From Nitrospira sp. (lineage in GTDB: Bacteria > Nitrospirota > Nitrospiria > Nitrospirales > Nitrospiraceae), in the NCBI GenBank assembly GCA_023248215.1, contig JAHFEW010000032.1, positions 1 to 43,854 on the forward strand: DNA of 43,854 nucleotides, read 5' to 3'. Positions within the stretch are counted from its first letter, which is position 1; each line of letters starts with the position of its first letter. Made by a program: the position numbers and the translations under genes. The notes under the pieces are model-generated. The model worked only from the letters and a program-made list of their open reading frames with translations. It was not told the DNA's origin and did no database searches. This document shows, one piece after another, positions 1 to 43,854 of this stretch.

Positions 1-2
1 CG

Positions 3-65
3 CATCCCTGGCACCGCCGTTTTGTGCCCGAACATCACAAGCCAGCGGAAATCGCCATGACGTAA
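3..65 (+). pseudogene. C-terminal end of a transposase, cut by the window start
   Basis: About 20 codons are open in frame 3 from the window edge to a TAA at 63-65. They begin with His-Pro-Trp followed by basic residues and contain Lys-Pro-Ala-Glu. A His-Pro-Trp-(basic) C-terminus is common in ISNCY/IS1202-like and related transposases. The paired GGACATTTCTA repeats just downstream fit the end of such an element. Whether the element is complete lies outside the window. Confidence 0.4.
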
Positions 66-110
66 CCCGGACATTTCTACGTTGGTGAAAAGAGGACATT
101 TCTAAATTGG
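60..110 (+). mobile_element. Right end of an insertion sequence (paired repeats)
   Basis: GGACATTTCTA occurs at 69-79 and again at 94-104, 25 bp apart in the same orientation, directly after the transposase tail. Repeated terminal motifs of this kind mark the ends of several IS families. The outer boundary cannot be fixed without the other end. The clpC promoter starts about 25 bp further on, so the insertion lies just outside clpC control sequences. Confidence 0.4.
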
Positions 111-134
111 GTGGCCACCGATTTGCTCAATACC

Positions 135-163
135 TTGACACCCCATACTGCTCTAGTTAGAAT
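135..163 (+). promoter_or_regulatory. Sigma-70-type promoter for clpC
   Basis: TTGACA at 135-140 and TAGAAT at 158-163 are separated by 17 bp. Transcription would start near 170, leaving an untranslated leader of about 80 nt before clpC. No CtsR-type or HrcA-type operator was recognised by eye. Confidence 0.7.
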
Positions 164-253
164 CACAACATCAGATTTTTTGAGCCTTTGACGCGCATTT
201 TATTCACTCAGCTAAGGCTTCTCTTACAGACCCCATCACCATAAGGAGGCGGG

Positions 254-2683
254 ATGTTCGAACGGTTCACGGACAAGGGTCGCAAGATCATCATCCTGGC
301 ACGTGAAGAAGCCGAGCGCCATCAGAACGACTATCTGGGCACCGAGCATTTGGTGTTGGCTATCCTTCGCGAGACGGATGGAATCGCGCTGATGATCCTC
401 AAGAAAATGGGGCTCTCGACGGAGCAGATTCGGCTCGAAATCGAGCGGAATCTTCCGGGCGGCGGCACGACAATGACCTTCGGGGAAATTCCATTCAGTC
501 CCCGGGTCAAGAAAGTCATCGAGTACGGGGTTGAAGAAGCCCGGCTGCTCGGTCATAACCACATCGGCAGCGAACATCTGTTGCTCGGGCTGCTCCGAGA
601 AGAAGAGGGGATCGGCGGGAAGATTCTCCGCAGTCTCGGCGCCAACCTCCTCACAGCTCGGCAACTCACAGTCACCTTCCTGCGAAAGTCTGCGCCACGC
701 GAGCGTGACCGCAAGAGCAACACGCCGGCACTCGACGAATTCGGCCGCGACTTGACTCAACTGGCCCAGGAAGGGCAGTTGGATCCCGTCATCGGACGCG
801 CCGACGAAATCGAGCGCGTCCTCCAAATTCTCAGCCGTCGCTCGAAGAACAATCCTGTGCTCATCGGCGAATCGGGCGTCGGAAAGACCGCCATCGTTGA
901 AGGGCTTGCACAACGCATTGTCGCTTCGGAAGTCCCGGACAATTTGCTGTCCCGTCGCGTCATCGCGCTTGATTTGGGCTCGCTCGTGGCCGGCACGAAA
1001 TACCGCGGGCAGTTCGAAGAGCGTTTGAAGGTCGTGATGAAGGAGATCGTACAGGCGGGGAACATCATTATCTTCATCGACGAATTGCATACGTTGGTGG
1101 GCGCCGGAGCGGCCGAAGGGTCCATCGATGCCTCGAATATGCTCAAGCCGGCGTTATCCCGCGGCGAAATTCAATGTATCGGAGCCACCACGCTGGACGA
1201 ATACCGTAAACATATCGAGAAAGACGGCGCTCTCAAGCGTCGCTTCCAACCGATCCACGTGCAGCCGCCAAGCACCGATGAAACAGTGCGCATCATCCAG
1301 GGCCTGCGGGATCGGTATGAGGAACACCACGGTGTGGAGATCACCGAAGACGCCATCGTGGAAGCAGTCAAGTTGGCAGATCGTTACATCACCGACCGGT
1401 TCCTGCCTGACAAGGCTATCGACCTCATCGATGAAACAGGCTCCCGTGCGAAACTGCAAACCTATGCGCTCCCCTCGGAACTGAAAGCGCTGGAACAGGA
1501 ACTGAAAAAAATCTCCCGCGAGAAAGAGCTGGCGATCTCGATGCAAAACTTCGAGGAAGCCGTCCGCCATCGCGAAGAAGAAGAACGCCTGCGGAAACTG
1601 CTCGATGAATCCAAACGAGAGTGGAAGAAAAACCAAGAGAAGCACAAGCCGACCATCGGCAAAGAAGAAGTGGCGTATGTCGTGTCAAAAATGACCGGCA
1701 TTCCGCTCTTCAAGTTGGAAGAAGAAGAATCCAACAAACTGCTCCGGATGGAGGAATTCCTCCACAAACGGGTCATCGGACAAAACGAAGCCATTTCGGC
1801 GGTGGCTCGTGCCATTCGTCGATCCAGGGCGGGTCTCAAGGAAGCGAAGAAACCTATCGGTTCCTTTATCTTCCTCGGTCCGACCGGTGTCGGGAAAACG
1901 GAGCTGGCGCGTACACTTGCAGAATTCCTGTTCAATAGCGAAGACGCACTCATCCGAATCGATATGTCGGAGTACCAGGAAAAGTTCACCAGTTCACGGT
2001 TGTTCGGAGCCCCTCCTGGGTATGTCGGCTATGAGGAGGGTGGACAACTGACGGAAAAAGTACGCCGTCGTCCCTATTCGGTGGTGCTGTTCGACGAAAT
2101 CGAGAAAGCACATCCGGACGTATTCAACGTCCTGCTGCAAGTGCTCGACGACGGTGTCCTGACGGACAGCCTGGGTCGGAAAGTCGATTTCAAGAACACG
2201 GTCGTCATCATGACCTCCAACATCGGCACCAAGTTGATCCAGAAGGGTGTCTCGCTCGGATTCCAAAATGATGAAAAGAGCGGACAACTCCTGCGCCGAA
2301 AAGAAGAGGTGATGGGAGAACTAAAACGTTCCTTCAGCCCGGAGTTTTTGAACCGGATCGATGAAATCGTGGTCTTCCATTCTCTTGAGAAAGAGCATTT
2401 GATCCATATCCTGGACATCCTGCTGCGCGAACTGAATCTTCGTCTCATCGAGAAGAGCGTCACCATTGAGGTGGAGGACGAGGTTAAGCAGTGGCTCATC
2501 AAGGAAGGGTACGAACCGCTCTACGGGGCGCGTCCAATGCGCCGCATCATTCAACGGGCGATCGGTGATCCGCTGTCCGAAGAGCTCATCAAGGGCGGCT
2601 TCAAGGACAACAGAAAGATTAAAGTGGTCCTGCGCGACGGCGCGCCGGCCTTCATCGAACAGGAAGCCATGGCGGGCGTATAG
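254..2683 (+). CDS. clpC: ClpC-type AAA+ unfoldase of the Clp protease
   Basis: This is the ATP-driven ring unfoldase that feeds proteins into ClpP in the cytoplasm. The 809-residue length is normal for ClpC. The paired Clp N-domain repeats cover about residues 1-145. The first AAA+ module has Walker A GESGVGKT at 205-212 and Walker B FIDELH near 275. A UVR-like helical segment at about 433-452 separates ClpC from ClpA and ClpB. The second AAA+ module has GPTGVGKT at 542-549, a GYVGY pore loop, and a C-terminal D2-small domain. An AAGGAGG ribosome site lies 7 nt before the ATG. The gene has its own promoter and is followed by a hairpin, so it is probably transcribed alone. The antisense open frames inside it are shadows. 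The next gene, tsaD, is unrelated in function. Confidence 0.96.
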
Positions 2684-2743
2684 CCCGAGTGAGTGCTATT
2701 ACTCAAGGATCGAATCGTACGTGAGATCCTTTCGACCACCCGG

Positions 2744-2778
2744 CAACCCCCGCGGTCCTCAACCGGATCCGGGGGTTG
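2744..2778 (+). terminator. Stem-loop after clpC, probable terminator
   Basis: CAACCCCCG at 2744-2752 pairs perfectly with CGGGGGTTG at 2770-2778 around a 17-nt loop. It lies about 60 bp after the clpC stop. There is no clear T-run, so it could act as a weak terminator or protect the 3' end. Confidence 0.45.
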
Positions 2779-2928
2779 TCGCATTTCACAGCGGAACCAC
2801 TTGTTGAACCCTGTCCGTTTTGAACAGAGCCTGCTGAACTTCCCCACCCTGCTCCCTCAAGGATGCGCGATGTCGATGCTTCCATTTGACCACAACCTGA
2901 TGCCGCCAAGGTCCAGGCCGTCTTCTGT

Positions 2929-3999
2929 ATGAGTACCCTCGCACCTGCCGCAGTTCTCGGGCCGATTCTCGGTATTGAAACCTCCTGTGATGAAACCGCC
3001 GCAGCCATTCTCGACGGCGAGGGTCGCGTGCTGGCCAATGTGATTTCATCTCAACAAGCCGTGCATGAGCGATTCGGCGGTGTGGTACCGGAATTGGCGT
3101 CGCGTGCCCATATTCAGAACGTGGACACAATCACCCGCCAGACGCTCGGAGACGCGGGACTTGGCTGGCACGATCTCAGCGCCATCGCCGTCACCCAAGG
3201 CCCAGGTCTGGCCGGCGCACTGCTCGTCGGAATCAGTTATGCCAAATCGTTGGCGTATGCCCTGGGCATTCCGCTGGTCGGCGTGAACCACCTTGAAGGA
3301 CATATTGCCTCGGCCTGGATCGATCGTCCGTCATTTCCAAAAACCTGCGTAGTGTTGATCGCCTCGGGTGGACACACGCACCTCTTCCATGCCGAGGAGG
3401 ACGGCGGTTTCCGCCTCATGGGAAGAACCATCGACGACGCCGCGGGCGAGGCGTTCGACAAGGGGGCGCAGATGTTGGGCCTCGGGTATCCGGGAGGACC
3501 GCTGATCGACAACGCCGCTCGCAGAGGTCGTCCCACTGCCGTGCGGTTTCCCCGTTCACGTGTCAGAACCGGACGCTTGGACTTCAGCTTCAGCGGCCTC
3601 AAGACGGCCTTGCTCTATCACCTCCAGCGCATGACCCCACAGGCCATTGCCGAACAACAGGCCGACCTCGCAGCCGGCTACCAGGAAGCGATTGTGGACG
3701 TCCTCGTCCGCCAGGCGTTCACGGCCGTGGAGCAATCCGGAGTCTCGGCACTTGCCGTCGTCGGAGGAGTCTCGGCAAATTCCCGGCTGCGAACCAGGTT
3801 GGCGGCACGTGCGGCCGAGGAGGGGATTGAGTTGGGCCTGCCGGCTCTCTCCTATTGCACCGACAATGCGGCAATGATCGCAGCCGCCGGCCGACGAGCG
3901 TTTCTGGAGGGGAGGGTGGCGTCCTTCGACTGCGAAGCGATATCCGATTTTGCATTACCCTCCTCCGCAGACGGCGAGGCCGTCAGTCGCAGGCAGTGA
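2929..3999 (+). CDS. tsaD: tRNA N6-threonylcarbamoyladenosine synthase subunit TsaD
   Basis: TsaD transfers the threonylcarbamoyl group made by TsaC/Sua5 onto A37 of ANN-decoding tRNAs, working with TsaB and TsaE. The 356-residue protein has the family signatures in order: GIETSCDET near the N-terminus, the metal-binding HLEGH motif around residue 122, ASGGHTHL, the SFSGLKTA segment, and TDNAAMIA near the C-terminus. It is an ASKHA-fold protein of usual length. The ATG at 2929 has no obvious Shine-Dalgarno sequence, and the family core begins about 13 residues later, so the exact start is slightly uncertain. The next gene, hflX, begins about 25 bp after the stop if the proposed start is right. 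Confidence 0.95.
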   Translation: MSTLAPAAVLGPILGIETSCDETAAAILDGEGRVLANVISSQQAVHERFGGVVPELASRAHIQNVDTITRQTLGDAGLGWHDLSAIAVTQGPGLAGALLVGISYAKSLAYALGIPLVGVNHLEGHIASAWIDRPSFPKTCVVLIASGGHTHLFHAEEDGGFRLMGRTIDDAAGEAFDKGAQMLGLGYPGGPLIDNAARRGRPTAVRFPRSRVRTGRLDFSFSGLKTALLYHLQRMTPQAIAEQQADLAAGYQEAIVDVLVRQAFTAVEQSGVSALAVVGGVSANSRLRTRLAARAAEEGIELGLPALSYCTDNAAMIAAAGRRAFLEGRVASFDCEAISDFALPSSADGEAVSRRQ

Positions 4000-4024
4000 C
4001 GTTCCATTACCAAGGAGCACGACC

Positions 4025-5719
4025 ATCCCAACCATTTACGGACAAATCAGCGGCCTGAAAGCCAGTCACCTCTCCGCATTGGAGCGGTTGTATCGACGAC
4101 GAGTTCCCTCGTCGGTCGTCATCACGCCCGAGCTGGCGCGCACAGCCTGTCAGCTCACACGAGAAATTCGACGCCCTATCGGACTCCTCATCACACGTCG
4201 CGGCGTCATCGAACAAGTGCTAGTCGGAGCGGGCTGCGCGCCCACCCATGAATCGCTGGCCAAATTCCGGGTCGGACCACATTCTCTACGCGGCCTCCGG
4301 TTGATTCGCACCCAGCTCGACGATGCCCCGCTCAGCCAGGAAGATTTGACACATCTGGCACTCCTGCGCATGGATCTGATCGGTCTGGTGGGAGTGGACG
4401 AATCTGGTGAGCCCACCGTGCTACATCTTGCACACCTGCTGCCGCCTAATCAGCAGAAAGAGGTCTGCCGGATCCTGCCATCCGTCCCATTCCATAACCT
4501 GGATCTCCCGTTCGATACGTTTATCCACTCGCTCGACAGCGACTTGCTCCGGTCAGATACTCGTCATGCCGTCGGCGACGGCAAGGAATCGGCCATTCTC
4601 GTGAGTGCCTCATCCAAAAGTCACGCCGAGCAAGAAGAGCACTTGGAAGAATTGAACGAACTGGCCGAATCGGCCGGGGTTGTCGTCCTGGATCGGGTTC
4701 TGCAACGCACCCAGGAGGACTACCAGCGCTTCTTGCTTGGGCGAGGAAAACTGAAGGAGGTGGTCATTCGTGCCCTCCAGCAGGGCGCCGATCTGTTGAT
4801 TTTTGACCAAGATTTGGCGCCGGCGCAAGCTCGCGCTATTTCTGAGGTGACCGATCTCAAGGTCATCGACCGCACCCAACTCATCCTCGATATTTTTGCC
4901 CGGCGCGCGCATACCCGTGAAGGCAAGGTCCAGGTGGAACTCGCCCAACTCCGCTATCTCCTCCCACGGCTTTCCGGACATGGCACCTCATTGTCTCGTC
5001 TGGGCGGCGGGATCGGCACGCGGGGTCCGGGTGAAACCAAACTCGAAACTGATCGTCGCCGCATCCGCGACCGCATCTCTCATCTGGAACGAGAAATTGA
5101 CGATGTCGCCCGCCATCAAGATCAACGCCGGGCGCGTCGTCTCCGGCAGGCGCTTCCCATTCTTTCCATCGTTGGGTACACCAATGCCGGGAAGTCCACG
5201 CTGCTCAACACGCTGACCCACAGCCAAGTTCCGGCCCAGGATCGTCTCTTCGAAACACTCGACACCACCAGCCGTCGCCTCCGATTTCCCCACGACCGCG
5301 AAGTCATCGTGACCGATACGGTCGGGTTCATCCGGGACCTCCCCAAAGATTTGGTCGGAGCCTTTCGCACGACCCTCGACGAACTACGAGACGCCGACAT
5401 CCTCCTGCATGTCATCGATGCCACGGCCAAAAACATCGATCTGCAAATCACCGCGGTTGAAACGATTTTGCGCTCACTCGACATGGACACGATTCCCCGC
5501 GTGCTGATCCTGAACAAGTGCGATCGGCTCTCTGCCCACGAGTCCCTTGTCCTCTGCGAACGGTATCGCGCGATCGGCATCTCGGCCCCGCACCGGGACT
5601 CGTTACGTCCGTTGATCACTCACCTCGAAACTCTGTTGCCTACCATCCCCACGCCCCCGGTTCAGGACGAAGACCCCGAACAGCCTCCCCCAAACCTGGC
5701 ACTTGCATCTCATTCCTGA
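4025..5719 (+). CDS. hflX: Ribosome-associated GTPase HflX, unusual start codon
   Basis: HflX binds the large ribosomal subunit and splits stalled or stressed ribosomes. The G1 motif GYTNAGKST, G3 DTVGF and G4 NKCD are present. Before them sits the HflX N-terminal domain with the glycine-rich linker GGGIGTRGPGE. The frame is open back to a TTG at 3950, but that start has no ribosome site and overlaps tsaD. The conserved N-terminus (I-x-G-x-x-x-G-L-K then L-x-R-L-Y-R-R-R) begins exactly where AAGGAG at 4012-4017 is followed 7-8 nt later by ATC at 4025. No ATG, GTG or TTG lies there. I chose ATC as the likely start, giving about 564 residues; ACG at 4019 and ATT at 4034 are alternatives. Family identity is sure; the start is not. 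Confidence 0.93.
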   Translation: MPTIYGQISGLKASHLSALERLYRRRVPSSVVITPELARTACQLTREIRRPIGLLITRRGVIEQVLVGAGCAPTHESLAKFRVGPHSLRGLRLIRTQLDDAPLSQEDLTHLALLRMDLIGLVGVDESGEPTVLHLAHLLPPNQQKEVCRILPSVPFHNLDLPFDTFIHSLDSDLLRSDTRHAVGDGKESAILVSASSKSHAEQEEHLEELNELAESAGVVVLDRVLQRTQEDYQRFLLGRGKLKEVVIRALQQGADLLIFDQDLAPAQARAISEVTDLKVIDRTQLILDIFARRAHTREGKVQVELAQLRYLLPRLSGHGTSLSRLGGGIGTRGPGETKLETDRRRIRDRISHLEREIDDVARHQDQRRARRLRQALPILSIVGYTNAGKSTLLNTLTHSQVPAQDRLFETLDTTSRRLRFPHDREVIVTDTVGFIRDLPKDLVGAFRTTLDELRDADILLHVIDATAKNIDLQITAVETILRSLDMDTIPRVLILNKCDRLSAHESLVLCERYRAIGISAPHRDSLRPLITHLETLLPTIPTPPVQDEDPEQPPPNLALASHS

Positions 5720-5750
5720 CCGCTTCACAATTGGCCGCCATCCGCGCATC

Positions 5751-6422
5751 ATGAAACCAGCTGTCACACATGCTCCGTCTGCCAGGCCGCACAAGAGCCG
5801 CTTGGCCAGGATACTGACTTCTTTGCGTACCTCGATGTCCGATATGAAGGTGGAACTCGACCACACCAACCCCTGGGAACTTCTCGTGGCCACCATTCTA
5901 TCGGCACAGTGTACCGACCAGCGTGTCAACCAAGTGACCCCGAATCTCTTTCGGCGATACCGCCGGCCACGTGACTATGCGGAAGCCAGTCCCGCCGAGT
6001 TGGAGGCCCTCATCCGTCCTACCGGGTTCTTCAAGACCAAAGCCAACAATCTCATCCGATGCGCCAAGGTCGTGACGGACCAATTTCATGAGCAGGTTCC
6101 GGACACCATGCAAGACCTCACGGCCTTGCCGGGGGTTGGGAGAAAAACCGCCAATGTCATTCTGGGGAATGCGTTCGGCAAGCCGGCAGTGGTGGTCGAT
6201 ACGCATGTGAAACGAGTGGCCGGGCGGCTCCAGCTGACCCGCCATACGGATCCGACCAAGATTGAATTGGATCTCCAGCAGTTACTGCCCGAAGACCAGT
6301 GGACGGAAGCATCGCAACGGCTCCTTCTGCATGGACGATACGTCTGTCTCGCTCGCACGCCGAAATGTCGGCATTGTTCTTTGTATACCGATTGCCATTG
6401 GGAGGGGAAAATCGCACGATGA
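5751..6422 (+). CDS. nth: Endonuclease III (DNA glycosylase/AP lyase)
   Basis: Nth removes oxidised pyrimidines and cleaves the abasic site in base excision repair. The helix-hairpin-helix LPGVGRKTANV carries the catalytic lysine, and VVDTHVKR carries the catalytic aspartate. The C-terminal iron-sulfur ligands follow the C-x6-C-x2-C-x5-C pattern (CLARTPKC, then CSLYTDC). The ATG at 5751 gives 223 residues, close to the usual 210-220. An earlier in-frame ATG at 5703 overlaps the end of hflX and adds 16 unconserved residues. Neither start has a clear ribosome site. The stop codon overlaps the yicC start (ATGA), so the two are translationally coupled. Confidence 0.93.
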   Translation: MKPAVTHAPSARPHKSRLARILTSLRTSMSDMKVELDHTNPWELLVATILSAQCTDQRVNQVTPNLFRRYRRPRDYAEASPAELEALIRPTGFFKTKANNLIRCAKVVTDQFHEQVPDTMQDLTALPGVGRKTANVILGNAFGKPAVVVDTHVKRVAGRLQLTRHTDPTKIELDLQQLLPEDQWTEASQRLLLHGRYVCLARTPKCRHCSLYTDCHWEGKIAR

Positions 6423-7297
6423 TTCGCAGTATGACCGGGTATGGCAAAAAGGACGACACGTCGAAACAAGCCGGTGTCACGGTGGAGATCCGCTCGGTGA
6501 ACCACCGATTCTTGGAAGTAGCCGTCAGGGTTCCTCGTTCCCTCGCCCAGCTGGAGGAACAGATTCGAAAGGCCGTCCAGCAACGCTGCCTCCGCGGACG
6601 GGTCGACGTGTCCGTGTCCGTGCACAACAATGGCAGCGGGCTCAAAACCGTCCAGATCGATCAGGCGCTTGCGAAGCAATACCATTCAGCCCTCAAGAAG
6701 CTTCAAAAAACATTGGGAATGCGAGGGGCCGTTGACATTTCGGTGCTCGCCGGGTTTCGCGAGATCTTGTCCCTCTCCGATCAACCAGTCGACGCTGATC
6801 ACGTGACCAAAACGGTTTTACGCGTGCTCGGAGGGGCATTGACGGATTTGGACCGGATGCGCCGGCGGGAAGGGGAGGCGCTCGCCAAGGACCTAGCGAT
6901 CCATTTAAAGGCGATCCAAGCAGCGAAGACCGCCGTGTCGAAAAAGGCACCAGGATTAGCCCAAGAGGCGTTTGAACGGATGAAAAGCCGGGTTCAGGCC
7001 CTGTTGCAGGGCGAACTCCCGGATCAGGCCCGTCTGCAGCAGGAACTGGCGGTATTTGCCGATCGTTCCGACCTCTCAGAAGAATTGGTCAGACTTGAGT
7101 CACATATGCTACAGTTCGACCAGACGCTCCACAGTAAGGAGTCGGTAGGGAAGACGCTGGAGTTCCTCTTGCAGGAAATGGGGCGAGAAGTGAACACCAT
7201 TGGCTCGAAAGCGAATGACGCCGACATTGCCGCGTTGGTCGTCCGCATGAAGGCCGAGCTGGAAAAATTACGTGAACAAGTTCAGAATGTGGAATAG
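6419..7297 (+). CDS. yicC: YicC-family endoribonuclease
   Basis: YicC proteins are recently recognised endoribonucleases linked to RNA turnover and stationary-phase survival. The protein opens with the family hallmark MIRSMTGYG. Its C-terminal third holds the conserved GKTLEFLLQEMGREVNTIGSKA block of the DUF1732 region. At 292 residues it has the usual length. The ATG at 6419 overlaps the nth stop and follows GGGAGGGG. An earlier in-frame start at 6299 lies inside nth and is unlikely. The order yicC-gmk-rpoZ-coaBC is common in bacteria and supports the assignment. Confidence 0.93.
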   Translation: MIRSMTGYGKKDDTSKQAGVTVEIRSVNHRFLEVAVRVPRSLAQLEEQIRKAVQQRCLRGRVDVSVSVHNNGSGLKTVQIDQALAKQYHSALKKLQKTLGMRGAVDISVLAGFREILSLSDQPVDADHVTKTVLRVLGGALTDLDRMRRREGEALAKDLAIHLKAIQAAKTAVSKKAPGLAQEAFERMKSRVQALLQGELPDQARLQQELAVFADRSDLSEELVRLESHMLQFDQTLHSKESVGKTLEFLLQEMGREVNTIGSKANDADIAALVVRMKAELEKLREQVQNVE

Positions 7298-7328
7298 GGT
7301 CGGCCGCGGCGCCGGCACTGAATAATCT

Positions 7329-8045
7329 ATGAGCACCGCGCCCGTTCCATCCAACGACAAACCGGCTCAAGTACGCCGGGGTATTCTCTTTGTCATTTCT
7401 GCCCCGTCAGGAAGCGGAAAAACGACGCTGTGCAAACAAATCGCCGCCAATGTCCCTAGTCTCTGGCACTCGATCTCTTACACAACCCGCAAGCCACGCC
7501 CGGGAGAGGTGGAGGGACAGGATTACTATTTTCTCGATGAGACCGCATTCCGGCAGATGATCGATCGCAACGAATTCGTCGAATGGGCGCATGTCTACGG
7601 TAACCTGTACGGTACCCCTCGCAAGGTGCTGACGGAAAAAATGGAACAGGGCATTGATGTCCTGCTTGAAATAGACGTGCAAGGGGCACGCTCGGTCAAG
7701 AAGAAATTCGAAGATGCCGTCTACATTTTTATTCTCCCGCCGTCGTTCGACACGCTGCGGACCAGGCTCCAGAACAGGGCCGGAGACTCGCCGGACGAAA
7801 TTCAACGTCGCTTGCACAAGGCGAAGGAAGAAGTGTGGAGTTACCGGGAGTACTACTACATCGTCCGGAACGACGATCTGAAACAATCCTTGAAAGAGCT
7901 CGAAAGCATTTTCCTCGCGGAACGAATCAAGACTAAACGCCTGAACATGACCTGGCTGGAAGAAAAATTTATTCTCGACAAAGAGGGAAAGCAGGGGAAT
8001 TCCTCCCCCGCCCCCGCATCAAAGGAGCACATGCATCATGGGTGA
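7329..8045 (+). CDS. gmk: Guanylate kinase
   Basis: Gmk phosphorylates GMP to GDP with ATP. The P-loop APSGSGKTT is near residue 26. The GMP-binding part contains SYTTRKPRPGE followed by DYYF. LLEIDVQGA and the later lid region are also typical. At 238 residues it is slightly longer than the E. coli enzyme because of a roughly 17-residue N-terminal lead and a short C-terminal tail. Its last codons overlap the start of rpoZ by 8 nt. The ribosome site before the ATG is weak, which suggests coupling to yicC upstream. Confidence 0.95.
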   Translation: MSTAPVPSNDKPAQVRRGILFVISAPSGSGKTTLCKQIAANVPSLWHSISYTTRKPRPGEVEGQDYYFLDETAFRQMIDRNEFVEWAHVYGNLYGTPRKVLTEKMEQGIDVLLEIDVQGARSVKKKFEDAVYIFILPPSFDTLRTRLQNRAGDSPDEIQRRLHKAKEEVWSYREYYYIVRNDDLKQSLKELESIFLAERIKTKRLNMTWLEEKFILDKEGKQGNSSPAPASKEHMHHG

Positions 8046-8397
8046 AATGTTAAGTCTGTTACCGGAATATGCCCCCGGCGAGTTCGATTCACGACACCGG
8101 CTGGTGATCATCGCTGCACAGCGTGCCAAACAGCTGGTCCAAGGCGCGCGTATGGCCGGCCCGTCCAAATTCACCAAAGAGACCAGCATCGCCCTCGACG
8201 AAGTTTTGCGGCACAAGGTGAAGTTCCTCATTGGAAAGGAAGCCCGCGACGCGATCAAGGAATCAAAACGCGTCAAAGAAGGTGAGACGGAACGCCTGGC
8301 CATGATGACCGGAGAAGACGCCAAGGAAATCAAGAAGGAACTGAGCGTCTACGTCGACGATACCGTCAAGCCCGCCGCCCCGGAGGGCGAGGAGTAG
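8038..8397 (+). CDS. rpoZ: RNA polymerase omega subunit
   Basis: Omega stabilises the RNA polymerase beta-prime subunit. The 119-residue protein has the expected early segment with the F-D-S-R-H-R-L-V motif and A-x-R-A-K-Q-L, then the T-x-x-A-L-D-E motif. Its acidic/lysine-rich tail is longer than in the E. coli subunit. An AAGGAG site inside the end of gmk serves the ATG at 8038. The gmk-rpoZ overlap and the coaBC gene directly after it are a widespread arrangement. Confidence 0.92.
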   Translation: MGEMLSLLPEYAPGEFDSRHRLVIIAAQRAKQLVQGARMAGPSKFTKETSIALDEVLRHKVKFLIGKEARDAIKESKRVKEGETERLAMMTGEDAKEIKKELSVYVDDTVKPAAPEGEE

Positions 8398-8406
8398 TCC
8401 CACCTC

Positions 8407-9666
8407 GTGCAGACTGCCGGCCCCTCTCTCACCGGTTTACGTCTTGTGCTCGGCGTCACCGGGAGTATTGCCGCTTATAAAGCCGTCGGGCTCCTCCGCC
8501 TGCTTCGCCACGAACGCGCTGCGGTCAGCGTCGTGATGACGGCGGGAGCCTGCCGATTCGTCACCCCGCTGACCTTTGAAGTGTTGTCCGGCGCTCACGT
8601 GGCGACCGACCTCTTCGAAGCCCACCACGAGATGCTGCACCTGTCTCTCCCGGAGCAGGCGGATGCCGTCCTGATCGTGCCGGCTACGGCCAATTGTCTG
8701 GCCAAGGCCGCTCTCGGCCTTGCCGATGATCTCTTGTCGACGATGCTCCTGACGACTCAGTGCCCGGTGATCTTTGCACCAGCCATGGACGGTGATATGT
8801 GGCGACACCCGACCGTGGTTGAGCATGTCGCAACACTTCGTCGGCGCGGGGCGGTGATTGTGGAACCAGAAGAAGGCCCTCTGGCCTCAGGCCGCGTGGG
8901 GCGGGGACGGTTGGCCGACGAGCAAACAATCCTGACTGCGCTCCAATCAGCCATTCGTCCACGTCGAGATTGGACCGGCCGTCGTCTCCTGATCTCTGCC
9001 GGTCCCACGCAGGAAGCCATCGATCCCGTGCGGTTCATTTCCAACCGTTCGTCGGGAAAAATGGGCTATGCCCTGGCCGAGGCCGCTCAGAAGCGGGGCG
9101 CTGAGGTACTGTTGGTCTCAGGCCCCACGGCGCTTCAGCCACCCAGCGGAGTCGAACTATGCTCCGTCACGACGGCTGAAGACATGAGAAAGGCCATCCT
9201 GAGCCGGTTTGCGTGGACCAATGCCGTCATCATGGCCGCCGCGGTCGCGGACTTTCGTCCCGTACGGCCATCCCTCCAGAAACTCAAAAAACAACACCGT
9301 CCGATCACCAGCCTCTCGCTGGAGCCGACCGATGACATCCTCCGGGAACTGTCCGAGCGTCGAACGACTCAATTGCTCGTGGGATTTGCGGCAGAAACTG
9401 AGGATCTCCTTGCCCATGCACGGGAAAAGCTGCATGCTAAGGGCGTTGATATGCTGGTCGCCAATGACGTGACGGCAAAGGGGTCTGAATTCGGATCAGA
9501 CACCAACCGCGTGATCCTGCTGAATCGCCAGGGACAGACCGACGAGTTGCCGTTGTTATCCAAGCGTGACTTGGCTGATCGGATTCTAGACCGTATGCTG
9601 GCGTTGCAGGTTGTTCCTCAGTCCTCCAAGAAACCGACGCGAGCGCGAACGTCTCGCAAGGAGTAG
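8407..9666 (+). CDS. coaBC: Bifunctional phosphopantothenoylcysteine synthetase/decarboxylase
   Basis: CoaBC joins cysteine to 4'-phosphopantothenate and decarboxylates the product in coenzyme A synthesis. The N-terminal CoaC flavoprotein half starts with GVTGSIAAYKA and contains the active-site region around LHLSLPEQADA, then VPATANCLAK and APAMD. The C-terminal CoaB half starts with SAGPTQEAIDPVRFISNRSSG and carries the later FAAETED and ANDV motifs. The 419-residue length is normal. The start is GTG at 8407, nine bases after the rpoZ stop, with GAGGAG in the end of rpoZ. It continues the yicC-gmk-rpoZ transcription unit. Confidence 0.95.
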   Translation: MQTAGPSLTGLRLVLGVTGSIAAYKAVGLLRLLRHERAAVSVVMTAGACRFVTPLTFEVLSGAHVATDLFEAHHEMLHLSLPEQADAVLIVPATANCLAKAALGLADDLLSTMLLTTQCPVIFAPAMDGDMWRHPTVVEHVATLRRRGAVIVEPEEGPLASGRVGRGRLADEQTILTALQSAIRPRRDWTGRRLLISAGPTQEAIDPVRFISNRSSGKMGYALAEAAQKRGAEVLLVSGPTALQPPSGVELCSVTTAEDMRKAILSRFAWTNAVIMAAAVADFRPVRPSLQKLKKQHRPITSLSLEPTDDILRELSERRTTQLLVGFAAETEDLLAHAREKLHAKGVDMLVANDVTAKGSEFGSDTNRVILLNRQGQTDELPLLSKRDLADRILDRMLALQVVPQSSKKPTRARTSRKE

Positions 9667-9669
9667 GGC

Positions 9670-10350
9670 GTGGCCTCCTCACCGCGTATCGATCCGTCCA
9701 TCGCCGTTCAAATCGACCGTCTGGCAACCGCAGTGGCCAAAGATCCCCGTTCTAAAGAGTTCCTTCCACTTGCGGATGAATACATCAAGGCCGGCATGTG
9801 GCAAGAAGCCGCGGCGGTGCTTGAAGACGGCCTCAAGGCCTATCCAGGTTTTGTCACCGCCATGGCAGCACTGGGTCGAGTCTACGATCAACTGAGTCAG
9901 CCGGTGAAGGCGAAAGCAATCCTCGAAGAAGTCGTCAAGCAGCGTCCGGACAATCTTCGCGCACATCGTATTCTGGCCAAACTCTATAATGCTGAGGGCA
10001 AGGCGGATTTGGCGTTGCGATCTTGCACCGCAATCCTGGGCGCCAATCCGTCCGATGAAGAGGCGCTCTCCATTAAACGAAGCATCACCGGCGCCCCCGA
10101 CGATCTGCCACAACCCAAACGTGACAAGAAACGCACCCGCGCTGAAATCAGACCGGAGGCGGGGAAGGTCGCAGCGCCTGTGGAGACGGTATCGGATTCC
10201 GCGTCTCTCACGGCAGTCGCGTCACCTGCTCCGACCTCCGAACCGGCGCCTGAACCGCCCATGGTGAAACATGCGGCGACGGTCGCGCGCCTGGAAGCCT
10301 GGCTACGAACCATTAAGGCGCAACGGCAGACCGACCCCAATCGAGTCTAG
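9670..10350 (+). CDS. TPR-repeat protein of unknown role
   Basis: The first 140 residues are built from tetratricopeptide-like helical repeats: F-L-x-L-A-x-x-Y, then A-x-x-V-L-E-x-G-L, then A-L-G-R-V-Y and A-K-L-Y repeats. Such repeats normally bind protein partners. A low-complexity Ala/Pro/Glu linker follows at about 143-200 and then a short basic helix with W-L-R-T-I-K-A-Q. No signal peptide or membrane segment is seen, so it is probably cytoplasmic. The GTG start lies 3 nt after the coaBC stop, and the AAGGAG that precedes it overlaps that stop. It is the last gene of the operon, because aroQ has its own promoter. No specific function can be assigned. Confidence 0.8.
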   Translation: MASSPRIDPSIAVQIDRLATAVAKDPRSKEFLPLADEYIKAGMWQEAAAVLEDGLKAYPGFVTAMAALGRVYDQLSQPVKAKAILEEVVKQRPDNLRAHRILAKLYNAEGKADLALRSCTAILGANPSDEEALSIKRSITGAPDDLPQPKRDKKRTRAEIRPEAGKVAAPVETVSDSASLTAVASPAPTSEPAPEPPMVKHAATVARLEAWLRTIKAQRQTDPNRV

Positions 10351-10386
10351 ACTGTTGCACCTGCCTATCCGTCCCCTATAGAGCGT

Positions 10387-10415
10387 TTGACCCACCCCGG
10401 ACAGCCTGTTAGAAT
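10387..10415 (+). promoter_or_regulatory. Sigma-70-type promoter for aroQ-efp-accB
   Basis: TTGACC at 10387-10392 and TAGAAT at 10410-10415 are 17 bp apart. They lie in the 128-bp gap between the TPR gene and aroQ. The -10 hexamer is identical to that of the clpC promoter. Start of transcription would be near 10422. Confidence 0.65.
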
Positions 10416-10478
10416 GCCGCCGCTGCTGACTTCCCTATCCACTGCAGCTGACTGTTAACCGAGACGTGCGATCGACAC

Positions 10479-10976
10479 ATGCTGCGGCTACTTGTGCTTC
10501 ATGGTCCCAATCTCAATCTCCTGGGGACGCGAGAGCCATCCGTCTATGGACACCTGTCGCTGGCAGACATCGACAAGTCCATTCATCGTCATGCCGGCAC
10601 GCTGGGGATTGCGGTACAGAGTAAACAGACGAATGTGGAGGGAGAATTGGTGACCTGGATTCAGAATGCCAGCGGCCACTTCGACGGGATTGTGATTAAT
10701 CCGGCCGGGTATACGCATACCAGTATCGCGATTCGTGATGCGATTGCCGCCGTCGCCCTGCCGACGGTAGAAGTGCATCTCTCCAACATTCATCAGCGGG
10801 AGGAGTTTCGTCATCACTCCTTCATCGCGGGTGTCGCCCTCGGGCAGATTTCTGGATTCGGAGCGACCGGCTATCTGCTGGCTATGGAAGGGCTTATCGC
10901 ACATCTCGACATCGATCGTAAGCCATCGCGTTCGCGATCGGCATCGAACAGAAAACCCACGGCCTCGCGCCGTTGA
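10479..10976 (+). CDS. aroQ: Type II 3-dehydroquinate dehydratase
   Basis: AroQ converts 3-dehydroquinate to 3-dehydroshikimate in the shikimate pathway. The hallmarks are [16 protein letters not shown] at the N-terminus, [32 protein letters not shown], and the [10 protein letters not shown] end. The catalytic tyrosine follows the TREPSVYG segment and the catalytic histidine lies in the HLSN region. At 165 residues it has a short basic C-terminal extension compared with the usual 145-150. It is followed 25 bp later by efp. Confidence 0.96.
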
Positions 10977-11001
10977 CCTTTGTGTACCAAGGAGTGTTGT
11001 T

Positions 11002-11562
11002 GTGATTTCGACCGCAGAGTTTCGAAACGGCAGCCGTTTGATGGTGGAGGGACAACCCTTTTACATCGTGGAATTTCAGCACGTCAAACCCGGAAAGGGT
11101 GGGGCATTCGTACGGACGAAACTGAAAAGTTATATCACGGGCAACGTCCTGGATCGGACATTCCGTTCCGGTGAACGATTCGAGGATCCCGACCTTGAGG
11201 AATGCGACATGCAATTCCTCTATGCCACCAACGACTCCTATACCTTCATGGATACGGCATCGTACGAGCAGTCGACCTACGAGAAGAGCCAGCTGGGGGC
11301 CAATGCGGATCTCCTCAAAGAAAATATGATCGCCAAAATCCTCATCTATCAACATCGACCGATTGCCGTCGTGTTGCCGAACTTTATCGAGTTGAAGGTG
11401 GTCGACGGCGAGCCCGGTGTGCGTGGCGATACGGCCTCGGGCGGCAGCAAGCCGGCCATTGTCGAAACCGGTGCAACGATCAAGGTTCCCCTCTACCTTG
11501 AGGTGGGAGAGGTCATTCGCATCGATACCAGGACTCGTGAATTTGTGGAGCGCGTTCGTTGA
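11002..11562 (+). CDS. efp: Translation elongation factor P
   Basis: EF-P relieves ribosome stalling at polyproline stretches. The 186-residue protein shows the EF-P order: an N-terminal KOW-like domain, two OB domains, and the C-terminal signature with [11 protein letters not shown] and the [14 protein letters not shown] end. The tip of domain I reads V-K-P-G-K-G-G-A-F, with Lys32 at the usual modification position. I chose the GTG at 11002, preceded by AAGGAG; the longer open frame back to 10831 lies inside aroQ. Lysine at the tip is compatible with EpmA-type modification, but no epmA or epmB is in the window. The stop overlaps the accB start. Confidence 0.95.
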
Positions 11563-12137
11563 GTCCGTCACGCAAGAAGGGTGGGAAGCGCCAGGTCACC
11601 GGCAAACCGATCGTACTGCCGAGTGCGTTTGCGCCCCGATCTCCCGGGTCGGAGCAGACGCTGTTGTCCCCAGATCAGGCCGCTCAAATTCAGCAACTGG
11701 CGGATCTGCTGAAGCGCAATCACCTGACTGAGTTGGAAATCGAACGTAGTGGGACGCGTATCCGCATCCGGCATGAGCCGGCGGTCCGGATGGCGCCGGT
11801 CCAGACGGCAGAAACCGCCCTCAACCAGTCGACCGCGCCCGGCACTGCGCCAGCCACCCAAGCGCATCCCTCGGCAGACACCGAAGGCCAGGTCACGATT
11901 ACCTCTCCCATCGTCGGCACCTTCTATCGCTCTCCCTCACCCGATGCAGATCCATACGTAGAGGAGGGAGATTACGTGAAGAAGGGCCAGGTCTTGTGTA
12001 TCGTGGAAGCCATGAAGCTCATGAACGAGATCGAGTCCGAGGCTGACGGAAGGATCACCAGAATTTTGGCGGAGAGCACCAAGCCTGTCGAATATGGACA
12101 ACCTCTCTTTTTAGTAGACCCCAACGCCACGCCCTAA
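11559..12137 (+). CDS. accB: Biotin carboxyl carrier protein of acetyl-CoA carboxylase
   Basis: AccB carries the biotin that shuttles CO2 from AccC to the carboxyltransferase, the first step of fatty acid synthesis. The last 80 residues form the biotinyl domain with the EAMKLMNEI motif, whose lysine is biotinylated. The thumb region with [13 protein letters not shown] marks it as acetyl-CoA carboxylase type. The N-terminal part has the usual L[14 protein letters not shown] region and an Ala/Pro/Thr linker. The TTG start at 11559 overlaps the efp stop, so translation is coupled. A basic N-terminal lead of about 15 residues is unusual. Confidence 0.94.
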
Positions 12138-12318
12138 CCACCTGTGTACTGAGGGTTCGTGACGAGACCGCCCGGGGACACGTTCTGTATGAACCTCGCT
12201 CAACGTGCAGGCGGCGAATGCCGAACAATTACAGCAGGCCTCGGTGGCCTCTCAACAGATGCCGCGGAAACCGTTATGACTATGCGATCTCACAGTGTGA
12301 CCTACGCCGGAGCACGTC

Positions 12319-13668
12319 GTGTTTAAGAAGGTGTTGGTTGCCAACCGCGGAGAAATCGCGCTCCGGGTCATCCGAGCCTGCAAAGAGCTCGGCATCAAGA
12401 CCGTCGCAATCCATTCCGAAGCAGATGCAGCCAGTTTGCATGTGCGGGCGGCGGACGAACATGTCTGCGTCGGCCCGCCGGAAGCGGCACTGAGCTACCG
12501 CAATATTCCCAACGTCTTGAGTGCTGCTGAGGTCACCGGAGCCGACGCCATTCATCCGGGCTACGGATTCCTCTCAGAGAATGCGCACTTTGCGGAAGTC
12601 TGCGAATCGATCGGGGTGAAGTTTATCGGCCCCACATCGGAAAACATCGCGTTGATGGGCGACAAATCGAAGGCGCGCGAGGTCGTGGCCAAAAGAGGCC
12701 TTCCAGTGACGCCCGGCAGTCCCGGTGAGCTCCGGAGCGAACAGGATGCTCTGGAGGCCGCCAAAACCATCGGCTTCCCCGTCATCATCAAAGCGTCGGC
12801 CGGAGGCGGGGGACGCGGCATGCGCGTGGTGAACAAGCCCGAGGAGTTGGCGCGAGCGTTTCAAGCGGCGCAGGCCGAAGCGAAGTCCACCTTCGGTCAC
12901 GACGGGGTCTATCTCGAACGCTACTTTCTCGAACCTCGGCATATCGAAGTGCAAATCGTGGCCGATCACCGTGGCCATGTAGTCCATCTCGGAGAGCGAG
13001 ATTGTTCGATTCAACGCCGCCACCAAAAGCTGGTTGAGGAAACCCCCTCGCCGGCGATCGATGAACGGTTGCGCCGGGAAATCGGACGAGTGGCCGTCGA
13101 GGCCGTCAAGGCCATTCGCTACTGCAACGTCGGCACCGTGGAGTTCCTGCTCGATAAAGACCGCAACTTCTTTTTTATGGAAGTGAACACGCGCATTCAA
13201 GTCGAGCACCCCATCACGGAAATGGTGACCGGCATCGATCTCGTCAAGGAGCAAATCCGGATCGCCTCAGGCATGACACTTTCGTTCAAACAACCCGATA
13301 TCAAGCTGACCGGGCACAGCTTCGAGTGTCGAATCAATGCGGAAGACCCGGAAAAGTTTACGCCTTGCCCGGGCCAGATCACGAGATACTGGGCCCCAGG
13401 AGGATTCGGCGTGCGCGTCGATTCCGCGATGGAACCGAACGCCGTCGTGGTGCCCTACTACGACTCCTTGATCGCCAAGTTGATTACTCACGGACGTGAC
13501 CGACAGGAAGCCATGGCCCGAATGCGTCGGGCGTTGGATGAATTCGTGATCGAAGGGATTAAGACGACGATTCCGCTCCACCGGCGGATTTTCAACGATC
13601 CCGATTTTCAGAAGGGGCATGTCTCCACAACCTTCCTCGATCGCTTTCTTGCCAATCAGTCCTCCTAA
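12319..13668 (+). CDS. accC: Biotin carboxylase subunit of acetyl-CoA carboxylase
   Basis: AccC carboxylates biotin on AccB using ATP and bicarbonate. The protein starts [19 protein letters not shown] and has the [10 protein letters not shown] motif, the glycine-rich ATP-grasp loop SAGGGGRGM, the [11 protein letters not shown] segment, and [19 protein letters not shown] with the catalytic residues. The 449-residue length is normal. The start is GTG at 12319 without a strong ribosome site. A 181-bp gap separates it from accB, in which I see no clear promoter or terminator. Its stop is followed directly by the thiE ribosome site. Confidence 0.96.
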
Positions 13669-13695
13669 CTGACTCACGATACCAGGGAGCGTTCC

Positions 13696-14355
13696 ACGTC
13701 TCAGGTTACTCGACAGCAGTTCCTTAAGGGGTTATATCTCATCCTTGACCCCGCCGTCCGTTCGGACCGCCCGCTGACTGACCTCCTCCGAGAAGCCGCC
13801 GGACATGACGTCCGCCTCTTTCAATATCGGGACAAGAGTGCCACGATGAATGACGCCTATCTCCGCGCGCGCGCGCTGCGGCAAGCCGCAACAGAGGTCG
13901 GCGTCTTGTTGATCGTCAACGATCGCTGCGATTTAGCCATGGCCGTGGAAGCAGATGGTGTGCATCTTGGGCAGGAGGACCTCCCCATCGCCTATGCTCG
14001 TCGGTTGTTGGGGCCTGGCAAGATCATCGGGTTGTCGACGCATACAGTTGCCCAGGTCCATGAGGCAGTCACAACCCAGCCCGACTACATCGGATTTGGA
14101 CCGATTTTCCGCACGGCAACCAAGGCGGATCACGACGCGGTGGTGGGGCTCGAAGGATTGCGCGCGGTGCGCGCGCTGACCACGCTGCCGATATTTGCGA
14201 TCGGGGGCATCACGGTGGACTCAGTGGGAGAGGTCATGGCTGCAGGGGCGGATGGCGTAGCCGTCATCTCTGCGATACTCAAGGCCCCTGATCTCGGATC
14301 GGCTATCCGGAATTTCCAACAGTCGCTCTCCACGCCCGATCGGCAAGATCCATGA
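13696..14355 (+). CDS. thiE: Thiamine-phosphate synthase, unusual start codon
   Basis: ThiE joins HMP-PP and the thiazole phosphate to make thiamine phosphate. The (beta/alpha)8 hallmarks are present: an N-terminal GLYLILD strand, the pyrophosphate-binding L-F-Q-Y-R-D-K segment, NDRCDLA, ADGVHLGQEDLP, GPIFRTATK, and the FAIGGI and GVAVISA phosphate loop. The first ATG in frame, at 13846, would delete the first strand and Q-Y-R-D-K, so it is not a credible start. Between the accC stop and GLYLILD there is no ATG, GTG or TTG. AGGGAG at 13684-13689 lies 6 nt before ACG at 13696, the start I prefer; CTG at 13669 is an alternative. The 3' end overlaps the convergent bioD by 53 bp. Confidence 0.87.
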   Translation, partial: TSQVTRQQFLKGLYLILDPAVRSDRPLTDLLREAAGHDVRLFQYRDKSATMNDAYLRARALRQAATEVGVLLIVNDRCDLAMAVEADGVHLGQEDLPIAYARRLLGPGKIIGLSTHTVAQVHEAVTTQPDYIGFGPIFRTATKADHDAVVGLEGLRAVRALTTLPIFAIGGITVDSVGEVMAAGADGVAVISAILKAPDLGSAIRNFQQSLSTPDRQDP

Positions 14356-15055
14356 TGGGGCTGCTCTGAGCTAGTAGCTCGATGGCGTCAGCCCAATCGT
14401 GGTCGAGGTGCGCCTGATAGGGGAGTGGTCCCAGCACAGGAACGCCCGCACGTTCTCGCAGAAACGAGACCGTTGACGCAGTCTGTTGTTGTTGAGCAGA
14501 AGTCGTGGAAGGCGTTGTCTCATTCAGCAGGAGCGCCATAACCCCAATATGTTCTCGCCGGAGGGATTCTAGTGAGAGAAGCGCATGGTTGACCCCGCCG
14601 AGACTGGCCCGTCCCACGAGAACGACCGGAAGGCCGAGTTGGGCGATCAGGTCACGCACGGACCACTTCTGTCCCATCGGAACCAATAGTCCGCCGACCC
14701 CTTCAACAACAACACAGGAATAGCGAGCCACCAGTCGTCCATACTGCCGCAGAATCTCCTGCACTTCAATGCTGCGTCCCTCCGCGCACGCAGCGGCGAG
14801 GGGAGCGAGCGGGGCACGGAACCGGTAGGGACTGACAAGCTCAAGCGCATCCTCCACTCCAGCCGCGGCCATCAATCGACCGGCGTCGCTGTCATCAAGC
14901 GAGTCGGACTGCACGCCGGTTTCGACCGGTTTCATCACGCCGACTGAACAATGCATGTGCAGGAGCCTTCGGACGAGCGCGACGGACACGAGGGTCTTCC
15001 CAACGCCGGTATCCGTTCCTGTTACAAACAGCCCGCTGCCCATCGTCAATGACAT
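14303..15055 (-). CDS. bioD: Dethiobiotin synthetase
   Basis: BioD closes the ureido ring of dethiobiotin from DAPA, CO2 and ATP. The P-loop GTDTGVGKT is near residue 13, followed by the KPVETG motif for substrate and metal. The segments VEGVGGLLVP and LVGRASLGGVNHALLSLE also match the family. The protein is 250 residues, slightly longer than the roughly 225-residue E. coli enzyme. It starts 5 nt after the stop of the upstream short-chain dehydrogenase, so the two are co-transcribed. No other biotin-pathway gene is in the window, although the biotin-dependent accB and accC lie 1-3 kb away on the other strand. Confidence 0.93.
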   Translation of the reverse strand: MSLTMGSGLFVTGTDTGVGKTLVSVALVRRLLHMHCSVGVMKPVETGVQSDSLDDSDAGRLMAAAGVEDALELVSPYRFRAPLAPLAAACAEGRSIEVQEILRQYGRLVARYSCVVVEGVGGLLVPMGQKWSVRDLIAQLGLPVVLVGRASLGGVNHALLSLESLRREHIGVMALLLNETTPSTTSAQQQQTASTVSFLRERAGVPVLGPLPYQAHLDHDWADAIELLAQSSPIMDLADRAWRATVGNSG

Positions 15056-15060
15056 TCCGG

Positions 15061-15816
15061 TTAGAGAATACGGCTATCCAGATTCCAGATTTGGCCCGAC
15101 ACGTCGGAGAGTTGCGCGAGATGGCAGATCGTCCTGGCGACATCATCAAGGTTTGACCCACGTTCCAACACATGGTCGCGAAGCCGCTGCGCCGAAGGAA
15201 ATGACTCGCCGGCCATCCCTGTCCGCTGCCAGCCTGGACAGACCAAATTGACGCGGATATTGTGCGGCCCCCATTCCCGCGCTGCCGTCTTCACGAGACC
15301 TGTGAGGCCGGCCTTTGAGGCCGCATAGACGCCTTGTCCGCTCGTTCCCTGCACACCCGCATAGGATCCGATCACTACTATGGATCCGCCCCCCTGCGTC
15401 ATCATAGACGTTGCCGCGGCCTTCATGCAGTGATAGGTGCCGGTCAGGTTCGTGTCGATGATCCGTTTCCATTCTTCCTCAGGGCAGGACACTATGAGCT
15501 GTCCGCCCGCAACCCCTGCATTACAGAGCAGGACATCGAGGCGACCGCGCTGTCGTTCGATGGCTTCGATGAGGGCCTGTACCTCATGACCCGAGCGTAT
15601 GTCTGCCTGATAGAGCGCTCCCTGTCCATGGACCTGAGAAACAAGCGCCAGGGTCTGTGCCGCCTCTTGGGCATGGTTGAAGTAGTGCACGCCGACCCAC
15701 CAGCCGGCACGGGCAAAGGCAAGACAGAGTCCGCGCCCGATTCCACCGGAACCGCCGGTAACCAGCACGGTCCGGTCTTCGTGAGGGTCCTGAGTTGATG
15801 GTGGTAGAACCGGCAT
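15061..15816 (-). CDS. Short-chain dehydrogenase/reductase, FabG-like
   Basis: This is an NAD(P)-dependent oxidoreductase with a Rossmann fold. The cofactor loop VTGGSGGIGRGL is at about residues 20-31 and NAG near 96. The catalytic set Ser-Tyr-Lys appears as IGSYAG, then V-Y-A-A-S-K. The N-I-R-V-N-x-V-C-P-G segment after it is typical of FabG-type 3-oxoacyl-ACP reductases. At 251 residues it has the usual length. It forms an operon with bioD downstream. This context makes a role in the acyl-ACP steps that supply pimeloyl-ACP possible, but that is inference. The substrate cannot be read from the sequence. Confidence 0.85.
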   Translation of the reverse strand: MPVLPPSTQDPHEDRTVLVTGGSGGIGRGLCLAFARAGWWVGVHYFNHAQEAAQTLALVSQVHGQGALYQADIRSGHEVQALIEAIERQRGRLDVLLCNAGVAGGQLIVSCPEEEWKRIIDTNLTGTYHCMKAAATSMMTQGGGSIVVIGSYAGVQGTSGQGVYAASKAGLTGLVKTAAREWGPHNIRVNLVCPGWQRTGMAGESFPSAQRLRDHVLERGSNLDDVARTICHLAQLSDVSGQIWNLDSRIL

Positions 15817-15924
15817 AACGGCGAGCGATTATGCGAGGTGGAATAGAAGAAGGCAAGGCGGCATGCGCAGGCTTGCTGCGGTTCAGGCAGTATGGTACCG
15901 TATTTTTTTGACTGGAGGACACCC

Positions 15925-16830
15925 GTGATCGTTCAAAACTTGATTCGCTCGACCCTGGTCGGAATGGGCATCCTTGCATGCATGGGCACCCTCCTGGCTT
16001 ATGGCAACGCTCCCGCAGCCGAGGCGGGAGACAGCATCGCCCAATCCGTCGACTACTTTCCTGACACCATCGGCACGCGCTGGCAATACCGCGGACAGAT
16101 CTCCGAAGGCCCGATCCAAACGATCGAGAATAAGTATTTCACGAATGTGTCCTCGGTCACCGGAACCCGCACCTTGAAAGGCGGCCTCACCGTCACCGTC
16201 TTTCACGATACCAATCCCGGCAATCACGGCCCCTCCGATAGCTTTTACCGGCGCGATGCGGCCGGCATTGTCTATTACGGATCCGAGCCGGGAACTCCTC
16301 TGGAGAAACAACTCGTGCCGTACCAGATTATCCGGTTCCCGATGACAGTGTCCCAGTCGTTTCAACAGTTCAACCGCACGGATATCGATTTCGGGAACGA
16401 TATCGACGGGGACGGGACCAATGAGCATGTCGACGTCGAAGGACATTCGACGGTGCTGAGCCGGGAATCGATCACCGTTCCCGCCGGCACCTACACCGAT
16501 GCCATACGAGTGGAAGCGCGGATGACGCTGCGGATTCGACTCTCTTCCGTCGATCGAACCGCGGTCGGCACGGACGTCATGACGGCGTGGTTTGCAAAGG
16601 GAGTGGGGCTGGTCAAATACGTTGAACGGCAGGAGCTGGCCGCGCTCAAAGACGACCGCGGCAACATCACCGACATTACGGAAGAACTCGAAGAAGTCGA
16701 TGTGAAGTCCGCACCGAGTCTACAGGGTCGGAGCGAACCCGCGCCGCAGGGTCTGCTCGCTGACGACACGCGGGGTCATAAATTGTTTCAGGTACTCTTC
16801 TCCACCGGCTTTCGCACCCACCCCCGATAA
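15925..16830 (+). CDS. Predicted exported protein of unknown function
   Basis: I do not recognise this family. The GTG at 15925 follows CTGGAGG and gives a 301-residue protein with a hydrophobic N-terminal segment at about 6-25. The segment contains I-L-A-C, a possible but imperfect lipobox; otherwise cleavage after AEA is plausible. The mature part is beta-rich, with S-V-D-Y-F-P-D-T-I-G-T-R-W-Q-Y-R-G early on and a V-P-A-G-T-Y-T-D-A-I-R-V-E segment. It ends with W-F-A-K-G-V-G-L-V-K-Y before a charged tail. That pattern recurs in secreted proteins of the DUF3108/LolA-like sort, but this is only a resemblance. The last 37 codons overlap the 3' end of putA on the other strand. Confidence 0.75.
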   Translation: MIVQNLIRSTLVGMGILACMGTLLAYGNAPAAEAGDSIAQSVDYFPDTIGTRWQYRGQISEGPIQTIENKYFTNVSSVTGTRTLKGGLTVTVFHDTNPGNHGPSDSFYRRDAAGIVYYGSEPGTPLEKQLVPYQIIRFPMTVSQSFQQFNRTDIDFGNDIDGDGTNEHVDVEGHSTVLSRESITVPAGTYTDAIRVEARMTLRIRLSSVDRTAVGTDVMTAWFAKGVGLVKYVERQELAALKDDRGNITDITEELEEVDVKSAPSLQGRSEPAPQGLLADDTRGHKLFQVLFSTGFRTHPR

Positions 16831-19701
16831 CCGGTACCCGCCGAATGGCTGGCGCCCGACCAACGCTCCGGTGATCGGGCGGTTGATGTAGAGGTTCCCG
16901 ACATCGAACGCCCGGCGCACCAGCTCGATGTGCCGGGGACTGCGTGAATAGAGTCCCCCCGTCAGCGCATAGGCGGTACCGTTAGCCATCTGCAGGGCCT
17001 GCTCGAACGATGGCGCCCGCATCACGACAAGCACCGGACCAAAAATTTCCTCCTGAGCCAGCCGGTGGGTCGGCTGAATGTCCACAATCACCGCGGGGCC
17101 GACTGCATAACCTGGCCCTTCGGACGACCGATCGACCAGGACTTGTCCTTCACGCCGGCCGATCTCAAGATACTCCTGGATTCGTTTCTGGGCGCGCGCA
17201 TCGATCACAGGCCCGACCTGAGTACCAGGATCATCGGCCGCACCGATGCGAAGACTCATGACCGCGTCGGCCAATCGTCGGATGAATTCATCATGGACGG
17301 CGTCCAACAGGATTACCCGTGAACAGGCGGAACACTTCTGCCCCGCATAACCGGTGAAAGACTGCACGACCCCCGTCACTGCTTCGTCGAGATCAGCCGT
17401 GTCATCCACAATGATCGCATTCTTTCCACCCATTTCGGCGATGACCCGTTTGACGAACCGCTGTCCAGGCTGTTGAACGCCGGCGGCCTGCATGATTCCC
17501 AGGCCTACGTCCTTTGATCCCGTAAACGCAATCGTCGCCACAGCCGCAGCCGTTACCAGTGCGCGCCCCAGATCAGGACCCCCTGGAACGTACTGCAGCA
17601 CTCCCACCGGCACCCCCGCCTCCGTCATGATCCGTGCGAGCCGGTACCCCATGGCGGGTGCCCGCTCGGATGGTTTGAATAACACCGGATTGCCGGACAC
17701 CAGGGCGGCTGCCACCATGCCTGTCGGAATGGCGAGCGGAAAATTCCACGGCGCAATGACGACGGTGAGGCCGCGCGGGCTCCAGAGCAACTCATTCATC
17801 TCGCCCGGATAATGCCCCAGGCGGTGAGGCAGTCCGAGCTGCTCCATTTCTCCCGCATAGTACTCCAGAAAATCGATGGCCTCGGCGACATCGGCATCGG
17901 CTTCGCGCCACGGTTTGCCTTCCTCGTATACTTCCCATGCCGCCAGCTCCCAGCGCTGCTCTCGCATGAGCGACGCTGCCTTGTGAATGACCGCGACGCG
18001 ATCCGCGACCGTCCTGTCTTTCCATTCTTCTACATGAGACTCAGCGGCTTTCATGAGGCCCGCGACATCGGCAGGCTGATAACTCTGAACGACCGCCACC
18101 AGTTGATCCGGCTGACTGGGATTGAACGAACGCACGTCTGGTCCCGTCGGGGCGTGGCAGGCCAACTTCGAGACATCCAGCCGCTGCCCCAGCTGCTTGC
18201 GAACGAGATCGAGGGCTCCGACCATCGCGGCACGTCCCTGAGGTTGTGAAAAATCCGCCACCGGCTCGTTGACGAAATCGGAGCGTCGGACAGCAGAGGA
18301 GACCCCGTCCTCCGCCTGCCCGGACGACGAAGGCGAAGGACGCGTGACCTCTGGCGGCGACAGCAGCAACATCAGCGGCTGCGACTCCACATATTCTTTT
18401 CGCAGGAACGATTCATTGGACGTGTTCTCCAACAGACGACGGACGAGATAGGCCATGCCGGGGAGCAGTTCTCCTACCGGGGCATAGAGCCGCAATCGCC
18501 GCCCGCGATTGTTCATGGCATGCTGAAACGGCTCGGCCATCCCATAGATCATCTGATATTCCCAGGCCTCCGGCGGCAACCGAAGGGCCTCCGCGACCGC
18601 TTCGACCACGGCGAGGCTGCGAAGATTGTGTGTGCCGAATGCGGGCCTCACCACATGACTATGCTCGAGGAGCAGACGAATGAGCGACTCATAGCTCACA
18701 TCAGTCTGCGCCTTCTGCTCGAAAAGCGGCATCGGCCACCCACGCTGGCGGTAACGAATCGCATCCGAATCCCAGTAGGCACCCTTGACCAGCCTGATGG
18801 TGATCGGCACCTGTCGATCAGCGGTCCATGCCAACAACCTCCGCACATCGTCCTGCGTATCGGTCCGATAGGCTTGCAGCGCAATCCCTGCATGGGGAAA
18901 CGTCCGGTAGGGCTCTTCCGAAAACACCCGCATGAAGGTGGACAAAATCAAGTCCTTCGTATCCGCCTGCTCCATATCGAAAACCACCGAGGCGGGGAGA
19001 GTGCAGGCCGTATTCAAGAGCGGCCGCAAACGAGCTGCGAGCGCGCGATAACTGCCCTCGGGATCGATCGGATCGAGCTGTGAATAGAGAGCCGAAATCT
19101 TGATCGAGAGTTGCACGCGGGGAAGAGGGCCCAGATGATCACGTTCAAGCAATGGCGCAGGCGACCAAGCAGGACAGACTTCACCTAGCCTGCGCAACGC
19201 CGCCACACAACGATCGCGATACCCATCCGCCTCCTTTTCGCTGACGGTCGCTTCTCCCAGCAAATCGACCGAAAACGCCCGCCCGCCGTTCCACAATGTG
19301 CGAAGAGTCGGGACGGCCTCATCGATCGACGCGCCGGCAATAAAGGACGTCGCCATCTGTTCAACCTGATGCCTGATGGTCTTTCCACTCAACGTGGCGC
19401 CCAGCTTGGTCGAAGCGAGTGCCTTCAGGCCCCATTGCACTCCGAACAAATGCCGGCTCATGTCGCCAAAGTATTCCTCGGCCACACGCACGACCTGCAC
19501 ATCATCGCGCAACGACGGCAGCACATCGATAAATCGAAATAACTGGGCCTTGAATGCAGGATCTTTCATCGCCAGGTTGATGGCCGCCTGCGACCACCAG
19601 CGGGAATCGAACAGACCGGGAGCCTGCCCGCTGGAACGTCGGGCCAAGTCCTCACCGATGATGCGGATACGGGGTTCAAGCAACATGGGATCGAGGGTCA
19701 T
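16720..19701 (-). CDS. putA: Bifunctional proline dehydrogenase / glutamate-semialdehyde dehydrogenase
   Basis: PutA oxidises proline to glutamate in two steps and passes electrons to the quinone pool. The N-terminal half is the FAD-binding proline dehydrogenase barrel, with V-R-L-V-K-G-A-Y-W and later Q-M-I-Y-G-M-A-E. The C-terminal half is an aldehyde dehydrogenase with A-P-W-N-F-P-L-A-I, F-T-G-S-K-D-V-G, E-M-G-G-K-N-A and the catalytic cysteine in GQKCSACSR. With the ATG at 19701, preceded by GGGAGG, the protein has 993 residues. It lacks the N-terminal ribbon-helix-helix DNA-binding domain of enterobacterial PutA, so it is unlikely to repress its own gene. The earlier ATG at 19818 would place the start inside the divergent promoter region. 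Confidence 0.95.
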   Translation of the reverse strand: MTLDPMLLEPRIRIIGEDLARRSSGQAPGLFDSRWWSQAAINLAMKDPAFKAQLFRFIDVLPSLRDDVQVVRVAEEYFGDMSRHLFGVQWGLKALASTKLGATLSGKTIRHQVEQMATSFIAGASIDEAVPTLRTLWNGGRAFSVDLLGEATVSEKEADGYRDRCVAALRRLGEVCPAWSPAPLLERDHLGPLPRVQLSIKISALYSQLDPIDPEGSYRALAARLRPLLNTACTLPASVVFDMEQADTKDLILSTFMRVFSEEPYRTFPHAGIALQAYRTDTQDDVRRLLAWTADRQVPITIRLVKGAYWDSDAIRYRQRGWPMPLFEQKAQTDVSYESLIRLLLEHSHVVRPAFGTHNLRSLAVVEAVAEALRLPPEAWEYQMIYGMAEPFQHAMNNRGRRLRLYAPVGELLPGMAYLVRRLLENTSNESFLRKEYVESQPLMLLLSPPEVTRPSPSSSGQAEDGVSSAVRRSDFVNEPVADFSQPQGRAAMVGALDLVRKQLGQRLDVSKLACHAPTGPDVRSFNPSQPDQLVAVVQSYQPADVAGLMKAAESHVEEWKDRTVADRVAVIHKAASLMREQRWELAAWEVYEEGKPWREADADVAEAIDFLEYYAGEMEQLGLPHRLGHYPGEMNELLWSPRGLTVVIAPWNFPLAIPTGMVAAALVSGNPVLFKPSERAPAMGYRLARIMTEAGVPVGVLQYVPGGPDLGRALVTAAAVATIAFTGSKDVGLGIMQAAGVQQPGQRFVKRVIAEMGGKNAIIVDDTADLDEAVTGVVQSFTGYAGQKCSACSRVILLDAVHDEFIRRLADAVMSLRIGAADDPGTQVGPVIDARAQKRIQEYLEIGRREGQVLVDRSSEGPGYAVGPAVIVDIQPTHRLAQEEIFGPVLVVMRAPSFEQALQMANGTAYALTGGLYSRSPRHIELVRRAFDVGNLYINRPITGALVGRQPFGGYRLSGVGAKAGGEEYLKQFMTPRVVSEQTLRRGFAPTL

Positions 19702-19738
19702 CGGTTCCTCCCGGTCGGCATGAGGGGCTCGTATTTGC

Positions 19739-19767
19739 AGTATACCGCACGCTTCTTCACTTGAAAA
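19739..19767 (-). promoter_or_regulatory. Candidate putA promoter
   Basis: On the minus strand TATACT (plus 19739-19744) is preceded at 17 bp by TTTTCA (plus 19762-19767). The -35 match is weak. It overlaps the -35 of the plus-strand promoter for the desaturase, so the two promoters could compete for polymerase. Confidence 0.45.
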
Positions 19768-19790
19768 TTTGTCTGCGGTTCCGTTAGCAT
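19761..19790 (+). promoter_or_regulatory. Candidate promoter for the fatty acid desaturase
   Basis: TTGAAA at 19761-19766 is followed after 18 bp by TAGCAT at 19785-19790. This would give a leader of about 75 nt before the desaturase ATG. It is divergent from, and overlaps, the putA promoter. Confidence 0.5.
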
Positions 19791-19872
19791 GCGCCCCGTT
19801 TGCCCTCACCGACAACATTCATATGGCGGCGCACTGTGAGAATGAGTTGCGCACAGGATCCGAAGGAGCACG

Positions 19873-20706
19873 ATGGCCGACTCGTCCGCACAATCCGTCT
19901 GCTGGGGCACCGTGGCCCTGTTCTCGTCGATCACCCTCCTGACCTTCATCGGGGTGCCGCTGTTCGCATACTATTATGACTACACCGTCCTGGATTGGAT
20001 CCTGCTCGCCGTGCTCTATATCGCGACAGGCATGGGGATTACGGTGGGTTATCACCGCATGATTACCCATCGCAGCTTCGAGAGCCATCCGTGGGTCAAG
20101 GCCTGCCTGCTGGTGATGGGAGGATGGGCCGTGCAAAACTCCGCCCTCATCTGGTGCGCCGACCATATTCGCCATCATGCGCATACGGACGAGGAAGCCG
20201 ACCCGTACAATGCGACGAGGGGATTCTGGCACAGCCACGTCGGCTGGTTGTTCGTCAATACCTCCTATCGTGAAGATCGTTTTGCGGCGAAACTGCGCAC
20301 CGATCCCATGATTGCCTGGCAACACCGGTATTACTGGGTGATCGTGGCCTCGGGCCTGCTGCTGCCGTTCGCGGCCGGGTATCTGAACGGCGGGGTCACC
20401 GGCGGCCTCGGTTGCTTCCTGCTTGCCGGAGTGCTTCGCACCGTGCTGGTACTGAACTCGACCTTTACCATCAATTCCCTCTGCCACATCATCGGCAGTC
20501 AGCCGCATGGCACGCAGGACAGCAGCCGCGACAGCTGGTTGATCTCGTTCATCAGTTTCGGGGAGGGTTACCACAATTACCATCATACCTATTCCCACGA
20601 CTATCGGAACGGATCGAAGTGGTACAACTTCGACCCGTCCAAATGGTTGATTTATGCGCTCTCGCTCATGGGACTGACCTATAACCTCCATCGAGAACGC
20701 ACCTAA
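19873..20706 (+). CDS. Membrane fatty acid (acyl-CoA type) desaturase
   Basis: This diiron membrane enzyme introduces a double bond into fatty acyl chains, in the delta-9 desaturase group. Three histidine boxes are visible: H-R-M-I-T-H near residue 61, H-I-R-H-H near 100, and H-N-Y-H-H near 235. Hydrophobic membrane stretches lie at about 13-35, 38-55, 155-175 and 180-195. The 277-residue length is close to other bacterial acyl-CoA desaturase-like proteins. An AAGGAG site lies 6 nt before the ATG. It is divergent from putA and appears to be a single gene; a hairpin follows about 50 bp after its stop. Confidence 0.92.
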   Translation: MADSSAQSVCWGTVALFSSITLLTFIGVPLFAYYYDYTVLDWILLAVLYIATGMGITVGYHRMITHRSFESHPWVKACLLVMGGWAVQNSALIWCADHIRHHAHTDEEADPYNATRGFWHSHVGWLFVNTSYREDRFAAKLRTDPMIAWQHRYYWVIVASGLLLPFAAGYLNGGVTGGLGCFLLAGVLRTVLVLNSTFTINSLCHIIGSQPHGTQDSSRDSWLISFISFGEGYHNYHHTYSHDYRNGSKWYNFDPSKWLIYALSLMGLTYNLHRERT

Positions 20707-20758
20707 CAGGCTCTCGAAGACACCCGTGAAGCGTATCTCGCTTTGCTAAGAAATGTTC

Positions 20759-20811
20759 AGTGTTCAATGCTCAATTCTCAAATGACCATTGAGAATTGAA
20801 CATTGAGCATT
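20759..20811. repeat. Long inverted repeat (hairpin) after the desaturase
   Basis: A 23-nt arm at 20759-20781 pairs with 20789-20811 around a 7-nt loop, with only two mismatches. The arms consist of short iterations of TTCAATGCTCA and TTCTCAA. A related single arm is at 25966-25990. It may serve as a terminator for the desaturase, although no T-run follows, or it may be one member of a dispersed repeat family. Confidence 0.7.
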
Positions 20812-20972
20812 ACGACTTGACCAGCCTGATAGCTCTTTCTTTTTCGCATTGCGGACCACTTCTGCCCGGATTCGTTCTGCGTCCACTGGCCCATTTCTTT
20901 TCGTTGACTCGATAGCTTAAGATGGCGTGGAACCAGTGATCCTAATTGGGATCGCGTGGAGGAGGTACTATT

Positions 20973-21860
20973 ATGGCAGACCAACAAGGCGGCGCTCCGC
21001 AGCAAGAAGACGCGTCCGCCCGACCCAATATTATTCCCGGAGTCAAACACGTCATCGCCATCAGCAGCGGCAAAGGCGGCGTCGGCAAATCGACAGTGGC
21101 GGTCAACCTGGCGGTCGCCCTCAGCCTGAATGGAGCCAAGGTCGGATTGCTCGATGCCGATATCTACGGCCCCAACATCCCGATGATGATGGGGGTCGAA
21201 AAAACGCCCGAACAACAAGACGGCAAAATCACCCCGGCCGAGAGTCATGGGGTCAAACTCATCTCCATGGGATTTTTCGTTCCGGAAGATACCGCAGTCG
21301 TGTGGCGCGGTCCGATGGTCCACACGGCGATCCAACAGCTCTTTCGGGATGTGTTGTGGGGGGAATTAGATTACCTATTGATCGACCTGCCGCCTGGGAC
21401 CGGCGACGCGCAATTGACCTTGACCCAGTTGGTGCCCTTGGCAGGCGCCGTGACGGTCACCACCCCTCAGGAAGTTGCGCTCCACGACGTGCGCAAGGGC
21501 ATGATGATGTTCCAGAAGGTCAATGTTCCCTTGCTCGGCATCGTGGAGAACATGAGCTTTTACCTCTGCGGCCATTGCGGAGAACGCACCGAAATTTTCT
21601 CCCATGGCGGCGGAGAACGGGCGGCGGAGAAACTGGGCATTCCCTTCCTCGGACGGGTTCCCATCGATCCCGCCATTCGCATCGGCGGGGACACCGGCAA
21701 CCCGATCGTGATCGCGAATCCGGACTCCCCGCAAGCCAAAGCCTTCCGTGAGATTGCCGCGAAACTCGCAGCCGCACTTCAAACGGGCGGGGCAGGGGCG
21801 GCGAAGAGTCGCATCGAGAGTCTGTTACAGAAGATCAAACGACCGGCTACCGGCCACTGA
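20973..21860 (+). CDS. mrp: Mrp/ApbC-family iron-sulfur carrier P-loop ATPase
   Basis: Mrp/ApbC proteins bind and transfer iron-sulfur clusters in the cytoplasm. The deviant Walker A motif GKGGVGKST is near residue 34, followed by [12 protein letters not shown] and by [10 protein letters not shown] as Walker B. The conserved C-x-x-C pair that bridges the cluster at the dimer interface reads C-G-H-C near residue 203. The ATG at 20973 has GGAGGAGG 8 nt upstream and gives 295 residues; the TTG at 20946 precedes the ribosome site and is rejected. A Rieske ferredoxin follows 43 bp later, which fits an iron-sulfur theme. Confidence 0.93.
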
Positions 21861-21903
21861 CCAGAAACCGGATGACAGAAGCATTGCATATTAAGGAGGA
21901 CCT

Positions 21904-22209
21904 ATGGGCGAGTTGATCAGAATCGCAGGAACGACAGATGTGACACCGGGAAGCGGCATGGTCGTGGAAGTGAACGAAAAGGCCATCGCCGTCTTCAACC
22001 TTGACGGCACCTTTTATGCCATCGACAACACCTGCTTACACCGCGGCGGTCCGCTGGGTGAAGGTGATGTAGAGGGAGACGTGGTGACCTGCCCCTGGCA
22101 TGGCTGGCAGTACAACGTGAAAACCGGCGGCTGTGTGAATAACCCCTCGGCTAAGGTGACCTCGTATGAAGTGACCATCGAGGGTACCGATATCAAAGTC
22201 CGGCTGTAA
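21904..22209 (+). CDS. Rieske [2Fe-2S] ferredoxin
   Basis: This 101-residue soluble protein binds a Rieske cluster through C-L-H-R-G and C-P-W-H-G-W, the C-x-H...C-x2-H ligand pair. The spacing and short length fit NirD/BphF-like Rieske ferredoxins, which deliver electrons to oxygenases or assimilatory reductases. No partner enzyme is adjacent. The ATG follows a perfect AAGGAGG site. It probably shares a transcript with mrp. Confidence 0.92.
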   Translation: MGELIRIAGTTDVTPGSGMVVEVNEKAIAVFNLDGTFYAIDNTCLHRGGPLGEGDVEGDVVTCPWHGWQYNVKTGGCVNNPSAKVTSYEVTIEGTDIKVRL

Positions 22210-22290
22210 CGCAACGGTCCACCCCACATCGCGTCACAGATCCAGGGCATCGAACGCATGATCCTGACGCAGCAGTGAATGGAGGCTCCT

Positions 22291-22659
22291 ATGGCTGATA
22301 ATAAACTGACTCCGCAACATATTGAGATCGCCGAAACCTTCGTGCGTCTCTATGTCTTTTTGACGCAATACATCGACCGCTGCGAAGACGAAGCCGCGCG
22401 CAAGACCTTCCCGGAGGAAGAACTCCAGAAACACCTCGCCGCCACCCGTACCAAGATGCTGGATATTTTGAAGGTGAATCCCGTCGTCCAGGGCAAGGTG
22501 GAAAAGGAATGCGAGCGTGTGCTCACCCTGGGTGCGAAATGCCTGATGGGCGGAACTGAGAAGGTTGCCGCACTCGATGTGCTCGGGGCGGAACGGGTCA
22601 TTCTCAAGAATAAGACCATCGCCTTGAGCGACCTCCTAGCGGTCTATCGCGCCTTGTAG
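22291..22659 (+). CDS. Small helical protein of unknown function
   Basis: I do not recognise this 122-residue protein. It is predicted mostly helical, with no signal peptide or membrane segment. It contains three scattered cysteines (R-C-E-D, E-C-E-R, K-C-L-M). The ATG at 22291 follows GGAGG at good spacing; an in-frame ATG 12 nt earlier has no such site. It may be co-transcribed with the Rieske and mrp genes. The regular coding pattern and clear ribosome site make it a real gene. Confidence 0.7.
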   Translation: MADNKLTPQHIEIAETFVRLYVFLTQYIDRCEDEAARKTFPEEELQKHLAATRTKMLDILKVNPVVQGKVEKECERVLTLGAKCLMGGTEKVAALDVLGAERVILKNKTIALSDLLAVYRAL

Positions 22660-22665
22660 AACCCA

Positions 22666-23019
22666 ATGCCCGATCCGGCTGGAGAGAAACATCAACTCGC
22701 CGGCTTCGATGCCAAGGAACGAGGCTTCACTCGTCCCGTGGAATTTCTCCGGACATCGTCCGGCTATCAAGCTGCGATGCGTTATGAATCGACACGCATC
22801 GTCACCTCGGAGGCTCCCAGTCCGGCAGAAGCCCTGCAGCAGCTGATCCTGCTCCTCCAGCAACAGGGCTATACGCAGCTGCGCAGTCAACAAAGCTACC
22901 GCGACGGCATCTACCTGGGTTCGCAAGAACTCTGGGTGGACTATCCGGATCATCCGGCTGCACCGGAGGTCGGAATCTTGGGACTGCTGAAGAAATGGTT
23001 CGGACGCTCGGCTGATTGA
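22666..23019 (+). CDS. Small protein of unknown function
   Basis: This 117-residue protein starts 6 nt after the preceding gene. It shows a beta-alpha pattern: F-T-R-P-V-E-F, then Y-E-S-T-R-I-V-T, then a helix A-E-A-L-Q-Q-L-I-L-L-L-Q-Q-Q-G, then a strand with Q-E-L-W-V-D-Y. The C-terminus is basic and amphipathic (L-L-K-K-W-F-G-R). No known motif is seen. The ribosome site is weak, so translation is probably coupled to the upstream gene. Confidence 0.65.
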   Translation: MPDPAGEKHQLAGFDAKERGFTRPVEFLRTSSGYQAAMRYESTRIVTSEAPSPAEALQQLILLLQQQGYTQLRSQQSYRDGIYLGSQELWVDYPDHPAAPEVGILGLLKKWFGRSAD

Positions 23020-23063
23020 CGTGGCCGCTGCACGGGTTCCCAAACCACGTCATCTCTCTCGCA

Positions 23064-23092
23064 TTGACTCTCCCTCGCGCCACGCCTATAGT
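23064..23092 (+). promoter_or_regulatory. Sigma-70-type promoter for the DUF4124-like gene
   Basis: TTGACT at 23064-23069 and TATAGT at 23087-23092 are 17 bp apart. The start codon of the next gene is at 23171. Confidence 0.6.
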
Positions 23093-23170
23093 CCGGAAAG
23101 ATCTGCGGCCTGACGGCTCGATTGTTCTCCACCGTCACATGACCATGATGCCGCTTGCGAGGAACCGACG

Positions 23171-23611
23171 ATGATATGGGTTCGAGTGCTGTTCCTCAGC
23201 CTCGTCGCGCTGCTCTTGTCGAAATCGGCAGAGGCGAAGGTCTATCGGTGCGAAGGGACCAACGGAACCACCATCCTGACGGACCAACCGAAGGGAAAGC
23301 GTGGCTGCGTCGTGGTCGCCACGATATCGCCATCGCCACCCGGCGGCTTTACCCCACCGGCGGATCCCACACCGCCGGCTCAACCAGATCTCCCGCCCAG
23401 TGCCATGCCCCCCTCCGCATCGCCGATGCTTCCTCGCCCGCCCATGTCAGCCGAGCAAGCCCCATCAGCTGCGGCTTCGACGGATCCCTCTGCGCCGGCT
23501 GCGCCGGAGGCGCAACATTGCTCGCCGCGGGTCAATCCACTCAATCCGTTTGCGGGACTCAATTGCCCGCCGGCTTCGAGCAACAAGCCAGATGAGCCCA
23601 GAAACCCGTAA
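23171..23611 (+). CDS. Exported proline-rich protein with DUF4124-like N-terminus
   Basis: The first 22 residues form a signal peptide ending A-E-A. The next segment, K-V-Y-R-C-E-G then T-I-L-T-D-Q-P, resembles the small DUF4124 domain of bacterial envelope proteins. From about residue 55 the chain is low-complexity Pro/Ala/Ser up to the end, with one further cysteine pair region (C-S-P-R and N-C-P-P). The function is unknown. An overlapping frame on the same strand is also open because of the biased composition, but it lacks a signal peptide. Confidence 0.7.
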   Translation: MIWVRVLFLSLVALLLSKSAEAKVYRCEGTNGTTILTDQPKGKRGCVVVATISPSPPGGFTPPADPTPPAQPDLPPSAMPPSASPMLPRPPMSAEQAPSAAASTDPSAPAAPEAQHCSPRVNPLNPFAGLNCPPASSNKPDEPRNP

Positions 23612-23648
23612 CCTCCACACAGTCGGGCACGTTTCCTGTGTCGATTGA

Positions 23649-23677
23649 TTGACTCTCTCAATGCCCCTTCATATAAT
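23649..23677 (+). promoter_or_regulatory. Strong sigma-70-type promoter for the MutL-like operon
   Basis: TTGACT at 23649-23654 and a consensus TATAAT at 23672-23677 are separated by 17 bp. The first start codon of the operon is at 23716, so the leader is about 30 nt. Confidence 0.7.
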
Positions 23678-23715
23678 GCGCAAACTAACCGTTTAAGCTG
23701 ATCTGACAAGCACTT

Positions 23716-24090
23716 ATGTCTGCCTTCTCCGCCGAATTTTTATCCCGTCGCATACAAGATCTTCGAGCCGGTTTCAGACACGCATTTGCCGTTTGCCCGG
23801 AACAACCAGACTGTACGATGGAAGACCTCGCCCTGCTCGAACGGGTCGCCGAAGCCATCGTCACGCGCGGCATGGCGGCACCGGCCACGCTGTTTCTCGA
23901 ATCGATGGGACCGATGAACTTTCTCGGCAGCCAAGCGTTGCACTTCCTGTCCCCCATCATTGAATCAGCCTTAAGCGGCACGGAACTGACACAGATCGCC
24001 CGCCTGCTGGAACGACGCGATTCCATTCACCGCCTCATCACCCTCATCGAAGCCAAAGCCGCGTCTCCCCAAGGAACGCCTGCGACATGA
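23716..24090 (+). CDS. Small helical protein, first gene of the MutL-like operon
   Basis: This 124-residue protein is not recognised. It is predicted all-helical and soluble, with a C-P-E-Q-P-D-C segment near residue 28. The hydrophobic segment around A-P-A-T-L-F-L-E-S-M-G is too short and mixed to span a membrane. Its stop overlaps the start of the MutL-like gene (ATGA), so the two proteins are made in a coupled way and may form a complex. It lies directly downstream of a near-consensus promoter. Confidence 0.7.
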   Translation: MSAFSAEFLSRRIQDLRAGFRHAFAVCPEQPDCTMEDLALLERVAEAIVTRGMAAPATLFLESMGPMNFLGSQALHFLSPIIESALSGTELTQIARLLERRDSIHRLITLIEAKAASPQGTPAT

Positions 24091-25934
24091 CGGCAGATCT
24101 TCACCGGTCCGAGACGCCGAAGATCGACCGTCCACTGAACATCATCGTGGCCACCGACTGCGGCAGCACCACCACAAAAGCCATCTTGATCGAGAAGGTT
24201 GGGGAGGAGTATCGCCAGACCTACCGTGGTGAAGCGCCGACGACTGTCGAAGCGCCATTTGAAGACGTCACCCGTGGCGTGCTGAACGCCATCGCCGAAA
24301 TCGAAGAACTGTCGGGTCGAACGATCCTGGACGGCGACCGCATCATCACCCCCAATCAGGCGGCGCAGGGCGATCCCAAAAAAGGCGTGGACATCTACGT
24401 CTCCACCAGCAGCGCGGGCGGTGGGTTACAGATGATGGTCACCGGCGTGGTGCAGAACATGACGGGTGAGAGCGCCCAACGCGCCGCGCTCGGCGCCGGA
24501 GCCATCGTCATTGACGTACTGGCCTCCAACGACGGGCGTCTGCCGTACGAAAAGATCGAACGGATTCGCACCATGCGCCCCGACATGATTTTGATGTCCG
24601 GCGGCACCGACGGCGGCGCCGTCACCCATGTCGTGGAGATGGCGGAGTACATCTCGGCCGCCGAACCACGACCGCGCTTCGGCAGCACCTACCGGCTGCC
24701 GCTCGTGTATGCCGGGAACAAAGCTGCACAACCGCAAATCAAGACCATCTTGGGCGACAAGACGGCCCTGGAGTTCGCCGACAACATCAGGCCGGTGCTC
24801 GAGCGGGAAAATCTGGCGCCGGCCCGCAACAAGATCCACGATCTTTTTCTCGAACATGTCATGCAGCAGGCCCCCGGCTACAAAAAACTCATCGAAATGG
24901 CCGGCGCTCCCATCATGCCGACCCCGGCTGCGGTCGGCGTCATCATGGAGACGATCGCGAAACGCGAGGGGATCAACCTGATCGGCGTCGACATCGGCGG
25001 CGCCACCACCGATGTGTTCTCAGTCTTCAACGGCGTCTTCAACCGCACGGTCAGCGCGAACCTCGGCATGTCCTACAGCATTTCAAACGTCCTCGCGGAA
25101 GCGGGCCTCGACAACATCATGCGGTGGGTACCCTTCACTATCGACGAACAAAGCCTGCGGAACCGCATCAAGAACAAGATGGTACGGCCCACGACGATTC
25201 CGCAATCGCTCGACGAACTGCAAATCGAACATGCCATCGCCCGCGAGGCCTTGCGGCTGGCGCTCATTCACCACAAATCTCTCGCGACGGGGCTCAAGGG
25301 CGTCCAGCAGGAACGCACCATTTCCGATGTGTTCGAACAGCGCACCTCCGGCAACACCCTGATCGACATGTTGAAACTGGATTTGATCGTCGGCAGCGGA
25401 GGCATTTTGTCGCACGCCCCACGCCGCATCCAATCCATGCTGATGATGGTCGATGCCTACGAGCCAGTCGGCGTCACGACCCTCTCGGTCGACAGCATTT
25501 TTATGATGCCCCATCTGGGCGTGCTGTCCACCGTTAATGAGCAAGCAGCCACCGACGTCTTCGTGCGTGATTGCATGGTCTATCTCGGCACCTGCATCGC
25601 CCCGATCGGACAGGGCAAGGACGGAGAGCGCTGCACGGATTACGAAGTGGCGCTACCCGATGGACGAATCGAAAAAGGCACGCTGACCTTCGGGGATCTC
25701 AAGCTATTTGCCCTGGCTCGCGAGCAACAGGCCACCGTGTCGATGCAGCCGGCCAAACAGATCGATCTTGGCAACGGTCCGGGACAGCCGTTTACCCGAA
25801 CAGTCCAGGGTGGCGTCGTCGGCCTCATGCTGGACGGACGTGGCCGGCCTCTGCAACTGCCGAGCGAGCAGGCAGCGCGCGTCGCAGCCCTCACGCGATG
25901 GTATGAGGCAGTTGGGTTGTATCCGCACGCATAG
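24087..25934 (+). CDS. MutL/GlmL-family ASKHA ATPase (glutamate mutase L-like)
   Basis: Family members were named for proteins encoded beside B12-dependent glutamate mutase and are proposed to be chaperone or reactivase ATPases. The 615-residue protein has an actin/Hsp70-like ATP-binding layout. The first phosphate motif ATDCGSTTTKAILIE is at about 22-36, the second GVDIGGATTDVFSV at about 303-316, and an adenosine-type VGSGGILSH loop at about 434-442. STSSAGGGL near 111 is also family-typical. No GlmS, GlmE or other cobalamin enzyme lies nearby. The genes that follow encode a barrel protein and four membrane proteins, so its client here is probably not glutamate mutase. The family assignment is firm; the role is open. 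Confidence 0.88.
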   Translation: MTADLHRSETPKIDRPLNIIVATDCGSTTTKAILIEKVGEEYRQTYRGEAPTTVEAPFEDVTRGVLNAIAEIEELSGRTILDGDRIITPNQAAQGDPKKGVDIYVSTSSAGGGLQMMVTGVVQNMTGESAQRAALGAGAIVIDVLASNDGRLPYEKIERIRTMRPDMILMSGGTDGGAVTHVVEMAEYISAAEPRPRFGSTYRLPLVYAGNKAAQPQIKTILGDKTALEFADNIRPVLERENLAPARNKIHDLFLEHVMQQAPGYKKLIEMAGAPIMPTPAAVGVIMETIAKREGINLIGVDIGGATTDVFSVFNGVFNRTVSANLGMSYSISNVLAEAGLDNIMRWVPFTIDEQSLRNRIKNKMVRPTTIPQSLDELQIEHAIAREALRLALIHHKSLATGLKGVQQERTISDVFEQRTSGNTLIDMLKLDLIVGSGGILSHAPRRIQSMLMMVDAYEPVGVTTLSVDSIFMMPHLGVLSTVNEQAATDVFVRDCMVYLGTCIAPIGQGKDGERCTDYEVALPDGRIEKGTLTFGDLKLFALAREQQATVSMQPAKQIDLGNGPGQPFTRTVQGGVVGLMLDGRGRPLQLPSEQAARVAALTRWYEAVGLYPHA

Positions 25935-25965
25935 GGCAGTGCCGAAAGGAACGCGTGGGAATGTG

Positions 25966-25990
25966 CAATGTTCAATGCTCAGTTCTCAAT
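25966..25990 (+). repeat. Single arm related to the 20759-20811 hairpin
   Basis: The segment repeats the TTCAATGCTCA and TTCTCAATG pieces of the hairpin after the desaturase gene, with one G/A change, but its matching arm is not present here. It lies in the 305-bp gap inside the MutL-like operon. Confidence 0.5.
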
Positions 25991-26070
25991 GCTGACTAAT
26001 ACATGTTGCATTGTATGTTTTTGATCCTGAGTTTTTCGCAATCGGACAGCCCGCAGGTCCGATCACAGAG

Positions 26071-26231
26071 GTTGCTCAAAACGCCGCCTTGTTCACCCGC
26101 CCGACCCCAGGCGTGGAGACACGCCTCTCCCCGGGTCGGCCGCAAGGCGCGAGAGCCCCGAGTCGTACTGTGAGTAGTACGGCGAGGGGAACGAGCAACT
26201 GAGAACGATGCTGCGAGGCGTTTTCAGCAAC
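26071..26231. repeat. Inverted-end hairpin element within the operon gap
   Basis: The ends GTTGCTCAAAACGCC (26071) and, inverted, GTTGCTGAAAACGCC (to 26231) match at 14 of 15 positions, bounding 161 bp without a coding frame. Inside is a smaller palindrome, GTACT-GTG-AGTAC, preceded by GTC and followed by GGCGAGG. The same layout, with different arm sequences, is seen in three other elements of this window. It fills most of the only sizeable gap in the MutL-like operon and ends 8 bp before the next start codon. Confidence 0.65.
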
Positions 26232-26239
26232 CGACGACC

Positions 26240-27367
26240 ATGGCACATTCCTATACACCAGGACTGACGGTCACCGAACGGACCACCGTTCGTCGCAGAC
26301 GTATCCTGCCGTTACCCGGGACGGTCCTGGTGAAGGTGGGCGACGTGGTGCATGCTGATACTGTCGTCGCCCGCGCGGAATTGCCGGGCAAAGTCATCCC
26401 GCTCAACCTCGCCAATCAGCTGGGTATTGCGCCCGACGAGATCAAGGATTACCTCGTCAAAAAAGAAAAAGACCCAGTACAAAAAGACGACGTGCTGGCC
26501 GAGAACAAACCCTTCATCAAATGGTTTAAAACCGAAATCCGCTCGCCGATCACCGGCAGGGTGGAATCGATTTCAACCATTACCGGACAGATCCTGTTGC
26601 GGGAACCGCCGCGGGTGCTCGAACTGCGCGGCTACATCGACGGCACCATTGTCGAGGTGCATCACGAGCAGGGCGTCACGGTCGAGTTAGTCTGTAGCCT
26701 GGTGCAGGGCATTTTCGGCATCGGAGGGGAAATCAGCGGCGAGCTGGTCATGGGTGTGACGGCGCCGGACGAGCCTCTCGTCCCCGAGCAGCTGACCCCC
26801 TCCATGAAAGGGAAAATCGTGGTCGGAGGCGCCTTTCTGTCTGCTGCCACCCTGACACGCGCCAAAGAGATCGGGGTCGTCGGCTTGGTCGTCGGCGGCA
26901 TCCACGACAAAGACCTGCGGGCGCTCCTCGGCTATGATCTGGGCGTGGCCATTACCGGCTCGGAACAGGTTGGTTTTACGTTGATCCTTACGGAAGGATT
27001 CGGGACGATCCCGATGGCTCCCAAGACCTTCTCGTTGCTGTCCGCCCACGTGGGCCACAAGGCGTCTGTTTCAGGCGCGACGCAAATCCGCGCCGGCGTC
27101 ATCCGACCGGAAATCATCATACCCCAGGTGTCACTCTCCGCCGGTGCCCGGCCAGACCGGGTTGAGCGCGAGGGGATTCAGCTCGGTGATCCGGTGCGGA
27201 TCATTAGAGATCCTCTATTCGGAAAGATCGGCGCCGTATCCGGCTTGCCGTCGGAACTCAGAGCGATTCCGACGGAAAGCGAAGTCCGGGTACTCGAAGT
27301 GCGGTTTCCGGACGGCACGACCACGGTTGTTCCCCGTACCAATATCGAAGTGATCGAGGGAGCATGA
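26240..27367 (+). CDS. Biotinyl/lipoyl-like barrel protein with KOW-like C-terminus
   Basis: I recognise the fold pattern but not a named family. The 375-residue protein is soluble and strand-rich. Around residues 25-55 and 95-150 it resembles barrel-sandwich hybrids: G-T-V-L-V-K-V-G-D-V-V, then I-R-S-P-I-T-G-R-V-E-S-I, then D-G-T-I-V-E-V-H-H-E-Q-G-V. There is no lysine in the M-K-M position, so it is not a biotin or lipoate carrier. A Gly-rich middle (G-I-G-G-E-I-S-G-E-L) and a KOW-like end (D-P-L-F-G-K-I-G-A-V, then V-P-R-T-N-I-E-V-I-E) follow. Its stop overlaps the start of the next gene. It may be a cytoplasmic adaptor between the ATPase and the membrane proteins; that is inference. Confidence 0.8.
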   Translation: MAHSYTPGLTVTERTTVRRRRILPLPGTVLVKVGDVVHADTVVARAELPGKVIPLNLANQLGIAPDEIKDYLVKKEKDPVQKDDVLAENKPFIKWFKTEIRSPITGRVESISTITGQILLREPPRVLELRGYIDGTIVEVHHEQGVTVELVCSLVQGIFGIGGEISGELVMGVTAPDEPLVPEQLTPSMKGKIVVGGAFLSAATLTRAKEIGVVGLVVGGIHDKDLRALLGYDLGVAITGSEQVGFTLILTEGFGTIPMAPKTFSLLSAHVGHKASVSGATQIRAGVIRPEIIIPQVSLSAGARPDRVEREGIQLGDPVRIIRDPLFGKIGAVSGLPSELRAIPTESEVRVLEVRFPDGTTTVVPRTNIEVIEGA

Positions 27368-28620
27368 GCCGCGTAAAGCACCTCTTCCGCATTCTGCCTC
27401 TCATCGCCTCTCTCCTCGCGTTCACGCCGCAGCTCCTCTTGGCACAGCCGGCCCTTGCCCCGCCGCAACAGCTAGAGGTCTTCGATACTCCCAGCGACGG
27501 CGGAGGCAGCCTCACGGCCACCTGGGCTCCTTCCACAGCCGATAGTGCAACCGCCAAGTATCAAGTCCTGCTTCACGAAGGAGGAGCGCCTCAAGAGCCG
27601 ACCGGATGGAAAGTCCTCGCCGAATTTCCTGCGAACAGTCACTATGTCCGCGAGGCGAAGGCGGCCTGGTGGACAAAGCCGGGACAGCCGGGCGACCACG
27701 TCTACTTCATCAAGAACGGGAAAGGCACCGACTTGAAGCCTGGCCAGTCGTACGCCGTCACCGTGGCATCCGTGATGGGTCAGGCGCGATCGCTTGCCCA
27801 GCCGGTCGTAGCCTCGCCGGAGCCGAACTGGATGAACTGGAATCAACTGAACAATCTGGTGCTGGCACTGATGTTCGGCGCCGTCGTCTTTTACGCCATC
27901 AACTTGGCCAAACGAAAAGAGATCTTTCTGCGACGTATTCCCGGTCTCGATGCGGTCGACGAGGCGATCGGGCGCGCGACGGAATTAGGCAAGCCCGTTC
28001 TCTACATGACCGGTGCGCACGATATGAGCGACCCCTCGACGATTGCGGCGGCCGTCATTCTCGGACGCGTGGCTAAGAAAGCTGCTTCCTACGAAACGGA
28101 ACTCCTGGTTCCACACCGCGAACCTGTCACGATGGCCGTCTGTCAGGAAATTACCAAGCAGGCCTATCTGGAAGCCGGCAAGCCGGATCTGTTCAAGGAC
28201 GACGCCAACTTTTTCATTACCAGCGATCAATTCAGCTACACCGCTGCCGTGGACGGGATTATGCTCCGGCGAAAACCGGCGGCGAATTTTTTTATGGGTT
28301 CATACTTTGCGGAATCGCTCTTACTGACCGAAACCGGCGCCAGCACCGGCGCCATTCAAATCGCGGGGACCGACTCCGACCATCAACTCCCATTTTTCGT
28401 CACCACCTGCGACTACACCCTGATCGGCGAAGAGCTCTATGCCGCCAGCGCCTATCTGTCAAGAGAGCCGATCCAGATCGGCACGCTGCGCGGACAAGAC
28501 CTTGGCAAGGCCTTCATCCTCGGCGTCATCGGGATCGGGACCTTGCTGGCCACGATCGCCGTCGTCACCGGCGCCACCTGGCCGCAACCTCTCCTCGACC
28601 TCTTCAAGGATCTGAAATGA
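27364..28620 (+). CDS. Membrane protein with signal peptide and fibronectin-like domain (DUF6754-like)
   Basis: The 418-residue protein begins with a signal peptide (about 1-27, ending L-L-A-Q). A fibronectin-III-like domain follows at about 35-150, with L-T-A-T-W and then S-Y-A-V-T-V-A-S-V. A transmembrane helix is at about 160-178 (L-V-L-A-L-M-F-G-A-V-V-F-Y-A-I). The next 200 residues form an alpha/beta domain with P-V-L-Y-M-T-G-A-H-D-M-S-D-P-S-T and G-T-D-S-D-H-Q-L-P-F-F-V-T-T. A second helix is at about 382-402. From memory this resembles proteins labelled DUF6754, of unknown function. Predicted topology puts the fibronectin-like domain outside and the alpha/beta domain inside. Start and stop overlap both neighbours. 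Confidence 0.85.
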   Translation: MSRVKHLFRILPLIASLLAFTPQLLLAQPALAPPQQLEVFDTPSDGGGSLTATWAPSTADSATAKYQVLLHEGGAPQEPTGWKVLAEFPANSHYVREAKAAWWTKPGQPGDHVYFIKNGKGTDLKPGQSYAVTVASVMGQARSLAQPVVASPEPNWMNWNQLNNLVLALMFGAVVFYAINLAKRKEIFLRRIPGLDAVDEAIGRATELGKPVLYMTGAHDMSDPSTIAAAVILGRVAKKAASYETELLVPHREPVTMAVCQEITKQAYLEAGKPDLFKDDANFFITSDQFSYTAAVDGIMLRRKPAANFFMGSYFAESLLLTETGASTGAIQIAGTDSDHQLPFFVTTCDYTLIGEELYAASAYLSREPIQIGTLRGQDLGKAFILGVIGIGTLLATIAVVTGATWPQPLLDLFKDLK

Positions 28621-29267
28621 TCTTTCTTCGCCGGCAGCTGCCGCTGCTTATCACGATGGTGACCGGGTTGGTCATGGCCGCGCAGTATTACGTGCCGCAT
28701 CCGGCCTCCGAGCAGCTGCTCACCACCATCACCAAATGGCTCCAAATTATCGGAGGCTTCGCACTCGTGCTGGGCATTACCAGCCTCTTTCATGTGCATG
28801 CCGCGAAAATCAGGCGCAAGGAAGCCGGATGGGGCTATAGCCTGGTGCTCTATGCGGGCATGCTCGGCACCATCATAGTGGGACTCTTGAACGGCGGGAA
28901 AGAGAGCATCGACGGGGCAATGACCTCGTTCGGATGGGTCTACTCCTATACCCTCGTCCCGCTGCAAGGCACCATGTTCGCCATCCTCGCCTTCTTCATC
29001 GCCTCCGCGGCCTACCGGTCGTTTCGCGCGCGTAGCCGAGAAGCCGCCGTGTTGTTGGTGGCTGCGGTGATTGTGATGATGGGCCGGGTTCCTCTGGGTG
29101 AATACATTTTTCCGCTCAGCGGGGACCTGTCGAGTTGGATTTTGAACGTGTTGAACGCGTCCGTCCGGCGAGCCATTTTGATCGGAGTCAGCCTCGGTGC
29201 CGTGGCGCTCTCGTTCAAAATCATTTTCGGCGTGGAGCGATCATACCTGGGCGGAGGCAAAGAGTAA
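28617..29267 (+). CDS. Integral membrane protein of unknown function
   Basis: This 216-residue protein has about six hydrophobic segments, roughly 8-25, 40-58, 74-92, 115-133, 142-158 and 187-206. Basic loops (H-A-A-K-I-R-R-K-E and Y-R-S-F-R-A-R-S-R) suggest cytoplasmic faces. No transporter signature is seen. Its ATG overlaps the previous stop, and the next gene starts 5 nt after its own stop. It probably forms a complex with the flanking membrane proteins. Confidence 0.82.
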   Translation: MIFLRRQLPLLITMVTGLVMAAQYYVPHPASEQLLTTITKWLQIIGGFALVLGITSLFHVHAAKIRRKEAGWGYSLVLYAGMLGTIIVGLLNGGKESIDGAMTSFGWVYSYTLVPLQGTMFAILAFFIASAAYRSFRARSREAAVLLVAAVIVMMGRVPLGEYIFPLSGDLSSWILNVLNASVRRAILIGVSLGAVALSFKIIFGVERSYLGGGKE

Positions 29268-29272
29268 TTCAG

Positions 29273-30118
29273 ATGAGTTTCGCTGAGCGCATGTTACGGA
29301 TCGATCGGCGCATCATCTTTCTGGTGATCGGGCTCTGCACGCTTTTTCCGCTGCTGTTCCCCGTGGGACTGCCCATCAAGATTTCCTCGGAAGTGCGGGG
29401 CGTCTACGACTACATCGAGGGGCTGCCCGAAGGGTCAGTTTTTCTGCTGTCCCTCGACTTCGACCCTGCGTCCAAGCCTGAACTCTATCCCCAAGCCATC
29501 GCCATCCTGCGCCATGCCTTCGGCAAGAATCTGCGGGTCATGGCCATGACACTCTGGGTGTCCGGGACCGGCTTGGCCGATCAAATCGTATCGCAAACGG
29601 CCATGGAGGCGGGCAAGGAGAATGGAAAGGACTATGTGTTCTTGGGCTGGAGTCCGGGGGGCAGCGCAGTTATCCTGAATATGGGACAGGACCTCTACAA
29701 TGCGTTCCCTGCCGATTATGGGGGCAAAGCGACCAAAGGTCTGCCGGTCTTGGCCGGGGTGCAGAACCTGCGCGATGTGACCTATGCCGTCAGTTTGGGC
29801 GCCGGCAACCCCGGGGTCGAAGCCTGGTACGTCTTCGGCAAGGACAAGTATAAGTTCGAACTTGGCGGCGGCTGCACGGGCGTCATGGCGCCCGGTCTCT
29901 ATCCGTTGTTGCGGAGTGGCCAGATCAACGGATTGATCGGCGGCCTGCGTGGGGCTGCAGAATACGAAACGCTCATCGGCCAGAAGGGCAAGGCCGTCGC
30001 CGGAATGGATGCCCAATCGGCCACCCACCTCGCCATCATCGTGCTCGTCGCGATCTGTAACATTTTTTACTTTACGATGCGGCGGCAACAGCGCCGACAA
30101 GGCCGAATAGGATCGTAG
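29273..30118 (+). CDS. Two-helix membrane protein with a large conserved-looking domain
   Basis: The ATG at 29273 gives 281 residues; the open frame reaching back to 29135 lies inside the previous gene. A transmembrane helix at about 14-34 is followed by a roughly 215-residue domain and a second helix near 258-275 with a basic tail. The domain has an alpha/beta pattern with V-F-L-L-S-L-D-F-D-P-A-S-K-P-E, V-F-L-G-W-S-P-G-G-S-A-V and a glycine-rich G-G-G-C-T-G-V-M-A-P-G. The two-helix plus alpha/beta layout mirrors the protein encoded at 27364, which suggests partner subunits. The function is unknown. Confidence 0.82.
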   Translation: MSFAERMLRIDRRIIFLVIGLCTLFPLLFPVGLPIKISSEVRGVYDYIEGLPEGSVFLLSLDFDPASKPELYPQAIAILRHAFGKNLRVMAMTLWVSGTGLADQIVSQTAMEAGKENGKDYVFLGWSPGGSAVILNMGQDLYNAFPADYGGKATKGLPVLAGVQNLRDVTYAVSLGAGNPGVEAWYVFGKDKYKFELGGGCTGVMAPGLYPLLRSGQINGLIGGLRGAAEYETLIGQKGKAVAGMDAQSATHLAIIVLVAICNIFYFTMRRQQRRQGRIGS

Positions 30119-30123
30119 TCACG

Positions 30124-30879
30124 ATGGATCTTCCTTTTGACGTGATACTCGGCGGGTGGATCGCGACGGGGTTGACCCTCTTCATCCTGTCGTTCCTCTA
30201 TGAGGACAATCCGTTGTTCAAGCTCGCCGAACATCTCTACGTCGGCGTCTCGCTCGGCTATACGATCGTCAAAACCTATGACACGGTGGTCATGACTCTG
30301 ATCGTGCGGCCGATCCTCGACAAGGGGGAATGGTCGCTGCTGATCCCTGTCGCCATCGGCACGCTCATGTTGACCCGGTATGTCCCCAAAGCCGCCTGGC
30401 TCTCCCGTTATGCCTTTGCCTTTATCGTTGGCGTCGGCGCGGGACTGGCGATTCCCCGGACGATTTCTTCGTTCATTCTGAAACAGGTCGAGGATACGGT
30501 TCGCCCGCTGCTGGCCATCGCGCCGGGCGACGGCGTCACCTTTACCTATTCCTTGCTGAATCCTGCCAGTAATCTGAATGGGATCATCATTCTGATCGGC
30601 GTGGTCTCGGTCCTGTTCTACTTCTTTTTCTCGGTGGAACATTCAGGGCCCGGCAAAATGGTCGCGCGCGCCGGCATAGTGTTTCTCATGATCTCGTTCG
30701 GAGCGGCCTTTGGCTATACCGTCATGGCCCGCATGTCGCTCCTGATCGGCCGGCTGACGGACCTCCTCGAGTTCTCCGATGCGTCCTATGGGCGCCCCAC
30801 GCTCTGGCTCTTCCTGCTGACCGTGGCCACCCTGATTGGGTTAAGCCGGCGGCGCTCCGAACATCCGCCGGAACGGTAG
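30124..30879 (+). CDS. Polytopic membrane protein, last gene of the MutL-like operon
   Basis: This 251-residue protein has about six or seven hydrophobic helices at roughly 8-26, 35-50, 75-92, 96-115, 150-178, 185-208 and 222-240. Conserved-looking polar residues include F-L-Y-E-D-N-P-L-F-K-L-A-E-H near residue 27, placed between the first two helices. It starts 5 nt after the previous stop. A short hairpin at 30880-30897 and a 190-bp inverted-end element follow, which mark the operon end. Confidence 0.82.
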   Translation: MDLPFDVILGGWIATGLTLFILSFLYEDNPLFKLAEHLYVGVSLGYTIVKTYDTVVMTLIVRPILDKGEWSLLIPVAIGTLMLTRYVPKAAWLSRYAFAFIVGVGAGLAIPRTISSFILKQVEDTVRPLLAIAPGDGVTFTYSLLNPASNLNGIIILIGVVSVLFYFFFSVEHSGPGKMVARAGIVFLMISFGAAFGYTVMARMSLLIGRLTDLLEFSDASYGRPTLWLFLLTVATLIGLSRRRSEHPPER

Positions 30880-30897
30880 CCGTGTGCTGAAACACGG
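30880..30897 (+). terminator. Short stem-loop at the end of the MutL-like operon
   Basis: CCGTGT at 30880-30885 pairs with ACACGG at 30892-30897 around a 6-nt loop, directly after the last stop codon. No T-run follows, so termination strength is doubtful. Confidence 0.3.
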
Positions 30898-30954
30898 TAA
30901 GGAAGCCACAGGAAATAGGAGATTCGAAGGGTGAACCAGCCACAGCAGTCACCA

Positions 30955-31144
30955 CAGGATGTTCAAAAAGGCCGTCCAGCAAGGCCGCAGGAAGCGAAGA
31001 GGCGAATCGTACCCTGCGCCGTACGTTGAGCCTCTGAGGTTCACGACGCGCTGAATAAAGCGCGTCACGTTTGTGAACGCCGGCGAGACAGTGAGCCGGC
31101 AGTGTCTTGCGAGAACGATGCTGGTGGGTTTTTTCAACATCCTG
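30955..31144. repeat. Inverted-end hairpin element, 190 bp
   Basis: The outer ends CAGGATGTTCAAAAA (30955) and, inverted, CAGGATGTTGAAAAA (to 31144) match at 14 of 15 positions, and looser pairing continues inward through CCAGCA. Inside are a GTAC...GTAC palindrome beside GTTGAGCCTC and a strong hairpin, GTTCAC...ACGCGC-TGAATAAA-GCGCGT...GTGAAC. No coding frame is supported. It fills most of the 312-bp gap before the Memo-like gene and ends 8 bp upstream of that gene's -35 box. Confidence 0.7.
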
Positions 31145-31151
31145 GTACCAG

Positions 31152-31181
31152 TTGCACCTTGGAAGTTTGCTTCGTTAGAAT
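31152..31181 (+). promoter_or_regulatory. Promoter for the Memo-like gene, very close to its start codon
   Basis: TTGCAC at 31152-31157 and TAGAAT at 31176-31181 are 18 bp apart. Transcription would begin near 31188, only about 4 nt before the ATG at 31192, which predicts a leaderless or nearly leaderless mRNA. Confidence 0.55.
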
Positions 31182-31191
31182 GCCACTCATT

Positions 31192-32442
31192 ATGGAATCA
31201 ACTACGACCATCACCGCCAAAGATCCCGCGCAGTATCCGCTGCTGCGCAACCTTCAATTTTCACCGATTAAGGAAGGGGAAGAGCAGTACGTCGTGCTCT
31301 GGGATCCGACCGGCTTGAGCAAAGAACGACTGGTCCTGCCGCTGAACTACTTTTTCATCGTGCAGCATCTGGATGGGGAACATACCCTCCAGGACATCGG
31401 CGCCATTTATCTGAAGCGGTTCGGCGAGTTCCTCATGCCGAACAAAGTTGAGCAGCTGCTGGCGGATCTGGATACGAAATTATTCCTGGAAGGGGAGCGG
31501 ACCGAGCAAGCCAAACAACAGGCGTTGGAGACCTATCGCCAAGCGTCCTGTCGGCTGCCGCAGTTTGCCGGCCGGAGTTATGAAGCCGACGCCGCCAAGC
31601 TTCGCGCCCAAATCAAGGGCTTCTTCACCTCGAAGGAAGGGCCGGAAGTCAAGGCTTCCGAGCATGCGGGCACAGCCATCAAGGGGCTCGTCGCTCCGAC
31701 CTACGAACTGAAACATGCCGGCCCCATCTATGCTTGGGCCTATAAAGAGCTGCAGGAAGCCCAGCAGCCGGACCTGTACGTACTCATCGGCACCGCCCAT
31801 TCCGGACTCGAACAACTGGTGACGGTGACGGATAAAGACTTTGAGACCCCCCTGGGAATCGTCAAGATCGAACGAAGTGTCACCGATCGTCTCCGCGAGC
31901 AAATTCCTTCCGCCTTCACCGAAGAACTGGCACATCAAAATGAACATGCACTGGAATTTCAGCTGCCATTCCTGCAAGAGAGCCTCGGCAAAGAGAAGCC
32001 CTTCACGATTGTTCCGGTCCTCACATCGTTTTCAGCGGACAGCCTGCGCGATCCGCAAGTACGGGCACAGGTCGAGACGTTTCTTCAGACATTGAAGGAC
32101 GCCTTGGCCGCCTCCGGAAAACCGTACTGTGTCGTGGTCGGAGCGGAACTGGCCCATATCGGCATGCGTTACGGCGATTCGGCTCCGCCGACGGATTTTT
32201 CCTTCCACCGTTGTATGCAAATCGACCTCGAGATGCTCAAGCATGTCGAGAACCGGGACCCGGAAGAGTTCGCGAAGTTCATTCAGAAAGAAAACGATCA
32301 GCGCCGCATCTCCGGCTTCTCACCGATCTACTCGCTCCTGCGCTTGATCCGAGCAGAATCGGGGCAGGTCCTGCGCTACGATCGTGGCATCACCGACCAG
32401 TATAATTCGACGGTTACGTATGCTAGCATGGCCTTCTTCTAA
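31192..32442 (+). CDS. amrB: AmmeMemoRadiSam system protein B (Memo-like) with an extra N-terminal domain
   Basis: The C-terminal 260 residues are a Memo/DUF52 domain, related to extradiol dioxygenases. Visible marks are A-P-T-Y-E-L-K-H-A-G-P, I-G-T-A-H-S-G-L, H-A-L-E-F-Q-L-P-F-L and G-A-E-L-A-H-I-G. In many genomes the protein is encoded with AmmeCR1 and a radical SAM partner, but neither is in the window. The first 110 residues form a separate domain: V-L-P-L-N-Y-F-F-I-V-Q-H-L-D-G-E-H-T-L-Q-D-I, then helices and V-E-Q-L-L-A-D-L-D. It resembles a PqqD-like winged helix, a resemblance only. I chose the ATG at 31192, 416 residues; an ATG at 31180 overlaps the -10 box. Function of the system is unproven. 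Confidence 0.85.
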   Translation: MESTTTITAKDPAQYPLLRNLQFSPIKEGEEQYVVLWDPTGLSKERLVLPLNYFFIVQHLDGEHTLQDIGAIYLKRFGEFLMPNKVEQLLADLDTKLFLEGERTEQAKQQALETYRQASCRLPQFAGRSYEADAAKLRAQIKGFFTSKEGPEVKASEHAGTAIKGLVAPTYELKHAGPIYAWAYKELQEAQQPDLYVLIGTAHSGLEQLVTVTDKDFETPLGIVKIERSVTDRLREQIPSAFTEELAHQNEHALEFQLPFLQESLGKEKPFTIVPVLTSFSADSLRDPQVRAQVETFLQTLKDALAASGKPYCVVVGAELAHIGMRYGDSAPPTDFSFHRCMQIDLEMLKHVENRDPEEFAKFIQKENDQRRISGFSPIYSLLRLIRAESGQVLRYDRGITDQYNSTVTYASMAFF

Positions 32443-32568
32443 GCAGAACGGTGAAAACGACCGCCGGCGTCGTTCTCGCATCGCTCAGATCCCTCAACGT
32501 ACCATAAAGGTACGCCTCGGTCCTTTGCTCGCTGTGGCCTAGCCGGACAGTCGTTTTGACCGTTCTGC
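32443..32568. repeat. Inverted-end hairpin element A, tandem pair
   Basis: The ends GCAGAACGGTGAAAACGAC (32443) and, inverted, GCAGAACGGTCAAAACGAC (to 32568) differ at one position. The centre contains CTCAACGTACC-ATAAA-GGTACGCCTCGG. It begins directly after the Memo-like stop codon and could work as its terminator. It stands 3 bp from the next element. Confidence 0.75.
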
Positions 32569-32571
32569 AAG

Positions 32572-32698
32572 GCGGGCTGCTGAAAAAGCCACCCAACTTC
32601 GTTCTCGTTTCGTCAAAATCCTCAACGTACCCCCACGGGTACGCCTCCGGTTTTATCTCGCCTGCGGCCTCGCTGGGCGGACTTTTTGAGCAGCCTGC
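32572..32698. repeat. Inverted-end hairpin element B, abutting a vapC stub
   Basis: The ends GCGGGCTGCTGAAAAAG (32572) and, inverted, GCAGGCTGCTCAAAAAG (to 32698) match except at two positions. The centre is CTCAACGTACC-CCCAC-GGGTACGCCTCCGG, nearly the same as in element A although the arms differ. Its right end coincides with the point where the vapC reading frame stops. Confidence 0.75.
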
Positions 32699-32758
32699 TC
32701 AACCAGATAAGCCTGTAAAGAGTTCGATCCAGCCGCTGGAGTCCAGCACAATCTTCAC
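32699..32758 (-). pseudogene. vapC: vapC toxin stub cut off at a repeat element
   Basis: A GTG at 32758, 8 nt after the antitoxin stop, opens 19 codons reading V-K-I-V-L-D-S-S-G-W-I-E-L-F-T-G-L, the classic first strand and helix of a PIN-domain ribonuclease with its first acidic residue (D). The frame then ends in TGA at the edge of element B. The remaining 110 or so residues of a VapC toxin are absent between this point and the Memo-like gene. The toxin is therefore inactive. Confidence 0.75.
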
Positions 32759-32766
32759 GAAGGGTC

Positions 32767-32964
32767 CTACTTCTCCCTAATTCCTGCCTTGGACATTCCC
32801 TTGAGGGCGCCCTTAAGGAATGTGAGCGGCACCTCGGGCACCAGCGTAATAAGCCCACCCTTCTCCACGACGTGCAGACGCTGCTTGGGACTGAGGTGAA
32901 GCTTTTCACGCACGTCCTTAGGGATCACGATTTTGAATTTCGATGAAATTGTGGTCATGGACAT
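32767..32964 (-). CDS. AbrB/MazE-type (SpoVT-AbrB) antitoxin
   Basis: This 65-residue protein has the swapped-hairpin AbrB fold pattern: T-T-I-S-S-K-F-K-I-V-I-P-K-D-V-R-E-K-L, then L-x-V-V-E-K-G-G-L-I-T-L-V-P. Such proteins neutralise a PIN toxin encoded next to them and repress the operon. The partner here is the truncated vapC that starts 8 nt downstream. Three in-frame ATGs are available; the one at 32964 is 7 nt after AGGAGG and is preferred over 32970. An orphan antitoxin could persist as a regulator or as an anti-addiction protein. Confidence 0.85.
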   Translation of the reverse strand: MSMTTISSKFKIVIPKDVREKLHLSPKQRLHVVEKGGLITLVPEVPLTFLKGALKGMSKAGIREK

Positions 32965-32998
32965 ATGCATGCCTCCTCACCCCATCAATGATCGATCA

Positions 32999-33027
32999 AC
33001 GCTATCGTCATACGGCTCACCCGTCAA
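32999..33027 (-). promoter_or_regulatory. Promoter of the AbrB-type antitoxin gene
   Basis: On the minus strand TTGACG (plus 33022-33027) and TAGCGT (plus 32999-33004) are 17 bp apart. The AGGAGG ribosome site and the start codon follow within 40 nt. Confidence 0.5.
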
Positions 33028-33101
33028 GCGCAAGAAGCCACACACATCAGACTACGAATTGCCAACGGTCTTAGGGCAGGGGATGAGCACAAGCTCACCC
33101 G

Positions 33102-33482
33102 CTACGGCGCGCCACCAGGAGGATCGGTGTACCGGGTTGGTTTCGTGAAGCGGTCCCACGTGGTGACGACCCCTTCCTCAAAGTACACACGAAATTCGGC
33201 TGTGATGCAGGCATCTCTTCCGATGGGAGGGTAGAGCCACACCTGCAACGGCCGCCCTTGATCTTGTATCTCCGTCTTACAGACCGGCGAGCCGAGGGCA
33301 AGGTAGACCTGGTCTTGATTCATGCCTCGAATAATAGTTCCGCGATCAATCGTCCGCCGCACGCCTTCAGGATAAGACGGATACTCTTCCTTCAATAGTC
33401 GAGTGCGTTCCTGGTCGCATCCCGGAAGCAGGGTGGCAACGAGAAAGAGGCTATTGAGAAGCATGAATCGCAACGGCGCCAC
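33102..33482 (-). CDS. Predicted lipoprotein, BamE/SmpA-like pattern
   Basis: A GTG at 33482 lies 6 nt after AAGGAG and gives 126 residues. The N-terminus is a lipoprotein signal peptide ending in L-L-P-G-C. The mature part contains I-D-R-G-T-I-I-R-G-M-N-Q-D-Q-V-Y-L-A-L-G-S-P, the pattern that in BamE/SmpA-like envelope proteins marks a helix-turn before a strand. It is followed by W-L-Y-P and a strand-rich end. A longer start at 33497 would include the ribosome site in the coding part. No neighbour suggests a role. Confidence 0.75.
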   Translation of the reverse strand: MAPLRFMLLNSLFLVATLLPGCDQERTRLLKEEYPSYPEGVRRTIDRGTIIRGMNQDQVYLALGSPVCKTEIQDQGRPLQVWLYPPIGRDACITAEFRVYFEEGVVTTWDRFTKPTRYTDPPGGAP

Positions 33483-33735
33483 AGCATTCTCCTTCATACA
33501 GGGTACGATCGCGCGGACCGCCGACGAGATCGATGCACAGTATCACAGGCCTGGAAGTCTCGTTCCCGCAGGCCCCACAATAACCTTTCTTGCCCCAAAT
33601 ATTCTCTATTACGGCACCAGCCAAGATAGCGAGATCCATTCAATATTGGTAGAGGGACGTGGTCAGTATTAAAAGGCGGCATTACACGCCTGGTGGAGAA
33701 AGTCTGATCACTGTCACCAGCGATCGTAGAAAATC

Positions 33736-34293
33736 TCAGTAACCGGGAGAGGGAAGACGGTGCGACGAAGGCGGTTCCGACAGTTGCCGGCAGAACAACT
33801 CGACCGTTTTCTGAAACAGGAAGAGCGTCGTGTCTTGGGGAGAGGCAGCAATAGCGGCACCGGCAGATTGCTCAATGGCAGACGTGGGAATCTGAAACCG
33901 ACGAACGACGTACATGGCGTCGTCCAGATCAAGTTCAATCCCCCGCCGGAGCTTGGCAATCACGAAATCTACTGGGGCCAAAAGACGGATACGCAAGTTC
34001 GTATGGTGGAGAAGATCCGTGGCGCGATCTCGATACCCCGGCGGCATGGCCACGATGGACCATCCAGAAATATCCTGCGTGAGATCAGCCGGTATTCCTT
34101 CGTTTGCCAGAAACGTGACGAGCGGGTTGAGCGGGCCGGCTAGTTCGCCGACTACATCATTCGTGAACCGGTCACGACAGCCATAACATTGCAGTGCGAG
34201 AGCGCCGACCAGGAGCAGATCGATAGGTTGACCTGTTGATGTGACGAACTGTTCCAGCAGAGCAATGAGACGGTCAACGGTGATGGTAGGCAA
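33736..34293 (-). CDS. Nucleotidyltransferase-like protein (DUF6036/AbiEii type)
   Basis: The 185-residue protein has the minimal nucleotidyltransferase opening: L-L-L-V-G-A-L-A-L-Q-C-Y-G-C-R-D-R-F-T-N-D-V, where the usual D-x-D is replaced by N-D-V. Later come V-D-F-V-I-A-K-L-R-R-G and D-L-D-D-A-M-Y-V-V, typical of the helical second half. Proteins of this class often act as toxins or antitoxins. The TTG at 34293 follows GAGG and fits the conserved start; the ATG at 34365 lies deep inside the upstream gene. It overlaps that gene by 20 nt. The altered catalytic motif may mean loss of transferase activity. Confidence 0.7.
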   Translation of the reverse strand: MPTITVDRLIALLEQFVTSTGQPIDLLLVGALALQCYGCRDRFTNDVVGELAGPLNPLVTFLANEGIPADLTQDISGWSIVAMPPGYRDRATDLLHHTNLRIRLLAPVDFVIAKLRRGIELDLDDAMYVVRRFQIPTSAIEQSAGAAIAASPQDTTLFLFQKTVELFCRQLSEPPSSHRLPSPGY

Positions 34294-34609
34294 ATTGGAG
34301 TGCCTCAGCAAAGGTCCGATAATCTCGAAAGTCGATAGGGCCTGAATCAGCCGGGAGCGGTGCACGATCGAACAAGAACGTGATCAGGCGACGATAGTGC
34401 GTGTACCAGCGACAGGCATTCCGATAGACGGCCTCAAAGTCGGCATGGTCCTGCCAGAGTGACCAGTCCAGTTGATCGTTCACGAGAATCTCAAGCCAGA
34501 GGATGCGACGTCCACGGCTGGTACGAAGCGCTTCCGCGACAGAATCGGTATCGAGGTAGGCGGGGAGCAGTTTGAAGGAAGACGGCATTGGTCGCGCATG
34601 AGCATTCAT
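34274..34609 (-). CDS. Small partner of the nucleotidyltransferase-like gene
   Basis: This 111-residue protein is not recognised. It is rich in aromatic residues (L-D-W-S-L-W-Q-D-H, then C-R-W-Y-T-H-Y-R-R-L-I-T-F-L-F-D) and predicted helical and soluble. It starts just after the cyclophilin stop, and its end overlaps the nucleotidyltransferase-like gene, as in coupled toxin-antitoxin pairs. That pairing is inferred from layout only. Confidence 0.6.
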   Translation of the reverse strand: MNAHARPMPSSFKLLPAYLDTDSVAEALRTSRGRRILWLEILVNDQLDWSLWQDHADFEAVYRNACRWYTHYRRLITFLFDRAPLPADSGPIDFRDYRTFAEALQFAYHHR

Positions 34610-34611
34610 GC

Positions 34612-35133
34612 CTATTCCTTCACCGTCACCTTCATGCGAATCGGTTCCAGCGGATTGTCGCGTTCATCGCACGGCAGCTTCGCAATCATGTCGATGATTT
34701 CGATCCCCCGGAAAATTTCTCCGAAGATGGAATACCGGCGATCGAGTCCGCCGTTGTCTTGGAGGGAGATGAAGAACTGGGATCCGTTATCGTTGAAATC
34801 CCGTGTGCTGTTACCGTCGCGCGGCATCTTCGCCATGGAAATGGCGCCGCGTTTATGAGGACGGTCATTGGGCTCGGGGTTGAGAAAGAAGCCGGGCCCG
34901 CCGGAGCCGTGTAACATCCGGTCGGGCGTTTTGCTCAAGGGATCTCCACCCTGGATGATGAAGCCGGGCACCACACGGTGAAACGTGGTGTCGTCGTAAA
35001 ACCCCATCTTGGCCAAATTGATGAAGTTCTCCACATGGCGCGGCGCATCGTCCGGGTAGAACCGAATCTTGATCTCCCCGAACTTGGTGATGATGGTGGC
35101 ACGCGGATCTTTTTTCTGAAATTGCATAGTCAT
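34612..35133 (-). CDS. Cyclophilin-type peptidyl-prolyl isomerase
   Basis: Cyclophilins speed cis-trans isomerisation of proline bonds. The core is clear: F-I-N-L-A, then Y-D-D-T-T-F-H-R-V-V-P-G-F-I-I-Q-G-G-D-P, S-Q-F-F-I-S-L, and Y-S-I-F-G-E-I. The catalytic arginine is in F-H-R. No signal peptide is seen, so it is cytoplasmic. The ATG at 35133 gives 173 residues; a second ATG 6 nt later has better spacing to GAGG, and the frame back to 35247 adds unconserved residues. It leads a three-gene minus-strand row with the two genes above. Confidence 0.92.
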   Translation of the reverse strand: MTMQFQKKDPRATIITKFGEIKIRFYPDDAPRHVENFINLAKMGFYDDTTFHRVVPGFIIQGGDPLSKTPDRMLHGSGGPGFFLNPEPNDRPHKRGAISMAKMPRDGNSTRDFNDNGSQFFISLQDNGGLDRRYSIFGEIFRGIEIIDMIAKLPCDERDNPLEPIRMKVTVKE

Positions 35134-35413
35134 AAGCCTCAATCTAACAGGCTGAGGATTCCGACGGCAAGGGCCGGCGGAACGATCATTCGCTTCAAGA
35201 AAATCGGGCGGCGTCCTAGGGAGCGCGCGGTCGTCGTCCTTGTCCAAGAGAATCGCCCTAAAAATCTGGCTCAGGGCTTCGGCAGCGATCGTTCCACCGA
35301 CAGCTCATTCTGAGCGAATTCGGCACGTGAGTGCCAGAGCCGATCTCAATCAGGCTGAACGTAGCGTCTGCCGCAATCCACACTTGGGATCCTCGTGAGG
35401 TAGGGGGTTGGCA
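35134..35413. other. Gap of about 330 bp between the cyclophilin and brnT
   Basis: This stretch between two divergent genes holds no supported gene. Open frames across it are antisense to brnT or extend the cyclophilin frame upstream. The right part carries the brnT promoter. I see no repeat copy, tRNA or element here. Confidence 0.5.
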
Positions 35414-35453
35414 TTGACGTGAAGTGGCCATGAGGTATATGGTTATCGTATAC
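35414..35453 (+). promoter_or_regulatory. brnTA promoter with palindromic operator
   Basis: TTGACG at 35414-35419 and TATATG at 35436-35441 (16 bp) or TATGGT at 35438-35443 (18 bp) form the promoter. GTATA at 35435-35439 and TATAC at 35449-35453 are an inverted pair overlapping the -10 region. BrnA antitoxins repress their own operon, so this palindrome is the likely operator. Confidence 0.55.
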
Positions 35454-35467
35454 AGAAAAGGACCCGC

Positions 35468-35788
35468 ATGGATAGACTGCTGGGGCTCGAAGGGTTCGAT
35501 TGGAATGAAGCCAACCTCACCAAAAACTGGGAGAAACATCGCGTTACCCCTTGGGAGTGCGAGCCAGCGTTCTTCAATCTTCCGCTGGTCGTGGCGGAAG
35601 ACGCAGCCCATTCTACGGTTGAGCCTCGCTACTACGTGCTGGGGCAAACCGACGCAGGCCGACGACTCTTTCTCGTCTTTACCGTCCGCAAGCGGAGGAT
35701 TCGCGTCATTTCGGCGAGAGACATGAGTGCGAAGGAACGGAGGACGTACCATGAGCAAGTTAAAACCAAGACCGACGTTCAAGAGTGA
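35468..35788 (+). CDS. brnT: BrnT-type ribonuclease toxin
   Basis: BrnT toxins are RelE-like ribonucleases that stop translation. The 106-residue protein has the family layout: F-D-W-N-E-A-N-L-T-K-N-W-E-K-H-R-V-T-P-W-E-C-E, then the V-E-P-R-Y-Y-V-L-G-Q-T strand and L-F-L-V-F-T-V-R-K-R-R-I-R-V-I-S-A-R-D-M-S-A-K-E-R. It looks complete. The antitoxin gene overlaps its end by 38 nt. Confidence 0.9.
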   Translation: MDRLLGLEGFDWNEANLTKNWEKHRVTPWECEPAFFNLPLVVAEDAAHSTVEPRYYVLGQTDAGRRLFLVFTVRKRRIRVISARDMSAKERRTYHEQVKTKTDVQE

Positions 35789-36041
35789 AGCGCAGGAAGT
35801 CGCTTTCTGGGCGTCGCACGACTCGACGGAGTATATCGATTATTCGAAAAGCCGCAGGATGATCTTTCCAAGGCTGAAACCATCGACGGAGACGATTTCA
35901 CTCCGATTGCCAAAATCTCTTCTGGATCAACTCAAGACGTTGGCCAACAAGCGCGATGTCCCTTATCAGACGCTCCTGAAACTCTTTGTGCTTGAACGAG
36001 TGCAGGCGGAGCTGCATCTCAAGACCGCTAAGGCTTCATAA
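35751..36041 (+). CDS. brnA: BrnA/CopG-type antitoxin
   Basis: This 96-residue protein has an N-terminal toxin-binding part with F-K-S-E-A-Q-E-V-A-F-W-A-S-H-D-S-T-E-Y-I-D. A ribbon-helix-helix DNA-binding part follows: I-S-L-R-L-P-K-S-L-L-D-Q-L-K-T-L-A, then V-P-Y-Q-T-L-L-K. The order fits the CopG-like antitoxins often found with BrnT. The ATG at 35751 lies inside the 3' end of brnT. The palindrome at 35435-35453 is the expected binding site. Confidence 0.88.
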   Translation: MSKLKPRPTFKSEAQEVAFWASHDSTEYIDYSKSRRMIFPRLKPSTETISLRLPKSLLDQLKTLANKRDVPYQTLLKLFVLERVQAELHLKTAKAS

Positions 36042-36255
36042 GGGAATCAGGATAATTCGATACAGGCATACACTCATCACGATTCTTCAAGCACTAACAG
36101 CTTCCGCAATATGGGTTGCGAGCAAGGCGCAGTGGCATCGAAAGTATTGGTGGATGAGCGTCTGCGAGTGAGTAAAAATTCTATGGAGTTGTGACCCCGG
36201 ATGTCACGGTCATCGGCTAAGTTAGTCAGTGCACGGACAGAAGAGGAGGGCACCC

Positions 36256-36696
36256 ATGCGATACGCAAGGCTCATCGGAGGGCTGCTGATTCTCGCGTCG
36301 GCCACGACAGGCTGGGCGGAGCAAGGTTTCGACGAGAAATACGAACGCGACTACAACATCTTCAATCCCGTGAACGGTGCGATCACGGAAACAGCGATGG
36401 GGTTTCTCCGCTGGCAACATTCACGATATTGCTCAACTGAGCCAGCGGTTCACACGAAGTGCGGTATGGACGCCCCCTTGAATCCCACCAATGCCTACAG
36501 TCCTGACAACCCCTTCAACTCCATCACTCGATATGATCCGAACAACCCCACGAACCCCATCAACCAATTCAATCCGAACAATCCGTTCAACCCCATCAAT
36601 CGTTATCGCCCGGAGAATCCGCTGAACCTAATCAACAAGTACAACTCCAGCCTGCCGTTTGCGCCGTTGGATGGGGGCCGGGGGAGCAAGAAATAG
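36256..36696 (+). CDS. Secreted Asn/Pro-repeat protein ending in P-F-A-P-L-D-G-G
   Basis: I do not recognise this 146-residue protein. A signal peptide covers about 1-21 (ending G-W-A-E). Residues 22-75 include D-Y-N-I-F-N-P-V-N-G and two cysteines. From about residue 78 the chain is an 11-residue repeat of the type N-P-x-N-P-x-N-P-I-N-x-(Y/F), four to five units, for example N-P-F-N-P-I-N-R-Y. It ends with [15 protein letters not shown] and a basic tail. The ATG follows GAGGAGGG. The DNA for the last 13 repeat-end codons recurs four more times in the next 4.4 kb. The protein may be a surface or cell-wall-type repeat protein; no function is known to me. Confidence 0.75.
   Translation: MRYARLIGGLLILASATTGWAEQGFDEKYERDYNIFNPVNGAITETAMGFLRWQHSRYCSTEPAVHTKCGMDAPLNPTNAYSPDNPFNSITRYDPNNPTNPINQFNPNNPFNPINRYRPENPLNLINKYNSSLPFAPLDGGRGSKK
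36640..36678 (+). repeat. Dispersed 39-bp tail repeat, copy 1 (in gene)
   Basis: The in-frame reading is [13 protein letters not shown], the C-terminus of the secreted repeat protein. The core TGCCGTTTGCGCCG is shared exactly with copies 2, 3 and 4. Confidence 0.85.
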
Positions 36697-36774
36697 TGAC
36701 CAGGGAAAAAAGATCGCGGTGCGTCGATGTGTCCAGGAAGCGCGGAGGTGCAGGGAATGAACGGTGCTAGCCGA

Positions 36775-37377
36775 TCAACCGCCCGCGCCGGCCGCTTGAA
36801 GGACATACTGCAGCTCTCCCTGAAGACCCAACCGATCCGCCCAGTCCCACAGGTAGGCCAGGTCGAGCTGAAGGTGAGGATTCTTGACGATACTGATCAC
36901 GTCATCAAAGTCTGTCGGACGGCTGGCCTTGAGCTTGAGAAGGATCAGATCTTCTGGACCCACAACGGAGAATGAAACGCCAAGCAATGTGGTCTTCTGT
37001 GCGCGGTTCAATACCTGGCATTCATGTTGGTCTGACGCATAGACGATATCCAAGGGATAGTCAGGATGTCCGTGAGCGGTAAAGCGAGTGACTCTGGATT
37101 TCGCCATCGGATTTGCCGCGAGCCATTGCTGATTGACCATAATGCCGGACGACGACAACTGGGCAATCAATTCTTCCCTGTTTGGCTCATCGACGAGAAC
37201 CAGGAAGTCAAGGTCATGAGTGGCTCTCATTCGCCCCCACGCTCCGAGGGCCACCGCGCCGATGACGCAATGTGGAATGGATAAACTCGATAAGGCAGCC
37301 TGAACAGTGCTCAAGAACAGCAACAAGCCCGTCGCGAGAGCCGACCCCTTATCAGGAGGTTGTTCGTGCGACTCCAT
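36775..37377 (-). CDS. Nucleotidyltransferase-like protein (AbiEii/MNT class)
   Basis: The 200-residue protein carries V-I-G-A-V-A-L-G-A-W-G-R-M-R-A-T-H-D-L-D-F-L-V, the G-x-x-A-L...T-x-D-(L/I)-D nucleotidyltransferase signature with both acidic residues present. Later come P-L-D-I-V-Y-A-S and G-P-E-D-L-I-L-L-K-L-K-A. Such proteins occur as toxins in AbiE-like or MNT/HEPN-like pairs. The ATG at 37377 is taken as start; a TTG at 37395 would add six residues. A small gene lies just upstream on the same strand. It has no sequence likeness by eye to the protein at 33736 beyond the motif. Confidence 0.75.
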   Translation of the reverse strand: MESHEQPPDKGSALATGLLLFLSTVQAALSSLSIPHCVIGAVALGAWGRMRATHDLDFLVLVDEPNREELIAQLSSSGIMVNQQWLAANPMAKSRVTRFTAHGHPDYPLDIVYASDQHECQVLNRAQKTTLLGVSFSVVGPEDLILLKLKASRPTDFDDVISIVKNPHLQLDLAYLWDWADRLGLQGELQYVLQAAGAGG

Positions 37378-37400
37378 GCTTGGACTAGCACCCAATGGAG

Positions 37401-37610
37401 TTAAGGATAGACATGCGTGTCTTCGTGGGGCGAGATGGGAAAGAGTGCGTTGGAAAAGGCCTTTGCCAAGATCTGGTGTACATCGGAAAGCCGACAGACG
37501 CGCAAGATCCCTTCCTCGGGCGTAGGTGGATAGTCGCTCGGATCGATCTGGGCCGCGGTTACGTGCAACTTGCGGAGCCAGATAGGTGGGTTAGCAGGGT
37601 CGAGGGCCAT
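37401..37610 (-). CDS. Small possible partner of the nucleotidyltransferase-like gene
   Basis: The frame ends 23 nt before the preferred start of the nucleotidyltransferase-like gene. With the ATG at 37610 it encodes 70 residues: M-A-L-D-P-A-N-P-P-I-W-L-R-K-L-H, then V-C-R-L-S-D-V-H-Q-I-L-A-K-A-F. The frame is open back to 37730, but that extension is read from simple repetitive DNA (CTCAGAACTCAGAG). No ribosome site is clear. It may be a real small antitoxin-like gene; evidence is layout and amino-acid composition only. Confidence 0.4.
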   Translation of the reverse strand: MALDPANPPIWLRKLHVTAAQIDPSDYPPTPEEGILRVCRLSDVHQILAKAFSNALFPISPHEDTHVYP

Positions 37611-37816
37611 GAGCCGATTGTACAGCAACCGTGTGGAAAGCAAAACTGGCGGAGACCGGAAAGCGGGAGGGTGTTGAGCTCTGAGTTCTGAGTTGTGAAT
37701 GCCGAGTGCTGCGATCTGACGGTTGACCAAGGACGTAGGACGAATGACCTGTTCTCGGGTGTTTCGCGATTGACGGACGACGTGTGACGAATGACCTGTC
37801 TTCAGGCGGTGAACCT

Positions 37817-38122
37817 ATGACGATGGGCGACTCTCCGGCGTGGAACGAAGAAGCTCGGATCAGCTGCCGCTTCAAATTAAAGTGTCCAAAAGTCTGGCGG
37901 TTGCTTCAGCCTACGGAGCGAGAGGGTGTGCGGCACTGCTCGGAGTGTGACCGGGATGTGCATCTGGCATTGACGGAAGAGAACTTCCGGCAGCACAGCG
38001 ACGAAGGCCGTTGCATTGCCGTACCGGTGCTCCAGAACAGTCCGGAGGGTGATCCCGATATGCCGATCTATTGGGTGGGCGAGCCCAACCCGCCATACAA
38101 TCCTTCACTCAAGCCGGTGTGA
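37817..38122 (+). CDS. Small Cys-motif protein, paralogue 1
   Basis: This 101-residue soluble protein contains I-S-C-R-F-K-L-K-C-P near the N-terminus and V-R-H-C-S-E-C-D-R-D-V in the middle, so two cysteine pairs could bind a metal. A highly regular segment H-S-D-E-G-R-C-I-A-V-P-V-L follows. About 64% of aligned residues are identical by eye to the protein at 40291. The start is ATG 37817, 6 nt after a GGCGG; the longer frame to 37784 is less likely. The family is unknown to me, although F-K-C-P...W...L-x-P-T...R-x-C-x-x-C proteins occur in many soil bacteria. Confidence 0.7.
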   Translation: MTMGDSPAWNEEARISCRFKLKCPKVWRLLQPTEREGVRHCSECDRDVHLALTEENFRQHSDEGRCIAVPVLQNSPEGDPDMPIYWVGEPNPPYNPSLKPV

Positions 38123-38194
38123 CAGAGTGCCGACGGTCGGGCAATTCGGACAGCAAGGCCGTAGGAAAGGAGGCGCGAATCATGACATCACGAG

Positions 38195-38233
38195 TACAAT
38201 ACCACCGTGCCGTTTGCGCCGTTGGATGGGGGA
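38195..38233 (+). repeat. Dispersed 39-bp tail repeat, copy 2
   Basis: It reads [13 protein letters not shown]. It lies between the Cys-motif gene and the vapC pseudogene, with no signal peptide or repeat protein attached; the frame upstream is closed by a stop five codons before. Confidence 0.85.
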
Positions 38234-38261
38234 GGCGGGAATCGAAATCGCAGATGGCAGG

Positions 38262-38685
38262 CTAGGGAAGCACGGTCAAGCCGAGACTGCGGACATCTTC
38301 ATCGAATGTGAAGCACGGACAGTGATCGAGCAACATGGTCACAACGACGAACGAGATGGCGTCACAGAAAGACAGGCGATGATCGCGGCCATAGGCCATA
38401 GGTGGTAAAAATCTGTTCTGCCTCCTCTCGCACGCGGTCGCCGTATGTCACGATGCGAAGCCCAGGCTTCACGTCGCTGAGGAATGCGAGTGCGGCCTGA
38501 AAGTTACGCCGGTACCGAAGCAACGTAGCCGTTTCGCTGACGATATCCCACGTGGTGTGAAATGCCGTTCCCGCGGAGGCCGATTCAGCCACCAGCACGC
38601 GTGCCCGCGCATGATTGGCGTCTTTCGGATCGAGGCAGGCATAGAAAAATGAGGTGTCGCAAAAGACCAGGTTGGGGAGGGCCAT
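38262..38685 (-). pseudogene. vapC: vapC PIN-domain toxin broken by a 7-bp duplication
   Basis: The intact N-terminal part reads L-V-F-C-D-T-S-F-F-Y-A-C-L-D, then T-T-W-D-I-V-S-E-T-A-T-L-L-R, the first half of a PIN ribonuclease with its D, E and D positions. At the codons for T-T-Y-G the sequence GGCCATA is present twice (plus 38387-38400), shifting the frame by one, and the annotated frame ends at 38362. Reading on in the shifted frame gives Y-G-R-D-H-R-L-S-F-C-D-A-I-S-F-V-V-V, then F-T-F-D-E-D-V-R, up to TAG at 38262. This is the expected C-terminal half with the last acidic residues. Removing one 7-bp copy restores a normal-length toxin of about 138 residues. Confidence 0.85.
38387..38400 (+). 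repeat. 7-bp tandem duplication that breaks vapC
   Basis: GGCCATA occurs twice without a spacer. Seven bases change the reading frame, and the two halves of the PIN domain lie in the two frames on either side. Confidence 0.85.
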
Positions 38686-38951
38686 CAGCGGATCGCGCCA
38701 CGCGGCCCGTAGAGATGGGTTTTCACGTGGGAGGAGATGAGGAGCTTCCGACCGCGCGGTTTCGACATCTTCTTCATCAGGCGGAGCAAGCTTTGAGCGG
38801 CCGCTCCCGGCGCAGGTTCGGGCTGCACGGCGCGGAGCTCCGCGACGACCTCGTTGTGAACCGTAATCTCCACGCGGGCGCCCGCATCTCGCCGGACCCG
38901 GCGAACCAACGCCGGCAACCGCTTGCGCGCTTCACTGATCGAAAGTTTCAT
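38685..38951 (-). CDS. vapB: VapB-type (Phd/YefM-like) antitoxin
   Basis: The 88-residue protein starts M-K-L-S-I-S-E-A-R-K-R-L-P-A-L-V-R-R-V, the Phd/YefM DNA-binding pattern, followed by I-T-V-H-N-E-V-V-A-E-L. The rest is a flexible Pro/Ala segment and a basic toxin-binding end. The stop codon shares a base with the vapC start (TGATG). The frame open to 38996 would start upstream of the -10 box, so ATG 38951 is used. Because the toxin is frameshifted, the antitoxin may be maintained only as a repressor. Confidence 0.82.
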   Translation of the reverse strand: MKLSISEARKRLPALVRRVRRDAGARVEITVHNEVVAELRAVQPEPAPGAAAQSLLRLMKKMSKPRGRKLLISSHVKTHLYGPRGAIR

Positions 38952-38977
38952 GATGGCCTCACATTGAATATGTTTAA

Positions 38978-39006
38978 AATGTACAGCCATGTACAATTCA
39001 TGTCAA
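38978..39006 (-). promoter_or_regulatory. vapB promoter with two TGTACA operators
   Basis: On the minus strand TTGACA (plus 39001-39006) and TACATT (plus 38978-38983) are 17 bp apart. TGTACA, itself palindromic, occurs at 38980-38985 and 38990-38995, one DNA turn apart, within the promoter. This is a typical autoregulatory site for an antitoxin. The -35 is 6 bp from repeat copy 3. Confidence 0.7.
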
Positions 39007-39012
39007 CACGTA

Positions 39013-39051
39013 GACAACCCCGACGTGCCGTTTGCGCCGCTGGATGGGGGG
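39013..39051 (+). repeat. Dispersed 39-bp tail repeat, copy 3
   Basis: It reads [13 protein letters not shown]. It differs from copies 1, 2 and 4 by CTG for TTG in the leucine codon, a silent change. It lies between the vapB promoter and the SEC-C gene. Confidence 0.85.
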
Positions 39052-39135
39052 AGCGCCGGGCAAAGACGGTCTGGGTAAGTTGGTGGCGAGTGAGCGAGGG
39101 AAGAACGAGGAGAGGCGGGCGGCGCGCCGCGAAGG

Positions 39136-39163
39136 GTCCAATGTGCGATGGCAAGACCCGACC
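39136..39163 (+). repeat. 28-bp direct repeat, left copy, before the SEC-C gene
   Basis: GTCCAATGTGCGATGG followed by CAAGACCCGACC recurs at 40077-40104 with two changes (A to C and G to A). Weaker likeness continues about 45 bp upstream in both copies. Together the two copies bracket the SEC-C gene. Confidence 0.7.
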
Positions 39164-39202
39164 CCGGAACTTGGTTCGTTTCCGTATGAGGAGTCACGCA
39201 CG

Positions 39203-39949
39203 ATGACAGAGGCTCAGGCCGGCTTGTCGGCGCGCATCGCCGAGGCATCGAGGCAGTACCGGGCCGACTATGAGTTGTCCCTGGAACAGGCCAAGGCGCA
39301 GTATGCCCTGGCGCTGGAGCTGCGAGACCATGTCGGGACAGATCCGGCGCGGCTGGAGGCGATCGAACTCGAATCGGCGGAAGACGTGGTGTGGTGGCTG
39401 ATGGCATTGCCCTTCGAGTTGGCGCGACACGGCATGGTCGATGAGGCGTTGCACCTCTGTGCCCAATGGGCGGACGTCACCGAAGCGGAGAACTTTCTCG
39501 GCGACCGGGCGGTCATCCTGGCGGAGGCGGGGCGGCGGGAAGAGGCGATTGCGCAATTTCAGGACAACCTCATCCGCTGGCCGACAAACCCGTGGATCCT
39601 TATCAAGGGAGGGGATGTACATGCGTCTGTGGGGGAGCAGTCGATGGCGGCGACCCTGTATCGCCATGGCTTGGAGCATGCTGGAGCGGATCGGTACACC
39701 CGGTCAGGCGCGTTGGAACGGCTGTTGCCGCTGCTGGACGAGCTGGGGCGATCGGCCGAAGCCGACGCGCTCGAGGCCGCCGAAGAGCAGCGGGAAACGG
39801 CGATCCGGGTCATCGCCCAAGCCGAAGCCGCCGGGGCGGAGGAGCTGCCGTTCGTTCGCGTCACGCCGAAGATCGGCCGGAACGACCCCTGTCCCTGCGG
39901 CAGCGGAAAGAAATACAAAAAGTGCTGCATCGGAACTGAGCCTGTCTAG
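39203..39949 (+). CDS. Helical-repeat protein with a C-terminal SEC-C zinc motif
   Basis: The 248-residue protein is mostly helical, with TPR-like segments such as [11 protein letters not shown] and [17 protein letters not shown]. The last 25 residues are a SEC-C motif, [19 protein letters not shown], which binds zinc. Outside SecA this motif marks many proteins that bind nucleic acid, the ribosome or SecB; some lie in defence loci. The ATG at 39203 follows AGGAG; the frame upstream reads through repeat copy 3 and is not coding. Its role is unknown. The gene sits between a pair of 28-bp direct repeats. Confidence 0.8.
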
Positions 39950-40076
39950 CGGCGCCTGTCCCTGTGGACAGATCAAAGAGCGCCGGCGAATCAGAGGAGC
40001 CGATGGCATGAACGTGAACCGTTCCGAACGTTCAGCGAACTACGAAGGACGAACGACGCAAGGAGAGGCGCAGACC

Positions 40077-40104
40077 GTCCACTGTGCGATGACAAGACCC
40101 GACC
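40077..40104 (+). repeat. 28-bp direct repeat, right copy, after the SEC-C gene
   Basis: This copy matches 39136-39163 at 26 of 28 positions and runs into tail-repeat copy 4 within 6 bp. Confidence 0.7.
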
Positions 40105-40109
40105 ACGAG

Positions 40110-40148
40110 TTCAGACGCACCGTGCCGTTTGCGCCGTTGGATGGGGAA
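40110..40148 (+). repeat. Dispersed 39-bp tail repeat, copy 4
   Basis: It reads [13 protein letters not shown]. The core from GTGCCGTTTGCGCCG through TTGGATGGGG is identical to copy 2. It lies between the SEC-C gene and the second Cys-motif gene. Confidence 0.85.
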
Positions 40149-40290
40149 AGTGGAAGCCGGAGCGGGAGAAGGTGAGAGACGACAACCCCTCAAATTATCC
40201 CCGGTGGCGCATCCCCATTCCAGCACGATCCGCCGAGCGACTCCTGTGGTCAAGGCCGGTGGATCAAGAGACGAACGACGGGGGAACGCG

Positions 40291-40566
40291 ATGAGCTGGA
40301 ATGAAAAAGCTCGGATCAGTTGTCGCTTCCGATTCAAGTGTCCGCAATCCTGGGATCGCCTTCAACCGACCAAGTTGGAGGGTGTTCGGCACTGTCCGGA
40401 ATGCCGGCGGGATGTGTATCTGGCAGTAACCGAGGAAGACTTTCGCAAACACAGTGACGAAGGCCGATGCATCGCCGTACCGGTGCTGCGGGAGGATCAC
40501 CAAGCCAATCCTGATATGCCGCTCCACCTGGTGGGCATGGCAATGCCGCCTTACGCTTCAGAATAA
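40291..40566 (+). CDS. Small Cys-motif protein, paralogue 2
   Basis: The 91-residue protein is a close relative of the one at 37817. It has I-S-C-R-F-R-F-K-C-P, V-R-H-C-P-E-C-R-R-D-V and the shared H-S-D-E-G-R-C-I-A-V-P-V-L. It starts at ATG 40291. The same DNA strand and a similar position between tail repeats suggest that this region arose by duplication. Function is unknown; metal binding by the cysteine pairs is an inference. Confidence 0.72.
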   Translation: MSWNEKARISCRFRFKCPQSWDRLQPTKLEGVRHCPECRRDVYLAVTEEDFRKHSDEGRCIAVPVLREDHQANPDMPLHLVGMAMPPYASE

Positions 40567-40619
40567 CGCTCAGCCAGGAGTGTGAGGGGAGACGAGTGTA
40601 ACGCGGACAGGAGGACGCA

Positions 40620-40856
40620 ATGAACCCACGAATGATGGATCGGCGCAGTCTCTGCAAAAGCATCGTGGCTATAGGCCTCATGGGAATCGCGACTCCGCTC
40701 CAGCAGCTTGCCGCCGCTGAACCGACGGAATCGCGTGAGTCTAATAACCTGCCTCCTCACAACCATAAAAACCAAGACAGAATGATTGTCTGTGCCTGCA
40801 GGCCGCGACTTCCAAACGGCGGCATCACGTTTCTATCCAAACCCAAGAGTGGTTAA
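40620..40856 (+). CDS. Small exported protein of unknown function
   Basis: A strong AGGAGG site precedes the ATG. The 78-residue product starts M-M-D-R-R-S-L-C-K-S-I-V-A-I-G-L-M-G-I-A, a signal peptide with a twin arginine but without the full Tat consensus, cut probably after L-A-A-A. The remaining 45 or so residues are polar, with C-A-C-R. It may be a complete small protein or a fragment of a larger secreted one. Confidence 0.45.
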   Translation: MNPRMMDRRSLCKSIVAIGLMGIATPLQQLAAAEPTESRESNNLPPHNHKNQDRMIVCACRPRLPNGGITFLSKPKSG

Positions 40857-40962
40857 GAGATATGAGCAGGAATGAACTTATTGCGCAATCAAGCATCGAG
40901 TTCTAGGAGTTCGTAGGCAGGCTAGAGATACCTCAAGCAGCCGGTTGAACTCGATGAACCAG

Positions 40963-41001
40963 TACAACCCCAACACGTCATTTGAGCCGCTGGATGGGGG
41001 A
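40963..41001 (+). repeat. Dispersed 39-bp tail repeat, copy 5, next to cas3
   Basis: It reads Y-N-P-N-T-S-F-E-P-L-D-G-G and then S-stop. Likeness to the intact repeat protein extends upstream: L-N-S-M-N-Q before the tyrosine here, L-N-L-I-N-K there. It ends 30 bp before the preferred cas3 start. Confidence 0.8.
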
Positions 41002-41030
41002 AGTTGAAACACAAGCGGGAGATGATAAGC

Positions 41031-43211
41031 GTGTCCTTCTATGCGCATTCGGAGAACAGGCTCGGGGTTAAACACGATCTGGTAACCCACCTTGAACGCG
41101 TAGCTGAACTGGCATCGCAATTCGCAGGCAAATTCGGTGCGGCGGACTTTGGCTACTGGGCCGGACTCTGGCACGACCTTGGAAAATTTCATCCCGACTT
41201 CCAAGCCTATATTGCATCTCCTGAGTCTCATCGTGGTCCTGATCATTCCAGTGCTGGAGCTATTCATGCAGTAGATGGATTCGACCTTCTCGCATTTCTC
41301 GTCGCAGGACATCATTCTGGTTTGCCAAGTAAGACCGATCTAAAACTCCGCCTCGAGAAAAAGAAGACCTCACAGAAAGTTACCGAGGCTTTAGAGCTGG
41401 CCGGGAGCGCCTTGGCCCGCGTCAGTCCTGACCGTCCTCTGCCAGATAGTCTTCCGTTCTTCCTAAAACGAGCCTCTGCCACACAGTCTGACGGCGAGCA
41501 TCTTTTCAGGCAAACCGAGTTTTTTCTCCGCATGGTCTTCAGTGCCCTTGTTGACGCAGATTTTCTTGATACCGAGACACATTTTGATTCAAACCGTTCC
41601 CGAAACCGAACCGGTGTTCCATCTCTGTCTGAAATGTGGGACCGGTTTGAAGCCGATCAAACCAAGCTGACTGGCCAGAATGCCGATTCGCTCAACCTGA
41701 TTCGCCACGAAATCTATCAATCCTCTGTAACCGCAGCGACGGCCGATCAGGGAATCTTCGCCCTGACGGTTCCTACAGGAGGAGGCAAGACCCGGTCAGC
41801 GATGGCGTTTGGGCTTCGGCATGCCCTCCGCCACGGCTTGGAGCGGGTGATTGTCGCGATTCCGTACACCAGCATCATTGAACAGACGGCAAAGGTGTAC
41901 CGTGAAATTTTTGGTGAGGAGTGGGTGTTGGAACACCACAGCGCTGTCGGGTTTGGAGCGGAGTCCTGCGACCCTGTGTCTCGTCAAGATGTGTGGGCCC
42001 GGCTGGCCAGTGAGAATTGGGATGCTCCTATCGTGGTTACGACCACGGTCCAACTGTTCGAAAGCCTCTTTGCCAACCGGACTCAGCCTTGCCGGAAACT
42101 GCACAATATCGCAGGGAGCGTACTGATCCTCGATGAAGTTCAAACCTTGCCCGTTCACCTTCTTGACCCAATTCTGGATGTGCTCCAAGAGCTTACTGAT
42201 CACTATCGAGTCACTGTCGTGCTGTGCACGGCCACGCAGCCGGCATTCACCGATGGTCAATATCTCAAAGGTCTCAGGAACGTCCGTGAGATTATCCCGA
42301 ACCCGTCTCGGCACTTCTCAGCGCTCAAGAGAGTTCGCTATGAATACCCATTGGCTGGCGAACGATGGAGTTGGGACCGCGCGGCAGAGGAAATGCGGGC
42401 TATCTCACAGGCCCTCGCTGTGGTGAACACCAAAAAGGACGCGTTCGCGTTGCTCGATGCACTCAACGATCCAATTGCACTGCACCTTTCGACCCAGATG
42501 TGCGGAGCACATAGGCTGGCAACCTTGGCCGAGGTTCGTCGTCGCCTTGATACGGCTGAGCCTTGTCGCTTAGTAGCAACACAGGTCGTTGAGGCCGGGG
42601 TGGATATTGATTTCCCTTTGGTCCTTCGGGTCATCGGACCGCTCGATCGGATTGTTCAGGCTGCCGGACGGTGCAACCGTGAAGGAAAGTTGAAAGAGGG
42701 TCGCGTGGTGATTTTCGACCCTGTAGAGGGAAGTAGCCCCCCAGGCATTTATCGAACAGGTCTCGATACGGCTATCAGCTTGCTGGCAAACCAGTGCGAT
42801 CTTCACGAACCGGAAACCTACCGAAAATACTTTCAGCTACTTTTTCAAGCCGCCGACCTGGACTCAAAAGAAGTTCAGTCTTCTCGGAAGTTTCTTGATT
42901 ATCCAACAGTCGCGAACAAATTCCGAATGATCGATGATGACTCAGCGCCGGCGGTCGTTTCCTGGCCAGAGTCTCGCGATGAAATCAATCGTCTTCTAGG
43001 GTTGATCAGAAGTGGCGGAGAGGCCCCGCGTTGGGCGTTCCGCCGCTTACAGCCGTACATAGTCAGCATTCGGTCCAGGCTGATCCCGTCTTATCAGCAA
43101 AAAGGACTTTTACAGGAAGTAGCCCCAGGTCTTTGGGAATGGCTTGGAGGCTACGACAAGGTCCGGGGACTCGTAGAGAGCGGGCGTGATCCAGAAACGT
43201 TAGTGCTCTAG
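41031..43211 (+). CDS. cas3: CRISPR-associated helicase-nuclease Cas3 (type I, HD domain fused)
   Basis: Cas3 unwinds and degrades DNA marked by the Cascade complex. The N-terminal HD nuclease shows Y-A-H-S, L-W-H-D-L-G-K-F-H, D-H-S-S-A-G-A and A-G-H-H-S-G-L. The SF2 helicase part has L-T-V-P-T-G-G-G-K-T-R-S, I-P-Y-T-S-I-I-E-Q, L-D-E-V-Q-T-L, C-T-A-T-Q-P-A-F and the R-C-N-R-E-G-K motif VI. The GTG at 41031, 9 nt after CGGGAG, gives 726 residues and the usual M-x-(Y/F)-Y-A-H-S start; ATG 41022 is an alternative. All motifs appear intact. cas5 follows 26 bp later, as in type I-C operons. Confidence 0.94.
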   Translation: MSFYAHSENRLGVKHDLVTHLERVAELASQFAGKFGAADFGYWAGLWHDLGKFHPDFQAYIASPESHRGPDHSSAGAIHAVDGFDLLAFLVAGHHSGLPSKTDLKLRLEKKKTSQKVTEALELAGSALARVSPDRPLPDSLPFFLKRASATQSDGEHLFRQTEFFLRMVFSALVDADFLDTETHFDSNRSRNRTGVPSLSEMWDRFEADQTKLTGQNADSLNLIRHEIYQSSVTAATADQGIFALTVPTGGGKTRSAMAFGLRHALRHGLERVIVAIPYTSIIEQTAKVYREIFGEEWVLEHHSAVGFGAESCDPVSRQDVWARLASENWDAPIVVTTTVQLFESLFANRTQPCRKLHNIAGSVLILDEVQTLPVHLLDPILDVLQELTDHYRVTVVLCTATQPAFTDGQYLKGLRNVREIIPNPSRHFSALKRVRYEYPLAGERWSWDRAAEEMRAISQALAVVNTKKDAFALLDALNDPIALHLSTQMCGAHRLATLAEVRRRLDTAEPCRLVATQVVEAGVDIDFPLVLRVIGPLDRIVQAAGRCNREGKLKEGRVVIFDPVEGSSPPGIYRTGLDTAISLLANQCDLHEPETYRKYFQLLFQAADLDSKEVQSSRKFLDYPTVANKFRMIDDDSAPAVVSWPESRDEINRLLGLIRSGGEAPRWAFRRLQPYIVSIRSRLIPSYQQKGLLQEVAPGLWEWLGGYDKVRGLVESGRDPETLVL

Positions 43212-43237
43212 GGATTCTAAACGAGAAAGGAGGGCGC

Positions 43238-43854
43238 ATGGCAAACGGTCCACTACTCGAAGTGAAGGTGTGGGGAGACTTCGCCTGCTTTACCAGGCCG
43301 GAGATGAAGGCCGAGCGGGTGAGCTATCCAGTCATAACACCGTCGGCAGCCCGAGGTGTGTTGGAAGCCATCTTTTGGAAACCAGAGTTTGCTTGGCACG
43401 TGCGAGAAATCTGGATCCTCAATCCCATTCGGCACTACTCGATCGTGCGGAATGAAGTGAACAGCAAGGCTGTAGTTTCGACGGCGCACGGATGGGAGAA
43501 GAACGGCGGTGGGTACTTCGCGGACGAAGACCGGGCGCAGCGGCATACCTTAGCGCTGCGCGATGTGGCCTATCTCATCAAGGCCGATATCGTCCTGGCG
43601 GCTCATGCCACCGAGGACGTGGCGAAATACCGTGACCAATTTCGTCGACGTGTGAACCGTGGACAGTGTTATCACCGGCCGTATTTAGGATGCCGCGAGT
43701 TCGCAGCGGAGTTCGGCCAACCGGACGGGAACGACCATCCCATTTCACTAGACGATGATCTTGGTCGCATCTTGTTCGATCTGGATTATGCATCAGATGG
43801 ATCAGGGCGGGGGAAGCCAAGATTCTATACTGCTAGTTTGGAGGCTGGGAAATT
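43238..43854 (+). CDS. cas5c: Cas5 (type I-C, Cas5d-like), cut by the window end
   Basis: In type I-C systems this Cas5 variant processes the CRISPR transcript and becomes part of Cascade. The start is ATG 43238 with AAAGGAGG just upstream. The visible 205 residues include L-E-V-K-V-W-G-D-F-A-C-F-T-R-P-E and K-A-E-R-V-S-Y-P-V-I-T-P-S-A-A-R-G-V-L-E-A-I-F-W. Later come H-Y-S-I-V-R-N-E-V and Y-H-R-P-Y-L-G-C-R-E-F. The match to the Cas5d family start is strong. The frame has no stop before the window edge; the next genes should be cas8c, cas7, cas4, cas1 and cas2. Confidence 0.93.
   Translation, partial: MANGPLLEVKVWGDFACFTRPEMKAERVSYPVITPSAARGVLEAIFWKPEFAWHVREIWILNPIRHYSIVRNEVNSKAVVSTAHGWEKNGGGYFADEDRAQRHTLALRDVAYLIKADIVLAAHATEDVAKYRDQFRRRVNRGQCYHRPYLGCREFAAEFGQPDGNDHPISLDDDLGRILFDLDYASDGSGRGKPRFYTASLEAGK

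Follow-up and report, generated by a model that had tools for sequence, protein, structure and literature searches.

Nitrospira are nitrite oxidisers and matter for the nitrogen cycle. Among the short repeats described from bacteria, REP, BIME and REPIN sequences are intergenic palindromes, many per genome and often positioned after genes, with REPs being 20–40 nt long and having a 5′ tetranucleotide and a RAYT partner, and ERIC elements carry internal inserts. The available part of PMC2229807 describes the 127-bp ERIC (IRU) elements of enterobacteria as non-autonomous, intergenic, co-transcribed with their neighbours and folding into a long stem-loop, with the mobilising transposase unproven, and the available part of PMC10359306 gives YTAR as the target duplication of the IS5 group. 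N. moscoviensis appears in a table of predicted REP sequences in the accessible portion of PMC12306157, and some copies of the family reported here may have been counted as REPs in that table. The family itself was described nowhere in a literature search covering open-licence full texts only.

Here we analyze four hairpins, e1–e4, in the window, i.e. the whole stretch of 43,854 nucleotides of Nitrospira sp. DNA under study. They are members of a large dispersed family of short mobile elements found in the DNA of Nitrospira-like bacteria.

Results

The original prediction had placed four hairpins in the window, and all four were found with ends right to 1–2 bases, each with the GTAC-loop-GTAC tip claimed for it, read from the sequence. 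Element e1 (26070..26232, minus strand; recognised by the covariance model R1 described below, by folding and from sequence) appears to be an old single hairpin with arms GGTTGCT/AGCAACC, a nested GC-rich hairpin insert and a tip at 26165..26180 (minus strand). Element e2 at full length (30877..31147, minus strand; R-end match and R1) appears to be a decayed long-form MITE, of which the L end lies at 31147 and the R end, with 3 mismatches and at family spacing, at position 30877, coinciding with the TAG stop of the upstream gene 30124-30879, and the flanking 4-mers have decayed. Its hairpin, from M arm to L arm and with an inserted internal module, spans 30955..31144 (minus strand; mechanical inverted-end search, folding and R1) with the tip at 31009..31024 (minus strand). 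A Memo-like gene (PF01875, by Pfam; 31192..32442, plus strand) separates e2 from e3 (32443..32568, plus strand; inverted ends, folding and R1), a single hairpin with arms GCAGAACGGT/ACCGTTCTGC and a tip at 32499..32513 (plus strand). Only 3 bp past e3 starts a second single hairpin, e4 (32572..32698, plus strand; sequence, folding and genome search; tip at 32627..32642, plus strand), and the neighbour beyond is a MazE-like gene on the minus strand. The predicted placement at gene ends or before starts is borne out by e3, which begins right behind the TAA stop of the Memo-like gene, and by e1, which ends 7 nt upstream of the ATG of the gene at 26240.

A mechanical search picked up the inverted ends of e2 and e3 (93% and 95% complementary, respectively), and those of e1 and e4 lie outside its list and were read by eye. 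The fold of every element beats 200/200 dinucleotide shuffles, with z of -4.2 and -3.5 for e3 and e4 folded as DNA and -3.5 and -4.1 for e1 and e2 folded as RNA. Put on one strand, the elements share a layout of outer arm, G.G mismatch, A/T stem, GC stem, conserved internal loops (GTTCTCG and CTGCGGCC), variable inner stem and GTAC tip. The CTCAAC and GCCTC flanks expected around the tip are exact in e3 and e4 and not in e2 (CTCAAC/GATTC) or e1 (CTCGCC/GACTC). From model scores and layout we infer that e2 is a decayed full mobile unit and that e1, e3 and e4 are old hairpin-only descendants. Recurrent modules (AAGACACTGCCGGCTCAC...GTGGACCTC, GGGAAAAGAGCCTG...GGCGGGTAAGAA and a AAGGCGCGTCTTGGCGCGCC hairpin) lie at similar positions inside hairpins at window 30970-31100 and in loci L039-L043 and L052, giving forms of 230-380 bp. 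Separately, short self-complementary AT-rich repeats of the AATTCTGAATTATGAATTC type (window 25960-26020, L150, L158) occupy the gap upstream of e1 in some species.

With ≤3 mismatches allowed, the tip core CTCAACGTAC-N7-GTACGCCTC occurs at 41 places in the genome and the reversed pattern at 1. Of the 41 places 30 were retrieved, and R1 comprises 23 copies, i.e. 22 tip-search hits and e4, leaving out duplicates and loci with long inserts or odd surroundings. Both e3 and e4 are inside the training set; e1 and e2 are outside it and, untrained, match R1 at E=1.3e-4 and E=1.9e-16. The window's genome has at least 135 R1 matches (E≤0.1, with scores for 150 of 2455 candidates), and there are 40–109 in each of 27 of the 28 congeners (E≤0.001; 113 candidates scored), with 2 in the remaining congener, G004, at the same threshold. 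A covariance-model search of the genome had been proposed together with the hairpins, and it yielded both further copies and covariation among them. G004, which has next to no family members and none at either the e1 or the e3/e4 locus, is a natural control genome. At E≤1e-5 the model matched 64 of 148 genomes sampled from the phylum (32 of the same taxonomic family, the window's own included, 5 of the same order, 2 of the same class and 25 others); 84 had no match, and among the 20 of them listed none was of the same family or order. The exact tip occurs in at least 119 stretches of named genomes, and among the matches listed the titles are mostly Nitrospira (including N. defluvii and N. moscoviensis) or other Nitrospirota, with Methylomirabilota, Geobacter sp. 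OR-1, Deltaproteobacteria, Acidobacteria and more besides. Plasmid and phage collections gave no family match.

The intact form is about 200 bp, bounded by CAGG...CCTG, and consists of a hairpin from L to M followed by a tail carrying a second right end, R; it reads CAGG(A/C)TG..GAAAAAG, hairpin core, CTTTTTG..CATCCTG, a tail of ~70 bp, and TTTTTC..CAGCCTG. Its terminal inverted repeats (L, TAGCAGGATGCGGAAAAA; R, TTTTTCCGCAGCCTGCTA) are at near-fixed spacing, with R mostly 68–72 bp past M. The outer end TAGCAGGNTGYTGAAAAA matched 192 times in the genome, versus 2 for the reversed pattern, counting ends and not elements, and among the matches listed there were many facing pairs ~206 bp apart. 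Twenty stretches were picked for facing end pairs, of which 19 were read through (201–378 bp). When one copy was compared by BLAST with the genus, most matches, at many loci, started at query positions 397–408 and stopped at 608–619, and copies on two other contigs were 99–100% identical, which on sequence grounds is taken as a sign of recent movement. These ends (CAGG...CCTG, tail and R end), together with the YTAR target and the kept G.G mismatch described below, go beyond the original prediction.

There were 38 distinct long copies with good ends (from 378 records, strands collapsed), 29 with TA on both sides and 9 without TA on one or both sides. In 27 of the 29 the flanking 4-mers are identical, being CTAG in 21, TTAG in 3 and CTAA in 3, and the target duplication is therefore 4-bp YTAR (for CTAG versus the rest, Fisher p=5.9e-5). 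A TA duplication with the G inside the element was considered and dropped, as the bases outside the TA are identical on both sides. Among 102 hairpin-only units that have no R end, just 1 shows identical 4-mers with TA on both sides, and the data therefore give no support for e1, e3 and e4 having moved as single hairpins; with the same count, a short TA-bounded form is a weak candidate for the ancestral unit. At locus L081 the window's genome reads CTAG-element-CTAG, and nine relatives with a similar flank (L361, L362, L363, L365, L368, L371-L374) have a bare stop codon there, reading CTAG in L362 and L365 and CTAA, GTAG, ATAG or similar elsewhere, which is the kind of empty site in relatives that had been sought. 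The same stop in several other relatives (L349, L350, L352, L353 and L356 among them) bears other, older elements, so that this stop was hit before this lineage, or repeatedly, or copies were converted. The suggestion of a non-autonomous mobile element is thus upheld by the terminal repeats and the 4-bp duplication of the target, as well as by the empty sites and by dispersed copies that are nearly identical. In L032 (2105-2363) and L356 the outer frame surrounds an unrelated interior of CGTGAATCGTGAAACG-type repeats, and in L226 (3644-3814) the same ends frame another interior sequence, TTGTCATCCTGAGCGAAGCGAAGGATCT, presumably a common repeat.

No transposase with the family's ends was found around the 3 DDE_3, 5 Y1_Tnp and 1 DDE_Tnp_1 genes of the genome; the single DDE_Tnp_1 gene has an internal stop and no matching ends. 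Four of the five distant end pairs in fetched loci were opened (L177 is the fifth) and a transposase was recognised in none of the four, and no IS5-like element with CAGG(A/C)TG ends was found. The search for an autonomous partner with the same ends covered three Pfam families in the window's own genome and the fetched loci. An element lies ~200 bp downstream of one IS200-like gene, which has none on its other side (L032). Could a Y1 transposase instead move the hairpins in single-stranded form, in a REP/RAYT-type system? The genome holds three Y1_Tnp genes of RAYT-like length (the RAYT label being our own), and structure is kept more than sequence; but the loci of these three genes had no element ends, and a 4-bp YTAR duplication fits a DDE transposase. 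Y1 transposases make no target duplication. This reading was dropped on the missing ends and the 4-bp duplication, and we consider it very improbable.

The claim that the arms differ while pairing is kept was confirmed. Within the 23 training copies 94.7% of cells pair, against 35–43% in slid controls, and 18 of 32 pairs changed on both sides compared with 7.6 (sd 1.6) when shuffled, a value reached in 0/500 shuffles, the structure having been derived from the same 23 sequences. In the window's own genome 998 of 1078 cells from 77 arm pairs (77 of 79 distinct pairs, from 150 of 169 matches, with the window's e1 outside) are Watson-Crick versus 838 (sd 7) with arms shuffled between copies, numbers that overstate the independent events since the copies share ancestry. 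Three pair types are nevertheless seen at single positions, e.g. AT 58, CG 10 and GC 4. The mid-stem G.G mismatch is kept in 73/77 copies of the own genome, in 13/14 e1 orthologues and in 119/135 copies of a broader filtered set, which retained 135 of 222 arm pairs (all rows of A7 left out), the position being paired in the remaining 16 of the 135. Non-Watson-Crick cells comprise 13 G.T versus 20 A.C in the own genome and 26 versus 43 in the 135 copies; because G.T, which selection on one RNA strand should favour as G.U on that strand, is not above A.C on the consensus strand, such selection is unsupported. The suggestion of a structured RNA found no support, there being no such G.U excess and no Rfam match (0, with the whole window searched at gathering scores and the e3/e4 region up to E=1).

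These data bear on template switching, in which the polymerase copies one arm of a near-palindrome onto the other and structural selection is unneeded. The process is described for hairpin genes in the available part of PMC8794818, a DNA-level process predicts the missing preference for G.T, which speaks for it, and paired mismatch positions in 16/135 are what correction would leave. Correction should, however, erase a G.G mismatch, which is instead kept in nearly all copies and speaks for structural constraint, and the tip and internal loops are conserved across copies too. Template switching as the whole explanation is possible but falls somewhat short of an even chance.

The layout recurs in 27 loci from ten more distant Nitrospirota genomes, loci that were chosen by R1, which rewards pairing. 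In 12 of these (from G036, G045, G056 and G076) the arms are largely unlike those of the window's genus and are still paired, and in the remaining loci they resemble them. In L326, L336 and L346, all from G056, the lower internal loop is apparently flipped relative to the tip, which a template-switch inversion might leave. Seventeen tip matches from named genomes were inspected, where the tip was the search key and its conservation proves nothing, so the finding is one of different but paired arms: L215 (Methylomirabilota), L244 and L253 (Deltaproteobacteria) and L260 (an Uhrbacteria bin) are long hairpins with other arms, L230 and L271 have L215's left arm, L274 has Nitrospira-type arms, and the rest were cut, masked or unclear. 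It is conceivable, though we think it unlikely, that the family belongs to a class of mobile hairpins recognised as folded DNA and spanning several phyla. The mobility machinery would then read the tip (CTC-AAC-GTAC...GTAC-GCC-TC), the internal loops and the G.G mismatch; of the arms it would require pairing alone, leaving them free to be rewritten into lineage-specific arms on one conserved tip.

Element e1 has orthologues: in 17 of 26 congeners R1 (E≤0.1) detects an element ahead of the corresponding start codon, with two of the matches partial; of the other nine, L144, L154, L155 and L160 retain right-hand remnants and L150, L156, L157, L158 and L161 none. Behind the Memo-like gene, at its stop codon, at least one hairpin is present in 25 of 26 congeners, of differing types, and only G004 (L194) is empty. 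Here L176 and L179 combine one type's left arm with the other type's right arm; neighbouring hairpins therefore recombine via shared cores and can lose pairing. Gene context was taken from a simple custom gene caller, which got the Memo gene around e2 wrong. Of 39 elements whose flanks were called, 23 start ≤12 bp from the stop of a gene reading into them, 8 overlap a called gene, through either a spurious call or a genuine insertion, and 1 of 34 with two called neighbours has divergent flanks. Among the gene gaps of the same loci, those with element motifs were divergent in 0/31 and convergent in 9/31, compared with 5/32 and 3/32 for gaps without them, in small samples. The window has 25 CTAGs where its base composition predicts 162; of the 25, 3 are at stops, 14 within genes and 8 between genes.

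Such positions are also what would be seen if the elements were RNA-level signals under selection, i.e. two-way intrinsic terminators or mRNA-end hairpins, with mobility being their origin only. Placement directly 3′ of stop codons, the sample without divergent gaps, a GC stem bordered by an A run and a T run, and hairpins after the same gene in nearly all congeners are consistent with this, and terminator function as first proposed is plausible by position. Nevertheless a standard scan, whose scope does not include stems with ~80-nt loops, predicted 3 terminator sites and none within e1–e4, the consensus strand has no G.U excess, and CTAG-stop insertion with loss of in-gene insertions would give the same placement. 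RNA-level selection is a real possibility without being the probable one, and insertion survival at stop codons may explain most of the placement.

Discussion

Patterns detected here are best explained, probably in our judgment, by a MITE family of IS5 target type that survives at gene ends and whose arms drift together. A unit of about 200 bp inserts with a 4-bp YTAR duplication, presumably via an IS5-type transposase acting in trans. CTAG is rare in this DNA, and insertion at a C-TAG stop would rebuild the stop, so that copies may survive best at gene ends, where they are in fact positioned; the inserted hairpin would then be the first feature of the 3′ untranslated region. Old copies shed the R end and the duplication while their stem stays paired, the two arms drifting together. 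Two influences would jointly maintain this pairing: correction of one arm against the other as the DNA is replicated, and selection for structure at gene ends, where the hairpin would probably mark the transcript end or insulate in both directions. Against this explanation are the transposase searches, none of which found one with the ends, the 1/102 hairpin-only units with identical 4-mers, the terminator scan, the position of e1 before a start codon and the 8/39 overlaps with genes.

The family is very numerous in Nitrospira nitrite oxidisers and puts a hairpin at gene ends, with the stop codon itself being the target and the stop preserved. With its tens of copies in each genome, sites in common (at three loci), covarying arms and a mismatch that is kept, it lends itself to testing whether paired arms evolve by structural selection or by template switching.

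Compared with REP, BIME and REPIN sequences, the family shares the abundance of intergenic palindromes and their frequent position after genes, and differs from REPs in size and in lacking the tetranucleotide and the RAYT partner. It resembles ERIC (IRU) in being a short, non-autonomous intergenic repeat with a long stem-loop, internal inserts and an unproven transposase, whereas a tail and second right end are found only in the Nitrospira family, and we know of no sequence common to the two. A further difference is that ERIC elements have TA at their termini, according to the available part of PMC2229807, rather than 4-bp YTAR. The same part of that source describes RUP, Correia/NEMIS and other TA-target MITEs as small, mostly with terminal inverted repeats and with transcripts folding into long stems, all of which is similar, and RUP and Correia/NEMIS again have TA at their termini, not a YTAR duplication. 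To the IS5 group the family is linked by its YTAR duplication (CTAG, TTAG, CTAA), although its elements have no transposase gene. With bacterial MITEs it shares a short unit, dispersed copies, terminal inverted repeats, a target duplication and an empty site.
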